Shown here: positions 1 through 64,000 of the stretch, one piece after another | How the letters are laid out: each line of letters starts with the position of its first letter | How positions within the stretch are numbered: the first letter of the stretch is position 1 | NCBI RefSeq assembly: GCF_019645835.1 | Contig: NZ_CP080998.1 | Location: 1,612,001 to 1,676,000, forward strand | DNA: 64,000 nucleotides | Direction: 5' to 3' | DNA from: Mycolicibacterium holsaticum DSM 44478 = JCM 12374 | Lineage (GTDB): Bacteria; Actinomycetota; Actinomycetes; Mycobacteriales; Mycobacteriaceae | Notes under the pieces: model-generated | The model's database searches: none | Seen by the model: only the letters and a program-made list of their open reading frames with translations | What the model was told of the DNA's origin: nothing | Made by a program: the position numbers and the translations under genes

Positions 1-294
1 GAACACCGTTTCGGCCCGGTGCTTTTCAAAGAGATACTGGCACAGCACTTCTCTGCGTCCAGACCACACAAGGACGAATGGACCGACCATCCGGTCATCG
101 TCTTGCTGGTCGGTGAACTCGAGCGTGCCCTGCGCGACGGTGAAGTCCATCGGGAGGTCGACGCCTTCTACAGCGCGACATTCTTTCTGCTCGGCATCTA
201 CGGAGTGCTCACCACGACGGACAACCCGCTCACCCGCAAGACGATGCTGGCCAAGTTGGTCTCGACCGCCGTGCGCGGCTTGGAAGTGCGATGA
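1..294 (+). CDS. TetR-family regulator, C-terminal part (5' end outside window)
   Basis: The frame is open from the first base and ends at a TGA at 292-294, so about 98 C-terminal residues of a longer protein are visible. The segment is helical and ends with a hydrophobic stretch (FFLLGIYGVL) and a basic tail, as in TetR ligand-binding and dimerisation domains. The DNA-binding N-terminus is not in the window, so the family call rests on the tail alone. It is co-directional with the membrane-protein and P450 run that begins 42 bases downstream, which makes it a plausible local regulator. An internal GTG at 19 could be mistaken for a start, but the open frame upstream argues against it. Confidence 0.5.
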   Translation, partial: EHRFGPVLFKEILAQHFSASRPHKDEWTDHPVIVLLVGELERALRDGEVHREVDAFYSATFFLLGIYGVLTTTDNPLTRKTMLAKLVSTAVRGLEVR

Positions 295-336
295 CAGGTT
301 CGCGCAGACACCACCACAACAACCGAGGAGTTCGAA

Positions 337-444
337 GTGTGGGCATGGATCTGGGAGATATTGCGCTACGTCGCGGCGTGGGGCGGGGCGGCGCTCGTCA
401 TCTGGTTCTGGTACTGGATGTTCTCCAGCCTGGGCACGTTCTAG
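337..444 (+). CDS. 35-aa tryptophan-rich single-span membrane miniprotein
   Basis: A GTG start lies 6 bases after a GAGGAG ribosome-binding site at 325-330, and the frame closes with TAG at 442-444. The predicted peptide has 35 residues, six of them Trp, and is one hydrophobic helix (core AALVIWFWYW) with a single Glu and Arg near the N-terminus. The next gene starts 7 bases later, so it looks like the first cistron of the VWA/AAA operon. I do not recognise a family. Its size, composition and position suggest a small subunit or assembly factor of a membrane complex. The good ribosome-binding site and tight spacing are the main reasons to call it real. Confidence 0.6.
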   Translation: MWAWIWEILRYVAAWGGAALVIWFWYWMFSSLGTF

Positions 445-451
445 GGCAGCG

Positions 452-1987
452 ATGAGCGAGCTGTCCGACGCGCATGCGCTGGTCGTCGAGCGCAGTTGCG
501 CCGTCACCGCTGTCGCGCTGAGCGGCCAACGCCGCGAGGGGGTGCGCCTGGTGACCGGTGAGCATCGCCAGTTCAGCCTGAACCCGGGATTGGATCACGT
601 GCTGGTGCCGTATCCGTCCCTGGCGCGTGACTGGACCCGCAGGACGCTGACGTGCGGTGTCGCGCTGCAGTGTTCACCGTCCAAGGAGCGGCTTGCCCAC
701 TACCGGCTCAACGAACTCACCGCGCGCGAACTTCGCGCGCTCACGCTGGTGGAAGCCGCCGTCGCATTGGGCTGGGTCGCGGCCAACTGGCCCGGCCTGG
801 TGGTAGAAGCGCGGCGATTGCTGCCCGATCTCGAGATGCTACCCGACGACATGACGGCCGACGCGATGCTCGAACGCGCGATCTCGTTGTCGCGCAACGG
901 CCAGCCGGTCGGCGACGTCCCGGGTGTGGTGGGCAGGCTGCCGCTGGCGTACACGGTGCCGCAGGGCCTGTCGGACAAGCTACGGCGCAGCTTCGGCCGG
1001 ATGCCGTGGACCACGACGCAGAAGCGGCTGCCGCGGCCGTACTCCGTTCCCGTCGGCGGCGACGGGGGAGTCCGCAACCCCAACCTGCCGCCACCCAGCC
1101 GCCCCCAGGACAACGACCTCGATCTCACCCCGGAGCACCGGCCCGGCATTCCCTATCCGGAATGGAACGCCTGGACAAAGAGTTTCATGCGCGATCACGT
1201 CGCGGTTCTCGAACGCGCTCACACCAGCCGCAACCGCCAACCCGGGGTGGTTTCGGCCGACCTGCGCAAGTGGTTCGAGGAGCACACCCACCGCGCGATG
1301 AAGAGCCGCCTCGAGGACGGCTCCGACCTCGACGTCGAGCAGTATGTGAACCACTACATCGACCTCACCACCGGCGAGGCGATCGAACCGCGCATCTTCC
1401 GCGAACTGCTGCCCGCCAGCCGCGACGTCACGACCGCCCTGCTTCTGGACGGCAGTTCCTCGCTGGGCGTGCACGGCGGAAAGGTCTTCAAGCTCGAATT
1501 GGCCTGCGCTGACGCACTGTCGAGGGCGATGACGCTGGCGCGGGAACGACACGGCATCTTCGTGTTCACCGGGAACACCCGGCACCGCGTCGAGGTCAAC
1601 TGCCTGAAGGACTTCGAGGATCGGCGCTTCGTTCCGCCCAGTCGGCTCGGCCTGTCGACCGGTGGCTACACCAGGCTCGGAGCACCGTTGCGACACTTGA
1701 CCAGCCGGCTGCTGGCGCAGCCGTCCGAACGTCGCCTGCTGATCGTGATCGGCGACGGGCTGATCTCCGACGAGGGCTACGAAGGACGCTACGCGTGGGC
1801 CGATGCCGCGCACGCGGTCGAGGAAGCCAACGACGCGGGCGTCTCGATGTACTACGTCGGCGTCGGGCCGACCCGCGTCGACCCGCTCCCGGAGGTCTTC
1901 GGACCCCGCCGGTCCCAACGCATCCGGCGCGTGGAGGACCTGCCCGGGGTGCTTGCCCACGTCCACCGCGAACTCGTCGCCGCCTGA
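452..1987 (+). CDS. NorD/CbbO-like VWA-domain protein
   Basis: This 511-aa protein has a C-terminal von Willebrand A domain. It shows a complete MIDAS: DGSSS at residues 333-337, the Thr of GGYTRLGAPLRH, and the Asp of IGDGLISDEG. The string YEGRYAWADAAHAV resembles the NorD end-motif. In known systems NorD or CbbO works with a NorQ/CbbQ AAA ATPase to remodel a client, inserting metal into nitric oxide reductase or reactivating RuBisCO. The matching ATPase is the next gene, but neither client is present. The ATG at 452 is chosen over an upstream in-frame start at 113, because the region before 452 carries the miniprotein gene. GGGCAGC just upstream could serve as a weak ribosome-binding site. 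Confidence 0.85.
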   Translation: MSELSDAHALVVERSCAVTAVALSGQRREGVRLVTGEHRQFSLNPGLDHVLVPYPSLARDWTRRTLTCGVALQCSPSKERLAHYRLNELTARELRALTLVEAAVALGWVAANWPGLVVEARRLLPDLEMLPDDMTADAMLERAISLSRNGQPVGDVPGVVGRLPLAYTVPQGLSDKLRRSFGRMPWTTTQKRLPRPYSVPVGGDGGVRNPNLPPPSRPQDNDLDLTPEHRPGIPYPEWNAWTKSFMRDHVAVLERAHTSRNRQPGVVSADLRKWFEEHTHRAMKSRLEDGSDLDVEQYVNHYIDLTTGEAIEPRIFRELLPASRDVTTALLLDGSSSLGVHGGKVFKLELACADALSRAMTLARERHGIFVFTGNTRHRVEVNCLKDFEDRRFVPPSRLGLSTGGYTRLGAPLRHLTSRLLAQPSERRLLIVIGDGLISDEGYEGRYAWADAAHAVEEANDAGVSMYYVGVGPTRVDPLPEVFGPRRSQRIRRVEDLPGVLAHVHRELVAA

Positions 1988-2020
1988 CCGACACCCAATC
2001 TGAGGGAGCCCGAACCGCCG

Positions 2021-2824
2021 ATGACCACCGACACCTACTACTCGAACGGCAACGAAATCGAGTTGTTCGAGCAGGCGTACCACCGGCGACTGCCGGTCAT
2101 GCTCACCGGGCCGACCGGGTGCGGTAAGACGCGGTTGGTCGAGCACATGGGCGTGCTGCTGCGCCGACCGGTCGTCACGATCAGCTGCCACGACGATCTG
2201 ACGAGTTCGGATCTCGTCGGCCGGTTCATGGTCACCGGAGGTGACGTGGTGTGGACCGACGGACCGCTGACCCGCGCGGTCAAGGCCGGCGCGATCTGCT
2301 ACCTCGACGAGGTGGTCGAAGCGCGCCACGACTCACTTGCCGTGCTGCACTCGCTGACCGACCACCGACGCACGCTCTACCTCGACCGGGCCGACGAAGT
2401 CGTCCAAGCGCCGGAGACGTTCATGCTGGTGTGCTCGTACAACCCCGCCTACCGAAGCTCGCTCAAGGAACTCAAGCCGTCGTTTCGGCAGCGGTTCGTC
2501 ACCCTGCCGATGAGATATCTCCCGCCCGACCGCGAGGCCGAGGTCATCGTCGCCGAAACGGGCATACCGCTGCCGGCCGCGAGCCGGCTGGTCGCGTGCG
2601 CCACCGCCATCCGCACCGCCGACGAGGCGTTTCATTTCGAACCGCCCTCGACCCGTGTCCTGGTCACCGCCGCACACCTGATCGCCGCGGGCGCGACCGA
2701 ACTGGATGCCGCCGAGGCCTGCATTCTCGCGCCGTTGTCCAGTGATGGCGCGGTCACCGACGGCCTGCGCGAGGTGGCGGTGGCCAGTCTGGCCGGTGCA
2801 GACAACTCGAGCACCCCGCACTAG
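2021..2824 (+). CDS. MoxR-type AAA+ ATPase, NorQ/CbbQ/NirQ subfamily
   Basis: This 267-aa ATPase has Walker A GPTGCGKT at residues 30-37 and Walker B CYLDE at 93-97. It also has a conserved SYNPAYRSSLKELKPSFRQR segment that carries the sensor and arginine-finger region. Length and motifs fit the NorQ/CbbQ subfamily better than the longer MoxR1-type proteins. Members hydrolyse ATP as hexamers and act with a VWA partner on a protein client. The partner is the gene immediately upstream, 33 bases away. The next cistron is a membrane miniprotein 12 bases downstream, which suggests a membrane-embedded client. Family assignment is firm; the client is unknown. Confidence 0.88.
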   Translation: MTTDTYYSNGNEIELFEQAYHRRLPVMLTGPTGCGKTRLVEHMGVLLRRPVVTISCHDDLTSSDLVGRFMVTGGDVVWTDGPLTRAVKAGAICYLDEVVEARHDSLAVLHSLTDHRRTLYLDRADEVVQAPETFMLVCSYNPAYRSSLKELKPSFRQRFVTLPMRYLPPDREAEVIVAETGIPLPAASRLVACATAIRTADEAFHFEPPSTRVLVTAAHLIAAGATELDAAEACILAPLSSDGAVTDGLREVAVASLAGADNSSTPH

Positions 2825-2836
2825 GAAGGAATCCCC

Positions 2837-2965
2837 ATGGATCCCAAGGAGAAGCAGCGCAAGAAGGCGCTCATCATTCTGCAGATCGTCATCTACGGCT
2901 ATCTGCTGGCGATGTTCCTCATCCAGCTCTACATGTCGTTCGAACGCGGATGGTGGTCGCTGTGA
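2837..2965 (+). CDS. 42-aa single-span membrane miniprotein
   Basis: The ATG at 2837 follows a strong AGGAAGGA site at 2823-2830. The 42-residue product has a lysine-rich N-terminus (DPKEKQRKKA), one hydrophobic helix (LIILQIVIYGYLLAMFLIQL) and a short tail ending FERGWWSL. By the positive-inside rule the N-terminus should be cytoplasmic. Its stop overlaps the GTG of the next gene (GTGA, 2962-2965), so translation of the two is probably coupled. No family is recognised. Like the 35-aa protein at 337 it flanks the AAA/VWA pair and may be a small subunit of the same membrane complex. Confidence 0.75.
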   Translation: MDPKEKQRKKALIILQIVIYGYLLAMFLIQLYMSFERGWWSL

Positions 2966-3645
2966 GCGCTACGGCCACCGTCAGCCTCGAGGATCACCAC
3001 GAAGAATCCCGGCTCGCTCAACGTCGAGCCGACAAGTGGATGATCGCGGGTGCCGCGCTGATGGGCATGTGGGCACCGGGCCTGATCGGGTTCCCGATCT
3101 TCATGCGCGGCGTCTGGCTGCAACGTCAGGCTGCCCGCGCCGGCCTGTCGGTCCGGCCGATGATCGTGACCCTCATCGGATACCTGGTGTTGATCGACGG
3201 CATGCTCAACAGCCTGGGCTGGGCGCTGGACCTGGTCGCCAACCACACGTTGATCAACCGGGTGTTGATGATCGGCTGGGGCCACATGTTCGACGCCGCC
3301 TACTTCTGGCACTACAACGAGCCCTGGGTCGGTGGGTCTGCGGTGCCCGGCGAAAAGGCCTATGTCGCAGGGCTGATCCTCACCGTGTTCGCCATGCGGT
3401 GCGCGGCGGCGATCGGCTTTTTGCAGATGAAGCGGTGGGGCCACCAGTGGATGATCATCACCTGCTGGATGGGCGTGGTGATCTGGTGCGCATACGTGTT
3501 CAACATGACGATGTACGCCGACGTCCGTTACGCCGGGGTCCTGTTCCCGGTCATCGGGTGGTGGCTCTACGACATCTTCTACATAACGCCGTTCCTGGCG
3601 ATCCCGTACCTACACACGGTCAACCGCGAAATCTTCTCCGACTGA
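2962..3645 (+). CDS. Polytopic membrane protein of unknown family, His-rich
   Basis: The predicted 227-aa protein has about five to six hydrophobic segments, around residues 27-48, 60-82, 118-140, 147-168 and 174-198. Starting at GTG 2962 gives a four-base stop-start overlap with the miniprotein; an in-frame ATG at 2950 would overlap more. Histidines and acids cluster between helices in [17 protein letters not shown], with further His in RWGHQW and YLHTVNRE near the C-terminus. That arrangement could bind metal, though this is inference. I considered an AveC-like spirocyclase and a PmoA/PmoC-like subunit and could not support either. Its place directly after a NorQ/NorD-like pair makes it the likeliest client. 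Confidence 0.7.
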
Positions 3646-3664
3646 ACAGGCTAAGGAGTACCTC

Positions 3665-4105
3665 ATGACGTCACCATCGGATTCGTCGGCCACCGACGAA
3701 AAGGACCCCGCCGAAGATCTGCCCCCCGGCACGACGCCGTATTACGCGCGGATGCACAAGTACATCAAGCGCGCGGTGCTCGTCTGCCTGATCGCCCTCG
3801 TCATCGAGGGGGCTTTCACGTTGCCGTTCATGGCGGTGTGGTACGGCTATCCGACGCTGAGCCTCACCGAGATCTGCAGCGGCCTGCTCAAGGTCCGCTA
3901 CTCCGACGACACCCTCGAGTGCAAGGTTCCGTATCCGGTGCTTGGTCCTCCGGAAGGTGCCGAGGGCAAGGACACCGCCCGCGACGAGTGGGGGATCCAG
4001 CCCGTGCCTAAGTACGAGCGGATCGGGTTCCGCGAGCTGGTGCGCATCCACGAGGAAAGCGAAGCGCGCAAGGCCGCTCAGCAGCAAGAAGATTCGGCTC
4101 AGTGA
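3665..4105 (+). CDS. Single-span membrane protein, unknown function
   Basis: This 146-aa protein has a polar N-terminus of about 35 residues, one hydrophobic helix at about 36-58 ([19 protein letters not shown]) and a soluble C-terminal part of about 85 residues with two Cys (TEICSGLL and LECKVPYP). The ATG follows AAGGAG at 3654-3659. Its TGA overlaps the GTG of the P450 (GTGA at 4102-4105), tying the membrane genes and the P450 into one operon. The two Cys could form a disulfide if the C-terminal part is outside the membrane, but orientation is not certain. No family is recognised. Confidence 0.7.
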
Positions 4106-5325
4106 GTTCAAAGCCGCCCGAGCAGCACGCGCGCAACTGGGACTTGCGCCACGCGGATTTCAACGACAACGGCTTCCTCTACGACGTCTACGCGGTGATG
4201 CGGCGGACGTCGCCGTTCGCCCACACCGATACGCCGTTTCTCAGCGCGACCCCGGGCGGGGCCTGGGTCGCGGTGCGCTACGAGGAGTGCTACCGGATCC
4301 TGCAGGACTGGCAGCACTTCTCCAGCAACCCGACACCGGAGGCAAGCGAGCAACTGGCGGGCGATCTGGTCATCACCCTGGATCCCCCGCGCCAGCAGAA
4401 GTTCCGCAAGGTGCTCAACCCGTACTTCTCACCCGCGCGGATGAAGGCGCTGCGTCCGCAGATCCGCGAGGAGACCGACCGGCTGATCGACGGTTTCATC
4501 GAAGCGGGAAGCGGTGACCTCGCCGATGTGGCGTGGCGCCAGCCGGGAATCGTCTTCTTCAAGTATGTCCTCGGCATGCCCATCGAAGACGTGCCGCTGT
4601 GCGTCGAGCTCACCGACGCCGCGCTCAACGGGGACACCGAGGAAACCCGGATGGCCGCCTGGGGCGGGCTGTATCAACACCTGCACGACGGGGTGAGCGA
4701 ACGCGCCACCCAGCCGCCGCGCGACGACATGATCGACGTGCTGCTGACGGCCGAGATCGACGGGGAGCGGCTGCCGTTCGGCGACGTGGTCGCCAACGCC
4801 ATGCTGCTGGTGCAGGCCGGGCTCGAAACCACCGCCAGCGCTATGTCATTCGCGTTTCACTACCTGGCAACCCATCCCGAGGAGCGCGACCGCCTCATCG
4901 CCGAACCGGAGATCCTGGGCCGCGCGGTCGAGGAGTTCATCCGCTTCGGCGGGTCGATCCACGGCATTCCGCGCACGGTCGCCAACGAGGTCGAACTGAA
5001 CGGGCAGACGTTCTGCCCCGGTGAATCGGTCATCGTCAACTACGCGTCGGCCAACCGCGACGAACAGGTGTTCCCGGATGCGGACCGGTGCGTCCTCGAC
5101 CGCCGAGAGAACCGGCATCTCGGGTTCGGCGCCGGCGTTCACCGCTGCCTCGGATCAAACCTCGCCCGCCTCGAAATGCAGGTCGGCCTCGAACAGGTGT
5201 TGGCGCGGATGTCCGACCTGCGCCTGGACGCGAACCGCGAGCCGCACTTTCACGGAAGTTCCGTCACCCGAGGGTACCGTTCGGTGCCCGTGGTTTTCGC
5301 ACCAGCGCAGCGGTCCGTGGCATGA
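4102..5325 (+). CDS. Cytochrome P450
   Basis: This 407-aa soluble bacterial-type P450 has the I-helix oxygen-activation motif AGLETTAS, the ExxR motif EFIR in the K-helix, and the haem loop [10 protein letters not shown] with the axial Cys at residue 349. P450s of this class insert oxygen into hydrophobic substrates and need a ferredoxin and reductase, neither of which is encoded in this operon. The GTG start overlaps the upstream TGA by four bases. The TGA here overlaps the ATG of the following DapB-like gene in the same way. The order of oxygenase then dehydrogenases suggests that an alcohol made by the P450 is handled by the next genes. CYP family is not assigned. Confidence 0.93.
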
Positions 5326-6371
5326 CCTACCGTGTCGTGCAGTGGACGACGGGCAACGTCGGCAAAAGATCCGTGCGTGCGGTCGCGCTCAACCCGCAGT
5401 TGGAGCTCGTCGGCTGCTACGCGTGGTCGAAGGACAAGGTCGGCCGCGATGCCGGAGAACTGTGCGGCATCGAGGCTTTGGGCGTGGCCGCCACCGACGA
5501 CGTCGATGCGCTGCTGGCACTCCAGCCCGACTGTGTGGTGTATAACCCGATGTTCGCCGACGTCGACGAGATGGTCAGAATCTTGAGCGCGGGCATCAAC
5601 ATCGTGTCCACCTCGGAGTTCATCACCGGCCATTTCCTCGGTGAGGGCCGCGACCGCATTCTCGACGCGTGCCGAATGGGCGGATCGACCGTCTTCGGCA
5701 GCGGGGTCAACCCCGGCTTCATCCAGCTCTTCGCGATCGTGTCGGCCGGCCTGTCGGAGCGCGTGGAGAAGGTGAGCGTCACCGAGGCCATCGACACCAC
5801 GATCTACAACTCGCCCGCCACCGAAAAGCCGATGGGCTTCGGCTATCCCATCGACCAGCCCGACCTGCCTGCCATCACCGAGAAGGGTTCGGCCATCTTC
5901 GGTGACGGTGTCCGCCTGGTCGCCGACGCACTCGGTGTCGAACTCGACGACGTGCGCTGCGACGTCGCGTATGCCCAGACCACCGAGGACCTACACCTGC
6001 CCGGCGACTGGACGATCGCCAGGGGTTGTGTCGCCGGCGTCGACGTCGGCTGGAAGGGAATCGTGGCCGGCAAAGAGGTCATCGAGATCCGCGGCCGCTG
6101 GCGCAAGGGCCAGACACTGGATCCGGACTGGGAACTGGACATGGGCTACACCGTCGAGGTCCGCGGCACCCCGACGATCAGGACCACGCTGAGCTTCCTG
6201 CCGCCCGCCGACTTCGTCGGCGAAACGTTGGACGACTACATCATGCTGGGATTGTCGATCGTCGCGATGCCCGCGATCACGGCGATCCCGGCCGTGGTGG
6301 CGGCGCCTGCAGGCATCGCTACGTATAACGATCTGCCACTGCTACTTCCGCGGGGAGTCCTCAATGTCTGA
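5322..6371 (+). CDS. DapB-like NAD(P)-binding oxidoreductase (first of tandem pair)
   Basis: This 349-aa protein opens with YRVVQWTTGNVGKRSVRAV, a Rossmann glycine motif of the dihydrodipicolinate-reductase type. Such proteins in actinobacteria are usually annotated as DapB-like or amine-dehydrogenase-like without a known substrate. A central segment (GSGVNPGF) and an alpha/beta C-terminal domain follow. It is much longer than true DapB (about 245 aa), so a role in lysine synthesis is unlikely. The ATG at 5322 forms an ATGA overlap with the P450 stop; a longer in-frame ATG at 5088 lies inside the P450 gene and is rejected. The next gene is a homologue of it. Confidence 0.85.
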   Translation: MTYRVVQWTTGNVGKRSVRAVALNPQLELVGCYAWSKDKVGRDAGELCGIEALGVAATDDVDALLALQPDCVVYNPMFADVDEMVRILSAGINIVSTSEFITGHFLGEGRDRILDACRMGGSTVFGSGVNPGFIQLFAIVSAGLSERVEKVSVTEAIDTTIYNSPATEKPMGFGYPIDQPDLPAITEKGSAIFGDGVRLVADALGVELDDVRCDVAYAQTTEDLHLPGDWTIARGCVAGVDVGWKGIVAGKEVIEIRGRWRKGQTLDPDWELDMGYTVEVRGTPTIRTTLSFLPPADFVGETLDDYIMLGLSIVAMPAITAIPAVVAAPAGIATYNDLPLLLPRGVLNV

Positions 6372-7416
6372 GAAAACCTACCGGGTCATCCAGTGGATGA
6401 CAGGCGACGTCGGCCAGGTCGGGGTGCGGCATTTCGCCCAGTGCCCGGTCTTCGATCTGGTCGGAGTCCTTGTGCACGACAAGGACAAGGTCGGCAAGGA
6501 CGCCGGGGAGATCGCGGGCATCCCGCCGACCGGGGTGATCGCCACCGACGACGTCGAGTCGATGATCGCTATGGACGCCGACTGCGTGTTCTACACACCG
6601 GTGATCATGGACGTCGACACCGTGTGCCGACTCCTGCGCTCCGGAAAGAACGTCGTCACGACGAGCGGCTTGTTCTATCCCACAGACGATTTCCGTGAGC
6701 CGGGGGACAAGGTCCGCGCCGCGTGCCAGGACGGCGGGACGTCGTTTTCCGCAGGTGGCATCCACCCCGGGTATGCGGGCGACATCTTGCCGCTCACCCT
6801 CGCCCGCGTCGTCAGCCGGATCGACAGGATCCAGGTCTACGAAGTCGTCAACGTCCTCACCGACGCACCCCTGGACCACATCGACTGGATGGGCTTCGGC
6901 AAGGACCGCGACAAGTTCCTTTCCGAACCAACCATTCTGGGCCTCGGCGTGTCTTTTTTCGCCCAATCCATGCACATGGTCGCCGACGGCGTCGGGGTGC
7001 ACATCGACGAGGTGAAAGCCGATCTGCGCGCGGCTGTTTCGACCGATGACATACCGCACGAACTGGGTGCCATCCCGCGCGGCACCGTGGCCGCCCAGCA
7101 CCACGAGTGGACAGCTTGGGCCGACGGCAAGCCGCTGATCGTCTACCACGCCATCTATCTGACCGCGGGCCCCGACAAGCTGGATCCGCCGTGGGACTGG
7201 GGCAAAACCCGCTACCGCATCGTGATCGAAGGCGACCCGCCGACCGAACTGACCCTCCAGGGTGTAGACGGGCCGGACGGCACCATGGTCCATCCGGGCT
7301 ACGACTGGACCGCGATGGGCGCCATCAACACGATCCCCGACGTCTGCGATGCCCCGCCGGGCTGGCTCACCCATCACGACCTCGGCCTGGTTCGACCGCG
7401 AGGTCTGGTGCGCTGA
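6364..7416 (+). CDS. DapB-like NAD(P)-binding oxidoreductase (second of tandem pair)
   Basis: This 350-aa homologue of the preceding gene shares the N-terminal pattern (YRVIQWMTGDVGQVGVRHF), the HDKDKVGKDAGEIAGI segment that matches SKDKVGRDAGELCGI in its neighbour, and the AGGIHPGYAGDI centre. It starts 8 bases inside the end of the first copy. Two diverged copies side by side could be two steps of a pathway or a heteromer. The last residues (PRGLVR) resemble the PRGVLNV end of the first copy, so both are full length. Substrate unknown. The flanking P450 genes suggest oxidation or reduction of a hydroxylated lipid or terpenoid intermediate. Confidence 0.85.
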   Translation: MSEKTYRVIQWMTGDVGQVGVRHFAQCPVFDLVGVLVHDKDKVGKDAGEIAGIPPTGVIATDDVESMIAMDADCVFYTPVIMDVDTVCRLLRSGKNVVTTSGLFYPTDDFREPGDKVRAACQDGGTSFSAGGIHPGYAGDILPLTLARVVSRIDRIQVYEVVNVLTDAPLDHIDWMGFGKDRDKFLSEPTILGLGVSFFAQSMHMVADGVGVHIDEVKADLRAAVSTDDIPHELGAIPRGTVAAQHHEWTAWADGKPLIVYHAIYLTAGPDKLDPPWDWGKTRYRIVIEGDPPTELTLQGVDGPDGTMVHPGYDWTAMGAINTIPDVCDAPPGWLTHHDLGLVRPRGLVR

Positions 7417-7835
7417 TGAGCGAGGGCGGTTCGCGGCTGCACCACGTAGTCTTCGCCGTCGCTCCCGAACGGCAAGCCAACGTCGCCCGGATGTTCACCG
7501 AGCTCGGCTTCAGCTTCAACGCAGCTGAGCTGACCGAGTTGGGCGTGACCGTGCAACTGGACTGGGACGGCGGACTCGAGCTGATCAGCCCCATCCCGGG
7601 GTCCATCGCGTCGGTGGCGTTGTCGGTCAACGACTTTCTGGCCGCAAACGGCGACGGCGTGTATACGGTGGTGCTGCGGGTGCCCGACGCCGCAGCGGCC
7701 GAAGCGGTGACCGACCGGTACGGTGCGGTCACCCGGTTTCGCCAAAGCTTCGCCGGCGAAGGCTCCTATCTCGATGAAATCGACCTCTCTGTGTTCAACC
7801 TGCCAATCACCCTCCTAGCAACGGACGTGACATGA
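7416..7835 (+). CDS. VOC-superfamily (glyoxalase-fold) protein
   Basis: This 139-aa protein starts LHHVVFAVAPERQANVARMF and contains TELGVTVQLDWDGGLELISP, the beta-alpha-beta-beta-beta pattern of a vicinal-oxygen-chelate domain. The His of LHH and the Glu of GGLELISP are candidate metal ligands, so isomerase, epimerase or lyase activity on a small acid is possible. ATG at 7416 shares one base with the upstream TGA, and its own stop overlaps the next P450 start (ATGA), so it sits in the middle of the operon. The fold is reasonably supported; a specific function is not. Confidence 0.72.
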   Translation: MSEGGSRLHHVVFAVAPERQANVARMFTELGFSFNAAELTELGVTVQLDWDGGLELISPIPGSIASVALSVNDFLAANGDGVYTVVLRVPDAAAAEAVTDRYGAVTRFRQSFAGEGSYLDEIDLSVFNLPITLLATDVT

Positions 7836-9007
7836 CCGACATCTCCGCCAACCTGCCGCCGCCAGTCCGCTACGAAGATCTGCCGATGGCCCACGACCGC
7901 GGTGCGGGCTGGGCGAAACTTCGTAACCTCGGACCGGTTCTGTACGGCGACGACTCGTACTACTTCACCCGCCGCGAGGATATCCTTGCCGCGCTACGTG
8001 ATTACGAGACCTTTTCGTCCCAAACCAGCTATGACGACATGATCAGCCCGGTGCCGATGGTGCCGCTGGCGTTCGACCCGCCCGAACACACGCGCTACCG
8101 TCGCATCCTGCATCCGTTCTTCAGCCCACAGAAACTGAGTGCCGTCCTACCGTCGTTGCAGGCGCAGGCCATCGACATCATCGACGACATCGCGCACCGA
8201 GCCGAGTGCGAGATCATGGCCGACCTCGCCACCCCCTACCCCTCCCAGGTGTTCCGCACCCTGTTCGGCCTGCCGCTCGCGGACCGGGAGCGGCTGATCG
8301 CCTGGAAGGACGCGATCATCGCGGTCAGCCTGGCCAAGGACCCGACCAGTGTCGACCTGACGCCGGCCGCGGAGTTGTTCTCCTACCTCACCGAGGCCGT
8401 GCACCGGCAACGGCGCGAACCACAGGACGGCATCCTGTCTCAGCTGCTGCACAGCGATGAGCCGTTGACCGATGAGGAGGCGACCGGGCTTTCCCTGGTT
8501 TTCGTTCTCGCCGGGCTCGACACGGTCACCTCGGCCATCGGCTTCACCATCCTCGAGCTGGCTCGACGGCCCGAACTGCGTGCACAACTTCGCGAAAAGC
8601 CCAGCGATATCGACGGCTTCGTCGAGGAGATGATCCGGCTGGAGCCGCCGGCACCGACAATGGGCCGACGTACGGCCCGACCGGTGACCGTCGCCGGCGT
8701 GACGCTGCCCGCCGGCGCCGAGGTCCGGTTGTGTCTGGGCGCGATCAACCGCGACGGCAGCGACGCCACCTCCGGCGACGATCTCGTCCTGGACGGCAAG
8801 GTGCACAAGCACTGGGGGTTCGGTGGGGGACCGCACCGCTGCCTCGGTTCGCATCTGGCCCGGATGGAGCTGAAGATCGTCGTCAGCGAATGGCTGCGCC
8901 GGATACCGGATTTCGAGCTGGCGCCCGGGTATACCCCCGAGATCACGTGGCCGTCGGCCACCTGCACGCTGCCGCAACTGCCGTTGCGGCTCGGTGCAGC
9001 CACGTAG
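7832..9007 (+). CDS. Cytochrome P450
   Basis: This 391-aa P450 has I-helix AGLDTVTSAIG, ExxR motif EMIR and haem loop FGGGPHRCLG with axial Cys at about residue 337. In the I-helix the usual acidic-Thr pair is Asp-Thr. The HLARMEL helix after the Cys is typical of actinobacterial class I enzymes. It begins four bases inside the VOC gene and is followed after 20 bases by another P450. No ferredoxin is adjacent. It may hydroxylate the same or a successive position of the substrate used by the P450 at 4102. CYP family not assigned. Confidence 0.93.
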   Translation: MTDISANLPPPVRYEDLPMAHDRGAGWAKLRNLGPVLYGDDSYYFTRREDILAALRDYETFSSQTSYDDMISPVPMVPLAFDPPEHTRYRRILHPFFSPQKLSAVLPSLQAQAIDIIDDIAHRAECEIMADLATPYPSQVFRTLFGLPLADRERLIAWKDAIIAVSLAKDPTSVDLTPAAELFSYLTEAVHRQRREPQDGILSQLLHSDEPLTDEEATGLSLVFVLAGLDTVTSAIGFTILELARRPELRAQLREKPSDIDGFVEEMIRLEPPAPTMGRRTARPVTVAGVTLPAGAEVRLCLGAINRDGSDATSGDDLVLDGKVHKHWGFGGGPHRCLGSHLARMELKIVVSEWLRRIPDFELAPGYTPEITWPSATCTLPQLPLRLGAAT

Positions 9008-9027
9008 CACAGCACGGAGGAGAAGCC

Positions 9028-10263
9028 ATGCCGGTCCGGGCCGCGAAACCCAGTGTCTTCGAGGCCGGGCTTCCGTCGCTGGACTATGACCTCACCGCCA
9101 CGCCGCAACAGATCTATCCGCAGTTCCGAGCCGCCCAGCAGATTGCGCCGATCGCCTTGGGACCCATTGGACCCGAGGTGATCTCGTATGAGATGGCCAG
9201 GACGGTGCTTCGCGACCCGCGGTTCGGGATACCGCAGGGCATCCACCTGTCCGCGCACGGGATCACCTCGGGGCCGCTGTGGGACAGGGTGACCCGCAGC
9301 ATCTTGAACATGGACGGCGAGGAACACCGGCGACTGCGCGGGTTGGTGTCGAAGGCCTTCACACCGCGAGGGACCGCGCGCATGGAACCCACCATCCACG
9401 CCGTGGTCAACGAGCTCATCGACCGGGTCGCGGGCAAGGGCGGGTGCGAGTTCGTCGCTGACATCGCCAGGCCCTACCCGATTCCGGTGATCTGCGCGTT
9501 ACTCGGTGCGCCACGGGAGGATTGGCAGCAGTTTTCGCGGTGGGCCGAGGACATCTTCAAGATCGTCAGCTTCGATTGCGACCTCGTCGAAGAAGCGCCG
9601 GTGATCTTGGCGGCGTGGGGCGAGTTCGACGACTACATCGACGAGATGATCGGGCACCGGCGCAATCGGCTCACCGACGACCTGCTGTCCGAGCTCATCC
9701 GCGCCGAGCACGACGGTGACCGGCTCAATCAGGGCGAACTGCGCATGCTGGCGTTCAGCATCCTGGTGGCAGGCACCGACACCACCCGAAGCCAGCTTTC
9801 CGCGTCGATGCAGGTGCTCTGCGACCATCCCGATCAATGGGAGTTGCTTCAGGACCGCCCGGAACTGGCGATGCCCGCCGTCGAGGAGACCATGCGCCAC
9901 TCCCCGTCGATGTGCAGCACCGTGCGCAGCGCAATCGACGACGTCACAATCGGCGAATACACCTTTCCCGCAGGCACCTTCATCATCGTCAACACCTACG
10001 CCGCCAACCGTGACCCGACGATCTACGGGAACCCGACCCGCTTCGACATCACCCGCACGGACCCGCCCGCCATTCTGACGTTCGGCGGAGGAGCGCACTA
10101 CTGCCTCGGCGCCAACCTGGCCCGCCGTGAGCTCGCCGAGGCGCTGACCATCCTCGCCCGACGGATCCCGAACGTGCGGCGCGTCGGGCAGGCGCCGTGG
10201 AAGCCGCTGCTCGGCATGAGCGGACCCACCGCCCTATACATCGAGTTCGACGCCGTTGTGTGA
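9028..10263 (+). CDS. Cytochrome P450
   Basis: This 411-aa P450 has I-helix AGTDTTRSQ, ExxR motif ETMR and haem loop FGGGAHYCLG with Cys at about residue 359. The ATG at 9028 is preceded by GGAGGAG at 9017-9023, which decides against the longer in-frame start at 8731 inside the upstream P450. It is the third P450 of the run and the last + strand gene before a convergent MFS transporter, whose stop lies 30 bases inside this gene. It is clearly diverged from the other two P450s, so this is not a recent duplication. Confidence 0.93.
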   Translation: MPVRAAKPSVFEAGLPSLDYDLTATPQQIYPQFRAAQQIAPIALGPIGPEVISYEMARTVLRDPRFGIPQGIHLSAHGITSGPLWDRVTRSILNMDGEEHRRLRGLVSKAFTPRGTARMEPTIHAVVNELIDRVAGKGGCEFVADIARPYPIPVICALLGAPREDWQQFSRWAEDIFKIVSFDCDLVEEAPVILAAWGEFDDYIDEMIGHRRNRLTDDLLSELIRAEHDGDRLNQGELRMLAFSILVAGTDTTRSQLSASMQVLCDHPDQWELLQDRPELAMPAVEETMRHSPSMCSTVRSAIDDVTIGEYTFPAGTFIIVNTYAANRDPTIYGNPTRFDITRTDPPAILTFGGGAHYCLGANLARRELAEALTILARRIPNVRRVGQAPWKPLLGMSGPTALYIEFDAVV

Positions 10264-11553
10264 GTCGCGTGAGTCGCGCGACCACCCGCCGGGCAGAAAG
10301 CACGCCGACACCGCGGAGATCACCGACACCACCACCAGGTAGGCGACGATCGAGTCGCTGGTGTGCGTCGCCGCGTACAGCGCGGTGGCAACCGTCGGCG
10401 CGAAAGCCGAGCCCACCACCTGGGACAGCGTGTAGCCGATGGAAACCCCGCTGTAGCGCACGTCGGCGTCGAACGCGAGGCTGAACAACGATCCGGTGAC
10501 TCCGGCGGCGGGGGCCATCGCGAACCCGAACACCAACAGCAGCGCGACCAGAAACAGTGCAGGCTTGCCGGTGTTGATCAACGCAAACGCCGGCCAGATC
10601 GACAGCCCCATCGCGACCACGCCGGCAACGAAGACCGGCTTGCGGCCGAGCCTGTCGGACAGCCCGCCGAACATCGGATACGTCGCGATGGCGACGAGGG
10701 CGGCTGCCGAAACGCCGAAAAGCGCTGCCGTTCGGTCGATCCCGGCCACCGTCGTCGCATAGGACACCAGGTAGGCCACGCAGATGTAGGCGAACACCCC
10801 TTGGGACAGGTAGGCGCCCGCGACCAGGAGAATCTGTTTGCCGTGTTTGCGGAATGCCTGCACGATCGGCATCGGCAACACCTGCGACCGTTGCCGAAGG
10901 ACATCGAAGTCGGGGCTCTCCGTCACCGAAAGCCGGATCACCAGACCGATGGCGATCAGTACGGCGCTGGCCAGGAACGGGATGCGCCAACCCCACGCGA
11001 GAAACTGCGCGTCGGGCAGACCCGACACCGCGAAGAACGCCAGGGTGGCGGTCGCGGTGCCCGCCGGTGCGCCCATCTGGGGGAAGGCACCGTAGAGACC
11101 CTTGCGGTCGGGGCTGGCGTGCTCGACGGCCATCAGGGTAGCGCCGCCCCATTCGCCCCCGACGGCGAAGCCCTGCACAAGTCGCAACAGCGTCAACAGG
11201 ATCGGCGCGGCCGCACCGATCTGGGCATAGGTCGGCAGCAGGCCCATCAACACCGTCGCGGCGCCCATCAACAGCAGCGAGTACACCAGCATCTTCTTGC
11301 GGCCCACCCGGTCCCCGAAGTGGCCGAACACGATTCCGCCGAGCGGACGGGCGACGAAGCCCACGCCGAACGTCGCGAACGACAACAGCAGGCCCATCGC
11401 GGGCGCGGCGTCGGGAAAGAACAGCTTCGGAAACACCAGCGCGGCGGCCGTGCCGTAGATGAGGAAGTCGTAGAACTCCACCGTCGTCCCGATGAAGCTC
11501 GCGGCGGCCACCCGCATCGAGGAGGTCGTGGAAACGGAATCAGTCCGAGACAT
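10234..11553 (-). CDS. MFS transporter, metabolite:H+ symporter (MHS) type
   Basis: This 439-aa protein has about twelve hydrophobic segments and the MFS loop motif GHFGDRVGRKK after TM2. The sequences TTVEFYDFLIYGTAAALVF near the start and LVQGFAVGGEWGGA in TM4 are hallmarks of the MHS subgroup, which takes up carboxylates, shikimate, proline/betaine and similar solutes with protons. Its start overlaps the end of the cyclase gene upstream by 14 bases. Together with the acyl-CoA ligase and SDR further upstream it probably forms one operon, so the likely cargo is the organic acid activated by that ligase. Substrate is inference. Confidence 0.88.
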   Translation of the reverse strand: MSRTDSVSTTSSMRVAAASFIGTTVEFYDFLIYGTAAALVFPKLFFPDAAPAMGLLLSFATFGVGFVARPLGGIVFGHFGDRVGRKKMLVYSLLLMGAATVLMGLLPTYAQIGAAAPILLTLLRLVQGFAVGGEWGGATLMAVEHASPDRKGLYGAFPQMGAPAGTATATLAFFAVSGLPDAQFLAWGWRIPFLASAVLIAIGLVIRLSVTESPDFDVLRQRSQVLPMPIVQAFRKHGKQILLVAGAYLSQGVFAYICVAYLVSYATTVAGIDRTAALFGVSAAALVAIATYPMFGGLSDRLGRKPVFVAGVVAMGLSIWPAFALINTGKPALFLVALLLVFGFAMAPAAGVTGSLFSLAFDADVRYSGVSIGYTLSQVVGSAFAPTVATALYAATHTSDSIVAYLVVVSVISAVSACFLPGGWSRDSRDSHNGVELDV

Positions 11554-13015
11554 CGTCGCTATCCGGCGCCCATAGTTGTGTCGGAGCGGCGCGGCCGCGC
11601 AGTAGCACTTCCGAACATTGGGTGGCCCAGCGGCTTTGCTCCTCCTGGCTTGCCCGTTCGATCGCCGCCCCCGAACTCAACACCCGACTCCGGTAGTCCT
11701 TGGCGAGGTCGGCCAAGCGGGCCGCCTCGTTGACCGCGTCGCCGACAACCGTGTACTCGTAGCGGTTTTCCGCGCCGATGTTGCCCGCGAATACCGAGCC
11801 TGCCGATACGCCGATGCCGAAGTCGACGGGGAGGCGCCGCAGTTGCGCTCGCAGGGAACGCGCGGTGGCCAAGCCGGCCGTCGGGGGATCGTCGATGCGC
11901 AGCGGTGCGCCGAAGACGGCCAGCGCCGCATCACCCTGAAACTTGTTGATCAACCCCTGGTGCGCGTCGACCTCGTCGACGACGATCCGGAAGAATTCGT
12001 TGAGCACCTCGGCGACCTCGTGGGGTTCGCGAGTCGCTGCCAGTCGTGTCGACTCCACCAGATCGACGAACAGCACGGTGACTTCACGCTCGTCGCCCGA
12101 AAGGGATTCGCTGTCGTCGACGGCGCGGCGTGCCACTTCCTCGCCCACGTGGCGGCCGAACAGATCCCGCAACCGGTCACGTTCGCGTAGCCCGGCGACC
12201 ATGCTGTTGAACCCCCGCTGCAGTCGGCCGATCTCCGACCATTCATAGACGTCGACCGCATGGTCGATTCGTCCGCGCTCGACTTCGGCCATCGCGTCGA
12301 CGACCTCTCCGACCGGATCTGAGATCGACATCGAGACCAGGATCATCGCCCGCAGACCGAGCACGACCGCGACGAGCGCCAGCACCAACAGCGCCAGTTC
12401 GATCGCGGTGTTCTCTGTGATGATCCAGTTACGGGACTGCAGTATCAGCAGCAGCGCGATAGCCAGGCCGGGCAGCGCCGTGCAGACCGTCCACATGAGC
12501 ATCAGCCGGGCCCGCACACCTGGGGCTGTCAGCCCCCGCGACGTGGAATCCGGTGACACGCTGGCCAATATCGGGCGAAGCGTGCGTAGCGTGAACAGGA
12601 ACCCGGTGCACAGCGTTGCGACGGCGCCGAACAGGATGGCCGAGGCGATGACCACCTGGACCTCGTTGCCCGCATCGAGGTTCAGCGGAATCAGCACAGC
12701 GGCGGTGAGCACCCATGGCGCCACGGTGATCGCCGACTGGCGGCGCAATGTCTTGAGAGCCGTTTGCCGTTCGGCTTCGGTGGGTCGGCGGCCCGCGCGC
12801 AGCCAGCGCAGGGACGGTGCGACGATGAGCACGGCTCCCACACCGGTGGTGGCCGCGCCGATGCAGATGAGTACTGCGGCGGTGATGATGTTTTCGGTCG
12901 TCGCGGCGCTGCCACCGCTGAGCGCCAGGACGATCGCGATGACCTCGGCGACCGTCAGGAGATAGGCCGACGCAAGGCCCGCCGCATACCGGGCGAGCAG
13001 GCGGCGTGGCCTCAC
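11540..13015 (-). CDS. Membrane-bound class III adenylate/guanylate cyclase with HAMP
   Basis: This 491-aa protein has six hydrophobic segments in residues 14-230, a HAMP-like linker at about 222-285 and a C-terminal class III cyclase domain. Metal-binding Asp 318 (LFVDLVES) and Asp 362 (FQGDA), Lys 358, Asn 429 and Arg 433 (VNEAAR) are all present, so it should be active, probably making cAMP. The architecture matches the six-span HAMP-cyclases that mycobacteria carry in several copies. The gene lies 13 bases after a 100-aa protein and overlaps the MFS gene, so the signalling enzyme appears co-transcribed with uptake and activation of a substrate. The ligand sensed by the membrane part is unknown. 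Confidence 0.9.
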   Translation of the reverse strand: MRPRRLLARYAAGLASAYLLTVAEVIAIVLALSGGSAATTENIITAAVLICIGAATTGVGAVLIVAPSLRWLRAGRRPTEAERQTALKTLRRQSAITVAPWVLTAAVLIPLNLDAGNEVQVVIASAILFGAVATLCTGFLFTLRTLRPILASVSPDSTSRGLTAPGVRARLMLMWTVCTALPGLAIALLLILQSRNWIITENTAIELALLVLALVAVVLGLRAMILVSMSISDPVGEVVDAMAEVERGRIDHAVDVYEWSEIGRLQRGFNSMVAGLRERDRLRDLFGRHVGEEVARRAVDDSESLSGDEREVTVLFVDLVESTRLAATREPHEVAEVLNEFFRIVVDEVDAHQGLINKFQGDAALAVFGAPLRIDDPPTAGLATARSLRAQLRRLPVDFGIGVSAGSVFAGNIGAENRYEYTVVGDAVNEAARLADLAKDYRSRVLSSGAAIERASQEEQSRWATQCSEVLLRGRAAPTQLWAPDSDDVSD

Positions 13016-13028
13016 AACCTGGAAGGTA

Positions 13029-13331
13029 TCAGTCGCTCGCGGGGAGCGGTTTGGCTTCCTTGAGAGACAACGGCGTGGTACCCACGCTCAGCGTGCCCTT
13101 GCCCGCCTTGGTGACGAGCACCTCGGCGCCGTTGTCGTCGACGTAGCGCTTGCCCATCGCATTGCCATCCGCGAATGCGGGGTCAAGGGCGGCGTCGGAT
13201 GACTTCTCGGCGTCCAGGGCCACCATCGGGACGCCACCGGCGCGGAGGTCGTCGAGGCTGTCGGCGCTGCGCACCACGATCACCTGGGTGTCGCAGACCT
13301 GGCTCTGCAAACGTGTGCCGTTCTTGATCAT
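13029..13331 (-). CDS. Conserved-looking 100-aa protein, unknown function
   Basis: The product starts MIKNGTRLQSQVCDTQVIVV and has no membrane segment or signal peptide. AAGGAG sits just upstream of the ATG, which decides for the start at 13331 over a longer in-frame start at 13493 inside the ligase gene. It has one Cys near position 13 and a C-terminal part rich in small beta-type segments (AEVLVTKAGKGTLSVG). It lies 10 bases after the acyl-CoA ligase and 13 bases before the cyclase, so it belongs to their operon. I recognise no domain. Confidence 0.72.
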   Translation of the reverse strand: MIKNGTRLQSQVCDTQVIVVRSADSLDDLRAGGVPMVALDAEKSSDAALDPAFADGNAMGKRYVDDNGAEVLVTKAGKGTLSVGTTPLSLKEAKPLPASD

Positions 13332-13341
13332 GTTCGGCTCC

Positions 13342-14853
13342 TTAGCTATTCGCGCTTGTTCGCGAGAGTTCATCGACCAGTTCGCGACGCAGCACCTTGC
13401 CCGTCGCGTTGGTGGGCAGCTCGTCTCGGAAGACGACCCGGTCCGGTGTGCGAGACCCGCGCAGTTGTCGTCGAACGAACTCGCGCAGCTCATCGGGGTC
13501 CGGGTTCGCCCGTCCGTCGGAAGCGACGACGGGTACGACCACCGCCACGATGATCTGGCCCCACTCGGGGTCTTCGGGCCCCACCACGGCGCATTCGTGC
13601 ACCAGCGGATGTTCGACGAGGACGTCTTCGATCTCGGCCGGGGAGATGTTCTCCCCGCCCCGGATGATGGTGTCGTCGGACCGGCCGCCGATGAACAGGT
13701 AGCCGCCTTCGTCGAGCATGGCGATGTCCTTGGTGGGGAACCAGCCGTCGGCGTCGAGCACCGAGCCGATCTCGGCGTAGCGGCCCGACACCTGGTCTCC
13801 GCGGACGAACAACTCGCCCGTCTCGCCGGGCCCGAGCACGTCGCCGTCCTCGCCGCGGATCTGCACCTCTATGCCCGGCACGGGTTGGCCGACCGAGCCG
13901 AGCCGGCGCGCTACGGCGGCGTCGGCTGCTGCCAGAGCGGCGCGGTGGTCGTCGGGGGAGAGCACGGCGATGGTCGAGCTGGTTTCCGTGAGACCGTATG
14001 CGTTGACGAACCCGACGTTGGGAAGCAGGTCCAGTGCCTTACGCACCAACGGAAGCGCCACCTTGGAACCGCCGTAGGCCAGGTTGCGCAGCGTGGGAAG
14101 GTCGGCCGGATCGGTCTCGAGCGCCGTGACGATACGGTCGAGCATCGTCGGCACCACCGTCGCCGTTGTGACTCCCTCGTCACGTACCAACCGCACCCAC
14201 TCCCGCGGGTCGAACTGACGCAGGTAGACCATCTTTCGGCCCGCATACAGGTTCGACAGTGCAGCACCCACCCCGGCGATATGGTAAGGCGGCACGCAGA
14301 TCAGCGCGGCGTCATCGGGTTCCGCCGACGCGAACTCGACGGTGCCGGTGACGTAGCTGGTCAGGTTATTGTGCGTCAGCTCAACGGCTTTGGGCCGTGA
14401 CGTGGTCCCCGAGGTGAACAGCACGACGCCGACGTCGTCGGGATCGGGAAACTCCGCGGCCGGTTCGGCGGCACGGGCGGCGGTGACGAACTCCGCGGCG
14501 TCGATCACCTGCTTACCCGCTCCGGCGATGGCGTCGTGGTATTCGCTGTCGGCGACCACCAGCGGCGCGGGTAACCGGTCGATCAACTCGCGCAGCCCGT
14601 CGCTGCTGAGGCGGTAGTTCAGCGGTGTGAATGCAACGCCTGCCCTGGCGGAGGCGAACAACAACAGCGGCAACATGAGACCGCCGGTACCGACGTAGGC
14701 GACGTGGGACGCGCCGGATGCTGCGATCGCGCCTGCACCCCCGTCGGCGAGCTCGCTCAGTTCGGTTGTGGTCAGGCGCAGTTCATCGGACACCACTGCC
14801 GTCCGATCGGGATCGCTCGAGGACGCCATCTCGAGCAGTAAGGAGATGCTCAT
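13342..14853 (-). CDS. Acyl-CoA synthetase / AMP-dependent ligase (FadD type)
   Basis: This 503-aa ANL-superfamily enzyme has the P-loop LFTSGTTSRPKAVELTH, the A8 hinge region (GRSDDTIIRGGENISP) and the catalytic Lys in TNATGKVLRREL. It should adenylate a carboxylic acid and transfer it to CoA. The ATG overlaps the upstream SDR stop (ATGA at 14850-14853). With the SDR, transporter and cyclase it forms a leftward operon that diverges from the acyl-CoA mutase genes. It is one of two ligases in the region, the other being at 20474. Chain or ring specificity cannot be read from the sequence. Confidence 0.9.
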   Translation of the reverse strand: MSISLLLEMASSSDPDRTAVVSDELRLTTTELSELADGGAGAIAASGASHVAYVGTGGLMLPLLLFASARAGVAFTPLNYRLSSDGLRELIDRLPAPLVVADSEYHDAIAGAGKQVIDAAEFVTAARAAEPAAEFPDPDDVGVVLFTSGTTSRPKAVELTHNNLTSYVTGTVEFASAEPDDAALICVPPYHIAGVGAALSNLYAGRKMVYLRQFDPREWVRLVRDEGVTTATVVPTMLDRIVTALETDPADLPTLRNLAYGGSKVALPLVRKALDLLPNVGFVNAYGLTETSSTIAVLSPDDHRAALAAADAAVARRLGSVGQPVPGIEVQIRGEDGDVLGPGETGELFVRGDQVSGRYAEIGSVLDADGWFPTKDIAMLDEGGYLFIGGRSDDTIIRGGENISPAEIEDVLVEHPLVHECAVVGPEDPEWGQIIVAVVVPVVASDGRANPDPDELREFVRRQLRGSRTPDRVVFRDELPTNATGKVLRRELVDELSRTSANS

Positions 14854-15689
14854 TTGTCGATGAAGATATCAAGGATGGGATCGTCCCCGCCGCCGTAGCG
14901 CGACAGATCGGTGACGCCGGCCTCGGCGAGCACAGCGGAATCGACGTAGCACTGGCCGTTGACGTCGGCAGGCGGCCGCGACAGGATCTCGACGGCCGCA
15001 TCGCCCATGATCTGCGGATCGCGCGACCGGGAAGCCAGCTCTGCGCCGTCGGCCAGGTTGGACACCGCCGCCGTGGCGATATACGTCTCGGGCCACAGGC
15101 AGGCGAAACCGACGGAGTCGTACTCGGCGGCCCAGCCCAGCGACAACAGCGTCATACCGTACTTGGACAGCGTGTAGGAGGGATGTGCGCCAAGCCAGTG
15201 CGGGTTCATGTTCAACGGCGGCGCCAGCGTCACCACGTGGGCGTTGGGCGATTTGGTCAGGTACGGCAGCGCCGCCTTGGTGAGCAGGAACGTGCCCCGG
15301 ATGTTGATGTCCATCATCAGGTCGAACTTCTTGGCGCTGAGTCGGTCGGTCGGTTCGGTGGCGATGGCGCTGGCGTTGTTGACGACGATGTCGATGCCGC
15401 CGAACCGTTCGACCGCGGTGTCGACCGCGCGCTGAACGTCCTCTTCCTTGCGCACGTCACCGACCACCGCGATAGCCTTCCCGCCGCCCCGCCCGGAGCC
15501 CTTGCCGCCCGCGGCCTCCACCTCGGCGACAGCGGTGTGCACGGTGCCCGGAAGTTTGGGATGCGGTTCGGCGGTCTTGGCCAGCAACACCACGTTCGCC
15601 CCGCGTCGGGCCGCGGCGAGTGCGATGGCCAGCCCGATGCCGCGGCTGCCGCCGGATACGACCAGCGTGCGGTCGGTGAAGGTGGACAT
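14850..15689 (-). CDS. SDR oxidoreductase, HSDL2-like
   Basis: This 279-aa short-chain dehydrogenase has cofactor motif SGGSRGIG and NNASA, and active-site YTLSK. The stretch LAPPLNMNPHW before the Tyr is characteristic of the hydroxysteroid-dehydrogenase-like 2 subgroup. In that subgroup the usual Ser-Ser before the active site is altered, and here VTLAPP replaces it. A glycine-rich insert (GGKGSGRGGGKA) near residue 70 is unusual. ATG at 15689 is preceded by GAGGTCC, a weak site. It is the first gene of the leftward operon and its promoter region is shared with the acyl-CoA mutase. Confidence 0.85.
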   Translation of the reverse strand: MSTFTDRTLVVSGGSRGIGLAIALAAARRGANVVLLAKTAEPHPKLPGTVHTAVAEVEAAGGKGSGRGGGKAIAVVGDVRKEEDVQRAVDTAVERFGGIDIVVNNASAIATEPTDRLSAKKFDLMMDINIRGTFLLTKAALPYLTKSPNAHVVTLAPPLNMNPHWLGAHPSYTLSKYGMTLLSLGWAAEYDSVGFACLWPETYIATAAVSNLADGAELASRSRDPQIMGDAAVEILSRPPADVNGQCYVDSAVLAEAGVTDLSRYGGGDDPILDIFIDK

Positions 15690-15750
15690 GGACCTCCTCG
15701 GGATGGCCGCCCCGATGCTACGAGGACAGGTTATCGGAGCGGTAGTGACG

Positions 15751-15879
15751 TTCTCATTTTACGCAAGTGCCATAATCGCTGTGTACGGGGTCTTCGCAGG
15801 TCCCCACCCGCCGCGCATCTGCCTTGTTCGGTGCGTGTTTGCGTCCTGCGGTATTGGCATTCTCATTTTTTGCAAGTAC
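15751..15879. promoter_or_regulatory. Divergent promoter region with two 20-bp direct repeats
   Basis: Two near-identical 20-mers lie in the 198-base gap between divergent genes: TTCTCATTTTACGCAAGTGC at 15751-15770 and TTCTCATTTTTTGCAAGTAC at 15860-15879. They match at 17 of 20 positions. The first lies 62 bases before the SDR start and the second 8 bases before the mutase start. Both contain the TTCTC half of the GAGAAT-N3-ATTCTC palindrome found at 20397 and 26251, so they are likely operators or half-operators of the same regulator. Binding is inference. Confidence 0.5.
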
Positions 15880-15887
15880 GTTATCCA

Positions 15888-17468
15888 ATGATGAGCGAGC
15901 CAGTACAGACCCCGTCCGGGATCCCGCTCGAACCCGTTTACGGACCCGGCGACCGGGCGGCGGACCCGCCTGCGCCGGGCACCTATCCGTTCACCCGCGG
16001 CAACTTCGCGAGCGGTTACCGCGGCAAGACGTGGACGTTCCGGCAGTACTCGGGGTTCGGGACGGCCGAGGAGTCCAACCGCCGCTACCGCTATCTGCTC
16101 GATCAGGGCGGAACCGGGCTCTCGGTGGCGCTGGACCTGCCGACGCAGTGCGGCTATGACTCCGATGACCCGGAGTACGGCGAGGAGGTCGGTCGCGTCG
16201 GCGTCGCCGTCGACACGCTGGCCGACGCGGAGATCCTGTTCGACGGCATACCGCTGGACCAGATCTCCACGAGCTTCACGATCAACGGCACGGCCGCGAT
16301 CCTGCTGGCGTTCTATGTCGCCGCCGCCGAGAAGAAGGGTGTGCCGCGCGAGAAGCTCACCGGCACCATCCAGAACGACATTCTCAAGGAGTATGCATCG
16401 CGCGGCACGTGGATCTGGCCGCCGGAACCCTCGTTGCGGCTGATCGCCGACACGATCGAGTTCTGCGCTGCCGAGGTGCCCCGGTTCAACGCGATCTCGG
16501 TGGCCGGTGCGCACTTCCGCGACGCGGGCGCCAACGCCGTTCAGGAAATGGCGTTCACCCTGGCCGACGGGGTCACGTACTGCGACACCGTCGTCGAGCG
16601 CGGCCGGATGACGATCGACAAGTTCGCCGCCCAGATCTCGTTCTTCTTCTACACCCACGGCGACTTCTTCGAGGAGATCGCCAAGTACCGCGCGGGACGG
16701 CGACGCTGGGCGACCATTGTGCGCGAGCGGTACGGCGCCACCACGGACAAGGCGTCGATGTTCCGCTTCGGCTGCGTGTCGGGTGGGGCCTCGCTATACG
16801 CGCCGCAGGCGCAGAACAACCTGGTCCGGGTCGCCTACGAGGCGATGGCCTCGGTGCTGGGCGGTGTGCAGTCGATGTTCACCGCGGCGTGGGATGAGCC
16901 GTTCGCGCTGCCCAGCGAGGAGTCGGCGACGCTGGCGCTGCGCACCCAGCAGATCCTGGCCTACGAGACCGGGGTGACCAAGGTGGCCGATCCGCTGGGC
17001 GGCTCGTACTTCGTTGAGGCTCTCACCGACGCCACCGAGGAGAAGATCATCGAGATCATGAGCGATCTCGAGCAGCACGGCGGCATGGTGCGCTGCATCG
17101 AGGACGGTTACCTGCAGGGTCTGATCGCCGACGAGGCGTTCAAGATCCACCAGGAAGTCGAATCGGGTGTCCGGCCCGTTATCGGCGTCAACAAGTTCGT
17201 CGCCGAGGAGCCGCCACCCGAGATCGCCACCTACGAACTCGACGCCGAAGGGCGCGACCTGCAGCTCAAGCGGCTCGCCAAGGTGAAGGCAGAACGCAGT
17301 GACGGGGCCGTGAAGGAAGCCCTAGCGGCGCTTGCGGCATCGGCGGAAGGCGAGGACAACCTCATGCACAAGCTGATCGACTGTGCCAACGCGTACTGCA
17401 CGGTCGGTGAAATGGTGTCCACGCTCAAGTCGGTGTGGGGCGAATTCCAGCAGCCGGTGGTGTTCTGA
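15888..17468 (+). CDS. Coenzyme-B12 acyl-CoA mutase, large (catalytic) subunit
   Basis: This 526-aa protein is the TIM-barrel half of a methylmalonyl-CoA mutase-type enzyme without the B12 domain, which is the next gene. Two adjacent ATGs (15888 and 15891) are possible starts. Numbering from the second, Tyr 53 (FRQYSGFG) and Arg 171 (ASRGTWIWPPEP) align with the MCM residues that hold the substrate carboxylate. From memory isobutyryl-CoA mutase has Phe and Gln there, and 2-hydroxyisobutyryl-CoA mutase has Ile and Gln. This points to a dicarboxylyl-CoA substrate such as methylmalonyl-, ethylmalonyl- or a related CoA. Classic actinobacterial MCM is a MutA/MutB pair, so the split small form is unlikely to be the housekeeping enzyme. 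Confidence 0.9.
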   Translation: MMSEPVQTPSGIPLEPVYGPGDRAADPPAPGTYPFTRGNFASGYRGKTWTFRQYSGFGTAEESNRRYRYLLDQGGTGLSVALDLPTQCGYDSDDPEYGEEVGRVGVAVDTLADAEILFDGIPLDQISTSFTINGTAAILLAFYVAAAEKKGVPREKLTGTIQNDILKEYASRGTWIWPPEPSLRLIADTIEFCAAEVPRFNAISVAGAHFRDAGANAVQEMAFTLADGVTYCDTVVERGRMTIDKFAAQISFFFYTHGDFFEEIAKYRAGRRRWATIVRERYGATTDKASMFRFGCVSGGASLYAPQAQNNLVRVAYEAMASVLGGVQSMFTAAWDEPFALPSEESATLALRTQQILAYETGVTKVADPLGGSYFVEALTDATEEKIIEIMSDLEQHGGMVRCIEDGYLQGLIADEAFKIHQEVESGVRPVIGVNKFVAEEPPPEIATYELDAEGRDLQLKRLAKVKAERSDGAVKEALAALAASAEGEDNLMHKLIDCANAYCTVGEMVSTLKSVWGEFQQPVVF

Positions 17469-17887
17469 TGGCCTCCGCGCAGGACAGCCCGGTCCGCGTC
17501 CTGGTCGCCAAGCCCGGTCTGGACGGCCATGACCGCGGCGCCAAGATCGTCGCACGCACCCTGCGTGACGCCGGCTTCGAGGTGATCTACACCGGGATCC
17601 GGCAGCGCATCGAGGACATCGTCTCGATCGCGCTGCAGGAAGACGTTGCACTGGTGGGCCTTTCGATCCTGTCGGGCGCACACGTGGCGCTGACCGCGCG
17701 CACCGTCGATGCGTTGCGGGCGGCCGACGCAGGCGACATCGCGGTCGTGGTGGGCGGCACCATTCCGCAGGGTGACGTGCCCAAGTTGCTCGAAGCCGGT
17801 GCGGCTGCGGTGTTTCCCACCGGGACGGCGCTGGACACGCTCGTCGACGAGGTGCGCAAACTGACCTCGGAACGAGTAAGCGAATGA
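17468..17887 (+). CDS. Acyl-CoA mutase small subunit, cobalamin-binding
   Basis: This 139-aa stand-alone B12-binding domain carries the base-off/His-on motif DGHDRG (Asp 19, His 21, Gly 24), then LSILSGAH and VGGTIPQGD. It binds the lower face of adenosylcobalamin and completes the mutase encoded just upstream. The ATG shares one base with the upstream TGA, so the subunits should be made in equal amounts. The size matches small subunits of isobutyryl-CoA-type mutases. The chaperone MeaB is encoded 10 kb downstream at 27444, in the same gene group. Confidence 0.93.
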   Translation: MASAQDSPVRVLVAKPGLDGHDRGAKIVARTLRDAGFEVIYTGIRQRIEDIVSIALQEDVALVGLSILSGAHVALTARTVDALRAADAGDIAVVVGGTIPQGDVPKLLEAGAAAVFPTGTALDTLVDEVRKLTSERVSE

Positions 17888-17940
17888 CCGCGGGCCCTGC
17901 TCGCCGGGGATCATTTACTACGTCACGGGGAGAGGGTTAG

Positions 17941-18897
17941 ATGCGGCTCGGTGTGATGATCGGGGCCGAGCGCGGCGATATGGCGCGCAAGGTCAAGAAG
18001 TTGCTCGACGACATCGAGTGGGCCGAGGCCGCCGGACTGGACACCGCGTGGATGCCCCAGGTGCCCAACGACTTCGACTGCCTGACCATGGTGACCTTGA
18101 TGGGCGGACGCACCTCGCGCATCGAGTTGGGCACGGCCGTCGTCCCGCTGCAGGCGCAGCACCCGATCGCGCTGGCGCGCCAGGCGCTGTCCGTGCACGC
18201 CGGGATCGGCGGCCGGTTGGCGCTGGGTGTGGGGCCGTCGCACCACTGGATCGTGCGCGACATGCTCGGCATCCCTTACGAGCGGCCCGCCGCCTACACC
18301 CGCGACTATCTCGAGGTGCTCAACGCCGCGCTGGCCGGGCCCGGTGACGTCGACGTGGACAACGACACGTTCACCGTGCACAACCCGACCGTGCTCGGCG
18401 CCGAGTCGCCGATGCCGGTGCTGGTGGCCGCGCTCGGGCCGGTGATGCTGCAGATCGCCGGTGAGCGCGCCGACGGGACCGTGTTGTGGATGGCCGACGA
18501 GAAGGCCATCGGTGAGCACATCGCGCCGAAGATCAACAAGGCGGCCGCGGAGGCGGGTCGTCCGGCGCCGCGCATCGTCGCCGGAATTCCGGTGTGCCTG
18601 TGTGCGAATTCGGAGATCGACGCGGCGAAGGATCGAGCGAACCGGATTCTGGCCGAGGCGGAGACGTCACCGAACTACCAGCGGCTGTTGGACCGCGGCG
18701 ATGCGCGCGACGTCGGCGACCTGTGCGCTGCCGGCGACGAAGACGCCATCCTTGCGCGCTTCAAGAAGTTCGCCGACGCCGGAGTCACGGACCTGTCGGT
18801 GCGGTTGTTGCCGATCGGGGACAACCGCGACGAGCTGATCGCGTCGAAATACCGGACGCGCGAGGTGATCGCGGAACTGGCCAAGGCTGTGCGATGA
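17941..18897 (+). CDS. LLM-class F420-dependent oxidoreductase
   Basis: This 318-aa luciferase-fold protein has the typical opening RLGVMIGAERGD, the strand MPQVPNDFDC and a GGRLALGVGPSHH motif near residue 90. Mycobacterial members of this length usually bind F420 rather than FMN, but the cofactor is not proven by sequence. The ATG follows GGAGAGG. Its TGA overlaps the first ATG of the 32-bp repeat chain that leads into the CoA-transferase. Its place between mutase and CoA-transferase suggests a redox step on a CoA ester or the corresponding acid. Confidence 0.88.
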   Translation: MRLGVMIGAERGDMARKVKKLLDDIEWAEAAGLDTAWMPQVPNDFDCLTMVTLMGGRTSRIELGTAVVPLQAQHPIALARQALSVHAGIGGRLALGVGPSHHWIVRDMLGIPYERPAAYTRDYLEVLNAALAGPGDVDVDNDTFTVHNPTVLGAESPMPVLVAALGPVMLQIAGERADGTVLWMADEKAIGEHIAPKINKAAAEAGRPAPRIVAGIPVCLCANSEIDAAKDRANRILAEAETSPNYQRLLDRGDARDVGDLCAAGDEDAILARFKKFADAGVTDLSVRLLPIGDNRDELIASKYRTREVIAELAKAVR

Positions 18898-18988
18898 GCG
18901 CTTGCGCGAAGAGCCGAGGGCAGCGATGAGCGCTTGCGCGAAGAGCCGAGGGCAGCGATGAGCGCTTGCGCGAAGAGCCGAGGGCAGC
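18893..18988 (+). repeat. Three tandem 32-bp repeats forming coupled 11-codon mini-ORFs
   Basis: Three perfect 32-bp units occupy 18893-18924, 18925-18956 and 18957-18988; a fourth begins and runs into the CoA-transferase start. Each unit contains ATGAGCGCTTGCGCGAAG and encodes MSACAKSRGQR followed by TGA. Every TGA overlaps the next ATG as ATGA. The LLM stop overlaps mini-ORF 1 at 18894, and mini-ORF 3 ends inside the CoA-transferase ATG at 18990. The mini-ORFs are 18894-18929, 18926-18961 and 18958-18993. The last 16 bases of the junction (AGGGCAGCGATGAGCG) also occur at 443-458, before the VWA gene, suggesting a dispersed element. Confidence 0.9.
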
Positions 18989-18989
18989 G

Positions 18990-20057
18990 ATGAGCGCTGC
19001 GGCGCCGCTCGCCGGTATCCGCATCCTGGAAGTCGGCGTCATGCTGGCCGGTCCGTACGCGACGATGCTACTGGCCGATCTCGGCGCCGAGGTGATCAAG
19101 ATCGAGCCGCCCGGTGGCGAGATCTCGCGTCAGGTCTCCGACAGCTACTTCGCCAGCCTGAACCGCAACAAGAAGAGCGTCGTGCTGGATCTGCGGTCAG
19201 AGACCGGGCGGCAGCGGTTGGGTGAGCTGGTCGCGAGCTCACATGCGCTGCTGGTGAATATGAAGCCGTCGGCGATCAAGAAGCTGGGCTTGACCTACGC
19301 CTCGCTGCGGCAGTTCAACGAGCGGATCGTGTGTGTGGCGCTGACGGGTTTCGGCCTGGACGGCGGCGACGACCCGGCGTTCGACTACGTCATCCAGGCG
19401 GCGACCGGGGTGGCGATGATGACCGGTGACCCGGCCGGTCCACCCACGCTGCCCGGCTATTCGTCGGCGGACAATTCCACCGGTCTGACCGCGGCGTTGG
19501 GCCTGTTGGCCCAGATCGTCTCGGGGCGCGGCGGTCAGGTGGATGTGTCGCTGCGCGATGTGATGTTGTCGCAGTTGAACTACCGCGCGTCAGCGTATCT
19601 CAACGACGGCGCACCGCCGCTGCGCTATCCGATGGGTGCGCATTCGTATTACGTTCCAGCGCAGCTGTTCTTGACAGCTGACGGCTACCTGGCGCTGTTC
19701 ATCACCCACGACGCGTTCTGGCGGTCCTTCTGCGCGGAGGCAGGGATCGACGGCTTCCCGACGATGGCGGAGCGGGCAGCCAAACGCGACGAGGTGCTGG
19801 CGGTCGTGTCGGCCGCGCTGGCCACCGACACCGCGACGGGCTGGGAGGCGCGACTACGTCCGCTGGGCATTCCGGTTTCGGCGGTCCGGACGCTGCCCGA
19901 AGCGCTGGAGGCCACACCGGAGGTGGTGGTCACCGCGGGTGATTTCCGGTTGGTGCGCAGCCCGATTCGCATCGATGGGTACGAACCAGATTACCGCCCG
20001 GCCCCAGGGGTCGACGAGCACGGTGGTGCCGTTCGGCCCGCGGCTCACTCGTCGTAG
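18990..20057 (+). CDS. CaiB/BaiF family III CoA-transferase
   Basis: This 355-aa protein has the family III opening (GIRILEVGVMLAGPYATMLL), LGAEVIKIEPPGGE, and FDYVIQAATG, whose Asp is the expected acyl-anhydride nucleophile. It moves CoA between carboxylic acids; alpha-methylacyl-CoA racemases share the fold and cannot be excluded. The ATG at 18990 is chosen because it is the end point of the coupled mini-ORF chain; an in-frame start at 18966 lies inside the last repeat. Its 3' end overlaps the convergent ferredoxin gene by 13 bases. Confidence 0.9.
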   Translation: MSAAAPLAGIRILEVGVMLAGPYATMLLADLGAEVIKIEPPGGEISRQVSDSYFASLNRNKKSVVLDLRSETGRQRLGELVASSHALLVNMKPSAIKKLGLTYASLRQFNERIVCVALTGFGLDGGDDPAFDYVIQAATGVAMMTGDPAGPPTLPGYSSADNSTGLTAALGLLAQIVSGRGGQVDVSLRDVMLSQLNYRASAYLNDGAPPLRYPMGAHSYYVPAQLFLTADGYLALFITHDAFWRSFCAEAGIDGFPTMAERAAKRDEVLAVVSAALATDTATGWEARLRPLGIPVSAVRTLPEALEATPEVVVTAGDFRLVRSPIRIDGYEPDYRPAPGVDEHGGAVRPAAHSS

Positions 20058-20362
20058 CTGACGCTTACCGACTCGGTGTCCGGAACGGCTTGGCAGGTCA
20101 GGATGTATCCCTCTTCGACCTCATCGGGCTCCAGGGCGTCGTTGACGCGCATGGTGGCGCGGCCTGCGATGAGCTTGCCCATACATGTGCCACAGTTGCC
20201 GGCTTCACACGAGAATGGCGGAGACAGACCGGCGCGGCGCGCGCTCTCCAGCAGCGTCTCGTTCGGCATCCGGGGGACCGAGACCTTTTTGTGGTCGAGG
20301 ACGATCGTCACCTGTGCCGCGCCGCCGTCGGCGGACGGATCAGGCATCGGATCTGCCGTCAT
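20045..20362 (-). CDS. Plant-type [2Fe-2S] ferredoxin
   Basis: This 105-aa protein has the cluster motif CEAGNCGTC (Cys 52, 57, 60) and a fourth Cys at about 90 (YILTCQAVP). The fold and spacing are those of plant-type ferredoxins that feed oxygenases or desaturases. No oxygenase is adjacent, so the partner may be the LLM enzyme, a distant P450 or a Rieske oxygenase outside the region. It is transcribed away from the acyl-CoA ligase at 20474, and the palindromic operator at 20397 lies between them. Confidence 0.92.
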   Translation of the reverse strand: MTADPMPDPSADGGAAQVTIVLDHKKVSVPRMPNETLLESARRAGLSPPFSCEAGNCGTCMGKLIAGRATMRVNDALEPDEVEEGYILTCQAVPDTESVSVSYDE

Positions 20363-20396
20363 CGAACCTCTCCTGGCATATGGGTTCTAACAGAAA

Positions 20397-20411
20397 GAGA
20401 ATATCATTCTC
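20397..20411. promoter_or_regulatory. Palindromic operator GAGAAT-N3-ATTCTC
   Basis: GAGAATATCATTCTC is a perfect 6+6 inverted repeat with a 3-base centre. It lies 35 bases upstream of the ferredoxin start and 63 bases upstream of the ligase start, in an unusually AT-rich patch. A further half-site (GCTATTCTCAG) follows at about 20423-20433. The same palindrome recurs at 26251. A TetR-type dimer is the likeliest binder, by inference. Confidence 0.72.
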
Positions 20412-20473
20412 GTTTAATGATACGCTATTCTCAGTGCATCGTAGAACTCGGCAGCGGCCAGTGAGGACAGGGT

Positions 20474-21871
20474 GTGAGTGAGCCGACCGCGCTCGTTTTC
20501 GAGGACCGCGAGTACACCCTGCCTGAACTCGATGATCTCGCTGCCGCAATGGCGGGGGCCCTGGAACGTCGCGGGGTAGCGGCCGGGCAGCGCGTCGCGC
20601 TGATGTCGTCCAACCGGCCCGAGTTCGTCATCGCACTGCGGGCCATCTGGGGACTGGGTGCGGCCGCGGTCCTGCTCAGTCCGGCATGGCGGCGCGGGGA
20701 GGTCGAACACGCGCTGGCGTTGACGGCGCCGACGCACGCGGTGGGCGACCATCCGGTGCTCGGCGAGTTGATGCCGATGTTGCACCTCGACGAGCCGCTC
20801 ACCCCGCAGCGACGTGCGCTTGTGTCACCCGCGCCAGAATCCGACGCGCTGTTCGTGTTCAGCTCCGGCACCACCGGCATGCCCAAGGCGGTGCGGCATA
20901 CCCACGGCGGTTTCGCCGTCGCCGTGCGGCACTGGCGCGACGCCCTCGGGCTGTCGGCGGCCGACCGGATGCAGATCATGACGCCGCCGTCGCACATCTT
21001 GGGCCTGCTGAACATCGTGATGGCCCTGGACACCGGGGCGTGGATCCGGCTGCACCGCCGGTTCGACATCGATGCGATGTTGGCGCACATCGAATCCGAT
21101 CGCATCACCGTCGAGATGGCTGTCGCGCCGATCGCGCTGGCGCTGGCCGCCCATCCGCGCCTGGACTCCTACGATCTGTCGTCGCTGCGCTACATCATGT
21201 GGTGCGCTACCCCGGTCACCGCAAGTGTCGCCGAAGCCGTCGCGGACAAGGCCGGGGTGAATTGGGTAACCGCCTACGGAACCAGCGAGTTGCCGGTCAT
21301 CTCGGGTAATTCGCTGGAAGGTGCGCGGCTCGACACCGTCGGGCGGCCGGTACCCGGGGTCGAGGTGCGCATCGTCTCGCTGGAGGACGGCGCGCTGTTG
21401 GCGACCGGTGAGGTCGGGGAGATCCAGGCCCGGTCGGATTCGGTGATGGCCGGCTACCTTCCGGATTCGGCTACGGCGCAGGCATTCTCGGACGGCTGGT
21501 ACCGGACCGGCGACGTCGGCTATCTCGACGACGCCGGCTGGCTGCGCATCACCGACCGGGCCAAGGAGATGATCAAGGTGCGTGGTTTTCAGATCGCCCC
21601 CGCCGAGATCGAGGGCGTCTTACATGGACACCCCGCCGTCGAGGACTGCGCGGTGTTCGGGGTGCCCGACCACGCCAACGGCGAGGCCGTGATCGCGGCC
21701 GTCAAAACGTGCGGCACGGTCAACGCCGACGAGTTGATCGCGTTGGTCACCAATTCTCTTGCGTCGTACAAGCGGCCGAGCCGGGTGGAGTTCGTCTCGG
21801 AGATCCCGCGGTTGCCATCCGGAAAGGTATTGCGTCGAGTGCTCAAGGAGCGTCTGTGGACGTCCGTCTGA
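20474..21871 (+). CDS. Acyl-CoA synthetase / AMP-dependent ligase
   Basis: This 465-aa ANL enzyme has P-loop SSGTTGMPKAVRHTH, the hinge region ITDRAKEMIKVRGFQIAP and catalytic Lys in LPSGKVLRRVLKE. It is shorter than typical FadD proteins (500-550 aa) but all core motifs are present. The start is GTG at 20474. It heads a rightward operon (ligase, two acyl-CoA dehydrogenase subunits, crotonase) controlled by the 20397 palindrome. Its stop lies 16 bases inside the next gene. It should supply the CoA ester that the dehydrogenase then oxidises. Confidence 0.9.
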   Translation: MSEPTALVFEDREYTLPELDDLAAAMAGALERRGVAAGQRVALMSSNRPEFVIALRAIWGLGAAAVLLSPAWRRGEVEHALALTAPTHAVGDHPVLGELMPMLHLDEPLTPQRRALVSPAPESDALFVFSSGTTGMPKAVRHTHGGFAVAVRHWRDALGLSAADRMQIMTPPSHILGLLNIVMALDTGAWIRLHRRFDIDAMLAHIESDRITVEMAVAPIALALAAHPRLDSYDLSSLRYIMWCATPVTASVAEAVADKAGVNWVTAYGTSELPVISGNSLEGARLDTVGRPVPGVEVRIVSLEDGALLATGEVGEIQARSDSVMAGYLPDSATAQAFSDGWYRTGDVGYLDDAGWLRITDRAKEMIKVRGFQIAPAEIEGVLHGHPAVEDCAVFGVPDHANGEAVIAAVKTCGTVNADELIALVTNSLASYKRPSRVEFVSEIPRLPSGKVLRRVLKERLWTSV

Positions 21872-22671
21872 CAAGTGAACAGCAACAGCTGCGCGAGGCC
21901 GCAGCCAAACTGGCCGACGACCTCGGTCCCGGTTCGGTCGCCGACCTCGACGACAACAGCCGGCGTGCGCGGCTGGAAAAGGCGGTGGATGCCACCGGCT
22001 TTCGCACGCTGCGCTCGGACGGCGCGTCCGGCGTCGAGGTGGCCGTCGTCGCCGAGGAGTTCGCCCGCGGGCTGGTCGACGTGCCGTTCATCGGACGTGT
22101 GCTGGCCGATGACCTCAGCCGCCGCCTCGGCAGGGAATGGTCGGCTGCGGGCGCGCAGGCCAGTACCGTCGACCTGACGAAAGCGCTTGCCGGGGTGGTC
22201 GAGTCACCCGCGCAGCTGGCGGACCTCGACGACGAGAACGCCATCCGCTGGCGCGCGTTGGCGCTCACCGTCACGTGTGCGGATCTGGTCGGTGCGGCCC
22301 GCGGCACGCAGAACCTGGCTGTCGAGTACGCCAAGGTACGCGAACAGTACGGTGCGACGATCGGGTCCTATCAGGCGGTCGGTCACCTGTTGGCCGAAGC
22401 GCTGGCGCTCATCGAGGGGTCGATCAGCGTGCTGCGTCATGCGGCGTGGGCCGTCGACGAGTTGCCCGCCGCCGAGGCGGTCGAGGCCGCCCGGGTCGCC
22501 AAGATCTACTGTGCGCGTGCGGCGCTGACCGTATGCGAGACGTCGATCCAGGTGCACGGAGGCATCGGCAACACCTGGGAATGTCTTGCCCACGTGTACC
22601 TGCGGCGGGTGCTGGTCGCCACCGAGACGTGGCCTGTCAAGCTGGAGGAGCTGTCCATTGGACTTTCGTGA
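21856..22671 (+). CDS. Acyl-CoA dehydrogenase, small subunit of heteromeric type
   Basis: This protein is about 271 aa from GTG 21856, which follows AAGGAGC at 21845. A longer frame from 21709 lies inside the ligase gene and is rejected. It keeps C-terminal ACAD features (REQYGATIGSYQAVGH and VHGGIGNTWE), but the N-terminal domain is short compared with the usual 380 aa. In mycobacterial sterol side-chain breakdown such short FadEs pair with a second FadE as alpha2-beta2 enzymes. The next gene overlaps it by 14 bases and is the expected partner. Confidence 0.85.
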   Translation: MDVRLTSEQQQLREAAAKLADDLGPGSVADLDDNSRRARLEKAVDATGFRTLRSDGASGVEVAVVAEEFARGLVDVPFIGRVLADDLSRRLGREWSAAGAQASTVDLTKALAGVVESPAQLADLDDENAIRWRALALTVTCADLVGAARGTQNLAVEYAKVREQYGATIGSYQAVGHLLAEALALIEGSISVLRHAAWAVDELPAAEAVEAARVAKIYCARAALTVCETSIQVHGGIGNTWECLAHVYLRRVLVATETWPVKLEELSIGLS

Positions 22672-23746
22672 TTCACCGGAGGAAGCCGCGTTCCGCGTCC
22701 GGTTGCGCGACTGGCTGACCGAGCAGAAGGGCAGGTTCCCGACGTCGGGGGACGAGTACTGGGCCGCCCAGGGCGCCTGGCATCAGGCGTTGTATCGGGC
22801 CGGCTTTTTCGGGACGTCGTGGCCGAAGAAGTACGGCGGACAGGACCTTCCGCCGGTGTACGACGTCATCGTCGACGAGGAGATCGCCAAGGCCGGCGCA
22901 CCCGCGCGGCCCAGCCTGGGATACCTCGTCGTGGGGCTGTCCCACCACGGCAACGAGGACCTGCGGCAACGGTTTCTGCCGGGCATGATCAACGGCACCG
23001 AGCGGTGGTGCCAAGGCTTTTCGGAGCCCGGCGCGGGATCGGATCTGGCGTCGCTGACCACCACCGCCTTGCGCGACGGCGACGAGTACGTGATCTCCGG
23101 GCACAAGATCTGGACCAGCTACTCCGACGTCGCCGACTGGTGTCTCGTCCTGGCCCGCACCGACAGAGACGTCCCGAAGCACAAGGGAATCTCGGCGTTC
23201 ATCGTCTCCATGCATCAGCCGGGCATCGAGCAGCGGCCGCTGAAGATGATCAGCGGCGTCACCAAGGAATTCGGTCAGGTCGGTTTCGACGGCGCCCGGG
23301 TGCCCGCCGACCAGATGGTGGGCGAGCCCGGGGACGGCTGGAAACTGGCGATGACCGTGGTCAGCCACGAGCGCGAGCCGTCGACGCTGGGCTTCTCGGC
23401 GCGGTACGGAAAGCTGGTCCGCCAGTTGGCCTCCCGAGTCGACGGCGCGACGCCCGAAGAGCTGTCCTGGGCCTGGGTGCAGACCGAGATGCTGCGGTTG
23501 CACGTGCGCAGGCGGTTGTCGGAACAGCTCGACGGCATCACCCACGGACCCCAGGGGTCCCTCGACAAGCTGCTGATGACCTGGGTCGAGCAGTCCGTCG
23601 GCCACGCCGCGCTGGCGACGGTCGGCACCGACGACCAGGAGCTGTTCGGTGCGTACATGTACAGCCGGGCGCAAAGCGTCATGGGCGGTACCTCACAGAT
23701 TCAGAAGAACATCATCGCGCAACGCATTCTCGGATTGGGGTCCTGA
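22658..23746 (+). CDS. Acyl-CoA dehydrogenase, large subunit of heteromeric type
   Basis: Starting at TTG 22658 (GGAGG at 22644-22648) gives 362 aa. FAD-binding features GFSEPGAGSDLASL and GHKIWTSYSD are present. Where homotetrameric medium-chain enzymes carry the catalytic Glu (YEGTSQIQ), this protein has VMGGTSQIQ. The base must therefore come from elsewhere, as in IVD-type or heteromeric FadEs; the Glu in SHEREPS is a candidate. It is translationally coupled to the small subunit and followed by a crotonase, consistent with beta-oxidation of a ring- or branch-bearing acyl-CoA. Confidence 0.88.
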   Translation: MDFRDSPEEAAFRVRLRDWLTEQKGRFPTSGDEYWAAQGAWHQALYRAGFFGTSWPKKYGGQDLPPVYDVIVDEEIAKAGAPARPSLGYLVVGLSHHGNEDLRQRFLPGMINGTERWCQGFSEPGAGSDLASLTTTALRDGDEYVISGHKIWTSYSDVADWCLVLARTDRDVPKHKGISAFIVSMHQPGIEQRPLKMISGVTKEFGQVGFDGARVPADQMVGEPGDGWKLAMTVVSHEREPSTLGFSARYGKLVRQLASRVDGATPEELSWAWVQTEMLRLHVRRRLSEQLDGITHGPQGSLDKLLMTWVEQSVGHAALATVGTDDQELFGAYMYSRAQSVMGGTSQIQKNIIAQRILGLGS

Positions 23747-24513
23747 TGTACGACATGCCAGACGAAATCGATGTTCAAGCCGACGGTGCATTGCGCATCA
23801 TCACGCTGAACCGGCCCGACGACTTGAACGCGGTCAACGACGCCCTACACGTCGGGCTCGCGCGGCTCTGGGAGGCGCTCAACGAGGATGCCGACGCGCG
23901 CGCGGCGGTGATCACCGGCGCAGGCAGAGCCTTCTCGGCTGGTGGTGACTTCAACTACCTCGACGAGCTGCGCAACGACGAAGCCTTGCGCCAGAAGACG
24001 ATCAAACACGGTCGCGACATCGTGATCGGCATGGTGCGCTGCCGCATGCCGGTGGTCGCCGCGGTCAACGGTCCTGCGGTCGGGCTGGGCTGCAGCCTCG
24101 CGGCGCTGTCCGACGTCGTCTACATCGCCGACGGCGCGTTCTTCGCCGACCCGCACGTCTCGATCGGGCTCGTCGCCGCCGACGGCGGTCCGCTCGTATG
24201 GGGTTCGCAGATCAGCCTGCTGCAGGCCAAGGAGTTCGCGCTCACCGGTGTGCGGATCAACGCCCAGCGTGCCGTCGAACTCGGTATGGCCAATCACGTG
24301 GTCGAGGATCCGCTGGCCGAGGCCATCGCGTGCGCCAAGAAGCTGATCGAGCTTCCGCGCCAAGCCGTGGAGGCCACCAAGCGCCTGATGAACCTGCAAC
24401 TGGAGAAGTCGGTGCTCGCGTCGCTGGATTACGCCAACCTCGCCGAATACGTGTCGTTCGGCACGACCGACTTCAACAAGATCGTCGACGGGCTGATCGC
24501 GAAGAACAACTAG
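23746..24513 (+). CDS. Enoyl-CoA hydratase/isomerase family (crotonase fold), atypical
   Basis: This 255-aa crotonase-fold protein has the oxyanion-hole segments FSAGGDFNYL and GPAVGLGCSLA. The two catalytic Glu of true enoyl-CoA hydratases are not found. The first position is in GCSLAALSD, and the second, normally PE, is PH in FADPHVSIGL. It may therefore be an isomerase, hydrolase or lyase rather than a hydratase. ATG 23746 shares one base with the dehydrogenase stop. It is the last gene of the operon and faces the convergent SDR genes across an inverted-repeat region. Confidence 0.85.
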   Translation: MYDMPDEIDVQADGALRIITLNRPDDLNAVNDALHVGLARLWEALNEDADARAAVITGAGRAFSAGGDFNYLDELRNDEALRQKTIKHGRDIVIGMVRCRMPVVAAVNGPAVGLGCSLAALSDVVYIADGAFFADPHVSIGLVAADGGPLVWGSQISLLQAKEFALTGVRINAQRAVELGMANHVVEDPLAEAIACAKKLIELPRQAVEATKRLMNLQLEKSVLASLDYANLAEYVSFGTTDFNKIVDGLIAKNN

Positions 24514-24524
24514 CCGCTTTTCTT

Positions 24525-24696
24525 CGCGAGCGTGCGTGTCTGCGGCCGACCCGCCGAAGTTTCTGCCGAGTTTGCGCACGCTCGATAACAACGCGTTTCG
24601 TGGCGCACTTAGGGTTGCTCCGCAACTCCTGCGCAGTGAGCGTGCGCGAAATCGCGTCATTCCGCGGCGTGTCCGCCTCAGACACGCACGCTCGCG
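24525..24696. repeat. Nested inverted repeats between convergent genes
   Basis: Perfect 18-bp arms CGCGAGCGTGCGTGTCTG (24525-24542) and its complement (24679-24696) enclose 136 bases. A second perfect pair, GCGCACGCTC at 24574-24583 and GAGCGTGCGC at 24638-24647, sits inside. All four share the core GAGCGTGCG. The element fills the gap between converging genes, so it may fold in RNA as a bidirectional terminator, but no T-tract follows. The rest of the gap has no reading frame I would support. Confidence 0.85.
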
Positions 24697-24700
24697 GCGG

Positions 24701-25441
24701 TCAGAAGGTGAGGGCTTCGGAGCGCTGGACGGTGCCGGTGATGCCGGTGGCGTCCTGCTGGGCCAGTCGCACCGCGGCGTTGGCCATCGCTTCGGGCGGT
24801 TCGACCATCTCGGGCGGTACCTGCATCCCGCCGCCGCCGGCCTGCCACCCCTCGGTCAGCACCACCCGCGACGGGGACAGGCAGTTCACCGCGATGTTGT
24901 CCGGCGCCAGATCGGTTGCCAATCCCCGATATAACCGCTCCACGGCGGCCTTGGACACCCAGTAGGCGTTGGACCCGTGCTCGATCATGTCGACGCCGGT
25001 GGTGGTGATCGCGATCAGCGAACCACCGCCGCGGGCGCGCACGTGCGGGATGACGGCCTTCGTCACCAGAAAGACACCGGTCAGGTTGACGTTGAGGCAC
25101 AACTGCCACTGCTTGAGCGGCGTCGACTCGATCGGCCCCAACCACAGCACACCGGCATTGGCGACCAGCACGTCGATCCCGCCGAACTCTGAAACCGTTG
25201 CCGCCACGGCATTCTCGACCGACTCCTCGCTGGTGACGTCGCACTGCACCGGCAACGCGCATCCGCCCGCCGCCGTGATCCGTTCGGCGACCGCATGAAT
25301 CGTGCCAGGAACCTTGCCTTCTTGCTCGGTGCGCGCGGCAACGGCGACGGCGGCCCCTTGCCGGGCGAGCGCAGTGGCCACCGTCGCGCCGATGCCGCGG
25401 CTGGCGCCGGCGACGAACGCGACCTTGTCGGCCAGGGTCAT
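24701..25441 (-). CDS. SDR family oxidoreductase
   Basis: This 246-aa classical SDR has GASRGIG near residue 12, VANAG and active-site YWVSK. The sequence GKVPGTIHAVAERI after the second strand resembles the same region in the SDR at 14850, so both may belong to the HSDL-like subgroup. The start at 25441 lies 7 bases after the upstream SDR stop and has only a weak ribosome-binding site; a longer frame to 25531 would overlap that gene. The pair of SDRs would oxidise hydroxyacyl-CoA intermediates of this gene group. Confidence 0.85.
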   Translation of the reverse strand: MTLADKVAFVAGASRGIGATVATALARQGAAVAVAARTEQEGKVPGTIHAVAERITAAGGCALPVQCDVTSEESVENAVAATVSEFGGIDVLVANAGVLWLGPIESTPLKQWQLCLNVNLTGVFLVTKAVIPHVRARGGGSLIAITTTGVDMIEHGSNAYWVSKAAVERLYRGLATDLAPDNIAVNCLSPSRVVLTEGWQAGGGGMQVPPEMVEPPEAMANAAVRLAQQDATGITGTVQRSEALTF

Positions 25442-25448
25442 TGCCGGA

Positions 25449-26213
25449 TCATTTCGGTGGGAATCGCAACGCTCCATCGAGGCGAATGATCTCGCCGTTG
25501 AGGTAGTCGTTTTCGACGATGCTCTGCGCAAGCTGCGCGTACTCCGTCGACCGGCCCATCCGCTTGGGGAACGGCACCTGCGGACCCCAGTACTGCTCCA
25601 GCTGGTCGGCCGCCTGGCCGTAGGCGGGCGTGTTGATGGTTCCGGGCGCGATGGTCACGACGCGGATACCGAGCGGCGACAGGTCGCGGGCCGCGTTCAA
25701 CGTCATGCCGATGACGCCGCCCTTGGCCGCGGCATACGGTAGCTGGCCGATCTGCCCTTCATAACCGGCGATTGAGGCGGTGTTCACGATGACGCCGCGG
25801 GCACCCTCCTCGAGCGGTTCGGTCCTGGCGATCGCCGCCGCGCTCAACCGCATGATGTTGAACACCGCGGTCAGGTAGTACTTGATGGTGGTTTCGAAGG
25901 CGTCGAGCCCCAGCGGGGAACCGTCTTTGCCGACCAGCCGGCCACCGCCGGCGGGACCGCCGTGGGTGTCCACCGAGATGCGCAGCGGCCCCAGCGACTC
26001 CGCTTCGGCGATCGCGGCGAGCACCGAGTCCTCTGAGGTGGCGTCGGTGGGCACATACCGCACGCCGAGTTCCTTCTCCAGTGCCTTGCCCTTGTCGTCG
26101 GCGAGGTCGGCGACCACGACCTTGGCCCCCGCACCGTGTAGGCGCCGAACCGTTGCCTCACCGAGGCCACCCGCGCCGCCGACCACCATCGCCGCGCTAC
26201 CTGCAATTTGCAT
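25449..26213 (-). CDS. SDR oxidoreductase, HSD10-like 3-hydroxyacyl-CoA dehydrogenase
   Basis: This 254-aa SDR has GGAGGLG at the cofactor site, NTASIAGYEGQIGQ with the catalytic Ser, and YAAAK. This pattern, with TINTPAYG later, is typical of 17-beta-HSD type 10 / 3-hydroxyacyl-CoA dehydrogenases. ATG 26213 is preceded by AAGGGGAA. It diverges from the thiolase gene across the palindrome at 26251, so the dehydrogenase and thiolase steps of one beta-oxidation round should be co-regulated. Confidence 0.88.
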   Translation of the reverse strand: MQIAGSAAMVVGGAGGLGEATVRRLHGAGAKVVVADLADDKGKALEKELGVRYVPTDATSEDSVLAAIAEAESLGPLRISVDTHGGPAGGGRLVGKDGSPLGLDAFETTIKYYLTAVFNIMRLSAAAIARTEPLEEGARGVIVNTASIAGYEGQIGQLPYAAAKGGVIGMTLNAARDLSPLGIRVVTIAPGTINTPAYGQAADQLEQYWGPQVPFPKRMGRSTEYAQLAQSIVENDYLNGEIIRLDGALRFPPK

Positions 26214-26250
26214 ATGGTTCCCCTTCTTGCAACTGGCACTCTCGAACTGA

Positions 26251-26265
26251 GAGAATAACATTCTC
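26251..26265. promoter_or_regulatory. Palindromic operator GAGAAT-N3-ATTCTC
   Basis: GAGAATAACATTCTC has arms identical to those at 20397, with a different 3-base centre (AAC instead of ATC), so the arms are what is conserved. It is 38 bases upstream of the SDR start and 27 bases upstream of the thiolase start, in a promoter-like AT-rich patch. This is the strongest evidence for a shared regulator of the 13-28 kb gene group. Confidence 0.75.
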
Positions 26266-26291
26266 ATACTCGCTCGAAACGGAGACACTTG

Positions 26292-27431
26292 ATGCCTGAA
26301 GCCGTGATCGTTTCTGCGCTGCGCACCCCCATCGGCACCGCGGTGAAAGGCACGCTGCGCGACACCGACGCCTACCAGCTGGCCGAGCACGTGGTGGGCG
26401 CCGCGGTTGGCGAGCTGGGCGCACATCCAGTCGACGACGTGGTGCTCGGCGAGGGGCTCTACGGCGGCGGCGTCGTGGCCCGGCACGCGGCGATCACCGC
26501 GGGGCTGACCGAGGCACCCGGGCTCGCGGTCAACCGGCACTGCGCGGCGGGTCAGGCCGCTGTGCAGGGTGCGGCGGCCAGCATCCGCGCGGGCATGGAC
26601 CAACTCGTCATCGCCGGCGGCGTCAACTCCGCATCCACATCGCCGAGGTTCACGCGCCGGGCCGGAGAGGACTGGGTCGACTGGTTTCCGCCCACGCATC
26701 CGAACCGGCCGGACGCCCCGAACATGGACATGTCGATCACCGTGGGCTGGAACGCCGCGGTCAAGGCGGGTGTCAGCCGCGCCGAGATGGACGAATGGGC
26801 GCTGGGCTCGCACCGCAAGGCGATTGCGGCGATCGACGAAGGCCGGTTCAAGCACGAGATCGTGCCCATCGAGACTGCGCACGGCCTGTTCGACACCGAC
26901 GAACATCCACGCCGCGACACCAGCCTGGAGAAGCTGGCTGCGCTCAAACCGCTGCACCCCGAGATCGAGGGGTTCTCCATCACCGCGGGCAACGCCTGCG
27001 GCGCCAACGACGGTGCCGCGGTGCTCGCGATCGCCAGCGATCGCCTCGGCCTGCCGGCTCTGGCCACCGTGCGGTCGTGGGCATCGGTCGGCGTCGACCC
27101 GGCGTCGACCGGGCTCGCGCCGGTGGAGGCGATTCCGAAAGCGCTTGCCCGGGCCCGGCTTTCCCTTGCCGACGTCGATGTCTTCGAGATCAACGAGGCG
27201 TTCGCGTCGATGTGCGTGGCCACGATGAAGTTGCTCGACATCGACCCCGACCGCGTCAACGTCAGCGGCAGCGGTTGCTCACTGGGTCATCCGGTGGCCG
27301 CCACCGGTGCGCGGATGCTCGTCACGCTCGTGCATGAGTTGCGCAGGCGCGGCGGCGGTATCGGGGTCGCCGCGATGTGCGCGGGCGGCGGGATGGGATC
27401 GGCCACGGTGATCGAGGTCCCGACGCCGTAG
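26292..27431 (+). CDS. Thiolase (acetyl-CoA C-acyltransferase)
   Basis: This 379-aa thiolase has the acyl-accepting Cys at residue 84 (NRHCAAGQ), the His motif GSGCSLGHPVA and the second Cys in AAMCAGGGMGSA, so it should be catalytically competent. ATG 26292 follows GGAGAC; an overlapping TTG at 26289 is less likely. The usual NVNGGAIALGHP is NVSGSGCSLGHP here, a feature of degradative mycobacterial thiolases rather than biosynthetic ones (from general knowledge). MeaB follows 12 bases later. Confidence 0.93.
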   Translation: MPEAVIVSALRTPIGTAVKGTLRDTDAYQLAEHVVGAAVGELGAHPVDDVVLGEGLYGGGVVARHAAITAGLTEAPGLAVNRHCAAGQAAVQGAAASIRAGMDQLVIAGGVNSASTSPRFTRRAGEDWVDWFPPTHPNRPDAPNMDMSITVGWNAAVKAGVSRAEMDEWALGSHRKAIAAIDEGRFKHEIVPIETAHGLFDTDEHPRRDTSLEKLAALKPLHPEIEGFSITAGNACGANDGAAVLAIASDRLGLPALATVRSWASVGVDPASTGLAPVEAIPKALARARLSLADVDVFEINEAFASMCVATMKLLDIDPDRVNVSGSGCSLGHPVAATGARMLVTLVHELRRRGGGIGVAAMCAGGGMGSATVIEVPTP

Positions 27432-27443
27432 ACTGCCGAAGCG

Positions 27444-28325
27444 ATGACCATCGACGAACTCATTGCCTCGGCGCGCAGCGGATCTCCCCGGGCCGCCGGA
27501 CGCCTGTTGAGTCTGGTCGAAAGCCCCCGCCGCAAAGAGGTTCTCGAGGCGCTCGGCGTGGTCGCCGCGCCGCGCATCGTCGGCGTGACCGGTCCGCCGG
27601 GTGCAGGCAAGTCGACGACGGTCGGTGTGCTCGTCGGCGCGTACCGGGAGCGCGGCATGCGGGTCGCGGTGCTGGCCGTCGATCCGTCGTCACCGTACAG
27701 CGGCGGCGCCCTGCTGGGCGACCGGATCCGAATGGCCGCTCATATCAACGACTCCGATGTGCTCATCCGGTCGGTGGCGGCACGCGGACACCTCGGCGGG
27801 TTGGCCGCCGCCGTCCCCGCGGCCATCCGGCTGCTCGCCGCGCTGTCCTACGACCTGATCGTGTTGGAAACAGTGGGTGTCGGACAGTCAGAGATCGAGA
27901 TCGCGGCTGTGGCGGATCCGACGGTCGTCATCCTCAATCCCGGTGGCGGCGACGCCGTGCAGGCGGCGAAGGCCGGCCTGTTGGAGGTCGCCGACATCGT
28001 GGTCATCAACAAGGCGGACCGCGAGGGCGCCGATCAAACCGTGCGAGACCTCCGCGGCGAGACCAGCGTGCCTATTCTGAAAATCGTTGCCACGCAAGGT
28101 GGGGGCATCACCGATCTGGTCGAGGCCATCGAAGCCCATCACCGTGCCGACAGTCATCAGCGGCGCACCGCGCGGGCCCGCTCGCAGATCTTGTCGCTGG
28201 CGCAGACGTTGTTGCGTAACCATCCGGACCTGGACCGGCTTGCGCAATCGGTCGCCGACGGCAGCGACGACGCCTACACCGCCGCCGAGCGGTTGTTCGG
28301 CGACGGCATCGGTGAGCCAACCTGA
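27444..28325 (+). CDS. meaB: MeaB/ArgK-type GTPase, acyl-CoA mutase chaperone
   Basis: This 293-aa G3E GTPase has P-loop VTGPPGAGKST (about 48-58), VDPSSPYSGGALLGDRIRM (switch region), ETVGVGQSE and NKAD. MeaB loads and protects adenosylcobalamin mutases and gates cofactor exchange with GTP. It is a little shorter than the usual 320-330 aa. Its presence beside the thiolase ties this gene to the mutase at 15888-17887. A second meaB with the housekeeping mutase elsewhere in the genome would be expected. Confidence 0.93.
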   Translation: MTIDELIASARSGSPRAAGRLLSLVESPRRKEVLEALGVVAAPRIVGVTGPPGAGKSTTVGVLVGAYRERGMRVAVLAVDPSSPYSGGALLGDRIRMAAHINDSDVLIRSVAARGHLGGLAAAVPAAIRLLAALSYDLIVLETVGVGQSEIEIAAVADPTVVILNPGGGDAVQAAKAGLLEVADIVVINKADREGADQTVRDLRGETSVPILKIVATQGGGITDLVEAIEAHHRADSHQRRTARARSQILSLAQTLLRNHPDLDRLAQSVADGSDDAYTAAERLFGDGIGEPT

Positions 28326-28332
28326 CGGGTGG

Positions 28333-29949
28333 TTACTTCGCCGGCTGGGCGCGCGTCGAAACCGCAAGCCCCGCGCGGTAACCGAATACCATTGCCGGGC
28401 CGATCGTCCCGCCCGCACCGCCGTACGCCTTGCCTGTCGCACCGGCCATCGCGTTGCCCGCGGCGAACAGCCCCGGGATGGCCGCGCCGCTGACATGCAG
28501 CACCCGGCCATCGCGGTCGGTACGCGGACCGCCCTTGGTGCCCATCGCGCCGATCGACACCGGTACCGCGTAATAGGGCGCCGTGTCGAGCGGACCCAGC
28601 GTCTTGCCTGCTGTCGTCGCCGCCTTGTCGTCACCCCAGTATCCGTCGTAAGCACTTGACCCACGGCCGAAGTCGGGATCGCTCTCGTGAGCGACGGCGT
28701 CGTTCCACGCCGAAAGCGTGCGTGCCAGCCCGTCGGCGTCGATGCCGGTCTTGGCTTCGAGCTCCGCGAGGTCGGCCGACGGTGAGAACCAGTCCGGGGC
28801 CTGCCCGCCGGGTTCGACGCCGAGGAACCCATACCGCTTGAGATGCTGCGAGTCGAACACGATCCAGGCGGGATCGTTCGCGTAACCGTGCCGCGGGTCG
28901 AGGTAGTGAAACGGCCCTGCCATCGAGTTGTACTCGCCTGCTTCGTTGAGAAACCTTCTGCCCGCCTGGTTGACGATGATGCTGCGCGGCCGGGTGCGCT
29001 CCAGCCGGACGCTTCTGCTGCGCGGATGGCCGGCGTAGGTGTCGCCGGGCAACTGCACGATCGGCACCCACCAGGCCTCGCCCATGTTGGCCAGATCCGC
29101 CCCGTGCGCCATCGCCATGCGCAGCCCGTCGCCGGTGTTGTTCGGTGGGGACACCGCTCCGCGCATCGGGCCGCGCAGATATGCCTCGACCAGTTTCGGA
29201 TCCCATTCGAATCCGCCGGTGCCCAGTACGACGCCGCGGCGGGCGCGCACGTTGAAGTCTCTGCCGTCCTGGGTGATTCGCACACCGGTGATGCCGAGCG
29301 GGTCGGCGATGAGCTCGACCGCCCTGGCATTGGTCCGGGGTACCACGCCGCGGTCGAGCAGTCCGCTCAGCAGCCCGGCGATCAACGCGGTTCCGGCCAC
29401 GCAGTAGTCGCCGGAGTCGTCATCGAGCGATGCATGGATGCGCGCCCTGGTCTCGGCGTCGATACCGACGTTGCTGAAGTCGGCGGGAAACGACGTGATG
29501 CGCTCACGCCACTCTCCGAGGCGGGACAAGTCGAACGGTTTGGCGTTCAGGGACCTTCCGCCGCCGGGCCGACCGCCGGGCAGCTCCGGTTTGTAATCCG
29601 GGAAGCCTTCGGCGATCTCGAAGCGCAGGTCGCTGTTGGCCTCGACGAACTCCAGCATTTCCGGGCCAGTGCGCACGAACGTCTCGACCAGTTCGTCGTC
29701 CATGAACCCCAACGACTGCGCGCGCAGGTAGGCCATCGCGTCGTCGACGCTCAGCTCACCGTCGGCGGAGCGCGAATGTGCGGGAATCCACAGGATTCCA
29801 CCGGAAACCGCCGTGGTGCCACCGACCGTGGCCGCCTTTTCGTAGACCTCCACCGAGGCGCCGTTCACCGCAGCAGTGAGCGCCGAGGTCAGTCCCGCCC
29901 CGCCACTGCCGAGAACGACCACGTCGACGTCATGGTCCCAATCCGTCAC
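28333..29949 (-). CDS. FAD-dependent dehydrogenase, KstD / fumarate-reductase flavoprotein family
   Basis: Starting at GTG 29949, with AGGAGCT just upstream, gives 538 aa; a longer frame to 30018 lacks a site. The FAD motif VVLGSGGAGLTSAL is at the N-terminus and AYGGAGGTIGPAMVFGY closes the FAD domain at the C-terminus. The family includes 3-ketosteroid-delta-1-dehydrogenase and related enzymes that oxidise C-C bonds next to a carbonyl. It lies 28 bases after the IclR gene on the same strand. A second family member lies at 34269 in the divergent operon. Confidence 0.88.
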   Translation of the reverse strand: MTDWDHDVDVVVLGSGGAGLTSALTAAVNGASVEVYEKAATVGGTTAVSGGILWIPAHSRSADGELSVDDAMAYLRAQSLGFMDDELVETFVRTGPEMLEFVEANSDLRFEIAEGFPDYKPELPGGRPGGGRSLNAKPFDLSRLGEWRERITSFPADFSNVGIDAETRARIHASLDDDSGDYCVAGTALIAGLLSGLLDRGVVPRTNARAVELIADPLGITGVRITQDGRDFNVRARRGVVLGTGGFEWDPKLVEAYLRGPMRGAVSPPNNTGDGLRMAMAHGADLANMGEAWWVPIVQLPGDTYAGHPRSRSVRLERTRPRSIIVNQAGRRFLNEAGEYNSMAGPFHYLDPRHGYANDPAWIVFDSQHLKRYGFLGVEPGGQAPDWFSPSADLAELEAKTGIDADGLARTLSAWNDAVAHESDPDFGRGSSAYDGYWGDDKAATTAGKTLGPLDTAPYYAVPVSIGAMGTKGGPRTDRDGRVLHVSGAAIPGLFAAGNAMAGATGKAYGGAGGTIGPAMVFGYRAGLAVSTRAQPAK

Positions 29950-29977
29950 CGGTAGCTCCTTTCGGCTGCCGCGGTTC

Positions 29978-30745
29978 TCAACTGAGGATCGCGGATAATT
30001 CGTTGGCCGCCTTGACAACCGCGTCTTTGCCGCCGATCACGACATCTTCGCGATGAGAGATGAGGTTGATGCACGTGGGCGGCGACGGCGGCTCTCGTCG
30101 CACTGGAACGGCCAGACCGTAGGTGTTCGGCTCCACCTCACCGTGGGTGATCACCCAACCCTGCTTGCGGGCCAACGGAACGAGGTCGCGTTCTCCTGGC
30201 CGCGGCGGCATGCTGGCAAGGAGCGCAATCCCCGCTGCCCCGCGCTCGAGCGGATAGCGGCTGCCCTCATGGAAGGACATTTGGTAGAAGACGTTGGTCG
30301 GCACGATCACCGCGATCGCGACCTGCTGATCGCCCTCGGCGACGAGCAACGACACGGTGCTGCCGAGTTCGTCGGCCAGCGCGCGAAGTGTCGGCAGGCT
30401 GAGTTGGCGCACGTTGTTGTCGAAGGACGCCCCGAGCACCGCGAGGGCGGCCGCCGCGCGATAACGCCCGTCCTCGCCCTTGGCCACCAGCCGAAACTGC
30501 GACAGCGTGGACAGCAGCCGATACGCGATCGTGCGGTGCACCCCGATGCTGTCGGCGACCTCCTGCGCGGTGAGTCCCGCCCGTGCCGTCGCGACCAACT
30601 GCAGCGCGGCCAGCCCGCGGGCCAACGTCTGTGAGCCGGGCGCACCGTTGGGCACGCCGGAACCGGGCTCCGCCTTGCGGCGTCCGCCGCCTTTTGAACC
30701 CTCACCCGACGCCATCGCGGTCCCCTCCTGGGTGTCCCTTGACAT
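29978..30745 (-). CDS. IclR-family transcriptional regulator
   Basis: The protein has 255 aa from ATG 30745 (CAGGAG upstream) or 245 aa from ATG 30715 (AGGAGGGG upstream); both sites are good and I cannot separate them. The winged helix lies around SQTLARGLAALQL to VADSIGVHRTIAYRLLSTL, followed by an IclR effector domain. It diverges from the ring-cleavage operon at 30857. The 111-base gap holds a TATAGT hexamer near 30773 and no clear palindrome. IclR proteins commonly control mhp-type aromatic catabolism, so it is probably the local regulator. Confidence 0.88.
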   Translation of the reverse strand: MSRDTQEGTAMASGEGSKGGGRRKAEPGSGVPNGAPGSQTLARGLAALQLVATARAGLTAQEVADSIGVHRTIAYRLLSTLSQFRLVAKGEDGRYRAAAALAVLGASFDNNVRQLSLPTLRALADELGSTVSLLVAEGDQQVAIAVIVPTNVFYQMSFHEGSRYPLERGAAGIALLASMPPRPGERDLVPLARKQGWVITHGEVEPNTYGLAVPVRREPPSPPTCINLISHREDVVIGGKDAVVKAANELSAILS

Positions 30746-30856
30746 CACCACTCCTGAGAGTGATGCTCTGACTATAGTGCACGTAGGTGTGCGATAAATG
30801 AGCAAAGTGCTTACAAATTCCGAGGATTCGGTTTTCCCATCGAGAGAGGCACCAGC

Positions 30857-31726
30857 GTGTCGGAGTTCGAGAGCATCTGGAGTGATCTTCAGGGCGTCCC
30901 GTTCTCGCAGGGCTACCTCGATGCCGGGGGAGTGTGCACCCGTTATCTGCACGCAGGCGACCCCGGCAACCCCGTCGTGGTGTTCCTGCACGGCTCCGGC
31001 GGACATGCCGAGGCCTACGTCCGCAACCTCGAAGCGCACGCCGAACACTTCTCGACGTGGTCGATCGACATGCTCGGGCACGGATACACCGACAAGCCCG
31101 GGTATCCGCTGGAGGTGCATCACTACGTGCAGCATCTGATCGCGGTCCTGGATGCGATCGGCGTGGAGCGTGCCCACCTCAGCGGTGAATCGCTGGGCGG
31201 CTGGGTGGCGGCCAGGGCCGCGGTCGACCACCCCGGGCGCATCGACAAGTTGGTGCTCAACACCGCAGGCGGTTCGCAAGCCGATCCCGAGGTGATGAAG
31301 CGCATCATCACCTTGTCGATGGCCGCGGCGGAGAATCCGACCTGGGAGACCGTGCAGGCGCGCATCAAATGGTTGATGGCCGACAAGTCCAAGGGCTACG
31401 ACGACATCGTCGCGAGCAGGCAGCGCGTGTACCGGCAACCCGGCTTCGTTGCTGCGATGAAAGACATTATGGCGCTGCAGGATCCACAGATCCGTGCGCG
31501 CAACCTGCTCGGCGCTGCCGAGTACGGATCGATCACCGCACCGACGATGGTGGTGTGGACCAGTGATGATCCGACAGCCGACGTCGCCGAGGGGCGGCGC
31601 ATCGCCTCGATGATCCCCGGCGCACGGTTCGAGCTGATGCCCGGTTGCGGACACTGGCCCCAGTACGAAGACCCCAAGACCTTCAACCGCCTGCACCTCG
31701 ACTTCCTTCTGGGGCGACACGGATGA
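30857..31726 (+). CDS. Alpha/beta hydrolase, meta-cleavage-product hydrolase type (MhpC/HsaD-like)
   Basis: This 289-aa hydrolase has the oxyanion segment [10 protein letters not shown], the nucleophile Ser 112 in GESLGG, an Asp in [10 protein letters not shown] and His in GCGHWPQYE. The family cleaves C-C bonds in vinylogous diketones made by extradiol dioxygenases. The GTG start follows GAGAGAGG. It is the first gene of the ring-cleavage operon, and its stop overlaps the hydroxylase gene (ATGA at 31723). The dioxygenase whose product it should cut is two genes down. Confidence 0.9.
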
Positions 31727-33408
31727 CCGAACACGTGGATGTCCTCATCGTCGGCGCAGGCCCGTCCGGGCTGACCCTCGCGAACATCCTCGGGCTGCAC
31801 GGGGTGCGAACAGTGGTCGCGGAGGAACGCGACACGCTCATCGACTATCCGCGCGGGGTCGGCCTCGACGATGAGGCGCTGCGCACCTTCCAGTCGATCG
31901 GGCTCGTCGAACGCGTCCTGCCGCACACGGTGCCGAACCAGATCCTGCGGTTCTTCGATGCCAAGCGGCGACTCCTCGCCGAAATGGCCCCGCCCGATGC
32001 GCGTTTCGGGTGGCCCAAGCGCAACGGCTTCGTGCAACCCATGGTCGATGCCGAATTGTTCGGCGGACTCGAGCGTTTCGATCACGTCGATGTGCGGTTC
32101 GGGTATCAGATGCAGACCTGTGTGGAAGGCGACGACGGGGTCACGGTGAAGTTCGCCGGTGGGCAGGACGCCGTGCACGCCCGTTATGTGGTCGGCTGCG
32201 ACGGCGGCCGCAGCGCGACGCGCCGGCTGATGGGCGTGTCGTTCGACGGCACCACGTCCTCGACGCGCTGGTTGGTCGTCGACGTTGCCAACGACCCACT
32301 CGGCCATCCGAACAGCGAGGTGGGCGCGGACCCGGTGCGGCCCTATGTCTCGATTTCCATCGCCCACGGCATCCGCCGCTTCGAGTTCATGATCCACCCC
32401 GACGAGACCGACGAGCAGGCCGACGACCCCGCATTCGTCAGACGGATGCTGGCACAACGGGTTCCGCATCCCGACCAGGTCGACATCATCCGGCACCGGG
32501 TGTACACCCACCATTCGCGAATCGCATCGTCGTTCCGCAAGGGGCGGCTGCTGCTGGCCGGCGACGCAGCGCACCTCATGCCGGTGTGGCAGGGGCAGGG
32601 CTACAACAGCGGTATCCGCGACTCCGCCAACCTCGGGTGGAAGCTGGCCGCGGTGGTGACCGGCCAGGCCGGCGACGCCCTGCTCGACACGTACGACGTC
32701 GAGCGCCGCAAGCACGCCAGGGCGATGATCGATCTGTCCACCATGGTGGGCCGGGTGATCTCACCCACCAACCGGCGGGTGGCCGGCCTGCGCGACCGGG
32801 TCATCCATGCCGCATCGGTGGTGCCGACGCTGAAACGCTACGTGCTCGAAATGCGGTTCAAGCCGATGCCGCGCTATCAGCACGGGGCGGTGTTCCACGC
32901 CGAACACCGATCGGAGAACTCCCCGACGGGCACGCTGTTCATCCAGCCGCGCGTCGACACCCGCGATCGACAAAACGTGCTGCTCGACGAGGTGCTCGGT
33001 ACCGGCTTCGCGGTGCTGTGCTGGAGCAACAATTTGCGGGCAGTACTGGGCGCCAACGCATTCGACCGTTGGAAAGCGCTGGGCGCCAGGTTCATCGAGG
33101 CGCGGCCGATGACCCAACTGCACTGGCCGGGACACGACGACGCCGACGTGGTGGTGGTCGGCGACAAGACCGGCGCGCTCAAGGGGTGGTTCGACACCTA
33201 CACCGACTCGGTACTCTTCCTGCGTCCCGACCGTTGCATCGCCGCCGCCTGCATCGCCCAACGCGCGGCCGAGACCAGCGAATCACTCTTCGATGTCCTC
33301 TGCCTGACACCGGGAGGAGGTTCAGGTTCTCATGACAACACTGGCACTGTGCTGTATGTCGCACAGCCCGCTGCTGAATCTACCGGGACCGTCGCAGGAT
33401 CTCCTTGA
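31723..33408 (+). CDS. mhpA: FAD-dependent aromatic hydroxylase, MhpA-like
   Basis: This 561-aa class A flavin monooxygenase has FAD motif [17 protein letters not shown], the DG motif ([16 protein letters not shown]) and [21 protein letters not shown]. These match 3-(3-hydroxyphenyl)propionate hydroxylases. It would ortho-hydroxylate a phenolic ring to a catechol. ATG 31723 overlaps the hydrolase stop. The frame runs 77 bases into the dioxygenase gene, giving a low-complexity tail ([15 protein letters not shown]) that looks like read-through rather than domain. The real substrate may be a larger phenol. Confidence 0.87.
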
Positions 33409-34276
33409 CGAGATCGACACCGCGCTGGCGGGTGCGCGTCAGTTCGTCGCCGACTACGACCCGCAACTGGTCGTCGTCTTCTCACCCGACCACTACAACG
33501 GGTTCTTCTACCGGACCATGCCGCCGTTCTGTATCGGCACCGCCGCGCAGGGGGTCGGCGACTACGGCACCTACGCCGGCCCGCTCGACGTGCCCGCTGA
33601 CCTCGCGACCGACTGCGCCCGAGCGGTTCTGGAGTCCGGGATCGACGTGGCGATCTCGGCGAGCATGGACGTCGACCACGGCACCGTGCAGCCGCTGCAG
33701 AAACTGTTCGGCGACGCCACCGCGCGGCCGGTGATACCCATCTTCATCAACTCGGTCGCCACCCCGCTGGGGCCGCTGCGTCGGGTGCGCGCGCTGGGCG
33801 CCGCGGTGGGCACCCACCTCGCGAGGCTGGGTAAGCGGGTGCTGATCGTGGGATCCGGTGGCCTTTCCCATGACCCGCCGGTTCCGACGCTGGCGAGCGC
33901 GCCCGCGGCCGCGCTGGAACGCATCGTCTACGGTGCGCCGATGACGCCTGAGCAGCGCCGGGCCCGGCAGGTGGCGGTGATGGAGGCAGCCCGCGCGTTC
34001 GCCCACGGGGACAGTCCGTTGCAACCGCTCAACCCCGACTGGGACGCCGCGTTTCTCGAGTTGATCGACGCCAACCGGCTCACCGAGGTCGACGCCTGGC
34101 CCAACGACTGGATCGAAAAGGAGGCCGGCCACTCCGCGCACGAGATCCGCACGTGGGTAGCGGCCTTCGGGGCCCTGGCCGCCCACGGGCCCTACCGCAC
34201 CGGGCACCGGTTCTACCGCGCCGCACCCGATCTGATCGCCGGGTTCGCGGTCAGGACGGCGGTGCTCGATGTCTGA
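33332..34276 (+). CDS. mhpB: Class III extradiol ring-cleavage dioxygenase, MhpB-like
   Basis: This 314-aa protein of the LigB/MhpB family carries SHSPLL at the N-terminus, [17 protein letters not shown] (His 116) and [12 protein letters not shown] (His 180). The last two correspond to the acid-base His 115 and His 179 of E. coli MhpB. It should open a catechol carrying a propionate-like chain between C1 and C2 using Fe(II) and O2. GGGAGGAGG precedes ATG 33332. The start lies 77 bases inside the upstream hydroxylase gene. The known mycobacterial steroid enzyme HsaC is a different, type I family, so this is a separate route. Confidence 0.92.
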
Positions 34277-36044
34277 GGCGTTCGATCACACCGTCGATGT
34301 GCTCGTCGTCGGGTCCGGCGGTGGCGGTATGACCGCGGCGCTGGCCGCCGACGCGTTCGGCCTCGACACGCTGGTCGTGGAGAAGTCACCGCAGTTCGGC
34401 GGCTCCACCGCGCTGTCGGGCGGGGGGATCTGGGTGCCCGGGGCACCGTCGCAACGCCAACAGGGCTATACCCCTGACCCCGACGGTGTCGTGGAATACC
34501 TGCGCCGGATCACCGGCGGCCTGGTCAGCGACGAGCGGCTGACCCAGTACGTCCGCTCCGCACCGGAGATGATGGAGTTCCTGGAGAAGCTCAGCCCCTG
34601 GTTCGAGTTCGTCTGGAAACCGGGCTACGCCGACTACTATCCCGAACTGCCCGGCGGCTCCGAGTTGGGCAGCACCATCAACGTGCCGGCCATCGATCTG
34701 CGCAAGCTCGGCGACGAAGAGCAGAACCTGCTGCAACCGCTGGCTCTGGCGCCCAAGGGAATCTGGTTCGCGCCCAAGGACCTTCGGTTGTTCTACCAGG
34801 TGCGACAGAACTGGCGGGGTAAGGCCGTGCTCGTCAAGCTGATCTGGCGGATGGTCCGCGCGCGGGTGTTCGGGGACCGGATGGCCGCTATCGGTCAGTC
34901 GCTGGCCGCGCGCATGCGACTGGCCCTCAAACAGCAAAACGTCCCGCTGTGGCTGAGCGCGCCCATGACCGAGCTGATCACCGACGTCGACGGCGCCGTG
35001 ACGGGCGCCGTGATCGAGCGCGACGGCCGCGCGCAGCGCATCGGCGCGCGTCGCGGCGTGATCCTGGCCGCCGGCGGCTTCGACCACGACATGCAGTGGC
35101 GCAGACAGCACCTGCCGGTACTCGACCGGGTCCGTGATCTCGCCGGTGCGGACAAAGACTGGAGCTTCGGCAACCCGGCCAATATGGGCGAGGGTATCCG
35201 CGCGGGGGAGAAGGTCGGCGCCGCCACCGAACTGCTCGACGAGGCATGGTGGTTCCCGGCTATCTGCTGGCCCGACGGCCGACTGCAGTTCATGCTGAAC
35301 GAGCGGATGATGCCCGCGCAGTTCGTGGTCAACGGGGCCGGCGAGCGGTTCATCAACGAAGCCGCGCCCTACATGGATTTCGCGCACGCGATGATCGAAG
35401 GGCAGCGCACGGGGGTCACCCACATCCCGTGCTGGCTGATCACCGACATCGGCTCGTTTCACCGCTACGTCGTCGCCGGCCACCTGCCGATCCCGAAGAT
35501 CCCGTTCGCGCCGGTGCCCACCGGTTGGAAGGTGCCCAAGGCGTGGCTGGATTCCGGCGTCGTACACGAAGCCACCAACTGGGAAGAACTGGCGGACAAG
35601 ATCGGTGTGCCCAGAGACCAATTGCGCCAAACCGCTGAGCGGTTCAACGCGCTGGCGCGCGCCGGCCACGACGACGACTTCAACCGCGGTGAGTCCGCCT
35701 ACGACAACTACTACGGCGACCCGACGCTGCCCAATCCGAACCTGCATCCGCTGGGCAAACCGCCGTACTACGCGTTCCAGATCATCCTCGGTGATCTCGG
35801 AACGTCCGGCGGCCTGCGCACCGACGAGCACGCCAGGGTGCTGCGTGGTGACGACAGCATCGTCAAGAACCTCTACGCGGTGGGCAACACGGCGGCGGCC
35901 GTGATGGGCCGCAGCTACGCCGGAGCCGGTGCGACCATCGGTCCCGCAATGACATTCGGCTATGTGGCGGCCAAACACATCGCCGAGCAGCCGACCGACC
36001 CGGCCGTCACCGGCCGTCGCCAAGACCGATCCGACCGTCGATAA
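34269..36044 (+). CDS. 3-ketosteroid-delta-1-dehydrogenase-like flavoprotein
   Basis: This 591-aa flavoprotein starts [19 protein letters not shown] and ends its FAD domain with [17 protein letters not shown]. Length, the [14 protein letters not shown] segment and [13 protein letters not shown] fit the KstD family. Such enzymes desaturate ring A of 3-oxosteroids, which is the step that leads to aromatisation and then hydroxylase and extradiol attack. The hydroxylase and dioxygenase directly upstream (8-base overlap) fit that logic. A true steroid substrate is inference; terpenoid or decalin ketones are alternatives. Confidence 0.87.
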
Positions 36045-36062
36045 AGATCGAAAGGTAACCAA

Positions 36063-37394
36063 ATGAGGATCTCGCTGTTCTACGAATTCCCGCTACCGCG
36101 GCCGTGGAGTGACGACGACGAACACAAGCTTTTCCAGGACGGTCTCGACGAGGTCGAGCTTGCCGACAAGGCCGGCTTCTCGACGGTGTGGCTCACCGAA
36201 CACCATTTCCTCGAGGAGTACTGTCACTCCACCGCGCCGGAGATCTTCTTGTCGGCGGCCAGCCAACGCACCGAGAACATCCGGCTGGGGTTCGGCATCA
36301 TGCACCTGCCTCCGGTTGTCAACCACCCCGCCCGCGTCGCCGAGCGCGTCGCCACCCTCGACCTGGTTTCGAACGGTCGCGTCGAGTTCGGCACCGGAGA
36401 GTCCTCGTCGGTCGGCGAACTGGGCGGGTTCGGGATCGACCCCGCCGACAAACGTGCCATGTGGGAAGAGGCGCTGGAGGTCTCGATCCGCTGCATGACC
36501 GAGGAACCGTTCACCGGATACTCCGGCCAGCACATCGAGATGCCTGCGCGCAACGTCGTACCCAAGCCGCTGCAGAAGCCGCACCCACCGGTCTGGGTGG
36601 CCTGCACCCGCCCCGCATCCGTCGCGATGGCGGCGCAAAAGGGCCTGGGCGCGCTGAGTTTCGCCTACACCGGCCCCGGCCCGCTGACCGAGCGGGTCAA
36701 CGGCTACTACAAGGAGTTCGAGGAGAACGGTGTCCCGGTGACACCGCAGATGAACCCGAACATCCTGGCCATCGGCGGCGATCTGTCGATGATGGTGGCC
36801 CCTACCGACGAGCAGGCCATCGAACGGCTCGGCAAGGGCGGCGGGTTCTTCGCGTTCGGCATCATGCACTACTACATGACCGGAATGCACACACCGGGCC
36901 GAACAGGTGTGTGGAAGCGCCATCTCGAGGAGATCGAGAAAGACCCGAGCATCGTCTACGGCCCCGACCGCGGCCCCATCGGCAGCCCGGCCACCGTGCG
37001 CGAGTTCCTACGCGGCTACGAGCAAAGCGGTGTGGACGAACTCATCCTGCTGCTGACACCGCGCAGGCATGAAGAGACGATGGAGTCGATCGAGCTGATG
37101 GGCAAGGAGGTGCTGCCCGAGTTCATCGAACGTGACCAGAAGGCCGCCGCCGAGAAGGCCAAGCGCCTCGAACCCATCCTCGAGAAGGCCGAGGCCCGGC
37201 GGCCCGAGTCGACGTCGCCCATGTTCGACGAGAGCTATGCGTTCGGCGGGCTGCCCACCGGCCGCCAGAACTACACCGCCAACGAGGTCGCCCTGGCGAT
37301 GGACGAGATGACCGAGGGCATCGAGACGGCGGCCAAGAAGCTGAAGTCAGGAGAAGGGTGGACGAGCCGCAACCCGGCCGCCGATCAGAGCTGA
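36063..37394 (+). CDS. LLM-class flavin-dependent monooxygenase
   Basis: This 443-aa bacterial luciferase-like protein has RISLFYEFPLPRPW, the strand TVWLTEHHFLEEY, LGFGIMHLPPVVNHPARVAE and VEFGTGESSSVGE. It is longer than most LLM proteins (330-380 aa), with an extra helical, charged C-terminus (residues about 355-443, rich in E/K/R). The operon position suggests a Baeyer-Villiger-like or hydroxylating step using FMNH2 or F420H2. A reductase is not adjacent. AAAGGTAACC precedes the ATG as a weak site. Confidence 0.87.
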   Translation: MRISLFYEFPLPRPWSDDDEHKLFQDGLDEVELADKAGFSTVWLTEHHFLEEYCHSTAPEIFLSAASQRTENIRLGFGIMHLPPVVNHPARVAERVATLDLVSNGRVEFGTGESSSVGELGGFGIDPADKRAMWEEALEVSIRCMTEEPFTGYSGQHIEMPARNVVPKPLQKPHPPVWVACTRPASVAMAAQKGLGALSFAYTGPGPLTERVNGYYKEFEENGVPVTPQMNPNILAIGGDLSMMVAPTDEQAIERLGKGGGFFAFGIMHYYMTGMHTPGRTGVWKRHLEEIEKDPSIVYGPDRGPIGSPATVREFLRGYEQSGVDELILLLTPRRHEETMESIELMGKEVLPEFIERDQKAAAEKAKRLEPILEKAEARRPESTSPMFDESYAFGGLPTGRQNYTANEVALAMDEMTEGIETAAKKLKSGEGWTSRNPAADQS

Positions 37395-37397
37395 CCG

Positions 37398-38216
37398 ATG
37401 GGCCAGATTGCCGACTTATGGCGCTACGACGGCCGCCGGGTCGTGGTCACCGGATGCTCCTCGGGCATCGGGGAACAGGTCGCACGCCAGGTCTGTGAAC
37501 TCGGTGCGGAGGTGGTCGGGCTCGACATCCGGCCACCCGCAGTGCCATTCGGCCGGTTCGTTTCGCTCGACCTGTCCGATCCGGCCTCGATCGATGCGGC
37601 GGTCGCGTCGATCGGGGGCCGGGTGGACGCCCTGTTCAACGTGGCCGGGGTGTCATCGGGCATCGGTGACCCGCTGCGGGTGGTGACGATCAACTTCCTC
37701 GGCACTCGCCAGTTCACCGAGGCGCTGGTGCCGTCGATGCCGCCCGGGTCCTCGATCGCCAACGTGTCGTCGCTGGCGGCGTCGGGATACCGGCAGAACG
37801 CCGACGTCACCGCCGGGCTGGTCGCCACCGCGACCACTGCCGACGGAATCCAGTGGTGTAAAAGCCATCCCGACGCCGTCGCCGACGGCGGTGGCTACCG
37901 GCTGTCCAAGGAGGCGATCATCCTGTACGGGATGGCCAACGTCGCGATGCTGGGCGCCAAGGGAATCCGGATCAACTGCACGGCGCCCGGGGTCACCGAC
38001 ACGCCGATCCTCGACCAGTTGCGCAGCGCCTACGGTCAGGAGTTCCTGGATGCCTTCAAAACCCCGCTGGGCCGCACCGCCGGACCGGAAGAACAGGCCA
38101 GCGTGCTGGTGTTCCTGAACAGCCGCGCCGCCAGCTACATCACCGGACAGGTGATCTGGGTGGATGGTGGCACAATCGGCGAGACCGACCTTGCCGGGTC
38201 GGTGCCGCGACGATGA
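37398..38216 (+). CDS. SDR oxidoreductase, 3-alpha-HSD-like
   Basis: This 272-aa SDR has TGCSSGIG, NVAGVSSG, the catalytic Ser in ANVSSLAASGY and YRLSK. The sequence before the Tyr has an insert (QNADVTAGLVATATT... SHPDAVADGGG) typical of the 3-alpha-hydroxysteroid / coniferyl-alcohol dehydrogenase subgroup. The ATG lies 3 bases after the LLM stop, so the genes are coupled. It would interconvert a ring alcohol and ketone for the KstD-like or LLM enzyme. Confidence 0.87.
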   Translation: MGQIADLWRYDGRRVVVTGCSSGIGEQVARQVCELGAEVVGLDIRPPAVPFGRFVSLDLSDPASIDAAVASIGGRVDALFNVAGVSSGIGDPLRVVTINFLGTRQFTEALVPSMPPGSSIANVSSLAASGYRQNADVTAGLVATATTADGIQWCKSHPDAVADGGGYRLSKEAIILYGMANVAMLGAKGIRINCTAPGVTDTPILDQLRSAYGQEFLDAFKTPLGRTAGPEEQASVLVFLNSRAASYITGQVIWVDGGTIGETDLAGSVPRR

Positions 38217-38232
38217 CGACGAGGGACGAGTA

Positions 38233-39228
38233 ATGGCCACCATGAAAGACTTTCGCCGCGTCGCCGAGGAGGTCCGCAACTGGGGACGATGGGGCGACGA
38301 CGACGAGTTGGGTACGCTCAACTTCATCACCCGGGACAAGGTGGCCGAAGCGGCCGCCACCGTCCGCCAGGGCAAGGTGATCCCGCTGGGCGGTGACTTC
38401 GGCTCAGCGGGCCCCCAGGGTGCGTTTCAGTTCCGACAGAACCCCGTTCACGTCATGACCGTCGACGGCGGTGATGCGAACACCCTGGTTCAGTATGCAC
38501 CGCAGTGGCTGCGCAACTCCGTCGCGCAGCAGCTGAGTTCGTTCTTCGCCGACAACCCGTTCCGCTTCAACGACGACATGATCGTGATGCCGCTGCAGGC
38601 CGGCACCCAATGGGACGCGCTGTCGCACGTCTACTACGAGGACAAGCTCTACAACGGTTTCCCTGCGGACTCGGTGACCAGTTTCGGCGCCTTCCACTGC
38701 GGTATCGACAAGGTCGACGTCAAGGGCATCACCTCGCGCGGCGTGTTGCTCGACGTGGTGGCGCACCGCGGCGCCGACGTGTTCTGCGAGCCCGGAAACC
38801 CCATCACCCCAGCAGAACTCGACGACATCGCGAACAGCCAGGGTGTGCAGATCCGGCGCGGCGACATCGTCGTCGTCCATACCGGGTGGTGGACGCGGTT
38901 CCTGTCCACCGGCGACGGCGCCGAGCCCGGCTCCGGCCTGGACTGGATATGCGCGTCGTGGCTGCACGACAACGAGGTCGCGGCGGTGGCCGCTGACAAC
39001 CTCATGGTCGAAGATCCCGATCCGGCCAACGGCGTGGAAGGCACCTTCCTGCCGATGCACATGCTCTGTCTGCGCGATATGGGCCTGATGCTGGGCGAGT
39101 ACTGGGATCTGACCGGTCTGGCTGCCGACTGCGCCGCCGACGGCGTCTACGAATTTCAGCTGATCGCACCACCGTTGAAGGTGGTCGGCGCGGTCGGCGC
39201 ACCCGTCAGCCCGATCGCGATCAAGTAG
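38233..39228 (+). CDS. Cyclase-family (kynurenine formamidase fold) hydrolase
   Basis: This 331-aa protein belongs to the Cyclase family of metal-dependent hydrolases, but its metal motif reads QAGTQWDALSHV where the canonical form is HxGTHxDxPxH. Two His are therefore Gln, while the Asp and last His remain. The variant GTQWDALSH is, as far as I recall, common in uncharacterised long members. The ATG at 38233 lies 16 bases after the SDR stop. A role in hydrolysing a lactone or cyclic ketone product of the preceding enzymes is plausible, not shown. Confidence 0.82.
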   Translation: MATMKDFRRVAEEVRNWGRWGDDDELGTLNFITRDKVAEAAATVRQGKVIPLGGDFGSAGPQGAFQFRQNPVHVMTVDGGDANTLVQYAPQWLRNSVAQQLSSFFADNPFRFNDDMIVMPLQAGTQWDALSHVYYEDKLYNGFPADSVTSFGAFHCGIDKVDVKGITSRGVLLDVVAHRGADVFCEPGNPITPAELDDIANSQGVQIRRGDIVVVHTGWWTRFLSTGDGAEPGSGLDWICASWLHDNEVAAVAADNLMVEDPDPANGVEGTFLPMHMLCLRDMGLMLGEYWDLTGLAADCAADGVYEFQLIAPPLKVVGAVGAPVSPIAIK

Positions 39229-40077
39229 GTGCACAGCGTGACGGCATTCGAACGCAAGACCGTGCTGGTCGACGGGCTGGTCACGAGTTATCTCGAGGCC
39301 GGGCAGGGTGATCCGGTGGTCCTGCTGCACGGCGGCGAGTTCGGCGCCAGCGCGGAGCTCGGGTGGGAACGCAACATCGCCGCGCTGGCCGAACATCATC
39401 GGGTGCTGGCCCCCGACATGCTCGGCTTCGGCGGAACAGCCAAGGTCGTCGACTTCACCGACGGCCGCGGCATGCGGCTGCGGCACATCGCACGGTTCTG
39501 TGCCGAGTTGGGAGTCGGCTCCGCGCACTTCGTCGGCAACTCGATGGGTGCGGTCAACCTGTACGTCGACACCACGTCGGACTCACCGGTGCTGCCGGTG
39601 CGCAGCATGGTGACGATCTGCGGCGGCGGCGAGATTCAGCGCAACGAGTTCTCGGCTGCACTCTACGATTACGACGCGACGCTGCCTGCCATGCGCAAGA
39701 TCGTCGAGGCCCTGTTTTACCGCCCGTCCTATCCCGCCGACGAGGCGTACGTCGCGCGGCGCTACGAGTCCAGCATCATGCCGGGCGCTTGGGAGGCGTT
39801 GGCGGCGGCGCGGTTTCGCCGTCCCGGTCTGAATGCCCCACCGCTGCCCTCGAGCGCGCGGCCCTACGACCGGATCACGGTGCCCACGCTGGTGGTCGAA
39901 GGGGGTGGCGACAAGCTACTGCCCGCGGGCTGGGCGGCCGCGATCGCCGGCCAGATCCGCGGCGCCCGGTCGGCCGTGGTGGACGCCGCCGGGCATTGCC
40001 CGCAGATCGAACAACCCGACGTCGTCAACGCGTTGCTGCTGGAGTTCCTGGCCGAGCACGAGGTCGCATCCGCATGA
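39229..40077 (+). CDS. Alpha/beta hydrolase (MCP-hydrolase-like)
   Basis: This hydrolase has about 282 aa from GTG 39229, or 279 aa from GTG 39238; no strong ribosome-binding site distinguishes them. Catalytic elements are LLHGGEFGAS (oxyanion), the nucleophile in VGNSMGAVN, an Asp in EGGGDKLLPAG and His in AAGHCPQIE. It is a second C-C or ester hydrolase in the operon besides the one at 30857. Two hydrolases could act on successive ring-opened products. The gene starts directly at the stop of the cyclase-family gene. Confidence 0.85.
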   Translation: MHSVTAFERKTVLVDGLVTSYLEAGQGDPVVLLHGGEFGASAELGWERNIAALAEHHRVLAPDMLGFGGTAKVVDFTDGRGMRLRHIARFCAELGVGSAHFVGNSMGAVNLYVDTTSDSPVLPVRSMVTICGGGEIQRNEFSAALYDYDATLPAMRKIVEALFYRPSYPADEAYVARRYESSIMPGAWEALAAARFRRPGLNAPPLPSSARPYDRITVPTLVVEGGGDKLLPAGWAAAIAGQIRGARSAVVDAAGHCPQIEQPDVVNALLLEFLAEHEVASA

Positions 40078-40087
40078 TGCCGAGATC

Positions 40088-40130
40088 GACGTTTCGGCGA
40101 CTTTTACTCGCACTTCCTGTGCGAAACGTC
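40088..40130. repeat. Short nested hairpin between co-directional genes
   Basis: GACGTTTCG at 40088-40096 pairs perfectly with CGAAACGTC at 40122-40130. Inside, CGCAC-TTCCT-GTGCG (40109-40123) forms a smaller stem with a 5-base loop; the two stems overlap at their ends, so they may be alternatives. The element fills most of the 76-base gap between the hydrolase and SDR genes. It could attenuate or stabilise the transcript; no T-tract follows. Confidence 0.6.
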
Positions 40131-40153
40131 CCTTTGGGCGAGTGAGGAGTGAC

Positions 40154-40975
40154 ATGACGGGTGAGTTGGCCGGCAAGGTCGCGGTCGTCACCGGCGGCGC
40201 GTCCGGCCTCGGTGAAGGCCTGGCACGCCGCTTCGCCGCCGAGGGCGCCAAGGTCGTCATCGGCGACATCGACCGCGACGGCGGCACCGCGCTGGCCGCC
40301 GACATCGGCGCCAACGCACATTTCGTCGAGGCCGACGTCGCCGACACCGAACAGGTCAGCGGCCTGGTGTCGACAGCAGTCGAACGCTTCGGCGGCCTGC
40401 ACGTCATGGTCAACAACGCAGGGGTGTCGGGCACCATGCACCGCCGCTTCCTCGACGACGACCTGGCCGACTTCGACACGGTGATGCGGATCAACGTGCG
40501 CGCGGTCATGGCGGGCACCCGCGACGCCGCCCGGCACATGTCCAAGCACGGCGGCGGGTCGATCATCAACCTGACATCGATCGGCGGCATCCAGGCCGGG
40601 GGCGGCGTGATGACCTACCGGGCGTCGAAAGCCGCCGTCATCCAGTTCACCAAGTCGGCCGCGATCGAGTTGGCGCACTACGAGATACGCGTCAACGCCA
40701 TCGCGCCAGGAAACATCCGCACCGCCATCGTGCGCAAGTCGGCCACCGGTGAGGATCTGGAGAAGCTCGAGCAGTTCGAGGCCGCGATCCGCGAACAGAT
40801 GCGCAACGACCGCCCGCTGAAACGGGAAGGCACGATGGAGGACGTCGCCGAAGCGGCGCTCTACTTCGCCACCGACCGGTCGCGCTACGTCACCGGCACG
40901 GTCCTTCCTGTCGACGGTGGCACAGTCGCGGGGAAGGTCATCGTGCGCAAACCGAAGCCCGACAGCGCGAACTAG
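40154..40975 (+). CDS. SDR family oxidoreductase
   Basis: This 273-aa SDR has TGGASGLG, NNAGVSG, Ser in INLTSIGGIQ and YRASK, then the C-terminal VLPVDGGTVAG. The ATG at 40154 follows GAGGAG; a longer frame from 39833 overlaps the hydrolase gene and is rejected. It is the last + strand gene of the ring-cleavage block and may have its own expression because of the hairpin before it. Its stop overlaps the convergent hydrolase stop by four bases. Confidence 0.88.
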   Translation: MTGELAGKVAVVTGGASGLGEGLARRFAAEGAKVVIGDIDRDGGTALAADIGANAHFVEADVADTEQVSGLVSTAVERFGGLHVMVNNAGVSGTMHRRFLDDDLADFDTVMRINVRAVMAGTRDAARHMSKHGGGSIINLTSIGGIQAGGGVMTYRASKAAVIQFTKSAAIELAHYEIRVNAIAPGNIRTAIVRKSATGEDLEKLEQFEAAIREQMRNDRPLKREGTMEDVAEAALYFATDRSRYVTGTVLPVDGGTVAGKVIVRKPKPDSAN

Positions 40976-41700
40976 CCCCCGCCGGCGCCGTCCGCGCGGT
41001 CGGCATGCTCCTTGACCAGCCGCGGAAACCTGCCGCGGTCCGGGCGGAAGATGTCGTGGGGCGAGTCGTTGAACTCGACCAACGTCGCCTGCGGGAACTC
41101 TTGTCGATAGCGCGCCCACTGCTCATCGGTGACCAGAACGCCCTCACCGCTGCGCACCGCCAGCAACGGAAGATCCAGGCGGGCAAGCTCATTCCAGAAC
41201 GACCGCGCTCGGGCGGCCCGAAACGTCTTCATCGCAGCGTCGTAGTCGACGCGCTCGCGTACCGGGATGCCGCGCCAACGCCCGTCCAGCAGCCGACGCG
41301 GTGCGCCGGGCGGCAGTACCCGTTCCTCGGGGAGGTAATCACCGATCGCGAGCGATCGCACCCGGCCGGGGTTGCGCAGCGCCCACTCGATCGCATACGA
41401 CGTGCCCCGCGAAAACGTCACCAGATGAACCTGCCCGCCGGTGACGTCATCGATGACAGCGCCGACATCGGAGGTCAACGCCGCACTGTCGTACCCGTCG
41501 GCCGGGGCGCCGCTGCGGCCGTGCCCCCTGAGTTCGACGACCACGGTCCTCCTGCCGAAGGCGGGCAGGACTTCGGTGTAGTCCTCGGCGAGACATGTCA
41601 TCCCCGGCACGAACACGATCGGTGCGCCGCGATCGTCGCCTCCGGAATCGAGGAAGTGAAGCCGGACGTCGCCGTTGTCGGTGAACCGGGAGACCGCCAT
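40972..41700 (-). CDS. Alpha/beta hydrolase
   Basis: This 242-aa hydrolase has FVPGMTCLAEDY (oxyanion region), GHGRSG, the nucleophile elbow TFSRGTS and a terminal His in NDSPHDIF. The elbow FSRGTS lacks the second Gly of the usual GxSxG. It is divergent from the TetR gene at 41856, and two palindromes lie between them, so it may be controlled by that TetR. Substrate unknown; esterases and lipid hydrolases share the pattern. Confidence 0.83.
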   Translation of the reverse strand: MAVSRFTDNGDVRLHFLDSGGDDRGAPIVFVPGMTCLAEDYTEVLPAFGRRTVVVELRGHGRSGAPADGYDSAALTSDVGAVIDDVTGGQVHLVTFSRGTSYAIEWALRNPGRVRSLAIGDYLPEERVLPPGAPRRLLDGRWRGIPVRERVDYDAAMKTFRAARARSFWNELARLDLPLLAVRSGEGVLVTDEQWARYRQEFPQATLVEFNDSPHDIFRPDRGRFPRLVKEHADRADGAGGG

Positions 41701-41748
41701 GGTCCCGCAACTCTAAGCGGTCGCGACGGCCCGACAGCAGGCCGCCAT

Positions 41749-41797
41749 TGTGCGGTTTCATCCGCGCACCACCGTGTGTCGCGGATGAAAGTGCACA
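41749..41797. promoter_or_regulatory. Large inverted repeat in divergent promoter gap
   Basis: Arms at 41749-41766 and 41780-41797 are 18 bases each and complementary at 16 positions, with a perfect 11-base core (TTTCATCCGCG / CGCGGATGAAA) and a 13-base loop. It lies between the hydrolase (-) and TetR (+) starts. It could be an operator, a transcript hairpin of either gene or a dispersed intergenic repeat. Confidence 0.7.
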
Positions 41798-41812
41798 GTC
41801 GCAGAAGAGAAG

Positions 41813-41834
41813 TTAAATCAATCGCTTGACTTAA
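41813..41834. promoter_or_regulatory. Probable TetR operator
   Basis: TTAAATCAA-TCGC-TTGACTTAA is an inverted repeat with 8 of 9 paired positions in an AT-rich patch, 21 bases upstream of the TetR start. Its size and location fit an autoregulatory TetR site that would also control the divergent hydrolase and the downstream P450 operon. TTGACT within it could be a -35 element. Confidence 0.6.
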
Positions 41835-41855
41835 GCCGGGTGTGGCGGTTGACTA

Positions 41856-42515
41856 GTGACCGTGACCACAGCTCGCAGTGTTCGCGCCGAGCGCGCGAGC
41901 ATCACGCGCGAAGCGATCCTGGCGGCGGCGGAGCGCCTGTTCGCCGAGCACGGCGTATACGCCGTATCCAACCGCCAGGTCAGCGAGGCCGCCGGCCAGG
42001 GCAACAACGCCGCGGTCGGCTACCACTTCGGCACCAAGCTCGATCTGGTCCGGGCGATCGAACAGAAGCACCGGGTGTCGATCGAGCGGCTGCTCGGGCG
42101 AATGGTCGCCGAGACCGCCCAGTCCACGGAGTTGCGCGACTGGATCGCCTGCATGGTGTGCTCGCTCACCGAGCACCTCGATCAGCTCGGCAACCCGACC
42201 TGGTATGCGCGGTTCGCGGCGCAGGCGCTGGCCGACCCCGCGTACCAGAAGATCGTCGTCAGGGATGCGCTGGCATCCCAGGCGCTGCAGCAGGTGGTCG
42301 ACGGCATCACCCGGTGCCTGCCCGAGCTGCCGATGGCCGTGGTCGCCGAACGCAACATCATGGTGCGCAACCTGATGATGCACACCTGCGCGGACTTCGA
42401 GCGTGCGTTCGCCGAGGGCGCCGACATCCGGCGGTCGAACTGGAGCTCGGTGGCATCGGGTCTGATCGACGCGATCGTCGGCCTGTGGAGAGCGCCCGTC
42501 ACCGAGCGGGTGTGA
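41856..42515 (+). CDS. TetR-family transcriptional regulator
   Basis: The protein is about 219 aa from GTG 41856; GTG 41862 is an alternative. The N-terminal helix-turn-helix is clear (ITREAILAAAERLFAEHG, then QVSEAAGQGNNAAVGYHFGTK). The C-terminal domain is alpha-helical with many Met, as in regulators that bind hydrophobic ligands. It is one base from the ferredoxin gene that opens the P450 operon, so it is probably the local regulator of 42517-51843. The palindrome at 41813 is its likely site. Confidence 0.92.
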   Translation: MTVTTARSVRAERASITREAILAAAERLFAEHGVYAVSNRQVSEAAGQGNNAAVGYHFGTKLDLVRAIEQKHRVSIERLLGRMVAETAQSTELRDWIACMVCSLTEHLDQLGNPTWYARFAAQALADPAYQKIVVRDALASQALQQVVDGITRCLPELPMAVVAERNIMVRNLMMHTCADFERAFAEGADIRRSNWSSVASGLIDAIVGLWRAPVTERV

Positions 42516-42516
42516 C

Positions 42517-42711
42517 ATGAAAGTCACCGTCGACCAAGACAAGTGTGTGTCCTCCGGGCAGTGCGTGCTCAACGCCGGCGAGGTCTTCGACCAACGTGAC
42601 GAAGACGGCGTCGTCGTGCTGCTCGACGACAACCCCGTCGGCGCAGACGCCGACAACGCCCGTAAGGCCGCGGCCGCCTGCCCTGCACTAGCCATCCAGA
42701 CCGAGGAGTGA
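42517..42711 (+). CDS. Small [3Fe-4S]/[4Fe-4S] ferredoxin, P450 partner
   Basis: This 64-aa ferredoxin has Cys at about 10 and 16 (DKCVSSGQCV) and a third in ACPALAIQ. The central Cys of the usual CxxCxxC is missing (the spacing is C-x5-C), so a 3Fe-4S cluster is expected, as in mycobacterial P450 ferredoxins. It lies 10 bases before the P450 and is very probably its electron donor. No ferredoxin reductase is seen nearby. Confidence 0.93.
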   Translation: MKVTVDQDKCVSSGQCVLNAGEVFDQRDEDGVVVLLDDNPVGADADNARKAAAACPALAIQTEE

Positions 42712-42721
42712 CAAGACGCCT

Positions 42722-43963
42722 ATGTCCGACACGTTGACGACGGGTGCGGCCGAAACGGCAGCCGAGATCCCCGAGTACCCGATGGAGCGGGACGCGCGCT
42801 GCCCGTTCGCCCCACCGCCGCAGATGCTCAAGATGGGTGAGGCCAAACCGCTGTCCCGCGTGCGGATCTGGAACGGGACCACCCCGTGGCTGGTTACCGG
42901 ACACGCGGTGGCGCGGGAGCTGTTCGCCGACTCGCGGGTCAGCGTCGACGACCGTATCGAGGGCTTCCCGCATTGGAACGAGCACATGCTGTCCACGGTG
43001 TACAAGCGACCGCGGTCGGTGTTCACCTCCGACGCCGAGGAGCACACCCGGTTCCGCCGGATGTTGTCCAAGCCGTTCACCTTCAAGCGCGTGGAGGGAC
43101 TGCGCTCGGCGATCCAGGAGGTGACCGACACGTGCATCGACAACATCCTGGCCGGTGAGCAACCCGCCGACATCGTCGCCAAGTTGGCGCTGCCGGTGCC
43201 GACGCGGGTGATCAGCGAAATGCTCGGCGTCCCATACGAAGACCACGAGTTCTTCCAGCACCACGCCAACGTCGGCCTGGCCCGCTACGCGTCGGCCGAG
43301 GACGGCCAGAAGGGTGCGATGAGCCTCGCGAAGTATCTCAGCGACCTCGTCAAGGCCAAGATGGAAAACCCGTCCGAGGACGCGGTGTCCGACCTCGCCG
43401 AACGGGTCAACGCCGGCGAGATCAGCGTCAAGGAGGCGGCGCAACTGGGCACCGGCCTGCTCATCGCCGGGCACGAGACCACCGCCAACATGATCGGCAT
43501 CGGTGTGCTCGCCCTGCTGGAGAACCCCGAACAGGCTGCGCAGCTGCGGAATTCCGACGACCCGAAGTTCATCGCCAACGCGGCCGAAGAGCTGATGCGC
43601 TACCTGTCCATCATCCAGAACGGGCAGCGACGCGTGGCCCTCGAGGACATCGAGATCGCCGGGGAGACCATCCGCGCCGGCGAGGGCATCATCTTGGACC
43701 TCGCCCCGGCGAACTGGGACGCGACCGCCTATCCCGAGCCCGACAAGCTCGACCTCGGCCGCGACGCCACTCAGCAGCTCGGTTTCGGCTACGGCCGGCA
43801 CCAGTGCGTCGGCCAGCAATTGGCCCGCGCCGAACTGCAGATCGTGTTCCACACACTGCTGCGGCGCATTCCGACCCTGCGGCTGGCCGTGCCGATCGAG
43901 GAGGTGCCGTTCAAACACGACCGGCTCGCCTACGGCGTCTATGAACTTCCGGTGGCCTGGTAG
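42722..43963 (+). CDS. Cytochrome P450, CYP105-like
   Basis: This 413-aa P450 has I-helix AGHETTANM, ExxR ELMR and haem loop FGYGRHQCVG with Cys at about 362. The YGRHQCVGQQLARAEL pattern and the start RDARCPFAPP resemble the CYP105 family, known for broad xenobiotic and natural-product oxidation. It has its own ferredoxin directly upstream, unlike the three P450s at 4-10 kb. A downstream amidohydrolase, crotonase and CoA-transferases suggest that the oxidised product is degraded further. Confidence 0.93.
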   Translation: MSDTLTTGAAETAAEIPEYPMERDARCPFAPPPQMLKMGEAKPLSRVRIWNGTTPWLVTGHAVARELFADSRVSVDDRIEGFPHWNEHMLSTVYKRPRSVFTSDAEEHTRFRRMLSKPFTFKRVEGLRSAIQEVTDTCIDNILAGEQPADIVAKLALPVPTRVISEMLGVPYEDHEFFQHHANVGLARYASAEDGQKGAMSLAKYLSDLVKAKMENPSEDAVSDLAERVNAGEISVKEAAQLGTGLLIAGHETTANMIGIGVLALLENPEQAAQLRNSDDPKFIANAAEELMRYLSIIQNGQRRVALEDIEIAGETIRAGEGIILDLAPANWDATAYPEPDKLDLGRDATQQLGFGYGRHQCVGQQLARAELQIVFHTLLRRIPTLRLAVPIEEVPFKHDRLAYGVYELPVAW

Positions 43964-44005
43964 CCACCGCCGGCCCGGATCCACAGCCTGATTGGAGTGT
44001 CAACG

Positions 44006-45202
44006 ATGTCAGCACCAAGCACCAAATCATCGCCCGCCCACCCCCCGACCCTTTATCCGCCGGAGGGTTTCGGCGCGCCCAAGCACCGCAAGGGCCGTGC
44101 ATCGAAGGACGGCCTGGCCAGCCTTCCTCAGGGCACCGAGATCTTCTCGGCCGACAACCACATCTCGGTGGCCGACGACATCTTCTACGAGCGCTTCCCC
44201 GAGGAACTCAAGGGCGCCGCGCCCCGCATCTGGTATGAGGACGGCGCGTACATGGTCGGGATGAAGGGCAAGGCCTGGACCGGAGGGGATTTCGGCCGGG
44301 TGCTGATGCAGTACGACGACCTGGCCGGTGCGGCGACCAACAACATCGAGGCCCGCATCCGCGAACTCAAAGAGGACGGCATCGACAAGGAGTTGGCGTT
44401 TCCGAACGCCGTGCTGGCGTTGTTCCACTACCCGGACAAGACGTTGCGCGAGCGCGTGTTCCGCATCTACAACGAGCACATCGCCGACCTGCAGGAGCGC
44501 AGCAACGGCCACTTCTACGGTGTCGGGCTGATCAACTGGTGGGACCCCAAGGGCACGAGGAGCACGTTGGAGGAGCTGAAGGGGTTGGGCCTCAAGACGT
44601 TTCTGCTGCCGCTGAACCCCGGCAAGGACGACGAGGGCAACATCTACGACTACGGCAGCACCGATATGGACGCCGTCTGGGACGAGATCGAGGACGCGGG
44701 TGTGCCGGTCAGCCACCACATCGGCGAGACACCACCCAAGACGCCATGCCAGAACAACAGCGTCGTGGTCGGGATGATGGTCAACGTGGACTCGTTCCGC
44801 GAACAGTTCGCCAAGTATGTGTTCTCCGGCATCCTGGACCGCCATCCCAAGCTCAAGATCGGGTGGTTCGAGGGCGGCATCGCCTGGGTCCCCACGGCCC
44901 TGCAGGACGCCGAACACATGCTGGCCTCGTACCGTCATATGTTCAACCACGAACTGGGGCACCCGGTCCGGCACTATTGGGACAATCACATGAGCGCGTC
45001 GTTCATGGTTGATCCGCTCGGCCTGGAACTCATCGACAAGATCGGTGTGGGCAACGTGATGTGGTCGTCGGACTACCCCCACAACGAATCGACGTTCGGC
45101 TACTCGGAGAAATCGCTGAAGTCCGTCGTCGACGCGGTCGGACCCGAGGATGCGGTCAAGATCGTCAGCACCAACATCAAGAACTTCCTGGGGATTTCGT
45201 GA
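44006..45202 (+). CDS. Amidohydrolase-2 family metal-dependent hydrolase/decarboxylase
   Basis: The protein has 398 aa from ATG 44006, which has GGAG 8 bases upstream; GTG 43997 overlaps that site and is less likely. TIM-barrel signatures include FSADNHISVAD, VSHHIGETPP, WFEGGIAWVP and MWSSDYPHNEST, matching the ACMSD-like branch that contains decarboxylases and hydrolases. The usual DxHxH at the first strand is DNHIS, so one His is absent. The stop overlaps the M24 gene by four bases. Relatives lie at 57979 and 62552. Confidence 0.88.
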   Translation: MSAPSTKSSPAHPPTLYPPEGFGAPKHRKGRASKDGLASLPQGTEIFSADNHISVADDIFYERFPEELKGAAPRIWYEDGAYMVGMKGKAWTGGDFGRVLMQYDDLAGAATNNIEARIRELKEDGIDKELAFPNAVLALFHYPDKTLRERVFRIYNEHIADLQERSNGHFYGVGLINWWDPKGTRSTLEELKGLGLKTFLLPLNPGKDDEGNIYDYGSTDMDAVWDEIEDAGVPVSHHIGETPPKTPCQNNSVVVGMMVNVDSFREQFAKYVFSGILDRHPKLKIGWFEGGIAWVPTALQDAEHMLASYRHMFNHELGHPVRHYWDNHMSASFMVDPLGLELIDKIGVGNVMWSSDYPHNESTFGYSEKSLKSVVDAVGPEDAVKIVSTNIKNFLGIS

Positions 45203-46443
45203 CCGCCTTCGCATCACAGTCCACGCTGATCGACATACCGGAGCTTCCCGACCGTGCCCGGATGTACCGCGAGTGCGGCGCCAGGCTGCGCGATTCGATG
45301 CGGGAAAAGGCCGTCGACGCGCTGATCCTGATCGGCAACGGAAACGTCGTCTACGCGACGGGGGTCAGCTGGCCGCTGCTCGACGCCGGCCTGTCGCACG
45401 TGGAACGCCCGGTGGCGATCGTGCTCGCCGACGACCCGCATCCGCACCTGTTCATGCCGCTGCGGGAGGGGTCGTCATCGCAATGCGAGGTGCCCGACGA
45501 CCACGTGCACCCCGCGCTGTACCTCGAATTCGACGAGGGCGTCGAGCAATTCGCGAAGGTGCTGGCCGACCTGGTGCCCGCGGGGGGCACGGTCGCCGTC
45601 GACGAGATGACCGGTGCGATGCGCCGCGCGTCGCGCACCCTGTTCCCGTCCGGTCCACCGTCGGATGCCGCACAGGTCGTCGGCCCCGCCAAGCTCGTCA
45701 AGACACCCGACCAGATCTCGTGCGTGCGCAAGGCGTGCCGCATCACCGAAGAAGCCATGGTCGACGTGCACAAGGCGCTGGCCCCGGGAGTGCGGCAGGT
45801 CGACCTCTCGGCGGCATTCGTTCGGCGCGCCTTCGAACTGGGCGCCACGGCCAACATGCTCGAGGCCATCTGGCAGGTGATGCCCACGACCAAGACCAGC
45901 GGCTCGGTGTGGACCACCACCGGCGATCTGGCGTTGCCGCTGCTGACGACCGAGCGCCGACTCGAACGCGGCGACGTGCTGTGGACCGACGTCAGCATCA
46001 CCTACCAGGGCTACTGCTCTGACTTCGGCCGCACCTGGATGGTCGGCGACCAACCGTCGCCGCGTCAGCAGGCGCAGTTCGACAAGTGGCGCGAGATCAT
46101 GTCCGCCGTCCTGTCGGTCACCAAGGCGGGGGCCACCAACGGTGATCTGGCGCGCGCGGCGATCGCCGCGAACGGGGGCACCAAGCCGTGGCTGCCGCAC
46201 TTTTATCTCGGGCACGGCATCGGCACCAACGCCGCCGAGATGCCGATGATCGGGACCGATCTCGGCGAGGAGTTCGACGACAACTTCGTCTACCCCGCGG
46301 GCATGCTGCTGGTGCTCGAACCCGTGGTCTGGGAGGACGGCACCGGCGGCTATCGCAGCGAGGAGATCGTGGTGATCACCGAGGACGGCTACCAGTCGAT
46401 CACCGACTACCCCTACGCACCCTACGGACAGGATCGGATCTGA
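45199..46443 (+). CDS. M24-family metallopeptidase-like protein, active-site complete
   Basis: This 414-aa protein has a creatinase-like N-terminal domain and a pita-bread M24 domain. Metal ligands appear intact: Asp in WTDVSITY, Asp in YCSDFGRTW, His in LGHGIGTN, Glu in LVLEPVVW and Glu in RSEEIVVI. M24 enzymes include Xaa-Pro peptidases and creatinase, so a C-N bond in a non-peptide substrate is also possible. It starts at GTG 45199 (GTGA overlap). The next gene is a diverged homologue that has lost most ligands. Confidence 0.88.
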   Translation: MTAFASQSTLIDIPELPDRARMYRECGARLRDSMREKAVDALILIGNGNVVYATGVSWPLLDAGLSHVERPVAIVLADDPHPHLFMPLREGSSSQCEVPDDHVHPALYLEFDEGVEQFAKVLADLVPAGGTVAVDEMTGAMRRASRTLFPSGPPSDAAQVVGPAKLVKTPDQISCVRKACRITEEAMVDVHKALAPGVRQVDLSAAFVRRAFELGATANMLEAIWQVMPTTKTSGSVWTTTGDLALPLLTTERRLERGDVLWTDVSITYQGYCSDFGRTWMVGDQPSPRQQAQFDKWREIMSAVLSVTKAGATNGDLARAAIAANGGTKPWLPHFYLGHGIGTNAAEMPMIGTDLGEEFDDNFVYPAGMLLVLEPVVWEDGTGGYRSEEIVVITEDGYQSITDYPYAPYGQDRI

Positions 46444-47613
46444 ATGGCACTCGAGATTCTGCCCGACGCAGCCGATTTGCGCCGGGGCCGCCGCGAACGG
46501 GCACTGGCCCAGATGGAAGCGCGCGACATCGACATCCTGGTGCTGGGCCGGCAGGCCAACGTGCGCTACGTGACCGGCGCGCCGCAACTGTGGGTGGCGG
46601 GCACCCGGCCGTTCGGCCCCATCTGTGAGGTCGTCAGGTCGACGGGGGAGATCTATCTCAACAGCACCTGGGACGAAGGTATCCCCGACGAGATCCCCCA
46701 CGACAACCTGTATGGGTTGGCGTGGAACCCGATGACGCTCGTCGAGGTGCTCAAAACGCTGCCGGGGGCGGCCAGCGTCAAACGCGTCGGAACCGACTCG
46801 CTGACACCGACATTCGCCCAGCTGCTGCCGATGGCGTTCCCTCAGGCCGAGATCGTCGACGCCGAACCCGCCCTGCGCGCCGCGCGCCGCATCAAGACCC
46901 CCGACGAGATCGCGGTACTGCGCGGTGCGCTGTCGGTGGCTTCGACGGCGCTGGACGCCGCGCGCTCCGAGATGGCGGCCGGTGTCACCGAGCAGTCGCT
47001 GACCGGGGCGCTGATGCAGGCGATGGCCGCGGGCGGTGTCACGACGCCGGCCACCCAGGACGGGGCGTGGGTGACCAGCAAGGAGCATCCGTGGCGGCGG
47101 GCCCGTCGCGACGGCCGTGTCGCCGACGGCGATCTGGTGGCGTTCTCCGCGGGCGCGCTGGCCGACGGCTACCTCGGTGAGGTCGGGCGCACCTATGCGG
47201 TCGGCGACGTCGACGGTTCGGCCGTCCCCGCCCTGTATGACCGCTGGGATGAGTTGCGCGAGCGGTTGATCGCCGCATGCCGTCCGGGCTGCCCGGCCAG
47301 CGACCTGCTGTCGGCCTATGACGCGGCCGGCGAGCAGCTGCCGGTGATGCCGGTGGCCCACGGGCTCGGTCTGGGATTCGACTCGCCGGTGGTGACGCCG
47401 CAGCTGCGGGAGACCTGCGCGCAGGAGATCCTCGAACCCGGCATGGTGCTCGCGGTCACCGGTTACGTGTGGCAGCCCGGGGTCGGTGCGATCTTCGGAC
47501 GCGACGCAGTGCACGTCACCGCCGACGGGCCAGAGGTACTGACCACCAGCCCTTCGCCGACGGGCGCTCGGGCCAACAGTGCGGGCGAAAACGCCGGCGT
47601 CGGCATCGGCTGA
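46444..47613 (+). CDS. M24-family homologue with degenerate metal site
   Basis: This 389-aa protein is clearly M24-like (YVTGAPQLWV, AARRIKTPDEIAVLRGAL, AHGLGLGF), but four of the five metal-ligand positions differ. The first Asp is lost in AFSAGALAD, the second is Glu in LGEVGRTY, the first Glu is Thr in LAVTGYV and the last Glu is Asp in GRDAVHV. Only the His is kept. It begins directly after the stop of the intact homologue. A catalytically inactive partner subunit or regulator is the simplest reading; changed chemistry is possible. Confidence 0.85.
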   Translation: MALEILPDAADLRRGRRERALAQMEARDIDILVLGRQANVRYVTGAPQLWVAGTRPFGPICEVVRSTGEIYLNSTWDEGIPDEIPHDNLYGLAWNPMTLVEVLKTLPGAASVKRVGTDSLTPTFAQLLPMAFPQAEIVDAEPALRAARRIKTPDEIAVLRGALSVASTALDAARSEMAAGVTEQSLTGALMQAMAAGGVTTPATQDGAWVTSKEHPWRRARRDGRVADGDLVAFSAGALADGYLGEVGRTYAVGDVDGSAVPALYDRWDELRERLIAACRPGCPASDLLSAYDAAGEQLPVMPVAHGLGLGFDSPVVTPQLRETCAQEILEPGMVLAVTGYVWQPGVGAIFGRDAVHVTADGPEVLTTSPSPTGARANSAGENAGVGIG

Positions 47614-47623
47614 AGGGATCCAC

Positions 47624-48592
47624 ATGTCTGAGAACGGAAATCGGCCCAAACCCGAGGAACTGATCCTTTACAGCAAGGACCCGAAGACCAAGATCGCGAC
47701 CATCACGTTCAACCGGCCGGAGTTCCTCAACGCGCCGACGTCCGCGGCGCGGTTGCGGTACGCGGACCTGCTGCGCGCGGCCACCGTCGACGACGACGTC
47801 AAGGTGGTGGTGATCCGCGGCGTCGGCGACAACCTGGGCAGCGGCGCGGACCTTCCGGAGTTCATGGAGGGCAACGACAACACCGACCTGCGTCTTGCCG
47901 AACTGCGTCTGGAGGACGACGGCGTGGGCGAGGTCACCTACCCGCCCAAAGGGTCGTTTCGGCACGGGGCCACGATCAGCGCCTGGTATGCCAACGTGCA
48001 GGCCGGTAACCGACCGCTGCAGGAGCTCAAGAAGATCAGCATCGTGGAGGCCAAGGGCTACTGCTACGGCTGGCACTTCTACCAGTGCGCCGACGCTGAT
48101 CTGGTGATCTCCTCTGACGACGCGCTGTTCGGACATCCCTCGTTTCGCTACTACGGCTGGGGCCCGCGGATGTGGACGTGGGTGCAGATGATGGGGCTGC
48201 GCAAGTTCCAGGAGATGGTGTTCACCGGCCGACCGTTCACCGCCGAGGAGATGTATCAGTGCAACTTCCTCAACAAGGTGGTGTCGCGCGATCAGCTCGA
48301 GGCCGAGGTCGACAAGTACGCCCGGGCGTGTGCACGAAACCGGCCGGTCGACACCGTGTTTCAGCAGAAGATCTTCTTCGAGGTGTTCAAGCAGCACCAG
48401 GGTGAATACATGGGCAGCCTGCTGTCGGCCTTCTTCGAGTCGATGGGCAGCGGCGCGGCCAACGACGACACCGATGACCTGGACATGCACGAGGCGATCG
48501 ACAGCGGGCTCGCCGAAGCGGTCAACGACAACGACATGAGGTTTCCCGCCGAGTTCCGGCTGAGCAAGGCCAACCGCAAGAAGAAGGACTAG
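47624..48592 (+). CDS. Crotonase-fold protein, large atypical form
   Basis: This 322-aa protein keeps the crotonase opening (IATITFNRPEFLNAP) and an oxyanion segment (GSGADLPEF) but has a long insert after it. The active-site region AKGYCYGWHFYQCADADLV and LFGHPSFRYYG lacks the two hydratase Glu residues. The size and insert fit the group often annotated as enoyl-CoA hydratase or carnitinyl-CoA-type enzymes in degradation clusters. ATG 47624 follows GAAGGGA. Its TAG shares one base with the CoA-transferase GTG. Confidence 0.83.
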   Translation: MSENGNRPKPEELILYSKDPKTKIATITFNRPEFLNAPTSAARLRYADLLRAATVDDDVKVVVIRGVGDNLGSGADLPEFMEGNDNTDLRLAELRLEDDGVGEVTYPPKGSFRHGATISAWYANVQAGNRPLQELKKISIVEAKGYCYGWHFYQCADADLVISSDDALFGHPSFRYYGWGPRMWTWVQMMGLRKFQEMVFTGRPFTAEEMYQCNFLNKVVSRDQLEAEVDKYARACARNRPVDTVFQQKIFFEVFKQHQGEYMGSLLSAFFESMGSGAANDDTDDLDMHEAIDSGLAEAVNDNDMRFPAEFRLSKANRKKKD

Positions 48593-51012
48593 TGGCAGCA
48601 CTGGACGGGTACGTCGTCGTCGACCTTTCCACCGGCATCGCAGGCGCCTACTGCACAAAGCTCCTCGCCGACGGCGGCGCCCAGGTGATCAAAGTCGAGC
48701 CTCCGGAAGGGGACTGGCTGCGCAGATGGTCGGCGTCCGGCGCCGACATCGCGCCGGGTTCCGACGGCGCGCTGTTCAGCTTTCTGGCAGGTGCCAAGCA
48801 CAGTGTGGTGGCCGACCCGGACAGCGACATCGATCTCGTCAACGCGCTGCTCGCCGGCGCCGACGCGGTGGTGTGGTCACGGGGATCCTCGGTCGCCGAA
48901 CACGTGGTGTGCATCCCGGCGGCAATCCGGTCGGCGCACCCGCATCTGACCGTCACGTCGATCACCCCGTTCGGGTTGCGCGGGCCGTGGAGCGACCGGC
49001 CCGCAACAGAGTTCACCCTGCAGGCGTGGTCGGGTGGCATCGTGGGGCTGGGCCGCGGTTCGGCCGACCGGGCCCCCGTGTTCGTCGGCGGGCAGGTCGG
49101 CGAGTACCTCGCCGGTGCATACGCGAGCGCGGCGACGCTGGCGTCGCGCATGCGCGGTGGCGCCGAACTGGTCGACGTGTCGATGCTGGAAACCCAGATC
49201 CTCGGGCTCACTTACTATCCGGTCTCCTACTACGAGATGCTGGGCCGGCCGTGGCGCGACGCCAGACGGTTGACGGTGCCCGGGATCGCGCGCGCCAAGG
49301 ACGGGCTGATCGACATCGGCTGCGGCACCGCGCAGCAGTGGTTCGACCTGTGCGCGATGACCGGCCACGACGACTGGATCGACGAGGAGTCGCCGCTGTC
49401 GATCACCGAGCAGGCCAACGAGAAGGCCGACGAGCTGTACGCGTGGGTCGAGAGCCACACCGTCGACGAGATCCGCGACCTGGCCACCGCGTTCCGCATC
49501 CCCAACGCGCCGGTGGCCAACGGGGCCAACACCGTCGGGCTCGACCATTTCCACGCGCGCGGCTCGTTCGTGACCAACCCCCGCGACGGTTTCGACCAGC
49601 CCGGTCCGCCCTACCGCATGCAGCCGGCCGTGCTGCGCGGGCCCGAACCCGCGCCCCGCCTCGGCGAACACACCGAGTACTACCGTTCGCGAGAGGTAAG
49701 CCACGGTCGTGAAAAGGGCGAATTACCGACCCGGAATGCTATTTCGGCGAAGCTGCCGTTCGAGGGGTTGCGCGTCATCGACATGACGACCTTCTGGGCC
49801 GGGCCGTCGTGCACCCATCTGCTGGCGATGTTGGGCGCCGACGTCATCCACATCGAGTCGACCCGGCGCCCCGACGGCACAAGGATGATCGCCGGCATCC
49901 CGGTCACCGAAGACCAATGGTGGGAGAAGTCGCCGATCTTCTCGGGCCTCAACACCAACAAACGCGGCGTGACACTGGACCTGCAGAGCACAGCGGGCCG
50001 TGACCTGCTCAACCGCTTCATCGCCACCGCGGACGTCATCGTAGAGAATTTCACCCCCCGGGTGCTGGATCAGATCAGGCTGGATTTCGCTGCGGTGCAA
50101 GCCGTCCGGCCCGACGTCGTCATGTTGCGGATGCCCGGCTTCGGCCTCGACGGTCCGTGGCGGGACAACCCGGCGTTCGCCTACGTCATCGAGGCGGCGT
50201 CAGGTATTAGCTGGCTGACCGGCTACCCCGACCGCAACCCGTACGAGCCGTACTCGGTGGGCGACCCCAACGCGGGCATCCACGCGCTCAACGCGCTGCT
50301 GCTGGCGTTGGAACAGCGCCGCCGCACCGGACAGGGCGTGCTGGTGGAGGCGGCGATGGTCGATGCCGCGCTCAACGTCGCGGCCGAACAGGTCATCGAG
50401 TACTCCGCGTACGGCGCGCTGCTGCAACGCGACGGAAATCGTGGCCCCACCGCCGCCCCGCAAAACCTCTACCGCACCAACGAGATCGACGAGTTCGGTC
50501 GCGCCGACTGCTGGGTCGCGGTGGCCGTGGCCAACGACGAGCAGTGGGCCGGTCTGCGCGATGCGCTCGGCGGCCCGAAATGGGCGTCGGACCCAGAATT
50601 GCGCACCGTGGCGGGTCGACGCGCCCATCACGACACCGTCGACGAGCACCTCGCCGCCTGGTGTGCGCAACGCAGCGGCGACGACATCGTCGAAACCCTC
50701 TGGGGCCAGGGCGTGCCGGTGGCCAAGGTGATGCAGCCGCACCGCCAGACCGAACTGCCGCAGCTCGCGGCCCGCGGCTTCTTCGAGGACGTCGGCCACC
50801 CGGTGAACGCCCGCACCCCACACAGCACGGTGCCGTTCAAGATGTCGCGGGGACCCGAGCGGGTGCATGTGCAGCCCGCGCCGCTGCTCGGACAGCACAA
50901 CCACGAGCTGCTATCCGAACTCGGCCTCAGCGACGACGAGATCGCCGACCTGCAGGACCGCGGCGTGATCGGCAACGCGGTGGCGATGGGTCCCAGCAAG
51001 GCCAAGGCGTGA
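48592..51012 (+). CDS. Fused double CaiB/BaiF CoA-transferase
   Basis: This 806-aa protein contains two complete family III CoA-transferase domains. The first covers about residues 1-365 (DLSTGIAGAYCTKLLADGGA, VIKVEPPEGDWL) and the second about 385-790 (VIDMTTFWAGPSCTHLLAML, VIHIESTRRPDG). In the second, FAYVIEAASG stands where many members have the catalytic Asp (FDYVIQA in the 18990 protein), so that site may differ. Normal family members are about 400 aa and form interlocked dimers, so the fusion is probably an intramolecular dimer. The start is GTG 48592. Confidence 0.88.
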   Translation: MAALDGYVVVDLSTGIAGAYCTKLLADGGAQVIKVEPPEGDWLRRWSASGADIAPGSDGALFSFLAGAKHSVVADPDSDIDLVNALLAGADAVVWSRGSSVAEHVVCIPAAIRSAHPHLTVTSITPFGLRGPWSDRPATEFTLQAWSGGIVGLGRGSADRAPVFVGGQVGEYLAGAYASAATLASRMRGGAELVDVSMLETQILGLTYYPVSYYEMLGRPWRDARRLTVPGIARAKDGLIDIGCGTAQQWFDLCAMTGHDDWIDEESPLSITEQANEKADELYAWVESHTVDEIRDLATAFRIPNAPVANGANTVGLDHFHARGSFVTNPRDGFDQPGPPYRMQPAVLRGPEPAPRLGEHTEYYRSREVSHGREKGELPTRNAISAKLPFEGLRVIDMTTFWAGPSCTHLLAMLGADVIHIESTRRPDGTRMIAGIPVTEDQWWEKSPIFSGLNTNKRGVTLDLQSTAGRDLLNRFIATADVIVENFTPRVLDQIRLDFAAVQAVRPDVVMLRMPGFGLDGPWRDNPAFAYVIEAASGISWLTGYPDRNPYEPYSVGDPNAGIHALNALLLALEQRRRTGQGVLVEAAMVDAALNVAAEQVIEYSAYGALLQRDGNRGPTAAPQNLYRTNEIDEFGRADCWVAVAVANDEQWAGLRDALGGPKWASDPELRTVAGRRAHHDTVDEHLAAWCAQRSGDDIVETLWGQGVPVAKVMQPHRQTELPQLAARGFFEDVGHPVNARTPHSTVPFKMSRGPERVHVQPAPLLGQHNHELLSELGLSDDEIADLQDRGVIGNAVAMGPSKAKA

Positions 51013-51030
51013 CGGGTTAGCCTCAGCACC

Positions 51031-51843
51031 GTGGCCATCGATCCAGCCGACATCCTGCTCACCGGTCGCGTCGCCGTCGTGACCGGCGGGGGAGCCGGCA
51101 TCGGCAAGGGCATCGCCGAAGGGCTCGCGGCGTTCGGCGCGTCGGTGTCGGTCTGGGAGCGCGACCCCGACACCTGCGCAGCCGCCGCGGAAACCCTTGG
51201 TGCGCTGGGCATCATCGCCGACGTGCGGGACAGCGCCCAGGTGGACGCCGCGCTGGCGCGCACCGTCGACGAACTCGGCGAAGTGTCGATCCTCGTCAAC
51301 AACGCCGGCGGCACCTTCTCCTCACCGCTGCTGGATACCACCGAGAACGGTTGGGACGCGCTGTACAAGAGCAACCTTCGCCATGTCCTGCTGTGCACGC
51401 AGCGGATCGCGCGCCGCCTGGTGGACGCGCAACTGCCCGGCAGCATCATCAACGTGACGTCGATCGAGGGGGTCCGCGCGGCCCCGGGTTACGCCGCGTA
51501 CGCAGCCGCCAAGGCCGGTGTCATCAACTACACCCAGACCGCGGCGTTCGAACTGGCGCCGCACGGCATCCGGGTGAACGCGCTGGCGCCCGACCTGACG
51601 TTGACCGAGGGGTTGATGCAGTTGTCGCAGGGGACGGTGCGGGCCGACCACGCACCGGGAATTCCGATGGGCCGTCCCGGCCATGTCGATGAGATCGCCG
51701 GTGCCGCAGTGTTCCTCGCGTCGCAGTTGGCCGGCTACATCACCGGGCAGACGATTCACGTCGACGGCGGGACACACGCGGCGGGCGGCTGGTATCACCA
51801 TCCGCAGACCGGGAGGCCGACGCTGGGTCCACCGGATCAGTGA
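51031..51843 (+). CDS. SDR family oxidoreductase
   Basis: This 270-aa SDR has TGGGAGIG, NNAGGTFS, the Ser in NVTSIEGVRA and YAAAK, with C-terminal IHVDGGTHAAGGW. The GTG at 51031 lies 18 bases after the CoA-transferase stop. It is the last gene of the TetR-P450 block and converges with another SDR, sharing 7 bases. It presumably acts on a hydroxyacyl-CoA or ring alcohol of the same pathway. Confidence 0.88.
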   Translation: MAIDPADILLTGRVAVVTGGGAGIGKGIAEGLAAFGASVSVWERDPDTCAAAAETLGALGIIADVRDSAQVDAALARTVDELGEVSILVNNAGGTFSSPLLDTTENGWDALYKSNLRHVLLCTQRIARRLVDAQLPGSIINVTSIEGVRAAPGYAAYAAAKAGVINYTQTAAFELAPHGIRVNALAPDLTLTEGLMQLSQGTVRADHAPGIPMGRPGHVDEIAGAAVFLASQLAGYITGQTIHVDGGTHAAGGWYHHPQTGRPTLGPPDQ

Positions 51844-52679
51844 GCCCAGCCCTCGGCGGCCTGGTCCTCGAAGGTGCGGTCGATGCGCGCGAAGCGGCGC
51901 CGGATCGAGTCCCGTGAGGCCTTGTGCGGCAGCACATACAACCGGTTGGCCAGGATCGCGTCCGTGGTCAGCCGCGCGACGTCGTCGACGTTGAGCACCG
52001 AGTCGTCGGTCGGGTCCGACGCCAATTGCTGCACCGTGTCGGCGGGCGACGGGGTGGGCGGACCGTAGTCCTCGCTGCGCACGCGTTCGGTGTTGGCCAG
52101 CAGGTTGGTCTCGACGATCATCGGGCACAGCACGGTGACGCCGATCCCGTTGGCACGCACCTCGCGCGACAGGGTTTCGGCGAGCGCGACGACGCCGTAC
52201 TTGGCGACGCAGTACGGGCCCAACCCGACGTTGGGGATCAGCCCGGCGAACGACGAGGTGAACACGATGTGGCTGTCGGCCTGCTGGGCGATCAGGCGCG
52301 GCAGAAACGCCTCGACCCCGTGGATCGGACCCCACAGGTCGACGTCGATGACGAAGCGCCAATCGTCGTGGCTGGCCTGCGCGATCGGCCCCGCGTAGGC
52401 GATGCCCGCATTGTTGAACACCACGTGCACCTCGCCGAACACTGCGAAGGCCTCGTCGGCCAGATGCGTGACGTCGTCGAGCTTGCGCACATCGCACAAC
52501 ACGCCGTGGGCGTCGACACCGTCACCGCGCAGTTCGGCCACCGCGCTGTCCAGCGCGGCCCGGTCGATGTCGGCAAGCATCACCCGCGCGCCCCGACGGG
52601 CGAATTCTCGTGCGCTGGCAAGGCCGATCCCGCTGGCGCCTCCGGTGATGACCGCGGCGCGTCCGTCGAAACTCTCCAC
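51837..52679 (-). CDS. SDR family oxidoreductase
   Basis: This 280-aa classical SDR has TGGASGIG, FNNAGIAYAGP, the Ser in TSSFAGLIP and YCVAK. The C-terminal extension after residue 220 (VLNVDDVARLTTDAI, then SIRRRFARIDRTFEDQ) is charged and longer than usual. It lies 17 bases after the epimerase-like gene on the same strand and is likely co-transcribed with it. Substrate not predictable. Confidence 0.87.
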   Translation of the reverse strand: MESFDGRAAVITGGASGIGLASAREFARRGARVMLADIDRAALDSAVAELRGDGVDAHGVLCDVRKLDDVTHLADEAFAVFGEVHVVFNNAGIAYAGPIAQASHDDWRFVIDVDLWGPIHGVEAFLPRLIAQQADSHIVFTSSFAGLIPNVGLGPYCVAKYGVVALAETLSREVRANGIGVTVLCPMIVETNLLANTERVRSEDYGPPTPSPADTVQQLASDPTDDSVLNVDDVARLTTDAILANRLYVLPHKASRDSIRRRFARIDRTFEDQAAEGWAH

Positions 52680-52696
52680 GGCGCGACCTTATGCCG

Positions 52697-53770
52697 TCAG
52701 GACAGATCGCGGGGACGATCCCACGCCGGATCGCCCATCTTGCGCCGGATCGCTCCCCATGGATCGGCGTATTGCCCCGGTTGCCTCCAGTACGCCCCGC
52801 GGCGCTTCATGACCGCCCGCGCCAGCGGGGCGATCAGCCGGCCCGGATAGCGTTTCCACCCCGCCCGGGCCCGCAACTCGGCGAGCATGTCGGGCCACGA
52901 GTGGTGCTGGAACTGGAGGGCTTCCTGCGCACGGGTGGTGTCCATCCAGTCGGTGACGAACCAGTCCTCGGCGCTGTGCGGATTGCCCGGCCGACCGGTC
53001 GGCAAACCGGATAATCCCAGGGCCGCGGCCAGCGAAGGTCCCACGTCACCCTGGCGCAGGCGGTGGGACTCATCCCCGGCGATCAGCAGAGTCTCACCCA
53101 CGACGTCGGCCGTCGTCGCCGCCGCGCATGCCCACGCGACGTCGCGCACGTCGACGGTTTGCAGCCGGCCGTCGGTGGGCAGTGCGCTTTCGAAGAACAG
53201 GGCGTCGGTACTGAACGGCAGCGCCGACAGGTCCGTGCTGAGCACCCCGCCGAACCGCAACACCACCCAGTCCAGACGCGATGACCGCACGATCTGCTCG
53301 CCCTCGGCCTTCTGTCCGCTGTACACGTCGCAGGGGCGCATCGGGTCGTCGACCGTCAGCGGCGACGGAGTGCGGTGGGGGTTGCGCGCGCCGAAGACCG
53401 CGTTGCTCGACGCGTGCACGAACCTGGGCCGGGTCGGTTGCGCTTCGGCGAGGCCAACGATCGTGGCCGTGGCATCCACGTTGACCCGGCGCGCCAGTTT
53501 CGCGTTGCGGTAGATCGGCGGCGCGATGATCGCCGCGAGGTGAATGATCGCCGCGGGTGCGACAGTGGAAATCAACTGCTGTGCCTGGGTGGGATCGGTC
53601 AGGTCGGCCCAGCGGACCTCGACGTGCCGGGGCAGCTTCGTCTGCGCCTTGCGGTTGGCAGGGGTGTCGAGGTCGGTGGCCACCACCGGCCGGCCCAACT
53701 CGGCCAGTCGGCGCACGGTCGCGGATCCGACGAGGCCGAAGGCTCCGGTGACGAGCACCGCGTCGGACAT
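52697..53770 (-). CDS. Extended SDR, NAD-dependent epimerase/dehydratase family
   Basis: The protein has 357 aa from ATG 53770, which follows GAGGAG; a longer frame to 53815 has no site. The motif VTGAFGLVGSATV at the N-terminus, HLAAIIAPP and catalytic YSGQK identify an extended SDR. The C-terminal 80 residues are rich in Arg and Trp and look like a separate helical tail. It may be a hydroxysteroid- or sugar-type dehydrogenase. A near-palindrome at 53792 sits 21 bases upstream of the start. Confidence 0.82.
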   Translation of the reverse strand: MSDAVLVTGAFGLVGSATVRRLAELGRPVVATDLDTPANRKAQTKLPRHVEVRWADLTDPTQAQQLISTVAPAAIIHLAAIIAPPIYRNAKLARRVNVDATATIVGLAEAQPTRPRFVHASSNAVFGARNPHRTPSPLTVDDPMRPCDVYSGQKAEGEQIVRSSRLDWVVLRFGGVLSTDLSALPFSTDALFFESALPTDGRLQTVDVRDVAWACAAATTADVVGETLLIAGDESHRLRQGDVGPSLAAALGLSGLPTGRPGNPHSAEDWFVTDWMDTTRAQEALQFQHHSWPDMLAELRARAGWKRYPGRLIAPLARAVMKRRGAYWRQPGQYADPWGAIRRKMGDPAWDRPRDLS

Positions 53771-53791
53771 GGATCTCCTCGGGGTCATCGC

Positions 53792-53810
53792 ATTCTCTTT
53801 TTCGGAGAGT
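53792..53810. promoter_or_regulatory. Possible operator related to the GAGAAT palindrome
   Basis: ATTCTC (53792-53797) and GAGAGT (53805-53810) form an imperfect inverted repeat with a 7-base centre, 21 bases upstream of the epimerase-like gene. The half CATTCTC with a T-rich flank matches the sites at 15751, 15860, 20397 and 26251, but the arm order and spacing differ. Membership of the same regulon is uncertain. Confidence 0.35.
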
Positions 53811-53880
53811 AGCATTTCACTACCGGCGACCGGTCAATCCGACCGGTTTGGACGACCTTGAGATGCGGGAAATAAACGAC

Positions 53881-54687
53881 ATGGCAAGCAACAGGTCGGA
53901 CAACCCAGAGGTCGCCAAGTGGGATCCGGAGTTCACCCGACGAATCACCAACTGGGTCGGCCCGGTCGCACGGCGGTACTTCCGCGCGGAGGTTCGCGGT
54001 CTGGCGTCGATCCCGCAAGCCGGCGGTGCGCTGGTGGTGTCCAACCACTCGGGTGGCATGTTCACCCCCGACGTGCTGATCTTCGCGCCGGCGTTCTACG
54101 ACAAGTTCGGTTTCGACCGTCCCGTGCACACCCTGGCCCACTACGGGGTATTCCTCGGCAACGTCGGCGACTGGCTACGCCGCGCAGGCGCGATCGAGGC
54201 CAGCCGTGAAAACGCCGCCGCGGCATTGGGATCCGGCGCAGTCGTCCTGGTATTTCCCGGCGGGGACTACGACGCGTACCGGCCCACCCTCACCGAGAAC
54301 GTGATCGACTTCAACGGCAGGACGGGCTACGTACGCACGGCCATCGAGACCGGGGTGCCGATCGTGCCGATGGTGTCGATCGGCGGGCAGGAGACCCAAT
54401 TGTTCCTTGCCCGTGGCGATTCGATCGCCCGCCTGCTGGGCCTGACCCGCGCGCGCATGGAGATCCTGCCGCTGAGCATCGGCTTCCCGTTCGGCTTGTC
54501 CATGATCTTCCCGCCGAACCTGCCGCTGCCCGCCAAGGTCGTCATGCGTGTGCTCGAACCCATCGACGTGGTGGCGGAATTCGGCACGGATCCCGATATC
54601 GACGCGGTGGATCTGCACGTCCGAGCCGTCATGCAGGCGGCGCTTGACGAACTGGCCGCCGAACGCCGCTTCCCGATATTGGGCTGA
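53881..54687 (+). CDS. Lysophospholipid acyltransferase (PlsC-like)
   Basis: The protein is about 268 aa from ATG 53881; ATG 53863 and TTG 53848 are in frame and possible, with no clear ribosome-binding site to decide. The acceptor motif is NHSGGMFTPD around His 56, with more residues between His and Asp than the classic NHx4D. FPGGDYDAYRP corresponds to the glycerol-phosphate binding EGTR-like region. Such proteins acylate glycerol or other alcohols at the membrane. It is divergent from the epimerase-like gene and is not obviously part of a catabolic block. Confidence 0.82.
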   Translation: MASNRSDNPEVAKWDPEFTRRITNWVGPVARRYFRAEVRGLASIPQAGGALVVSNHSGGMFTPDVLIFAPAFYDKFGFDRPVHTLAHYGVFLGNVGDWLRRAGAIEASRENAAAALGSGAVVLVFPGGDYDAYRPTLTENVIDFNGRTGYVRTAIETGVPIVPMVSIGGQETQLFLARGDSIARLLGLTRARMEILPLSIGFPFGLSMIFPPNLPLPAKVVMRVLEPIDVVAEFGTDPDIDAVDLHVRAVMQAALDELAAERRFPILG

Positions 54688-54699
54688 GCGCTGCTGCGG

Positions 54700-54719
54700 C
54701 CGGTCGCCTAACTGACCGG
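54700..54719. terminator. Short hairpin between convergent genes
   Basis: CCGGTC (54700-54705) and GACCGG (54714-54719) form a perfect 6-bp stem with an 8-base loop, in the 34-base gap between the acyltransferase and the LLM gene. A weak bidirectional terminator is plausible; there is no T-run, as is usual in mycobacteria. Confidence 0.45.
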
Positions 54720-54721
54720 GC

Positions 54722-55726
54722 CTAGTTGAAAGCTGGTATCACTTTGTCCGCGAACAGTTGCGCGTATTCGACGAACCGCTCCGCCGGCAGCCCGGGGGGA
54801 CGCATCATCATGAAGTGCTCGAGCGGTATGCGATCCTGCATCGCTTTGAAATGGCCGACAGCCTGCTCGGGGGTCATGATCTGCAAGATGCCACTTCGCT
54901 TGAAGCCATCGACGTCCATCGCCAGTTGCAAGCTGGCGTTTTCCATACCTATCGCGTTGTCCTCGTTCATCCATACCCGGTAGCTGGAGAAGACGTGGTG
55001 GTAATAGGGTGCCAGTTCCTCCATGGCTTGCTCGGGATCTTCGGCGACGGTCACAAAGATCCCCGGAATGCGAATCGCCGCACGGTCGAGATCCTTTCCA
55101 CGTTGTCTGAGCTTCTCAAGGTAGAGATCGCAGATTTCCTCGTTCCCGAGGTAGCCGTCGGCGTAGGCGGCCACCCGGTCCAGTGCTCGATCGGTGAATC
55201 CGCCGACGTACAGGGGGATCCGCCCTCGCGGCGGTGGCATGATCCGAGCCTCGTTCACGGTGTAGTGCCGCCCGGCGAAAGTGACCGTCTCGCCAGCCCA
55301 GAGCGCGCGGACGATGTGAAGGAACTCGTCGAGATGGTCGCCGCGATCGGTGAATCGCTTGCCCTGCATGTCGTACTCACGCCGCCGGTATCCGATCGCC
55401 AACGCAGTCTCCAGCCGCCCGTCGGAGAGGATGTCGAGCACGGCGCATTCCTCCGCGAAGCGCACGGGGTGGTATAGCGGCGCGATCGCGACCGCCGCCC
55501 CGATGCGGATGTTCGATGTCCTTGTCGCCATCGCCGCCAGCGCCAGATTCGGTGTCGGCAGGTACCCGTCTTCGGCACCGTGATGTTCTGGTACCCAGGC
55601 GCCAGCGAAGCCGACGGTCTCGCTCCATGCGACGACGTCGAGCGTCTCTCGGTAGACCTCGTGCCACGGTCGGCGCCACGGCTCCGGATTCCTGAAGTCG
55701 TAGAGGTAGCCGAAGGTCAACCCCAT
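54722..55726 (-). CDS. LLM-class flavin/F420-dependent oxidoreductase
   Basis: This 334-aa luciferase-like protein has TFGYLYDFRNPEPWRRPW, AWVPEHHGAEDGY, RIGAAVAIAPLYHPVRFAEE and ALAIGYRRREYD. The length and Met-Gly-Leu start are normal for the family. It is the last gene of the leftward block 63995-54722, 16 bases after the phosphotransferase gene. A terminal oxygenation or reduction step on a hydrophobic substrate is the usual role. The cofactor cannot be assigned. Confidence 0.88.
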   Translation of the reverse strand: MGLTFGYLYDFRNPEPWRRPWHEVYRETLDVVAWSETVGFAGAWVPEHHGAEDGYLPTPNLALAAMATRTSNIRIGAAVAIAPLYHPVRFAEECAVLDILSDGRLETALAIGYRRREYDMQGKRFTDRGDHLDEFLHIVRALWAGETVTFAGRHYTVNEARIMPPPRGRIPLYVGGFTDRALDRVAAYADGYLGNEEICDLYLEKLRQRGKDLDRAAIRIPGIFVTVAEDPEQAMEELAPYYHHVFSSYRVWMNEDNAIGMENASLQLAMDVDGFKRSGILQIMTPEQAVGHFKAMQDRIPLEHFMMMRPPGLPAERFVEYAQLFADKVIPAFN

Positions 55727-55742
55727 GGTTTCGCTGTCGCGA

Positions 55743-56774
55743 TCATCCGACGCGGCCCGCCAGTGACCGCGCCGTCTCGGCAGCGGTGGCGACGGACTGC
55801 AACACCATTGAGCCGAACGCGTCGGCGACCTCTCGATCGCCGTCGGGAGAGGTCACGTTGCGCGCATAGGTGCGTTCCAGCACGATCCCGATCTTGAAGT
55901 TGGCCAGCACCAAGTAGTAGTCGAGGTTATCGGTCGGCAAGCCACTGATGTTCTCGTAGTGCTCCAGCAGTTCGCTGCGGGGCGGCATGCCCTCCATTGG
56001 AAGGTAGAAATCGGTCTTAGGTTCTTCGCCGTCGTATCCGAGGACCGCCCAGGCGAGATCCAACAGTGGGTCGCCGATCGTGGTCATCTCCCAGTCCACC
56101 AATGCGGCCAACCGGGCAGGAGCGCCATGGGCGTACATCACGTTGGCGAACTGGTAGTCGCCATGCATGATGCCTGGCGTGAATTGGTCCGGACGGTTGG
56201 CGCGAAGCCAATCGGCGGCGATATCCAGCCCCGGCAGCTCACGAACCTGAAAGCCCGAGAGAAACGACAACCAGCGGTCAACCTGACGTTCATGGAACCC
56301 GTCCGGCCGGCCGAAGCCCTCGAGGCCCTGTGCCCGCCAATCAACCCGTGCCAGCTTCGCGGCGCCCTCGATCAACTGGAATGCGAGTCCGCGTCGGGCC
56401 TCCAAGTCAGTGTCAAAGGGTGCCGGCCAGCCCCTGTCCATTGGGCTCCACCCGTCGATCTCCGCCATGACATAGAACGGCTTGCCCAGCACTTCACCCG
56501 TCTCGTCTGCGGCGATCAATTCGGCGTGGGGGACGTCGGTACCCGACAGGGCGCGCACCAGCCGGATCTCGCGAAGCAGATCGGCCAATCGCCGCTCGTC
56601 GGCGCTCTCACCCGGCATGCGCATGACCATCCGGTGACCGCCGCGCTCGATCACGTAGAGCGCGTTCTGCGAGCCGCCCGAAAGCTGCTGCAGTGCAGGC
56701 ACCTCACCCCAGCCTGCCACGTCATGTTCGTCGAGCCATCGGCTCAGCCGGTGGGCGTTGATCGGGGTATTCAT
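55743..56774 (-). CDS. APH-fold phosphotransferase (ACAD10/11 N-domain-like)
   Basis: This 343-aa kinase-like protein has LSGGSQNALYVIERGG (nucleotide loop), MHGDYQFANVM (Brenner motif with catalytic Asp) and LVDWEMTTIGDP (metal-binding Asp). In many actinobacterial catabolic clusters this family sits beside acyl-CoA dehydrogenases and is thought to phosphorylate a hydroxyacyl-CoA so that it can be eliminated. That role is known for 4-hydroxy acids with ACAD10/11. Antibiotic resistance is unlikely from the context. No dehydrogenase is adjacent here. Confidence 0.87.
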   Translation of the reverse strand: MNTPINAHRLSRWLDEHDVAGWGEVPALQQLSGGSQNALYVIERGGHRMVMRMPGESADERRLADLLREIRLVRALSGTDVPHAELIAADETGEVLGKPFYVMAEIDGWSPMDRGWPAPFDTDLEARRGLAFQLIEGAAKLARVDWRAQGLEGFGRPDGFHERQVDRWLSFLSGFQVRELPGLDIAADWLRANRPDQFTPGIMHGDYQFANVMYAHGAPARLAALVDWEMTTIGDPLLDLAWAVLGYDGEEPKTDFYLPMEGMPPRSELLEHYENISGLPTDNLDYYLVLANFKIGIVLERTYARNVTSPDGDREVADAFGSMVLQSVATAAETARSLAGRVG

Positions 56775-56804
56775 GAAGTACTCCTACGAGATCGGAATTC
56801 GGTG

Positions 56805-57155
56805 TCAAGCAGTCGCTTTGGGGCCGCGAGGTGCCCAGAATGACAGTCGCCAGCTGGACATGTCGAGGCAGTCGGCCATAGTGATCTTTCCTGCGGTCAC
56901 ACCGTCTTGAATCTTGTTCAGGATGGTGTCGACATCGCCCTCCATCTCGTAGATAATCGCGTAGCGGTGCTCTGGCGCTGTGCCGCCCTCCATGTCGTAG
57001 ATCTCGGCGTTCTTGAGGTCATAGCGTTGCGCCGACAGCATGCCGGGGATCGCGAGCAGGTCCGGTATGTGGACGTTGTCGTACCAGTCGTTGAATTCGT
57101 CGTCCCTGCCGTCCAACGGATTCGAGAAGACGATCTGGATGAACTTGTCAGTCAT
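56805..57155 (-). CDS. EthD-like dimeric alpha/beta-barrel protein
   Basis: The 116-aa protein starts at ATG 57155, which has AAGGAA upstream; a longer frame to 57212 has no site. FIQIVFSNPLDGRDDEFNDW and the NVHIPDLLAIPG pattern are typical of ferredoxin-like dimeric alpha/beta-barrel proteins such as EthD and small ring-oxidation accessory proteins. They can act as isomerases, decarboxylases or heme-free monooxygenases, or protect reactive intermediates. It lies between an SDR and the phosphotransferase. Specific function unknown. Confidence 0.78.
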   Translation of the reverse strand: MTDKFIQIVFSNPLDGRDDEFNDWYDNVHIPDLLAIPGMLSAQRYDLKNAEIYDMEGGTAPEHRYAIIYEMEGDVDTILNKIQDGVTAGKITMADCLDMSSWRLSFWAPRGPKATA

Positions 57156-57219
57156 GGGGGTTCCTTCGCCGGTCAGGTGGTCAGATGGTTGTGGATGTAA
57201 GATGTCGGTCAAGACCGAG

Positions 57220-57978
57220 TCAGCTAGTTTGTTCCATGGACGACATCCACTGCTCGTAGTCAGTTGCTTTAGCGCTCAGGAGATCCTGACCGAGAATCGA
57301 ATCCACGATGAGGAACCGCTCGGCATCGATTGCACCGACCAAGCGGTCCGCGACCCGTTCCGGCGTTGCGGCCTCTTGCAGCATCGGATGGTCGGCGGGT
57401 ATTCCGTCGCCCAACAGCATCGGCGTCAGCATCGGCCCGGGGCAGAAGCACGACACTCTGATTCCTTTCGGGCGGTACGTGGCCGCAAGCCACTCCGAAA
57501 AGCCGAGAGCGGCCTTCTTGGTCACGGAGTAGGCGGGCTTGTCCGGGTGTATCGCCAAAGCGACGATCGAGGCAGTATGTAAGAGGTAACCATCGCCACG
57601 TTCGAGCATCGCAGGCAGTACTTCTCGGGCGGCGTACACGTGTGACATCACATGCAGCCGCCAGCTCACATCCCACAGCTCGTCATCGGCGATGGTGCCG
57701 TGCTGAGCCGGACCCGTGTAACCGGCGTTACTAAACCAGATGTCGACTTCGCCGTAGGTTCGGCGGGCCAGGTCGGCAACGGCGCGGACGTTGTCCTCAA
57801 CGGTGATGTCACAGGCCAGCCCCACGGTGTCGACCGTCTTGCAGACCCGATCGACACCGTCTGAATTCTGGTCGGTGACAACGACCTTCGCACCTTCAGC
57901 GGCAAACCGCTGAGCGCACGCCTCGCCAATGCCGCTACCCGATCCCGTGATAACGACGACCTTGTCGCGCAGATGCAT
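57220..57978 (-). CDS. SDR family oxidoreductase
   Basis: This 252-aa SDR has TGSGSGIG, SNAGYTGP, Ser in HTASIVALAI and YSVTK. The start ATG at 57978 is the base next to the amidohydrolase stop at 57979, so the two genes abut and are likely coupled. The NAG motif and positions are normal. Codon use is slightly less GC-rich than in the left half of the window. Confidence 0.88.
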   Translation of the reverse strand: MHLRDKVVVITGSGSGIGEACAQRFAAEGAKVVVTDQNSDGVDRVCKTVDTVGLACDITVEDNVRAVADLARRTYGEVDIWFSNAGYTGPAQHGTIADDELWDVSWRLHVMSHVYAAREVLPAMLERGDGYLLHTASIVALAIHPDKPAYSVTKKAALGFSEWLAATYRPKGIRVSCFCPGPMLTPMLLGDGIPADHPMLQEAATPERVADRLVGAIDAERFLIVDSILGQDLLSAKATDYEQWMSSMEQTS

Positions 57979-59235
57979 CTAGAACGCCCGCTCCGACGAG
58001 GCGATGGGGGTACGCAGCTCGCTCACCGACTTGACACTGATGTCCCAGTCGCCGACCTGAGCGCGCAGTACTCCCACCGTTGCCTGCTCACGCGGAATGT
58101 GCGCGAACGGGTCGTACCGGAAGTGCTGCATCGCGTTGAGGTGGGTGATCTTGTTGATCTCGTCGTCAGGGACGTCGACGAGCGACTTCATCAGGACCTC
58201 CGGAGCCAGCGGCCACGTGGTGTCCGAATGCGGATAGTCGCATTCCCAGGTGATGTTGTCGATATTGAGGTGATGACGGTTCTCGATACCCACGAAATCG
58301 TCGATGAAACAAAAGATCACGTGCTCCTTGAAGATCTCGGACGGCAGGCGATCACCGAGATCCATCCCGCTCCAGTGGCGTGTGTGCTTGTAGATGTAGT
58401 CAACTCGCTCGCAGAAGTACGGCAGCCAACCTGTGCCACCCTCGGATAGCGCAATGCGAAGTGATGGGAACTTGCGGAAGACCGGACTCCAAAGCAGATC
58501 GGCGGCCGCCGAGAACAATCCGATCGGTGACAACGTGTAGATGAGCTCGATGGGCGCGTCGGGTGAGGTCATGGGTGGAGCCGAATTCGACCCGAGATGA
58601 ATGCACACGACCGTGCCCTCGTCGGCACAGGCCTCCCAGAACGGATCCCAGTGCTCGTTGTAGATGCTAGGTAGCCCCAGATCGTAGGGGCTGGAGGAGA
58701 ACGTCACGGCATGGCAGCCGCGCGCGGCGAGGCGCCGTACCTCAGCGGCGGACGCTTCGGGGTCCCACATCATTGGGAGTCCCAAGGGAATGATTCGCCC
58801 GGGATGCGTCCCGGCCCAGTCCTCGACGTGCCAGTCGTTGTAGGCCCGCACCATCGCTGCGGCTTGCTCCTTGTCCGCGGTGTCCATGAACAGCTGGCCG
58901 CAGAACCGCGGGAAGGACGGGAAGCACATCGAGCCGAGTACGCCGTTGGCGTTCATATCCTTGACCCGGGCGTCTATGTCGTAGCAGCCCAACCGGATCT
59001 CCTCGATGCTGGTGGGCTCCATGCCGAACTCGTTTGGGGGGCGCCCCGCCACGGCATTGAGCGCCGGGTTGAGGATCTCTTGACCCTCGTAAACCCAGGC
59101 CATCGTGCCGTCATCGCGGCGGATGAATCGCGGAGCCCTGTCCTCGTATTTCTTTGCCACCCGTCCCTCGAACATATGGGCCGGCTCGATCACGTGATCG
59201 TCCACGCTCACCAAGACCAGATCGTCGACGTTCAT
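57979..59235 (-). CDS. Amidohydrolase-2 family metal-dependent hydrolase/decarboxylase
   Basis: This 418-aa TIM-barrel protein has LVSVDDHVIEP (first strand), VCIHLGSNSAPP, SEGGTGWLPYF and WECDYPHSDTTWP. The set matches the ACMSD-like group. It shares the DYPH active-site end with the proteins at 44006 and 62552, but they are not close copies. The GntR regulator gene lies 49 bases upstream on the same strand. A decarboxylase or ring-hydrolase role in the local pathway is plausible. Confidence 0.88.
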   Translation of the reverse strand: MNVDDLVLVSVDDHVIEPAHMFEGRVAKKYEDRAPRFIRRDDGTMAWVYEGQEILNPALNAVAGRPPNEFGMEPTSIEEIRLGCYDIDARVKDMNANGVLGSMCFPSFPRFCGQLFMDTADKEQAAAMVRAYNDWHVEDWAGTHPGRIIPLGLPMMWDPEASAAEVRRLAARGCHAVTFSSSPYDLGLPSIYNEHWDPFWEACADEGTVVCIHLGSNSAPPMTSPDAPIELIYTLSPIGLFSAAADLLWSPVFRKFPSLRIALSEGGTGWLPYFCERVDYIYKHTRHWSGMDLGDRLPSEIFKEHVIFCFIDDFVGIENRHHLNIDNITWECDYPHSDTTWPLAPEVLMKSLVDVPDDEINKITHLNAMQHFRYDPFAHIPREQATVGVLRAQVGDWDISVKSVSELRTPIASSERAF

Positions 59236-59284
59236 CGTTCTCCTTATCTTCGGTCGCGCCCCGCATTGGAACGAAGCGTGTAAG

Positions 59285-60871
59285 TCATCCCTTCAGGTCG
59301 AGCATCAGTCGTCGGCTGACCTCGGACTCCTCGGCCCACGGCGCGTTGGCCTTCAGGGCCTCCGACCAGACCGCGGTGGCGCGAGGGGAATCGTGTTCCG
59401 CTGCGGCGTCGACGAACTGGGCGAAAAGCTTCTGGGCGCGCCGGTTCGTTCGAGTCACCCCCGGTAGGCCCTTGACGTCGGCGGTGACACCCGGCTCGAT
59501 GGCAACCCGGACCCAGTGCAGGATTTCGGCGATCACGGTCAGGGCGGGGTTCTTGACGGCAGAGAAGGCGACCATTTCCGCCTCCCGGTACGCCGTGACG
59601 AAACGCCCAGTATCATCGCAATATTCGGCGAGCTCGGTGTTCACCGCCTTGAGCGCGTTGAGCTGCTTGGCGCCGATTCGCGAAGCGACCAGACCCATGA
59701 TCGACGGTTCGATGAGCCGAAGTGCGCGGTAGAAATCGGCAAGGGTGGTGCCACGCGCTTCCAGCACGATGCCGGCCAGTTGGGATGCGACGCGAGTGGT
59801 GGGCGTGCGAATGGTGGCCCCGGAGCGGTCACCGGTGCGCAGGTCGAGCAAAAACTCCATTTCGAGGATGCGTAACGCCTCGCGAAGTGTCGGCCGCGAT
59901 ATGTCGAATTCGGTGGCCAGCCCTGCCAGGGATGGCAAACGGTCGCCTTCGCCGAGCTGTCCCTCGGCGATGCGGGCTCTGATCTCGGTGGCTACCACCG
60001 ACGCACGACGGGGTGCTGATTCACCGCTGTCGCGCCCGGCCTGGGCCCGCCAGAGTGGCGCCATGTCGATCGGCTGGCGGCTGATGTTGCGGCTGAACAG
60101 CATTCGGTTGGTAGTGTAAAGGTAGTCACTCCAGGTGTTTTGAGCTAACGATCCGTCGCGACGCCTGGCCGCGTCGAGGAACGCACTATGGCTGACAACC
60201 ACGCGCCGAGCAATCTGCTCCGCTGACGAGCTATCGGTCCTGCCGATCGAGGAGTAGACCTGCCCGGCGTAGATGTCACGGAAGACACCGGCGATGACGG
60301 CGAGGGTGCGGTTGCCGGACAGGTCGATGACCGCTTGGTCGAAGGCCGACATCGCGGTAACGAAAGCCAGCGGACCGTCGGCCGCTCGTTCCGCATCGTG
60401 GAGCTCGACCAAGGTCTCGATGTCTTCGAATCCGGCTTGTGCAGCGAGTAATTCGGCGGCCGGCGGCTCGACGACCGTGCGCACTTCTTCCAGATGAGCG
60501 AGGGTGCTCTTGCGCAATTGCAGTAACAACGCCACATATCGGGCAACCGCGTCCAATCCGGGTCGGCGGACCACCGCGCCGCCACCACGGCCGCGCCTGA
60601 TCTCGACGAGCTGCTGGGACTCGAGGATCCGCAGCGCCTCGCGCAGTGTCTCGCGAGAGATCTGTAGACCCGCCGTGAGTTCGGCTTCCGGTGGGAGCTG
60701 CTGATCTGCGGCGAGCTGGCCGCTGAGGATCTGGCGCCGAAGGTCGTCGGCGAGCAGGTGCGACACCTTTCGGGTGTTACGCCGGGGCAGTGCACGCCAG
60801 ACGGCATCGCCGCCGTTCATAAGCATCGGGGTGACGGCGGCGGGTGTATGCGCATCGGGGTGTTCGGTCAT
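59285..60871 (-). CDS. Tandem-fused GntR/FadR-type regulator with two HTH-FCD units
   Basis: This 528-aa protein is about twice the length of a normal FadR-subfamily regulator (220-260 aa) and contains two copies of it. The first winged helix is at about residues 35-105 (ISRETLREALRILES) with its FCD domain at 115-260. The second winged helix is at about 288-358 (ISRPTLREALRILEM) with an FCD domain at 365-510. In the second FCD the metal-binding His pattern looks eroded (YREAEMVAFSAVKN). ATG 60871 forms an ATGA overlap with the thiolase-like gene upstream, so it is made with the enzymes it presumably controls. Confidence 0.9.
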   Translation of the reverse strand: MTEHPDAHTPAAVTPMLMNGGDAVWRALPRRNTRKVSHLLADDLRRQILSGQLAADQQLPPEAELTAGLQISRETLREALRILESQQLVEIRRGRGGGAVVRRPGLDAVARYVALLLQLRKSTLAHLEEVRTVVEPPAAELLAAQAGFEDIETLVELHDAERAADGPLAFVTAMSAFDQAVIDLSGNRTLAVIAGVFRDIYAGQVYSSIGRTDSSSAEQIARRVVVSHSAFLDAARRRDGSLAQNTWSDYLYTTNRMLFSRNISRQPIDMAPLWRAQAGRDSGESAPRRASVVATEIRARIAEGQLGEGDRLPSLAGLATEFDISRPTLREALRILEMEFLLDLRTGDRSGATIRTPTTRVASQLAGIVLEARGTTLADFYRALRLIEPSIMGLVASRIGAKQLNALKAVNTELAEYCDDTGRFVTAYREAEMVAFSAVKNPALTVIAEILHWVRVAIEPGVTADVKGLPGVTRTNRRAQKLFAQFVDAAAEHDSPRATAVWSEALKANAPWAEESEVSRRLMLDLKG

Positions 60872-62025
60872 AATGCAGTCAATACCATGGCGCCGCATTG
60901 TGGATATACGCCGCTGGCAACAAGGGCGGCCCGGGCACCGGCGACCTGACGGCGCCCAGTTTGGCCGCGCAGCTGAATGACAGCCTCGTTCAGGAAGCCG
61001 ATTCCGTGAAGGCGGCCCTCAGCAAGTTGTCCACCAGCGGTGTTGAGCGGGAAGTCGCCGCCCGGCCCAAGTCGAGTGCCGTCACCGACCCAGTCTCCGA
61101 ACTCGCCTCGGCCGCACGCGCCGAGTGCTTCGATCCAGGCGACGGTCACCGGCGTGAAGCCGTCGTACAACTGAGCTACGTCGACGTCGTCCATGGTCAG
61201 TGAAGAGCGCTGCCACAGGCGCTTGGCACAATCAAACATGCCGCCGTAGAGGAAGTCGACGCCGAAAACCCAATCGGCGCCCTGTCCGGTGCCGTAGGTC
61301 ATTGACTCGACCAGCACCGCAGGTTGGCGCAGGTCCGCCGCGCGCTCGGCGGTGGTGATCACTGTGGCGACTGCACCGTTGACCGGGTAGTCGCAATCAA
61401 GTACCCGAAGTGGGTCGACCACCATCCGCGACGACAGATAGTCCGCCATCGTGATCTCGTCTCGCAGTACTGCTCGCGGATTGAGTGCCGACCAACGTCG
61501 CGCATTGACGGCGATGCGACCGAAGTCTTCCTCAGAGCGACCGTACTCGTCCATCCAACGGCGCTTCTTGAGCGCAAGATTGACCAGAACTCCGCCGAGA
61601 TAGCCGTACGGAGTGAGGAATTGGTCGCGACCGCCGACTGTCGCGGGTCCGTTCGCCACACCTCCCTGGTGCCCCGCGGCCCTGGTCAAGCACCGAAACA
61701 CGAGGACCGTTTCGCAGGCACCGGACGCAACCGCCATGACACCGGCGAGGGCGCCCCCGAGTCCGGACGGGTTCGAGGCCATGATGTCGGCGAAGGCGGC
61801 CAGGTCTGGCACACCCAACAGCCGGGCCATGTCCTGTGCGCCAGGCGACTCCGGTCCGAACCTGTACTCGAAGATCCCGTCGATGTCTGCTGCGCGCAGC
61901 CCGGCGTCCGACAACGCATCGGTTGCTGCGGCGAGCGCGAGCGAGTTCGGATGGGGCTCGCCCTTGCGGCTCAGTTCTGAGTATCCGACGCCGGCGATCG
62001 CGACCGGACGAGTTAGTGAACTCAT
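60868..62025 (-). CDS. Thiolase-like / lipid-transfer (Ltp2-type) protein lacking the thiolase Cys
   Basis: This 385-aa thiolase-fold protein begins VAIAGVGYSELSRKG. The position of the acyl-accepting Cys is Asn 85 (MASNPSGLGG). YDGFTPVTVAWIEALG and HGIGFLNEAV match the Ltp2/SCP-x-like group. In steroid side-chain breakdown such proteins act as retro-aldolases together with a DUF35 partner, which is exactly the next gene upstream (overlap at 62022). A C-C cleaving aldolase is therefore more likely than a thiolase. Confidence 0.88.
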   Translation of the reverse strand: MSSLTRPVAIAGVGYSELSRKGEPHPNSLALAAATDALSDAGLRAADIDGIFEYRFGPESPGAQDMARLLGVPDLAAFADIMASNPSGLGGALAGVMAVASGACETVLVFRCLTRAAGHQGGVANGPATVGGRDQFLTPYGYLGGVLVNLALKKRRWMDEYGRSEEDFGRIAVNARRWSALNPRAVLRDEITMADYLSSRMVVDPLRVLDCDYPVNGAVATVITTAERAADLRQPAVLVESMTYGTGQGADWVFGVDFLYGGMFDCAKRLWQRSSLTMDDVDVAQLYDGFTPVTVAWIEALGACGRGEFGDWVGDGTRLGPGGDFPLNTAGGQLAEGRLHGIGFLNEAVIQLRGQTGRRQVAGARAALVASGVYPQCGAMVLTAL

Positions 62026-62468
62026 CCGGCTGCCTCGGACAATCTGAACTGCGGAAGCGTGATTGACCCTCGCTCCTCGTACACGACCTCGACCCGCATG
62101 CCACAGGACACGGCGGTGCCTTCGGGAACATCGATGAGGTTCGTCAGGATTCGCAGCCCGGGTTGTTCATCAAGCTCGACGAGTACGACGACATAGGGCA
62201 GGGCGTTCAGAAAGCCGGAGTGCAGTGGACGATCGACCACCGCATACGAATAGATCACACCTTGGCCGGACATCTCCGTCAGCTCGAAATTCCGCTCCTG
62301 GCAGCGCTGACAACATACTTCGGGCGGGTACTGGAGGGTGTGGCACGAGCTGCACCGTTGGAGTACGAGCCGTTGTTCCGCAGCCGCGTTCCAGTAAAAG
62401 CCGCTGATGTCGTCTGGGGCCGGCGCCGGCCGAAGATCGGCAGACGGGTTGGCCTCCATCTGGGTCAC
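62022..62468 (-). CDS. DUF35 OB-fold protein with zinc ribbon, partner of thiolase-like protein
   Basis: Starting at GTG 62468 (GGGAGGAG just upstream) gives 148 aa; ATG 62459 is an alternative with longer spacing. The zinc ribbon CSSC-CQRC is followed by an OB fold (GVIYSYAVVDRP, LPYVVVLVELDE). These proteins bind CoA esters and complete the active site of Ltp2-like aldolases. It overlaps the thiolase-like gene by four bases. A promoter-like region lies directly upstream at 62496-62524, so the set 62468-54722 may have its own promoter. Confidence 0.92.
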   Translation of the reverse strand: MTQMEANPSADLRPAPAPDDISGFYWNAAAEQRLVLQRCSSCHTLQYPPEVCCQRCQERNFELTEMSGQGVIYSYAVVDRPLHSGFLNALPYVVVLVELDEQPGLRILTNLIDVPEGTAVSCGMRVEVVYEERGSITLPQFRLSEAAG

Positions 62469-62495
62469 AGAACTCCTCCCTGGGTTGCGGCTTCC

Positions 62496-62524
62496 ACTTA
62501 ACCTAAAAAACACGACAGAGTCAA
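62496..62524 (-). promoter_or_regulatory. Candidate promoter for the DUF35-thiolase-like-GntR run
   Basis: On the - strand TTGACT (62519-62524) and TTAAGT (62496-62501) are separated by 17 bases. The patch is AT-rich and ends 27 bases before the GTG start at 62468. It lies in the 83-base gap after the amidohydrolase gene. The -35 match is good and the -10 match poor. GntR autoregulation could act here. Confidence 0.45.
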
Positions 62525-62551
62525 CTATTTATTTGCGGCTCGGGGGTCTAG

Positions 62552-63694
62552 TCAGAGCACGCGAACTTGACCCTCTAGAGCCGGAACCGTATCGGGCAGC
62601 TGGTATGTCGAGATGCCGTTGCGGAACATCACGTTCTCGCGGGCGTGCTCGGGCAGATGCTTGACCAGCCAGCGCGGGTCGTCGAAGGTCCAGTGCGGGT
62701 AGTCCGAGCTGTACAGCAGGATCTTGTCGCACTCCATCCATTCCAAGACCCGAATCAGTTCAGTCTTATCCTCGGGGTAATCCAGGGGTTGTGTGGTGAA
62801 CTTGATGTGGTCCTTCACGTATTCAGAGGGTTTGCGTTTGATGTCGAGCCAGGACCTTCGCGCCTCGTAGATGGCGTCCATCCGCCACATCAGCGGCAGG
62901 ATCCAGGTAAAGGCGTGTTCGATGAAGACGACGCGCAGCTTCGGAAAGCGATCGAACACCCCGTCGAAGATCAGACTCATCACCTGATTGGCGGCAAGTA
63001 GTGAGTAGGTGACCATGAAGTCGTGGTTGTAGCTGGGAAGACCGACCGGTGGCATCGGAAGTTCCTCGTGGTGGCCACGGCCCAGGTGGCAGCTGACCGT
63101 GATGTCGTGTTTGGTTGCCGCGGCCCAGATCGAATCGTATTTTGGATGTCCCCAGGACGGCCGAGGCTCGGCGTTGATGAGAACCTGTGCCATATAGGGG
63201 TGGCCGGCCCAGCGCTCGATCTCGCGAATGCACTCTTCCGGCTCCTCGATCGCGACGCAGATCGACCCGCGCCACCGCTGATGCCAGTTGTTGTGGCTAT
63301 CCAGCCAGTGGTTGGCTTGCCAGGTGTTGTGGGCCGAACAGATCGCGGCGGTTGCCTCGGTCAGCCGGCAACTGCCGTGGATCGGTTCGAGTATCGCGAT
63401 GTCGGCGCCGGCCTCCAGGATCAATTGTTTGAAGGCAAGATCGGGGTCGCTGCCGGCGAACTCTCCGTCGGCCGGAAATGTGTCCACCCGCATTGCGCGG
63501 GCGTGGGCATAGTCTGGAGCGTCGTAGTAGATCTGCTCGCCGACGGGTCGGCTGAGAAAGTACTTGCTACGCCACGGTTCCGGGATGTATTCCGTGAGCT
63601 CCCCGCTCCTGGGAACAGGATGCACGTCGGAGTCGACACAACGGACGGCAATGCGTTCAGCGGGTGCTCTGCGCTCAGTGTCGGTTGCAGCCAT
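62552..63694 (-). CDS. Amidohydrolase-2 family metal-dependent hydrolase/decarboxylase
   Basis: The protein has 380 aa from ATG 63694, which has GAGGAG upstream; a longer frame to 63736 is rejected. Signatures are CVDSDVHPVPRSGEL, VSCHLGRGHHEE, FIEHAFTWILPLMWR and LYSSDYPHWTFDDP. It is the third ACMSD-like amidohydrolase of the window and clearly different from the one at 57979 in the same block. The ferredoxin gene lies 58 bases upstream. Together with a P450 or Rieske enzyme beyond the window edge it could take part in ring oxidation and decarboxylation. Confidence 0.88.
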   Translation of the reverse strand: MAATDTERRAPAERIAVRCVDSDVHPVPRSGELTEYIPEPWRSKYFLSRPVGEQIYYDAPDYAHARAMRVDTFPADGEFAGSDPDLAFKQLILEAGADIAILEPIHGSCRLTEATAAICSAHNTWQANHWLDSHNNWHQRWRGSICVAIEEPEECIREIERWAGHPYMAQVLINAEPRPSWGHPKYDSIWAAATKHDITVSCHLGRGHHEELPMPPVGLPSYNHDFMVTYSLLAANQVMSLIFDGVFDRFPKLRVVFIEHAFTWILPLMWRMDAIYEARRSWLDIKRKPSEYVKDHIKFTTQPLDYPEDKTELIRVLEWMECDKILLYSSDYPHWTFDDPRWLVKHLPEHARENVMFRNGISTYQLPDTVPALEGQVRVL

Positions 63695-63752
63695 CGGACT
63701 CTCCTCGAAGCTCGAAACCCCTCGCAGTGAGCGCATTTCGCAGATCAGCGCT

Positions 63753-63995
63753 CTACTGCATTGCCTGTTCGCGATCAGACTGCTTCGCCGAGTCCGTCGA
63801 GGCCTCCTCGAGAATGATCGCCTGTTCCGGACATGACTGCGCAGCTTCGCGTATCCGCTCTTCTTGATCCGTCGGTACCACGTCGGTGACGGCCGAAGAG
63901 CTACCGTCCACTTCGCTGAGCTCGAACATGTCGGGTGCGATCATGGCGCACAGCGTGTGTCCCTGGCAGCGAGTTGGATCCACCTTCACCTTCAC
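63753..63995 (-). CDS. Small [3Fe-4S] ferredoxin, P450-type
   Basis: This 80-aa protein has RCQGHTLCAMIAP (Cys at about 10 and 16) and SCPEQAI, the same C-x5-C...CP pattern as the ferredoxin at 42517. A C-terminal extension (SKQ-type, about 15 residues, acidic then polar) is extra. The start is GTG at 63995, 5 bases from the window edge, so a ribosome-binding site cannot be seen and a longer N-terminus cannot be excluded. The P450 it should serve is probably encoded beyond 64000 on the same strand. Confidence 0.9.
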   Translation of the reverse strand: MKVKVDPTRCQGHTLCAMIAPDMFELSEVDGSSSAVTDVVPTDQEERIREAAQSCPEQAIILEEASTDSAKQSDREQAMQ

Positions 63996-64000
63996 GAATC

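Follow-up and report, generated by a model that had tools for sequence, protein, structure and literature searches.

Few clients are understood for machines of the NorQ/NorD type. In the case of nitric oxide reductase (NOR), it has been proposed that NorQ twists NorD, with a finger held in the ring and a linker that stretches, and thereby opens NOR for iron (PMC13036017), and the activation of RuBisCO by CbbQ/CbbO provides, for this family of ATPases, a precedent without a metal (PMC9976466). Two membrane protein families are of relevance here as well. AveC catalyzes spiroketalisation and dehydration, is difficult to express heterologously, and is described in a 2026 paper whose main text contains neither 'metal' nor 'cofactor' (PMC13303154), and proteins of the EBP family have been reported in mycobacteria in passages that leave an ATPase unmentioned (PMC9903846, PMC4818103). 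Among the papers listed by our literature searches, none was seen to connect NorQ or MoxR to AveC or EBP-like proteins or to describe the six-gene module presented below.

The window, i.e. the whole stretch of 64,000 nucleotides analyzed here, lies in a genome of 5.62 Mb, and the nearest named relatives at the locus are Mycobacterium and Mycolicibacterium species. Six genes on the plus strand occupy bases 337-4105 and are followed by a cytochrome P450. They encode the single-span miniprotein mini35 (337..444, 35 aa, GTG start), a NorD-type VWA protein (452..1987), a NorQ-type AAA+ ATPase (2021..2824), the single-span miniprotein mini42 (2837..2965, 42 aa), the polytopic membrane protein TM6 (2950..3645) and the single-span protein TM1 with its long tail (3665..4105). 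All six reading frames that the sequence-only reading had described, including the two miniproteins, are present; TM6 starts at the ATG at 2950, and the GTG at 2962 given as its start in that reading lies later. The window opens inside a gene for a TetR-type regulator (TetR2, named by eye), whose 3' part fills 1..294 on the plus strand; the gene starts about 0.31 kb before the window (L089:11692-12294). A paralogue of TM6 with 74% identity, TM6', was found by sequence match between about 1.07 and 0.37 kb upstream of the window (G000:C1:1610932-1611633, L089:10932-11633), flanked by two TetR-type genes, and the cluster therefore begins before base 1. SDR, DAP-dehydrogenase-like and amidohydrolase genes (by eye) precede this block. 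Downstream, positions 5322-7416 hold two neighboring genes whose products carry DAP_DH_C and DapB_N domains; in many loci, relatives of these genes are again found next to the module. Among ten proteins scanned between 20474 and 39225 are an acyl-CoA ligase, an acyl-CoA dehydrogenase, a thiolase, MeaB, FAD enzymes, a LigB dioxygenase and a cyclase.

The ATPase carries the AAA_5 (123.9 bits, cut-off 22) and CbbQ_C (72.7 bits, cut-off 20.6) domains, both above the curated cut-off, harbors Walker A and Walker B, and matches NorQ in the PDB over most of its length (E 1.9e-74). The gene of its VWA partner is adjacent, as in AAA+ proteins of the NorQ/CbbQ type. In this partner the MIDAS motif DxSxS-T-D, as defined in PMC13036017, is complete (D333, S335, S337, T407 and D435), and residues 214-510, which extend to the C-terminus, match NorD in the PDB (E 2e-30). 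Both proteins are thus intact, as had been proposed. A NorD-type N-terminal domain was not detected in the VWA protein by this comparison, in which NorD aligns with residues 214-510 only.

Since the median pN/pS is 0.335 for mini35 (26 loci with a full-length match) and 0.312 for mini42 (79 loci with a full-length match), the two miniproteins are judged from their sequence variation to be real genes. Mini35 ends in GTF, and the tail of TM1 keeps two cysteines, in 12/12 loci compared.

TM6 relatives are encoded in 285 stretches of the genome collection, of which we used the best 80, a selection biased to close relatives. Among these best 80 of 285, the six genes are consecutive in 78 loci, uninterrupted by any other gene of the query set; of the two exceptions, one begins at a contig edge (L043) and the other has its VWA match split in two (L068). 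TM6' precedes mini35 in 79 of these 80. Irrespective of distance, the queried gene that follows TM1 on the same strand is P450-like in 27 of the 80 loci and DAP-dehydrogenase-like in 36, with another gene in 7 and none in 10. The operon had been read as running on into a P450; this describes the window, where the P450 (4102..5325, plus strand, assigned by Pfam p450 and synteny) follows TM1, but the gene is accessory and lies outside the conserved core.

In a sample of 121 genomes of the family, by which we mean Mycobacteriaceae in a wide sense, placed by closest named relatives, TM6 occurs in 12 genomes and the module order is identical in 10. In L124, TM6 copies lie on both sides of mini42, and in L121 the VWA gene is truncated by a contig end; a single TM6 is present in four of the 12 loci (L115, L120, L122 and L125). 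A genome of another class, G121, also clusters homologues of TM6, the VWA protein and the ATPase with three short single-span ORFs, in a different order. These ORFs resemble TM1, mini35 and mini42, but only the mini35-like one was matched, weakly (40%, E 0.1), the likeness of the other two being one of architecture alone. Two polytopic membrane proteins of similar appearance, without a Pfam or NCBIfam match, are encoded near the G121 module (L114:6364-7218 and 17849-18661), the second beside an AveC-like gene.

Among 198 genomes of the genus, TM6-family matches (E 0.001 or better) occur in 108 and the TM6-type NorQ (E 1e-100 or better) in 103. TM6 is present in all 103 NorQ genomes, 5 genomes have TM6 alone and 90 have neither (Fisher p 5.8e-51, with kinship ignored). 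The five are G508 (84% complete), G531, G562, G608 and G654, with weak matches in G608 (7.6e-4) and G654 (3.6e-8). At least 95 of 105 NorQ matches have a TM6 within 5 kb among the TM6 matches listed; seven of the other ten lie in genomes without a listed TM6, and three in genomes with TM6 on a different contig only. Viewed from the other side, NorQ lies within 5 kb of 122 of 154 listed TM6 matches (150 listed plus four from other searches, in an order that favors copies like the distant homologue TM6'' described below), and 30 of the remaining 32 are in genomes with NorQ elsewhere; a NorQ weaker than E 1e-100 beside such copies would be missed in this count. TM6 homologues are hence usually found next to the ATPase/VWA pair, and the contrary pattern, which would have spoken against the sequence-only reading, was not found. 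Chance neighborhood of the module genes is ruled out by these synteny and co-occurrence counts.

Synteny and co-occurrence strongly support TM6 as the client of the pair, an assignment that we make with good confidence. The pair might instead have its client in another protein, for instance the P450 or some distant one, with co-regulation as the sole reason for sharing an operon with TM6. The P450-like gene following TM1 in 27/80 loci would fit such an arrangement, as would the occurrence of unlinked TM6 copies; yet in the other 53/80 loci the next queried gene is something else or missing, the co-occurrence with TM6 is strict, and the association persists in G121 despite the reshuffled order, so that we regard this explanation as very improbable. 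The P450 in particular is an unlikely client given its 27/80 loci.

The window's genome encodes three further NorQ/VWA pairs. Two of them are located beside AveC-like (PF17198) membrane proteins (L091:4400-8143 and L092:4353-9257, the latter with a Peripla_BP_6 protein in the gap between the pair and the AveC-like gene). The third pair is of the TM6 type and lies directly upstream of an mce-like operon, as judged by eye (L090:6486-8938, G000:C1:1440485-1442937). In addition, the genome carries TM6'' (L096:8111-8830), which is 37% identical to TM6, has no pair adjacent, lies 20 kb from the mce-linked pair and finds its best other match in the 198-genome sample at 42% identity.

Across the 61-genome family sample and the family members of a 396-genome phylum sample, 18 of 35 CbbQ_C matches are within 5 kb of an AveC-like gene, 12 of TM6 and 5 of neither, the last group consisting of the pair beside the mce-like operon, two weak hits, a reading frame of 114 aa and a stop-containing fragment; by chance 0.27 would be expected (calculated for 32 matches in genomes with size entered). 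A CbbQ_C fragment with an internal TGA, found at G150:C1:757225 in a relative without a TM6 match, is perhaps a decayed pair. Conversely, with G055 and G121 included, NorQ lies within 5 kb of 22/25 TM6 and 20/44 AveC-like matches. The three TM6 exceptions are L121 (contig end), L122 (outside the NorQ sample, with the ATPase adjacent) and TM6'' of the window's own genome. Where an AveC locus has a pair, the order is one of two constant ones, AveC-NorQ-VWA or VWA-NorQ-gap-AveC. Outside the family, 26 of 28 CbbQ_C genomes of the phylum sample have neither an AveC-like nor a TM6 match, the exceptions being G055 and G121, and the linkage is therefore not a general rule. The pair had been called an orphan; it instead forms one clade within a family whose members are linked either to TM6 or to proteins like AveC.

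In a NorQ tree of 32 rows, AveC-linked and TM6-linked rows are split with a support of 100/99; the mce-linked pair and G121 are placed on the TM6 side with long branches and an unsure position, and the row labeled L066_TM61 bears a wrong name, its sequence being that of the pair linked to AveC in L153. Residues 1-213 of the VWA protein match the G121 homologue (E 6e-17) and the VWA protein of the mce-linked pair (E 2e-22) and gave no match to two AveC-linked VWA proteins (best E 0.43). Since this segment is shared with the former and not with the latter, the N-terminal domain, as far as sequence comparison tells, tracks the client. On this ground, the mce-linked pair is predicted to act on TM6'', its possible partner at a distance of 20 kb.

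TM6 had been described as a His-rich protein with five to six spans. It is polytopic, with about five spans, but its 231 residues include only 7 His and 13 Trp. An initial model of TM6 was poor (pLDDT 69.3) and its fold comparison did not contain EBP; a deeper alignment reversed this outcome, and structure comparison of the resulting model gave a match to the fold of the human sterol isomerase EBP, with the sigma-2 receptor as the second structural match. TM6 is thus probably EBP/EXPERA-like in its predicted fold, and the suggested new membrane enzyme would accordingly not represent a new fold. By sequence alone an EBP identity finds no support. Pfam PF05241 does not match TM6 of the window, and relatives reach 23.4 bits at most (cut-off 25.7); across 121 family genomes none of 28 listed PF05241 matches lies at the place of TM6, with a match over the cut-off in one genome. 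Of the PDB profile searches, one returned two chance-like matches (E 0.049 and 0.62) and another none, and hhalign against five bacterial EBP-like proteins gave 0.3 and 0.4. A literature search on EXPERA in actinobacteria gave no hits. Kinship of TM6 with AveC likewise finds no support (hhalign probability of 7.7 in local and 0.56 in global mode): PF17198 does not match TM6, TM6'' or the G121 homologue, AveC compared with the five bacterial EBP-like proteins gave 1.3, and TM1 compared with AveC-like proteins a probability of 11.

Across 42 sequences, D83, N87, D115 and E135 of TM6 are invariant and position 121 is mostly His or Asp; the invariant polar residues sit in or near membrane helices. 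The catalytic residues of EBP are His76, Glu80 and Glu122, near which we take D83, N87 and E135 to lie, by offset from the aligned ranges only. The position of the invariant polar residues in or near the helices fits an active site, and the accessory genes code for oxidoreductases, which both argue against the module being a non-enzymatic device for lipid binding, sensing or transfer in the manner of the sigma-2 receptor, perhaps feeding mce-type uptake. For such a device speak the sigma-2 receptor as second match of the TM6 model, the related pair that directly precedes the mce-like operon, and the presence of mce-like genes within a few kb of the module in G121 (both named by eye); on balance we hold it to be improbable.

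Taken as a whole, we favor the explanation that the six genes encode one membrane enzyme complex together with its dedicated activator, with a probability of roughly 0.6. In this complex, TM6, with TM6' upstream, would be a membrane protein of EBP/EXPERA fold, and mini35, mini42 and TM1 would take part as small subunits or as assembly factors. The NorD-type protein would contact the complex via its TM6-specific N-terminal domain and the MIDAS, and ATP hydrolysis by the NorQ ring would, by analogy to NorQ/NorD, twist the NorD-type protein and open the membrane protein, allowing TM6 to be switched on or to receive a load, most likely a metal. Once mature, the enzyme may act on hydrophobic compounds of polycyclic or polyketide-like type, within a catabolic pathway that also includes P450s and dehydrogenases; this substrate class is a tentative guess from fold and neighbors. 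The earlier proposal is thus supported in part, and strongly in its central point that the pair serves a local membrane client, although the pair is no orphan, TM6 is not rich in His and the P450 stays outside the core.

Whether the opened TM6 would receive a metal is a two-sided question because the precedent of the ATPase family points to metal and the fold relatives point away from it. CO dehydrogenase (coxDE) is a second metal case for this ATPase family, and EBP and the sigma-2 receptor function metal-free. NOR, the best-studied client of the family, obtains its iron via NorQD (PMC13036017), and the invariant D83, N87, D115 and E135 with His/Asp 121 might resemble a metal site. The pair may also insert no metal into TM6, and either remodel a finished, metal-free EBP-like enzyme, comparable to CbbQO freeing RuBisCO of inhibitors without a metal (PMC9976466), or just assemble TM6 with the small subunits; the main text on AveC, silent on metal and cofactor (PMC13303154), is in line with this, and we consider it a serious though less favored option. 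By analogy we put metal loading over other remodeling at slightly short of even odds. The most far-reaching version, in which TM6, TM6', mini35, mini42 and TM1 form a multi-subunit metalloenzyme on an EBP fold, as the first metal-carrying member of the superfamily, loaded by its own NorQ/NorD machine, and AveC-like proteins with their own pairs represent a second branch of membrane lipid enzymes that depend on NorQD, appears doubtful to us.

Nearly all NorQ/NorD-type pairs in the sampled genomes of one family thus align with two membrane families, one resembling a sterol isomerase in its predicted fold and one a polyketide spirocyclase. Concrete candidate clients can now be named, and the tiny proteins gain a likely place in a complex. 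This also raises the question if an absent activator is one reason for the difficult heterologous expression of AveC (PMC13303154).

Compared to the NorQ/NorD system of nitric oxide reductase, the locus shares adjacent genes for a MoxR-type AAA+ ATPase and a MIDAS-containing VWA protein, and the match covers most of the ATPase and the VWA part of NorD to the C-terminus. It differs in the unmatched first 213 residues of the VWA protein and in its likely client, a protein of predicted EBP fold. As had been stated before, known clients appear absent: by eye, neither NOR nor RuBisCO was seen among ORFs of at least 120 aa in 12 kb upstream, nor NOR by ORF reading downstream to about 9 kb. With the CbbQ/CbbO RuBisCO activase the locus shares an ATPase of the same subfamily (CbbQ_C; PDB 6l1q and 5c3c), whereas the client RuBisCO is soluble and was not noticed at the window locus. 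Unlike the EBP sterol isomerase and the sigma-2 receptor of the EXPERA superfamily (PF05241), TM6 lacks a PF05241 match and is accompanied by three small membrane proteins and an AAA+/VWA pair. The AveC-like spirocyclases (PF17198) are a second membrane family to which NorQ/VWA pairs of these genomes are linked, but show no significant sequence relation to TM6 and go with a different VWA N-terminal domain. The module is hence real and conserved, and joins an activator of known kind to what would be a new class of client, rather than being categorically new.
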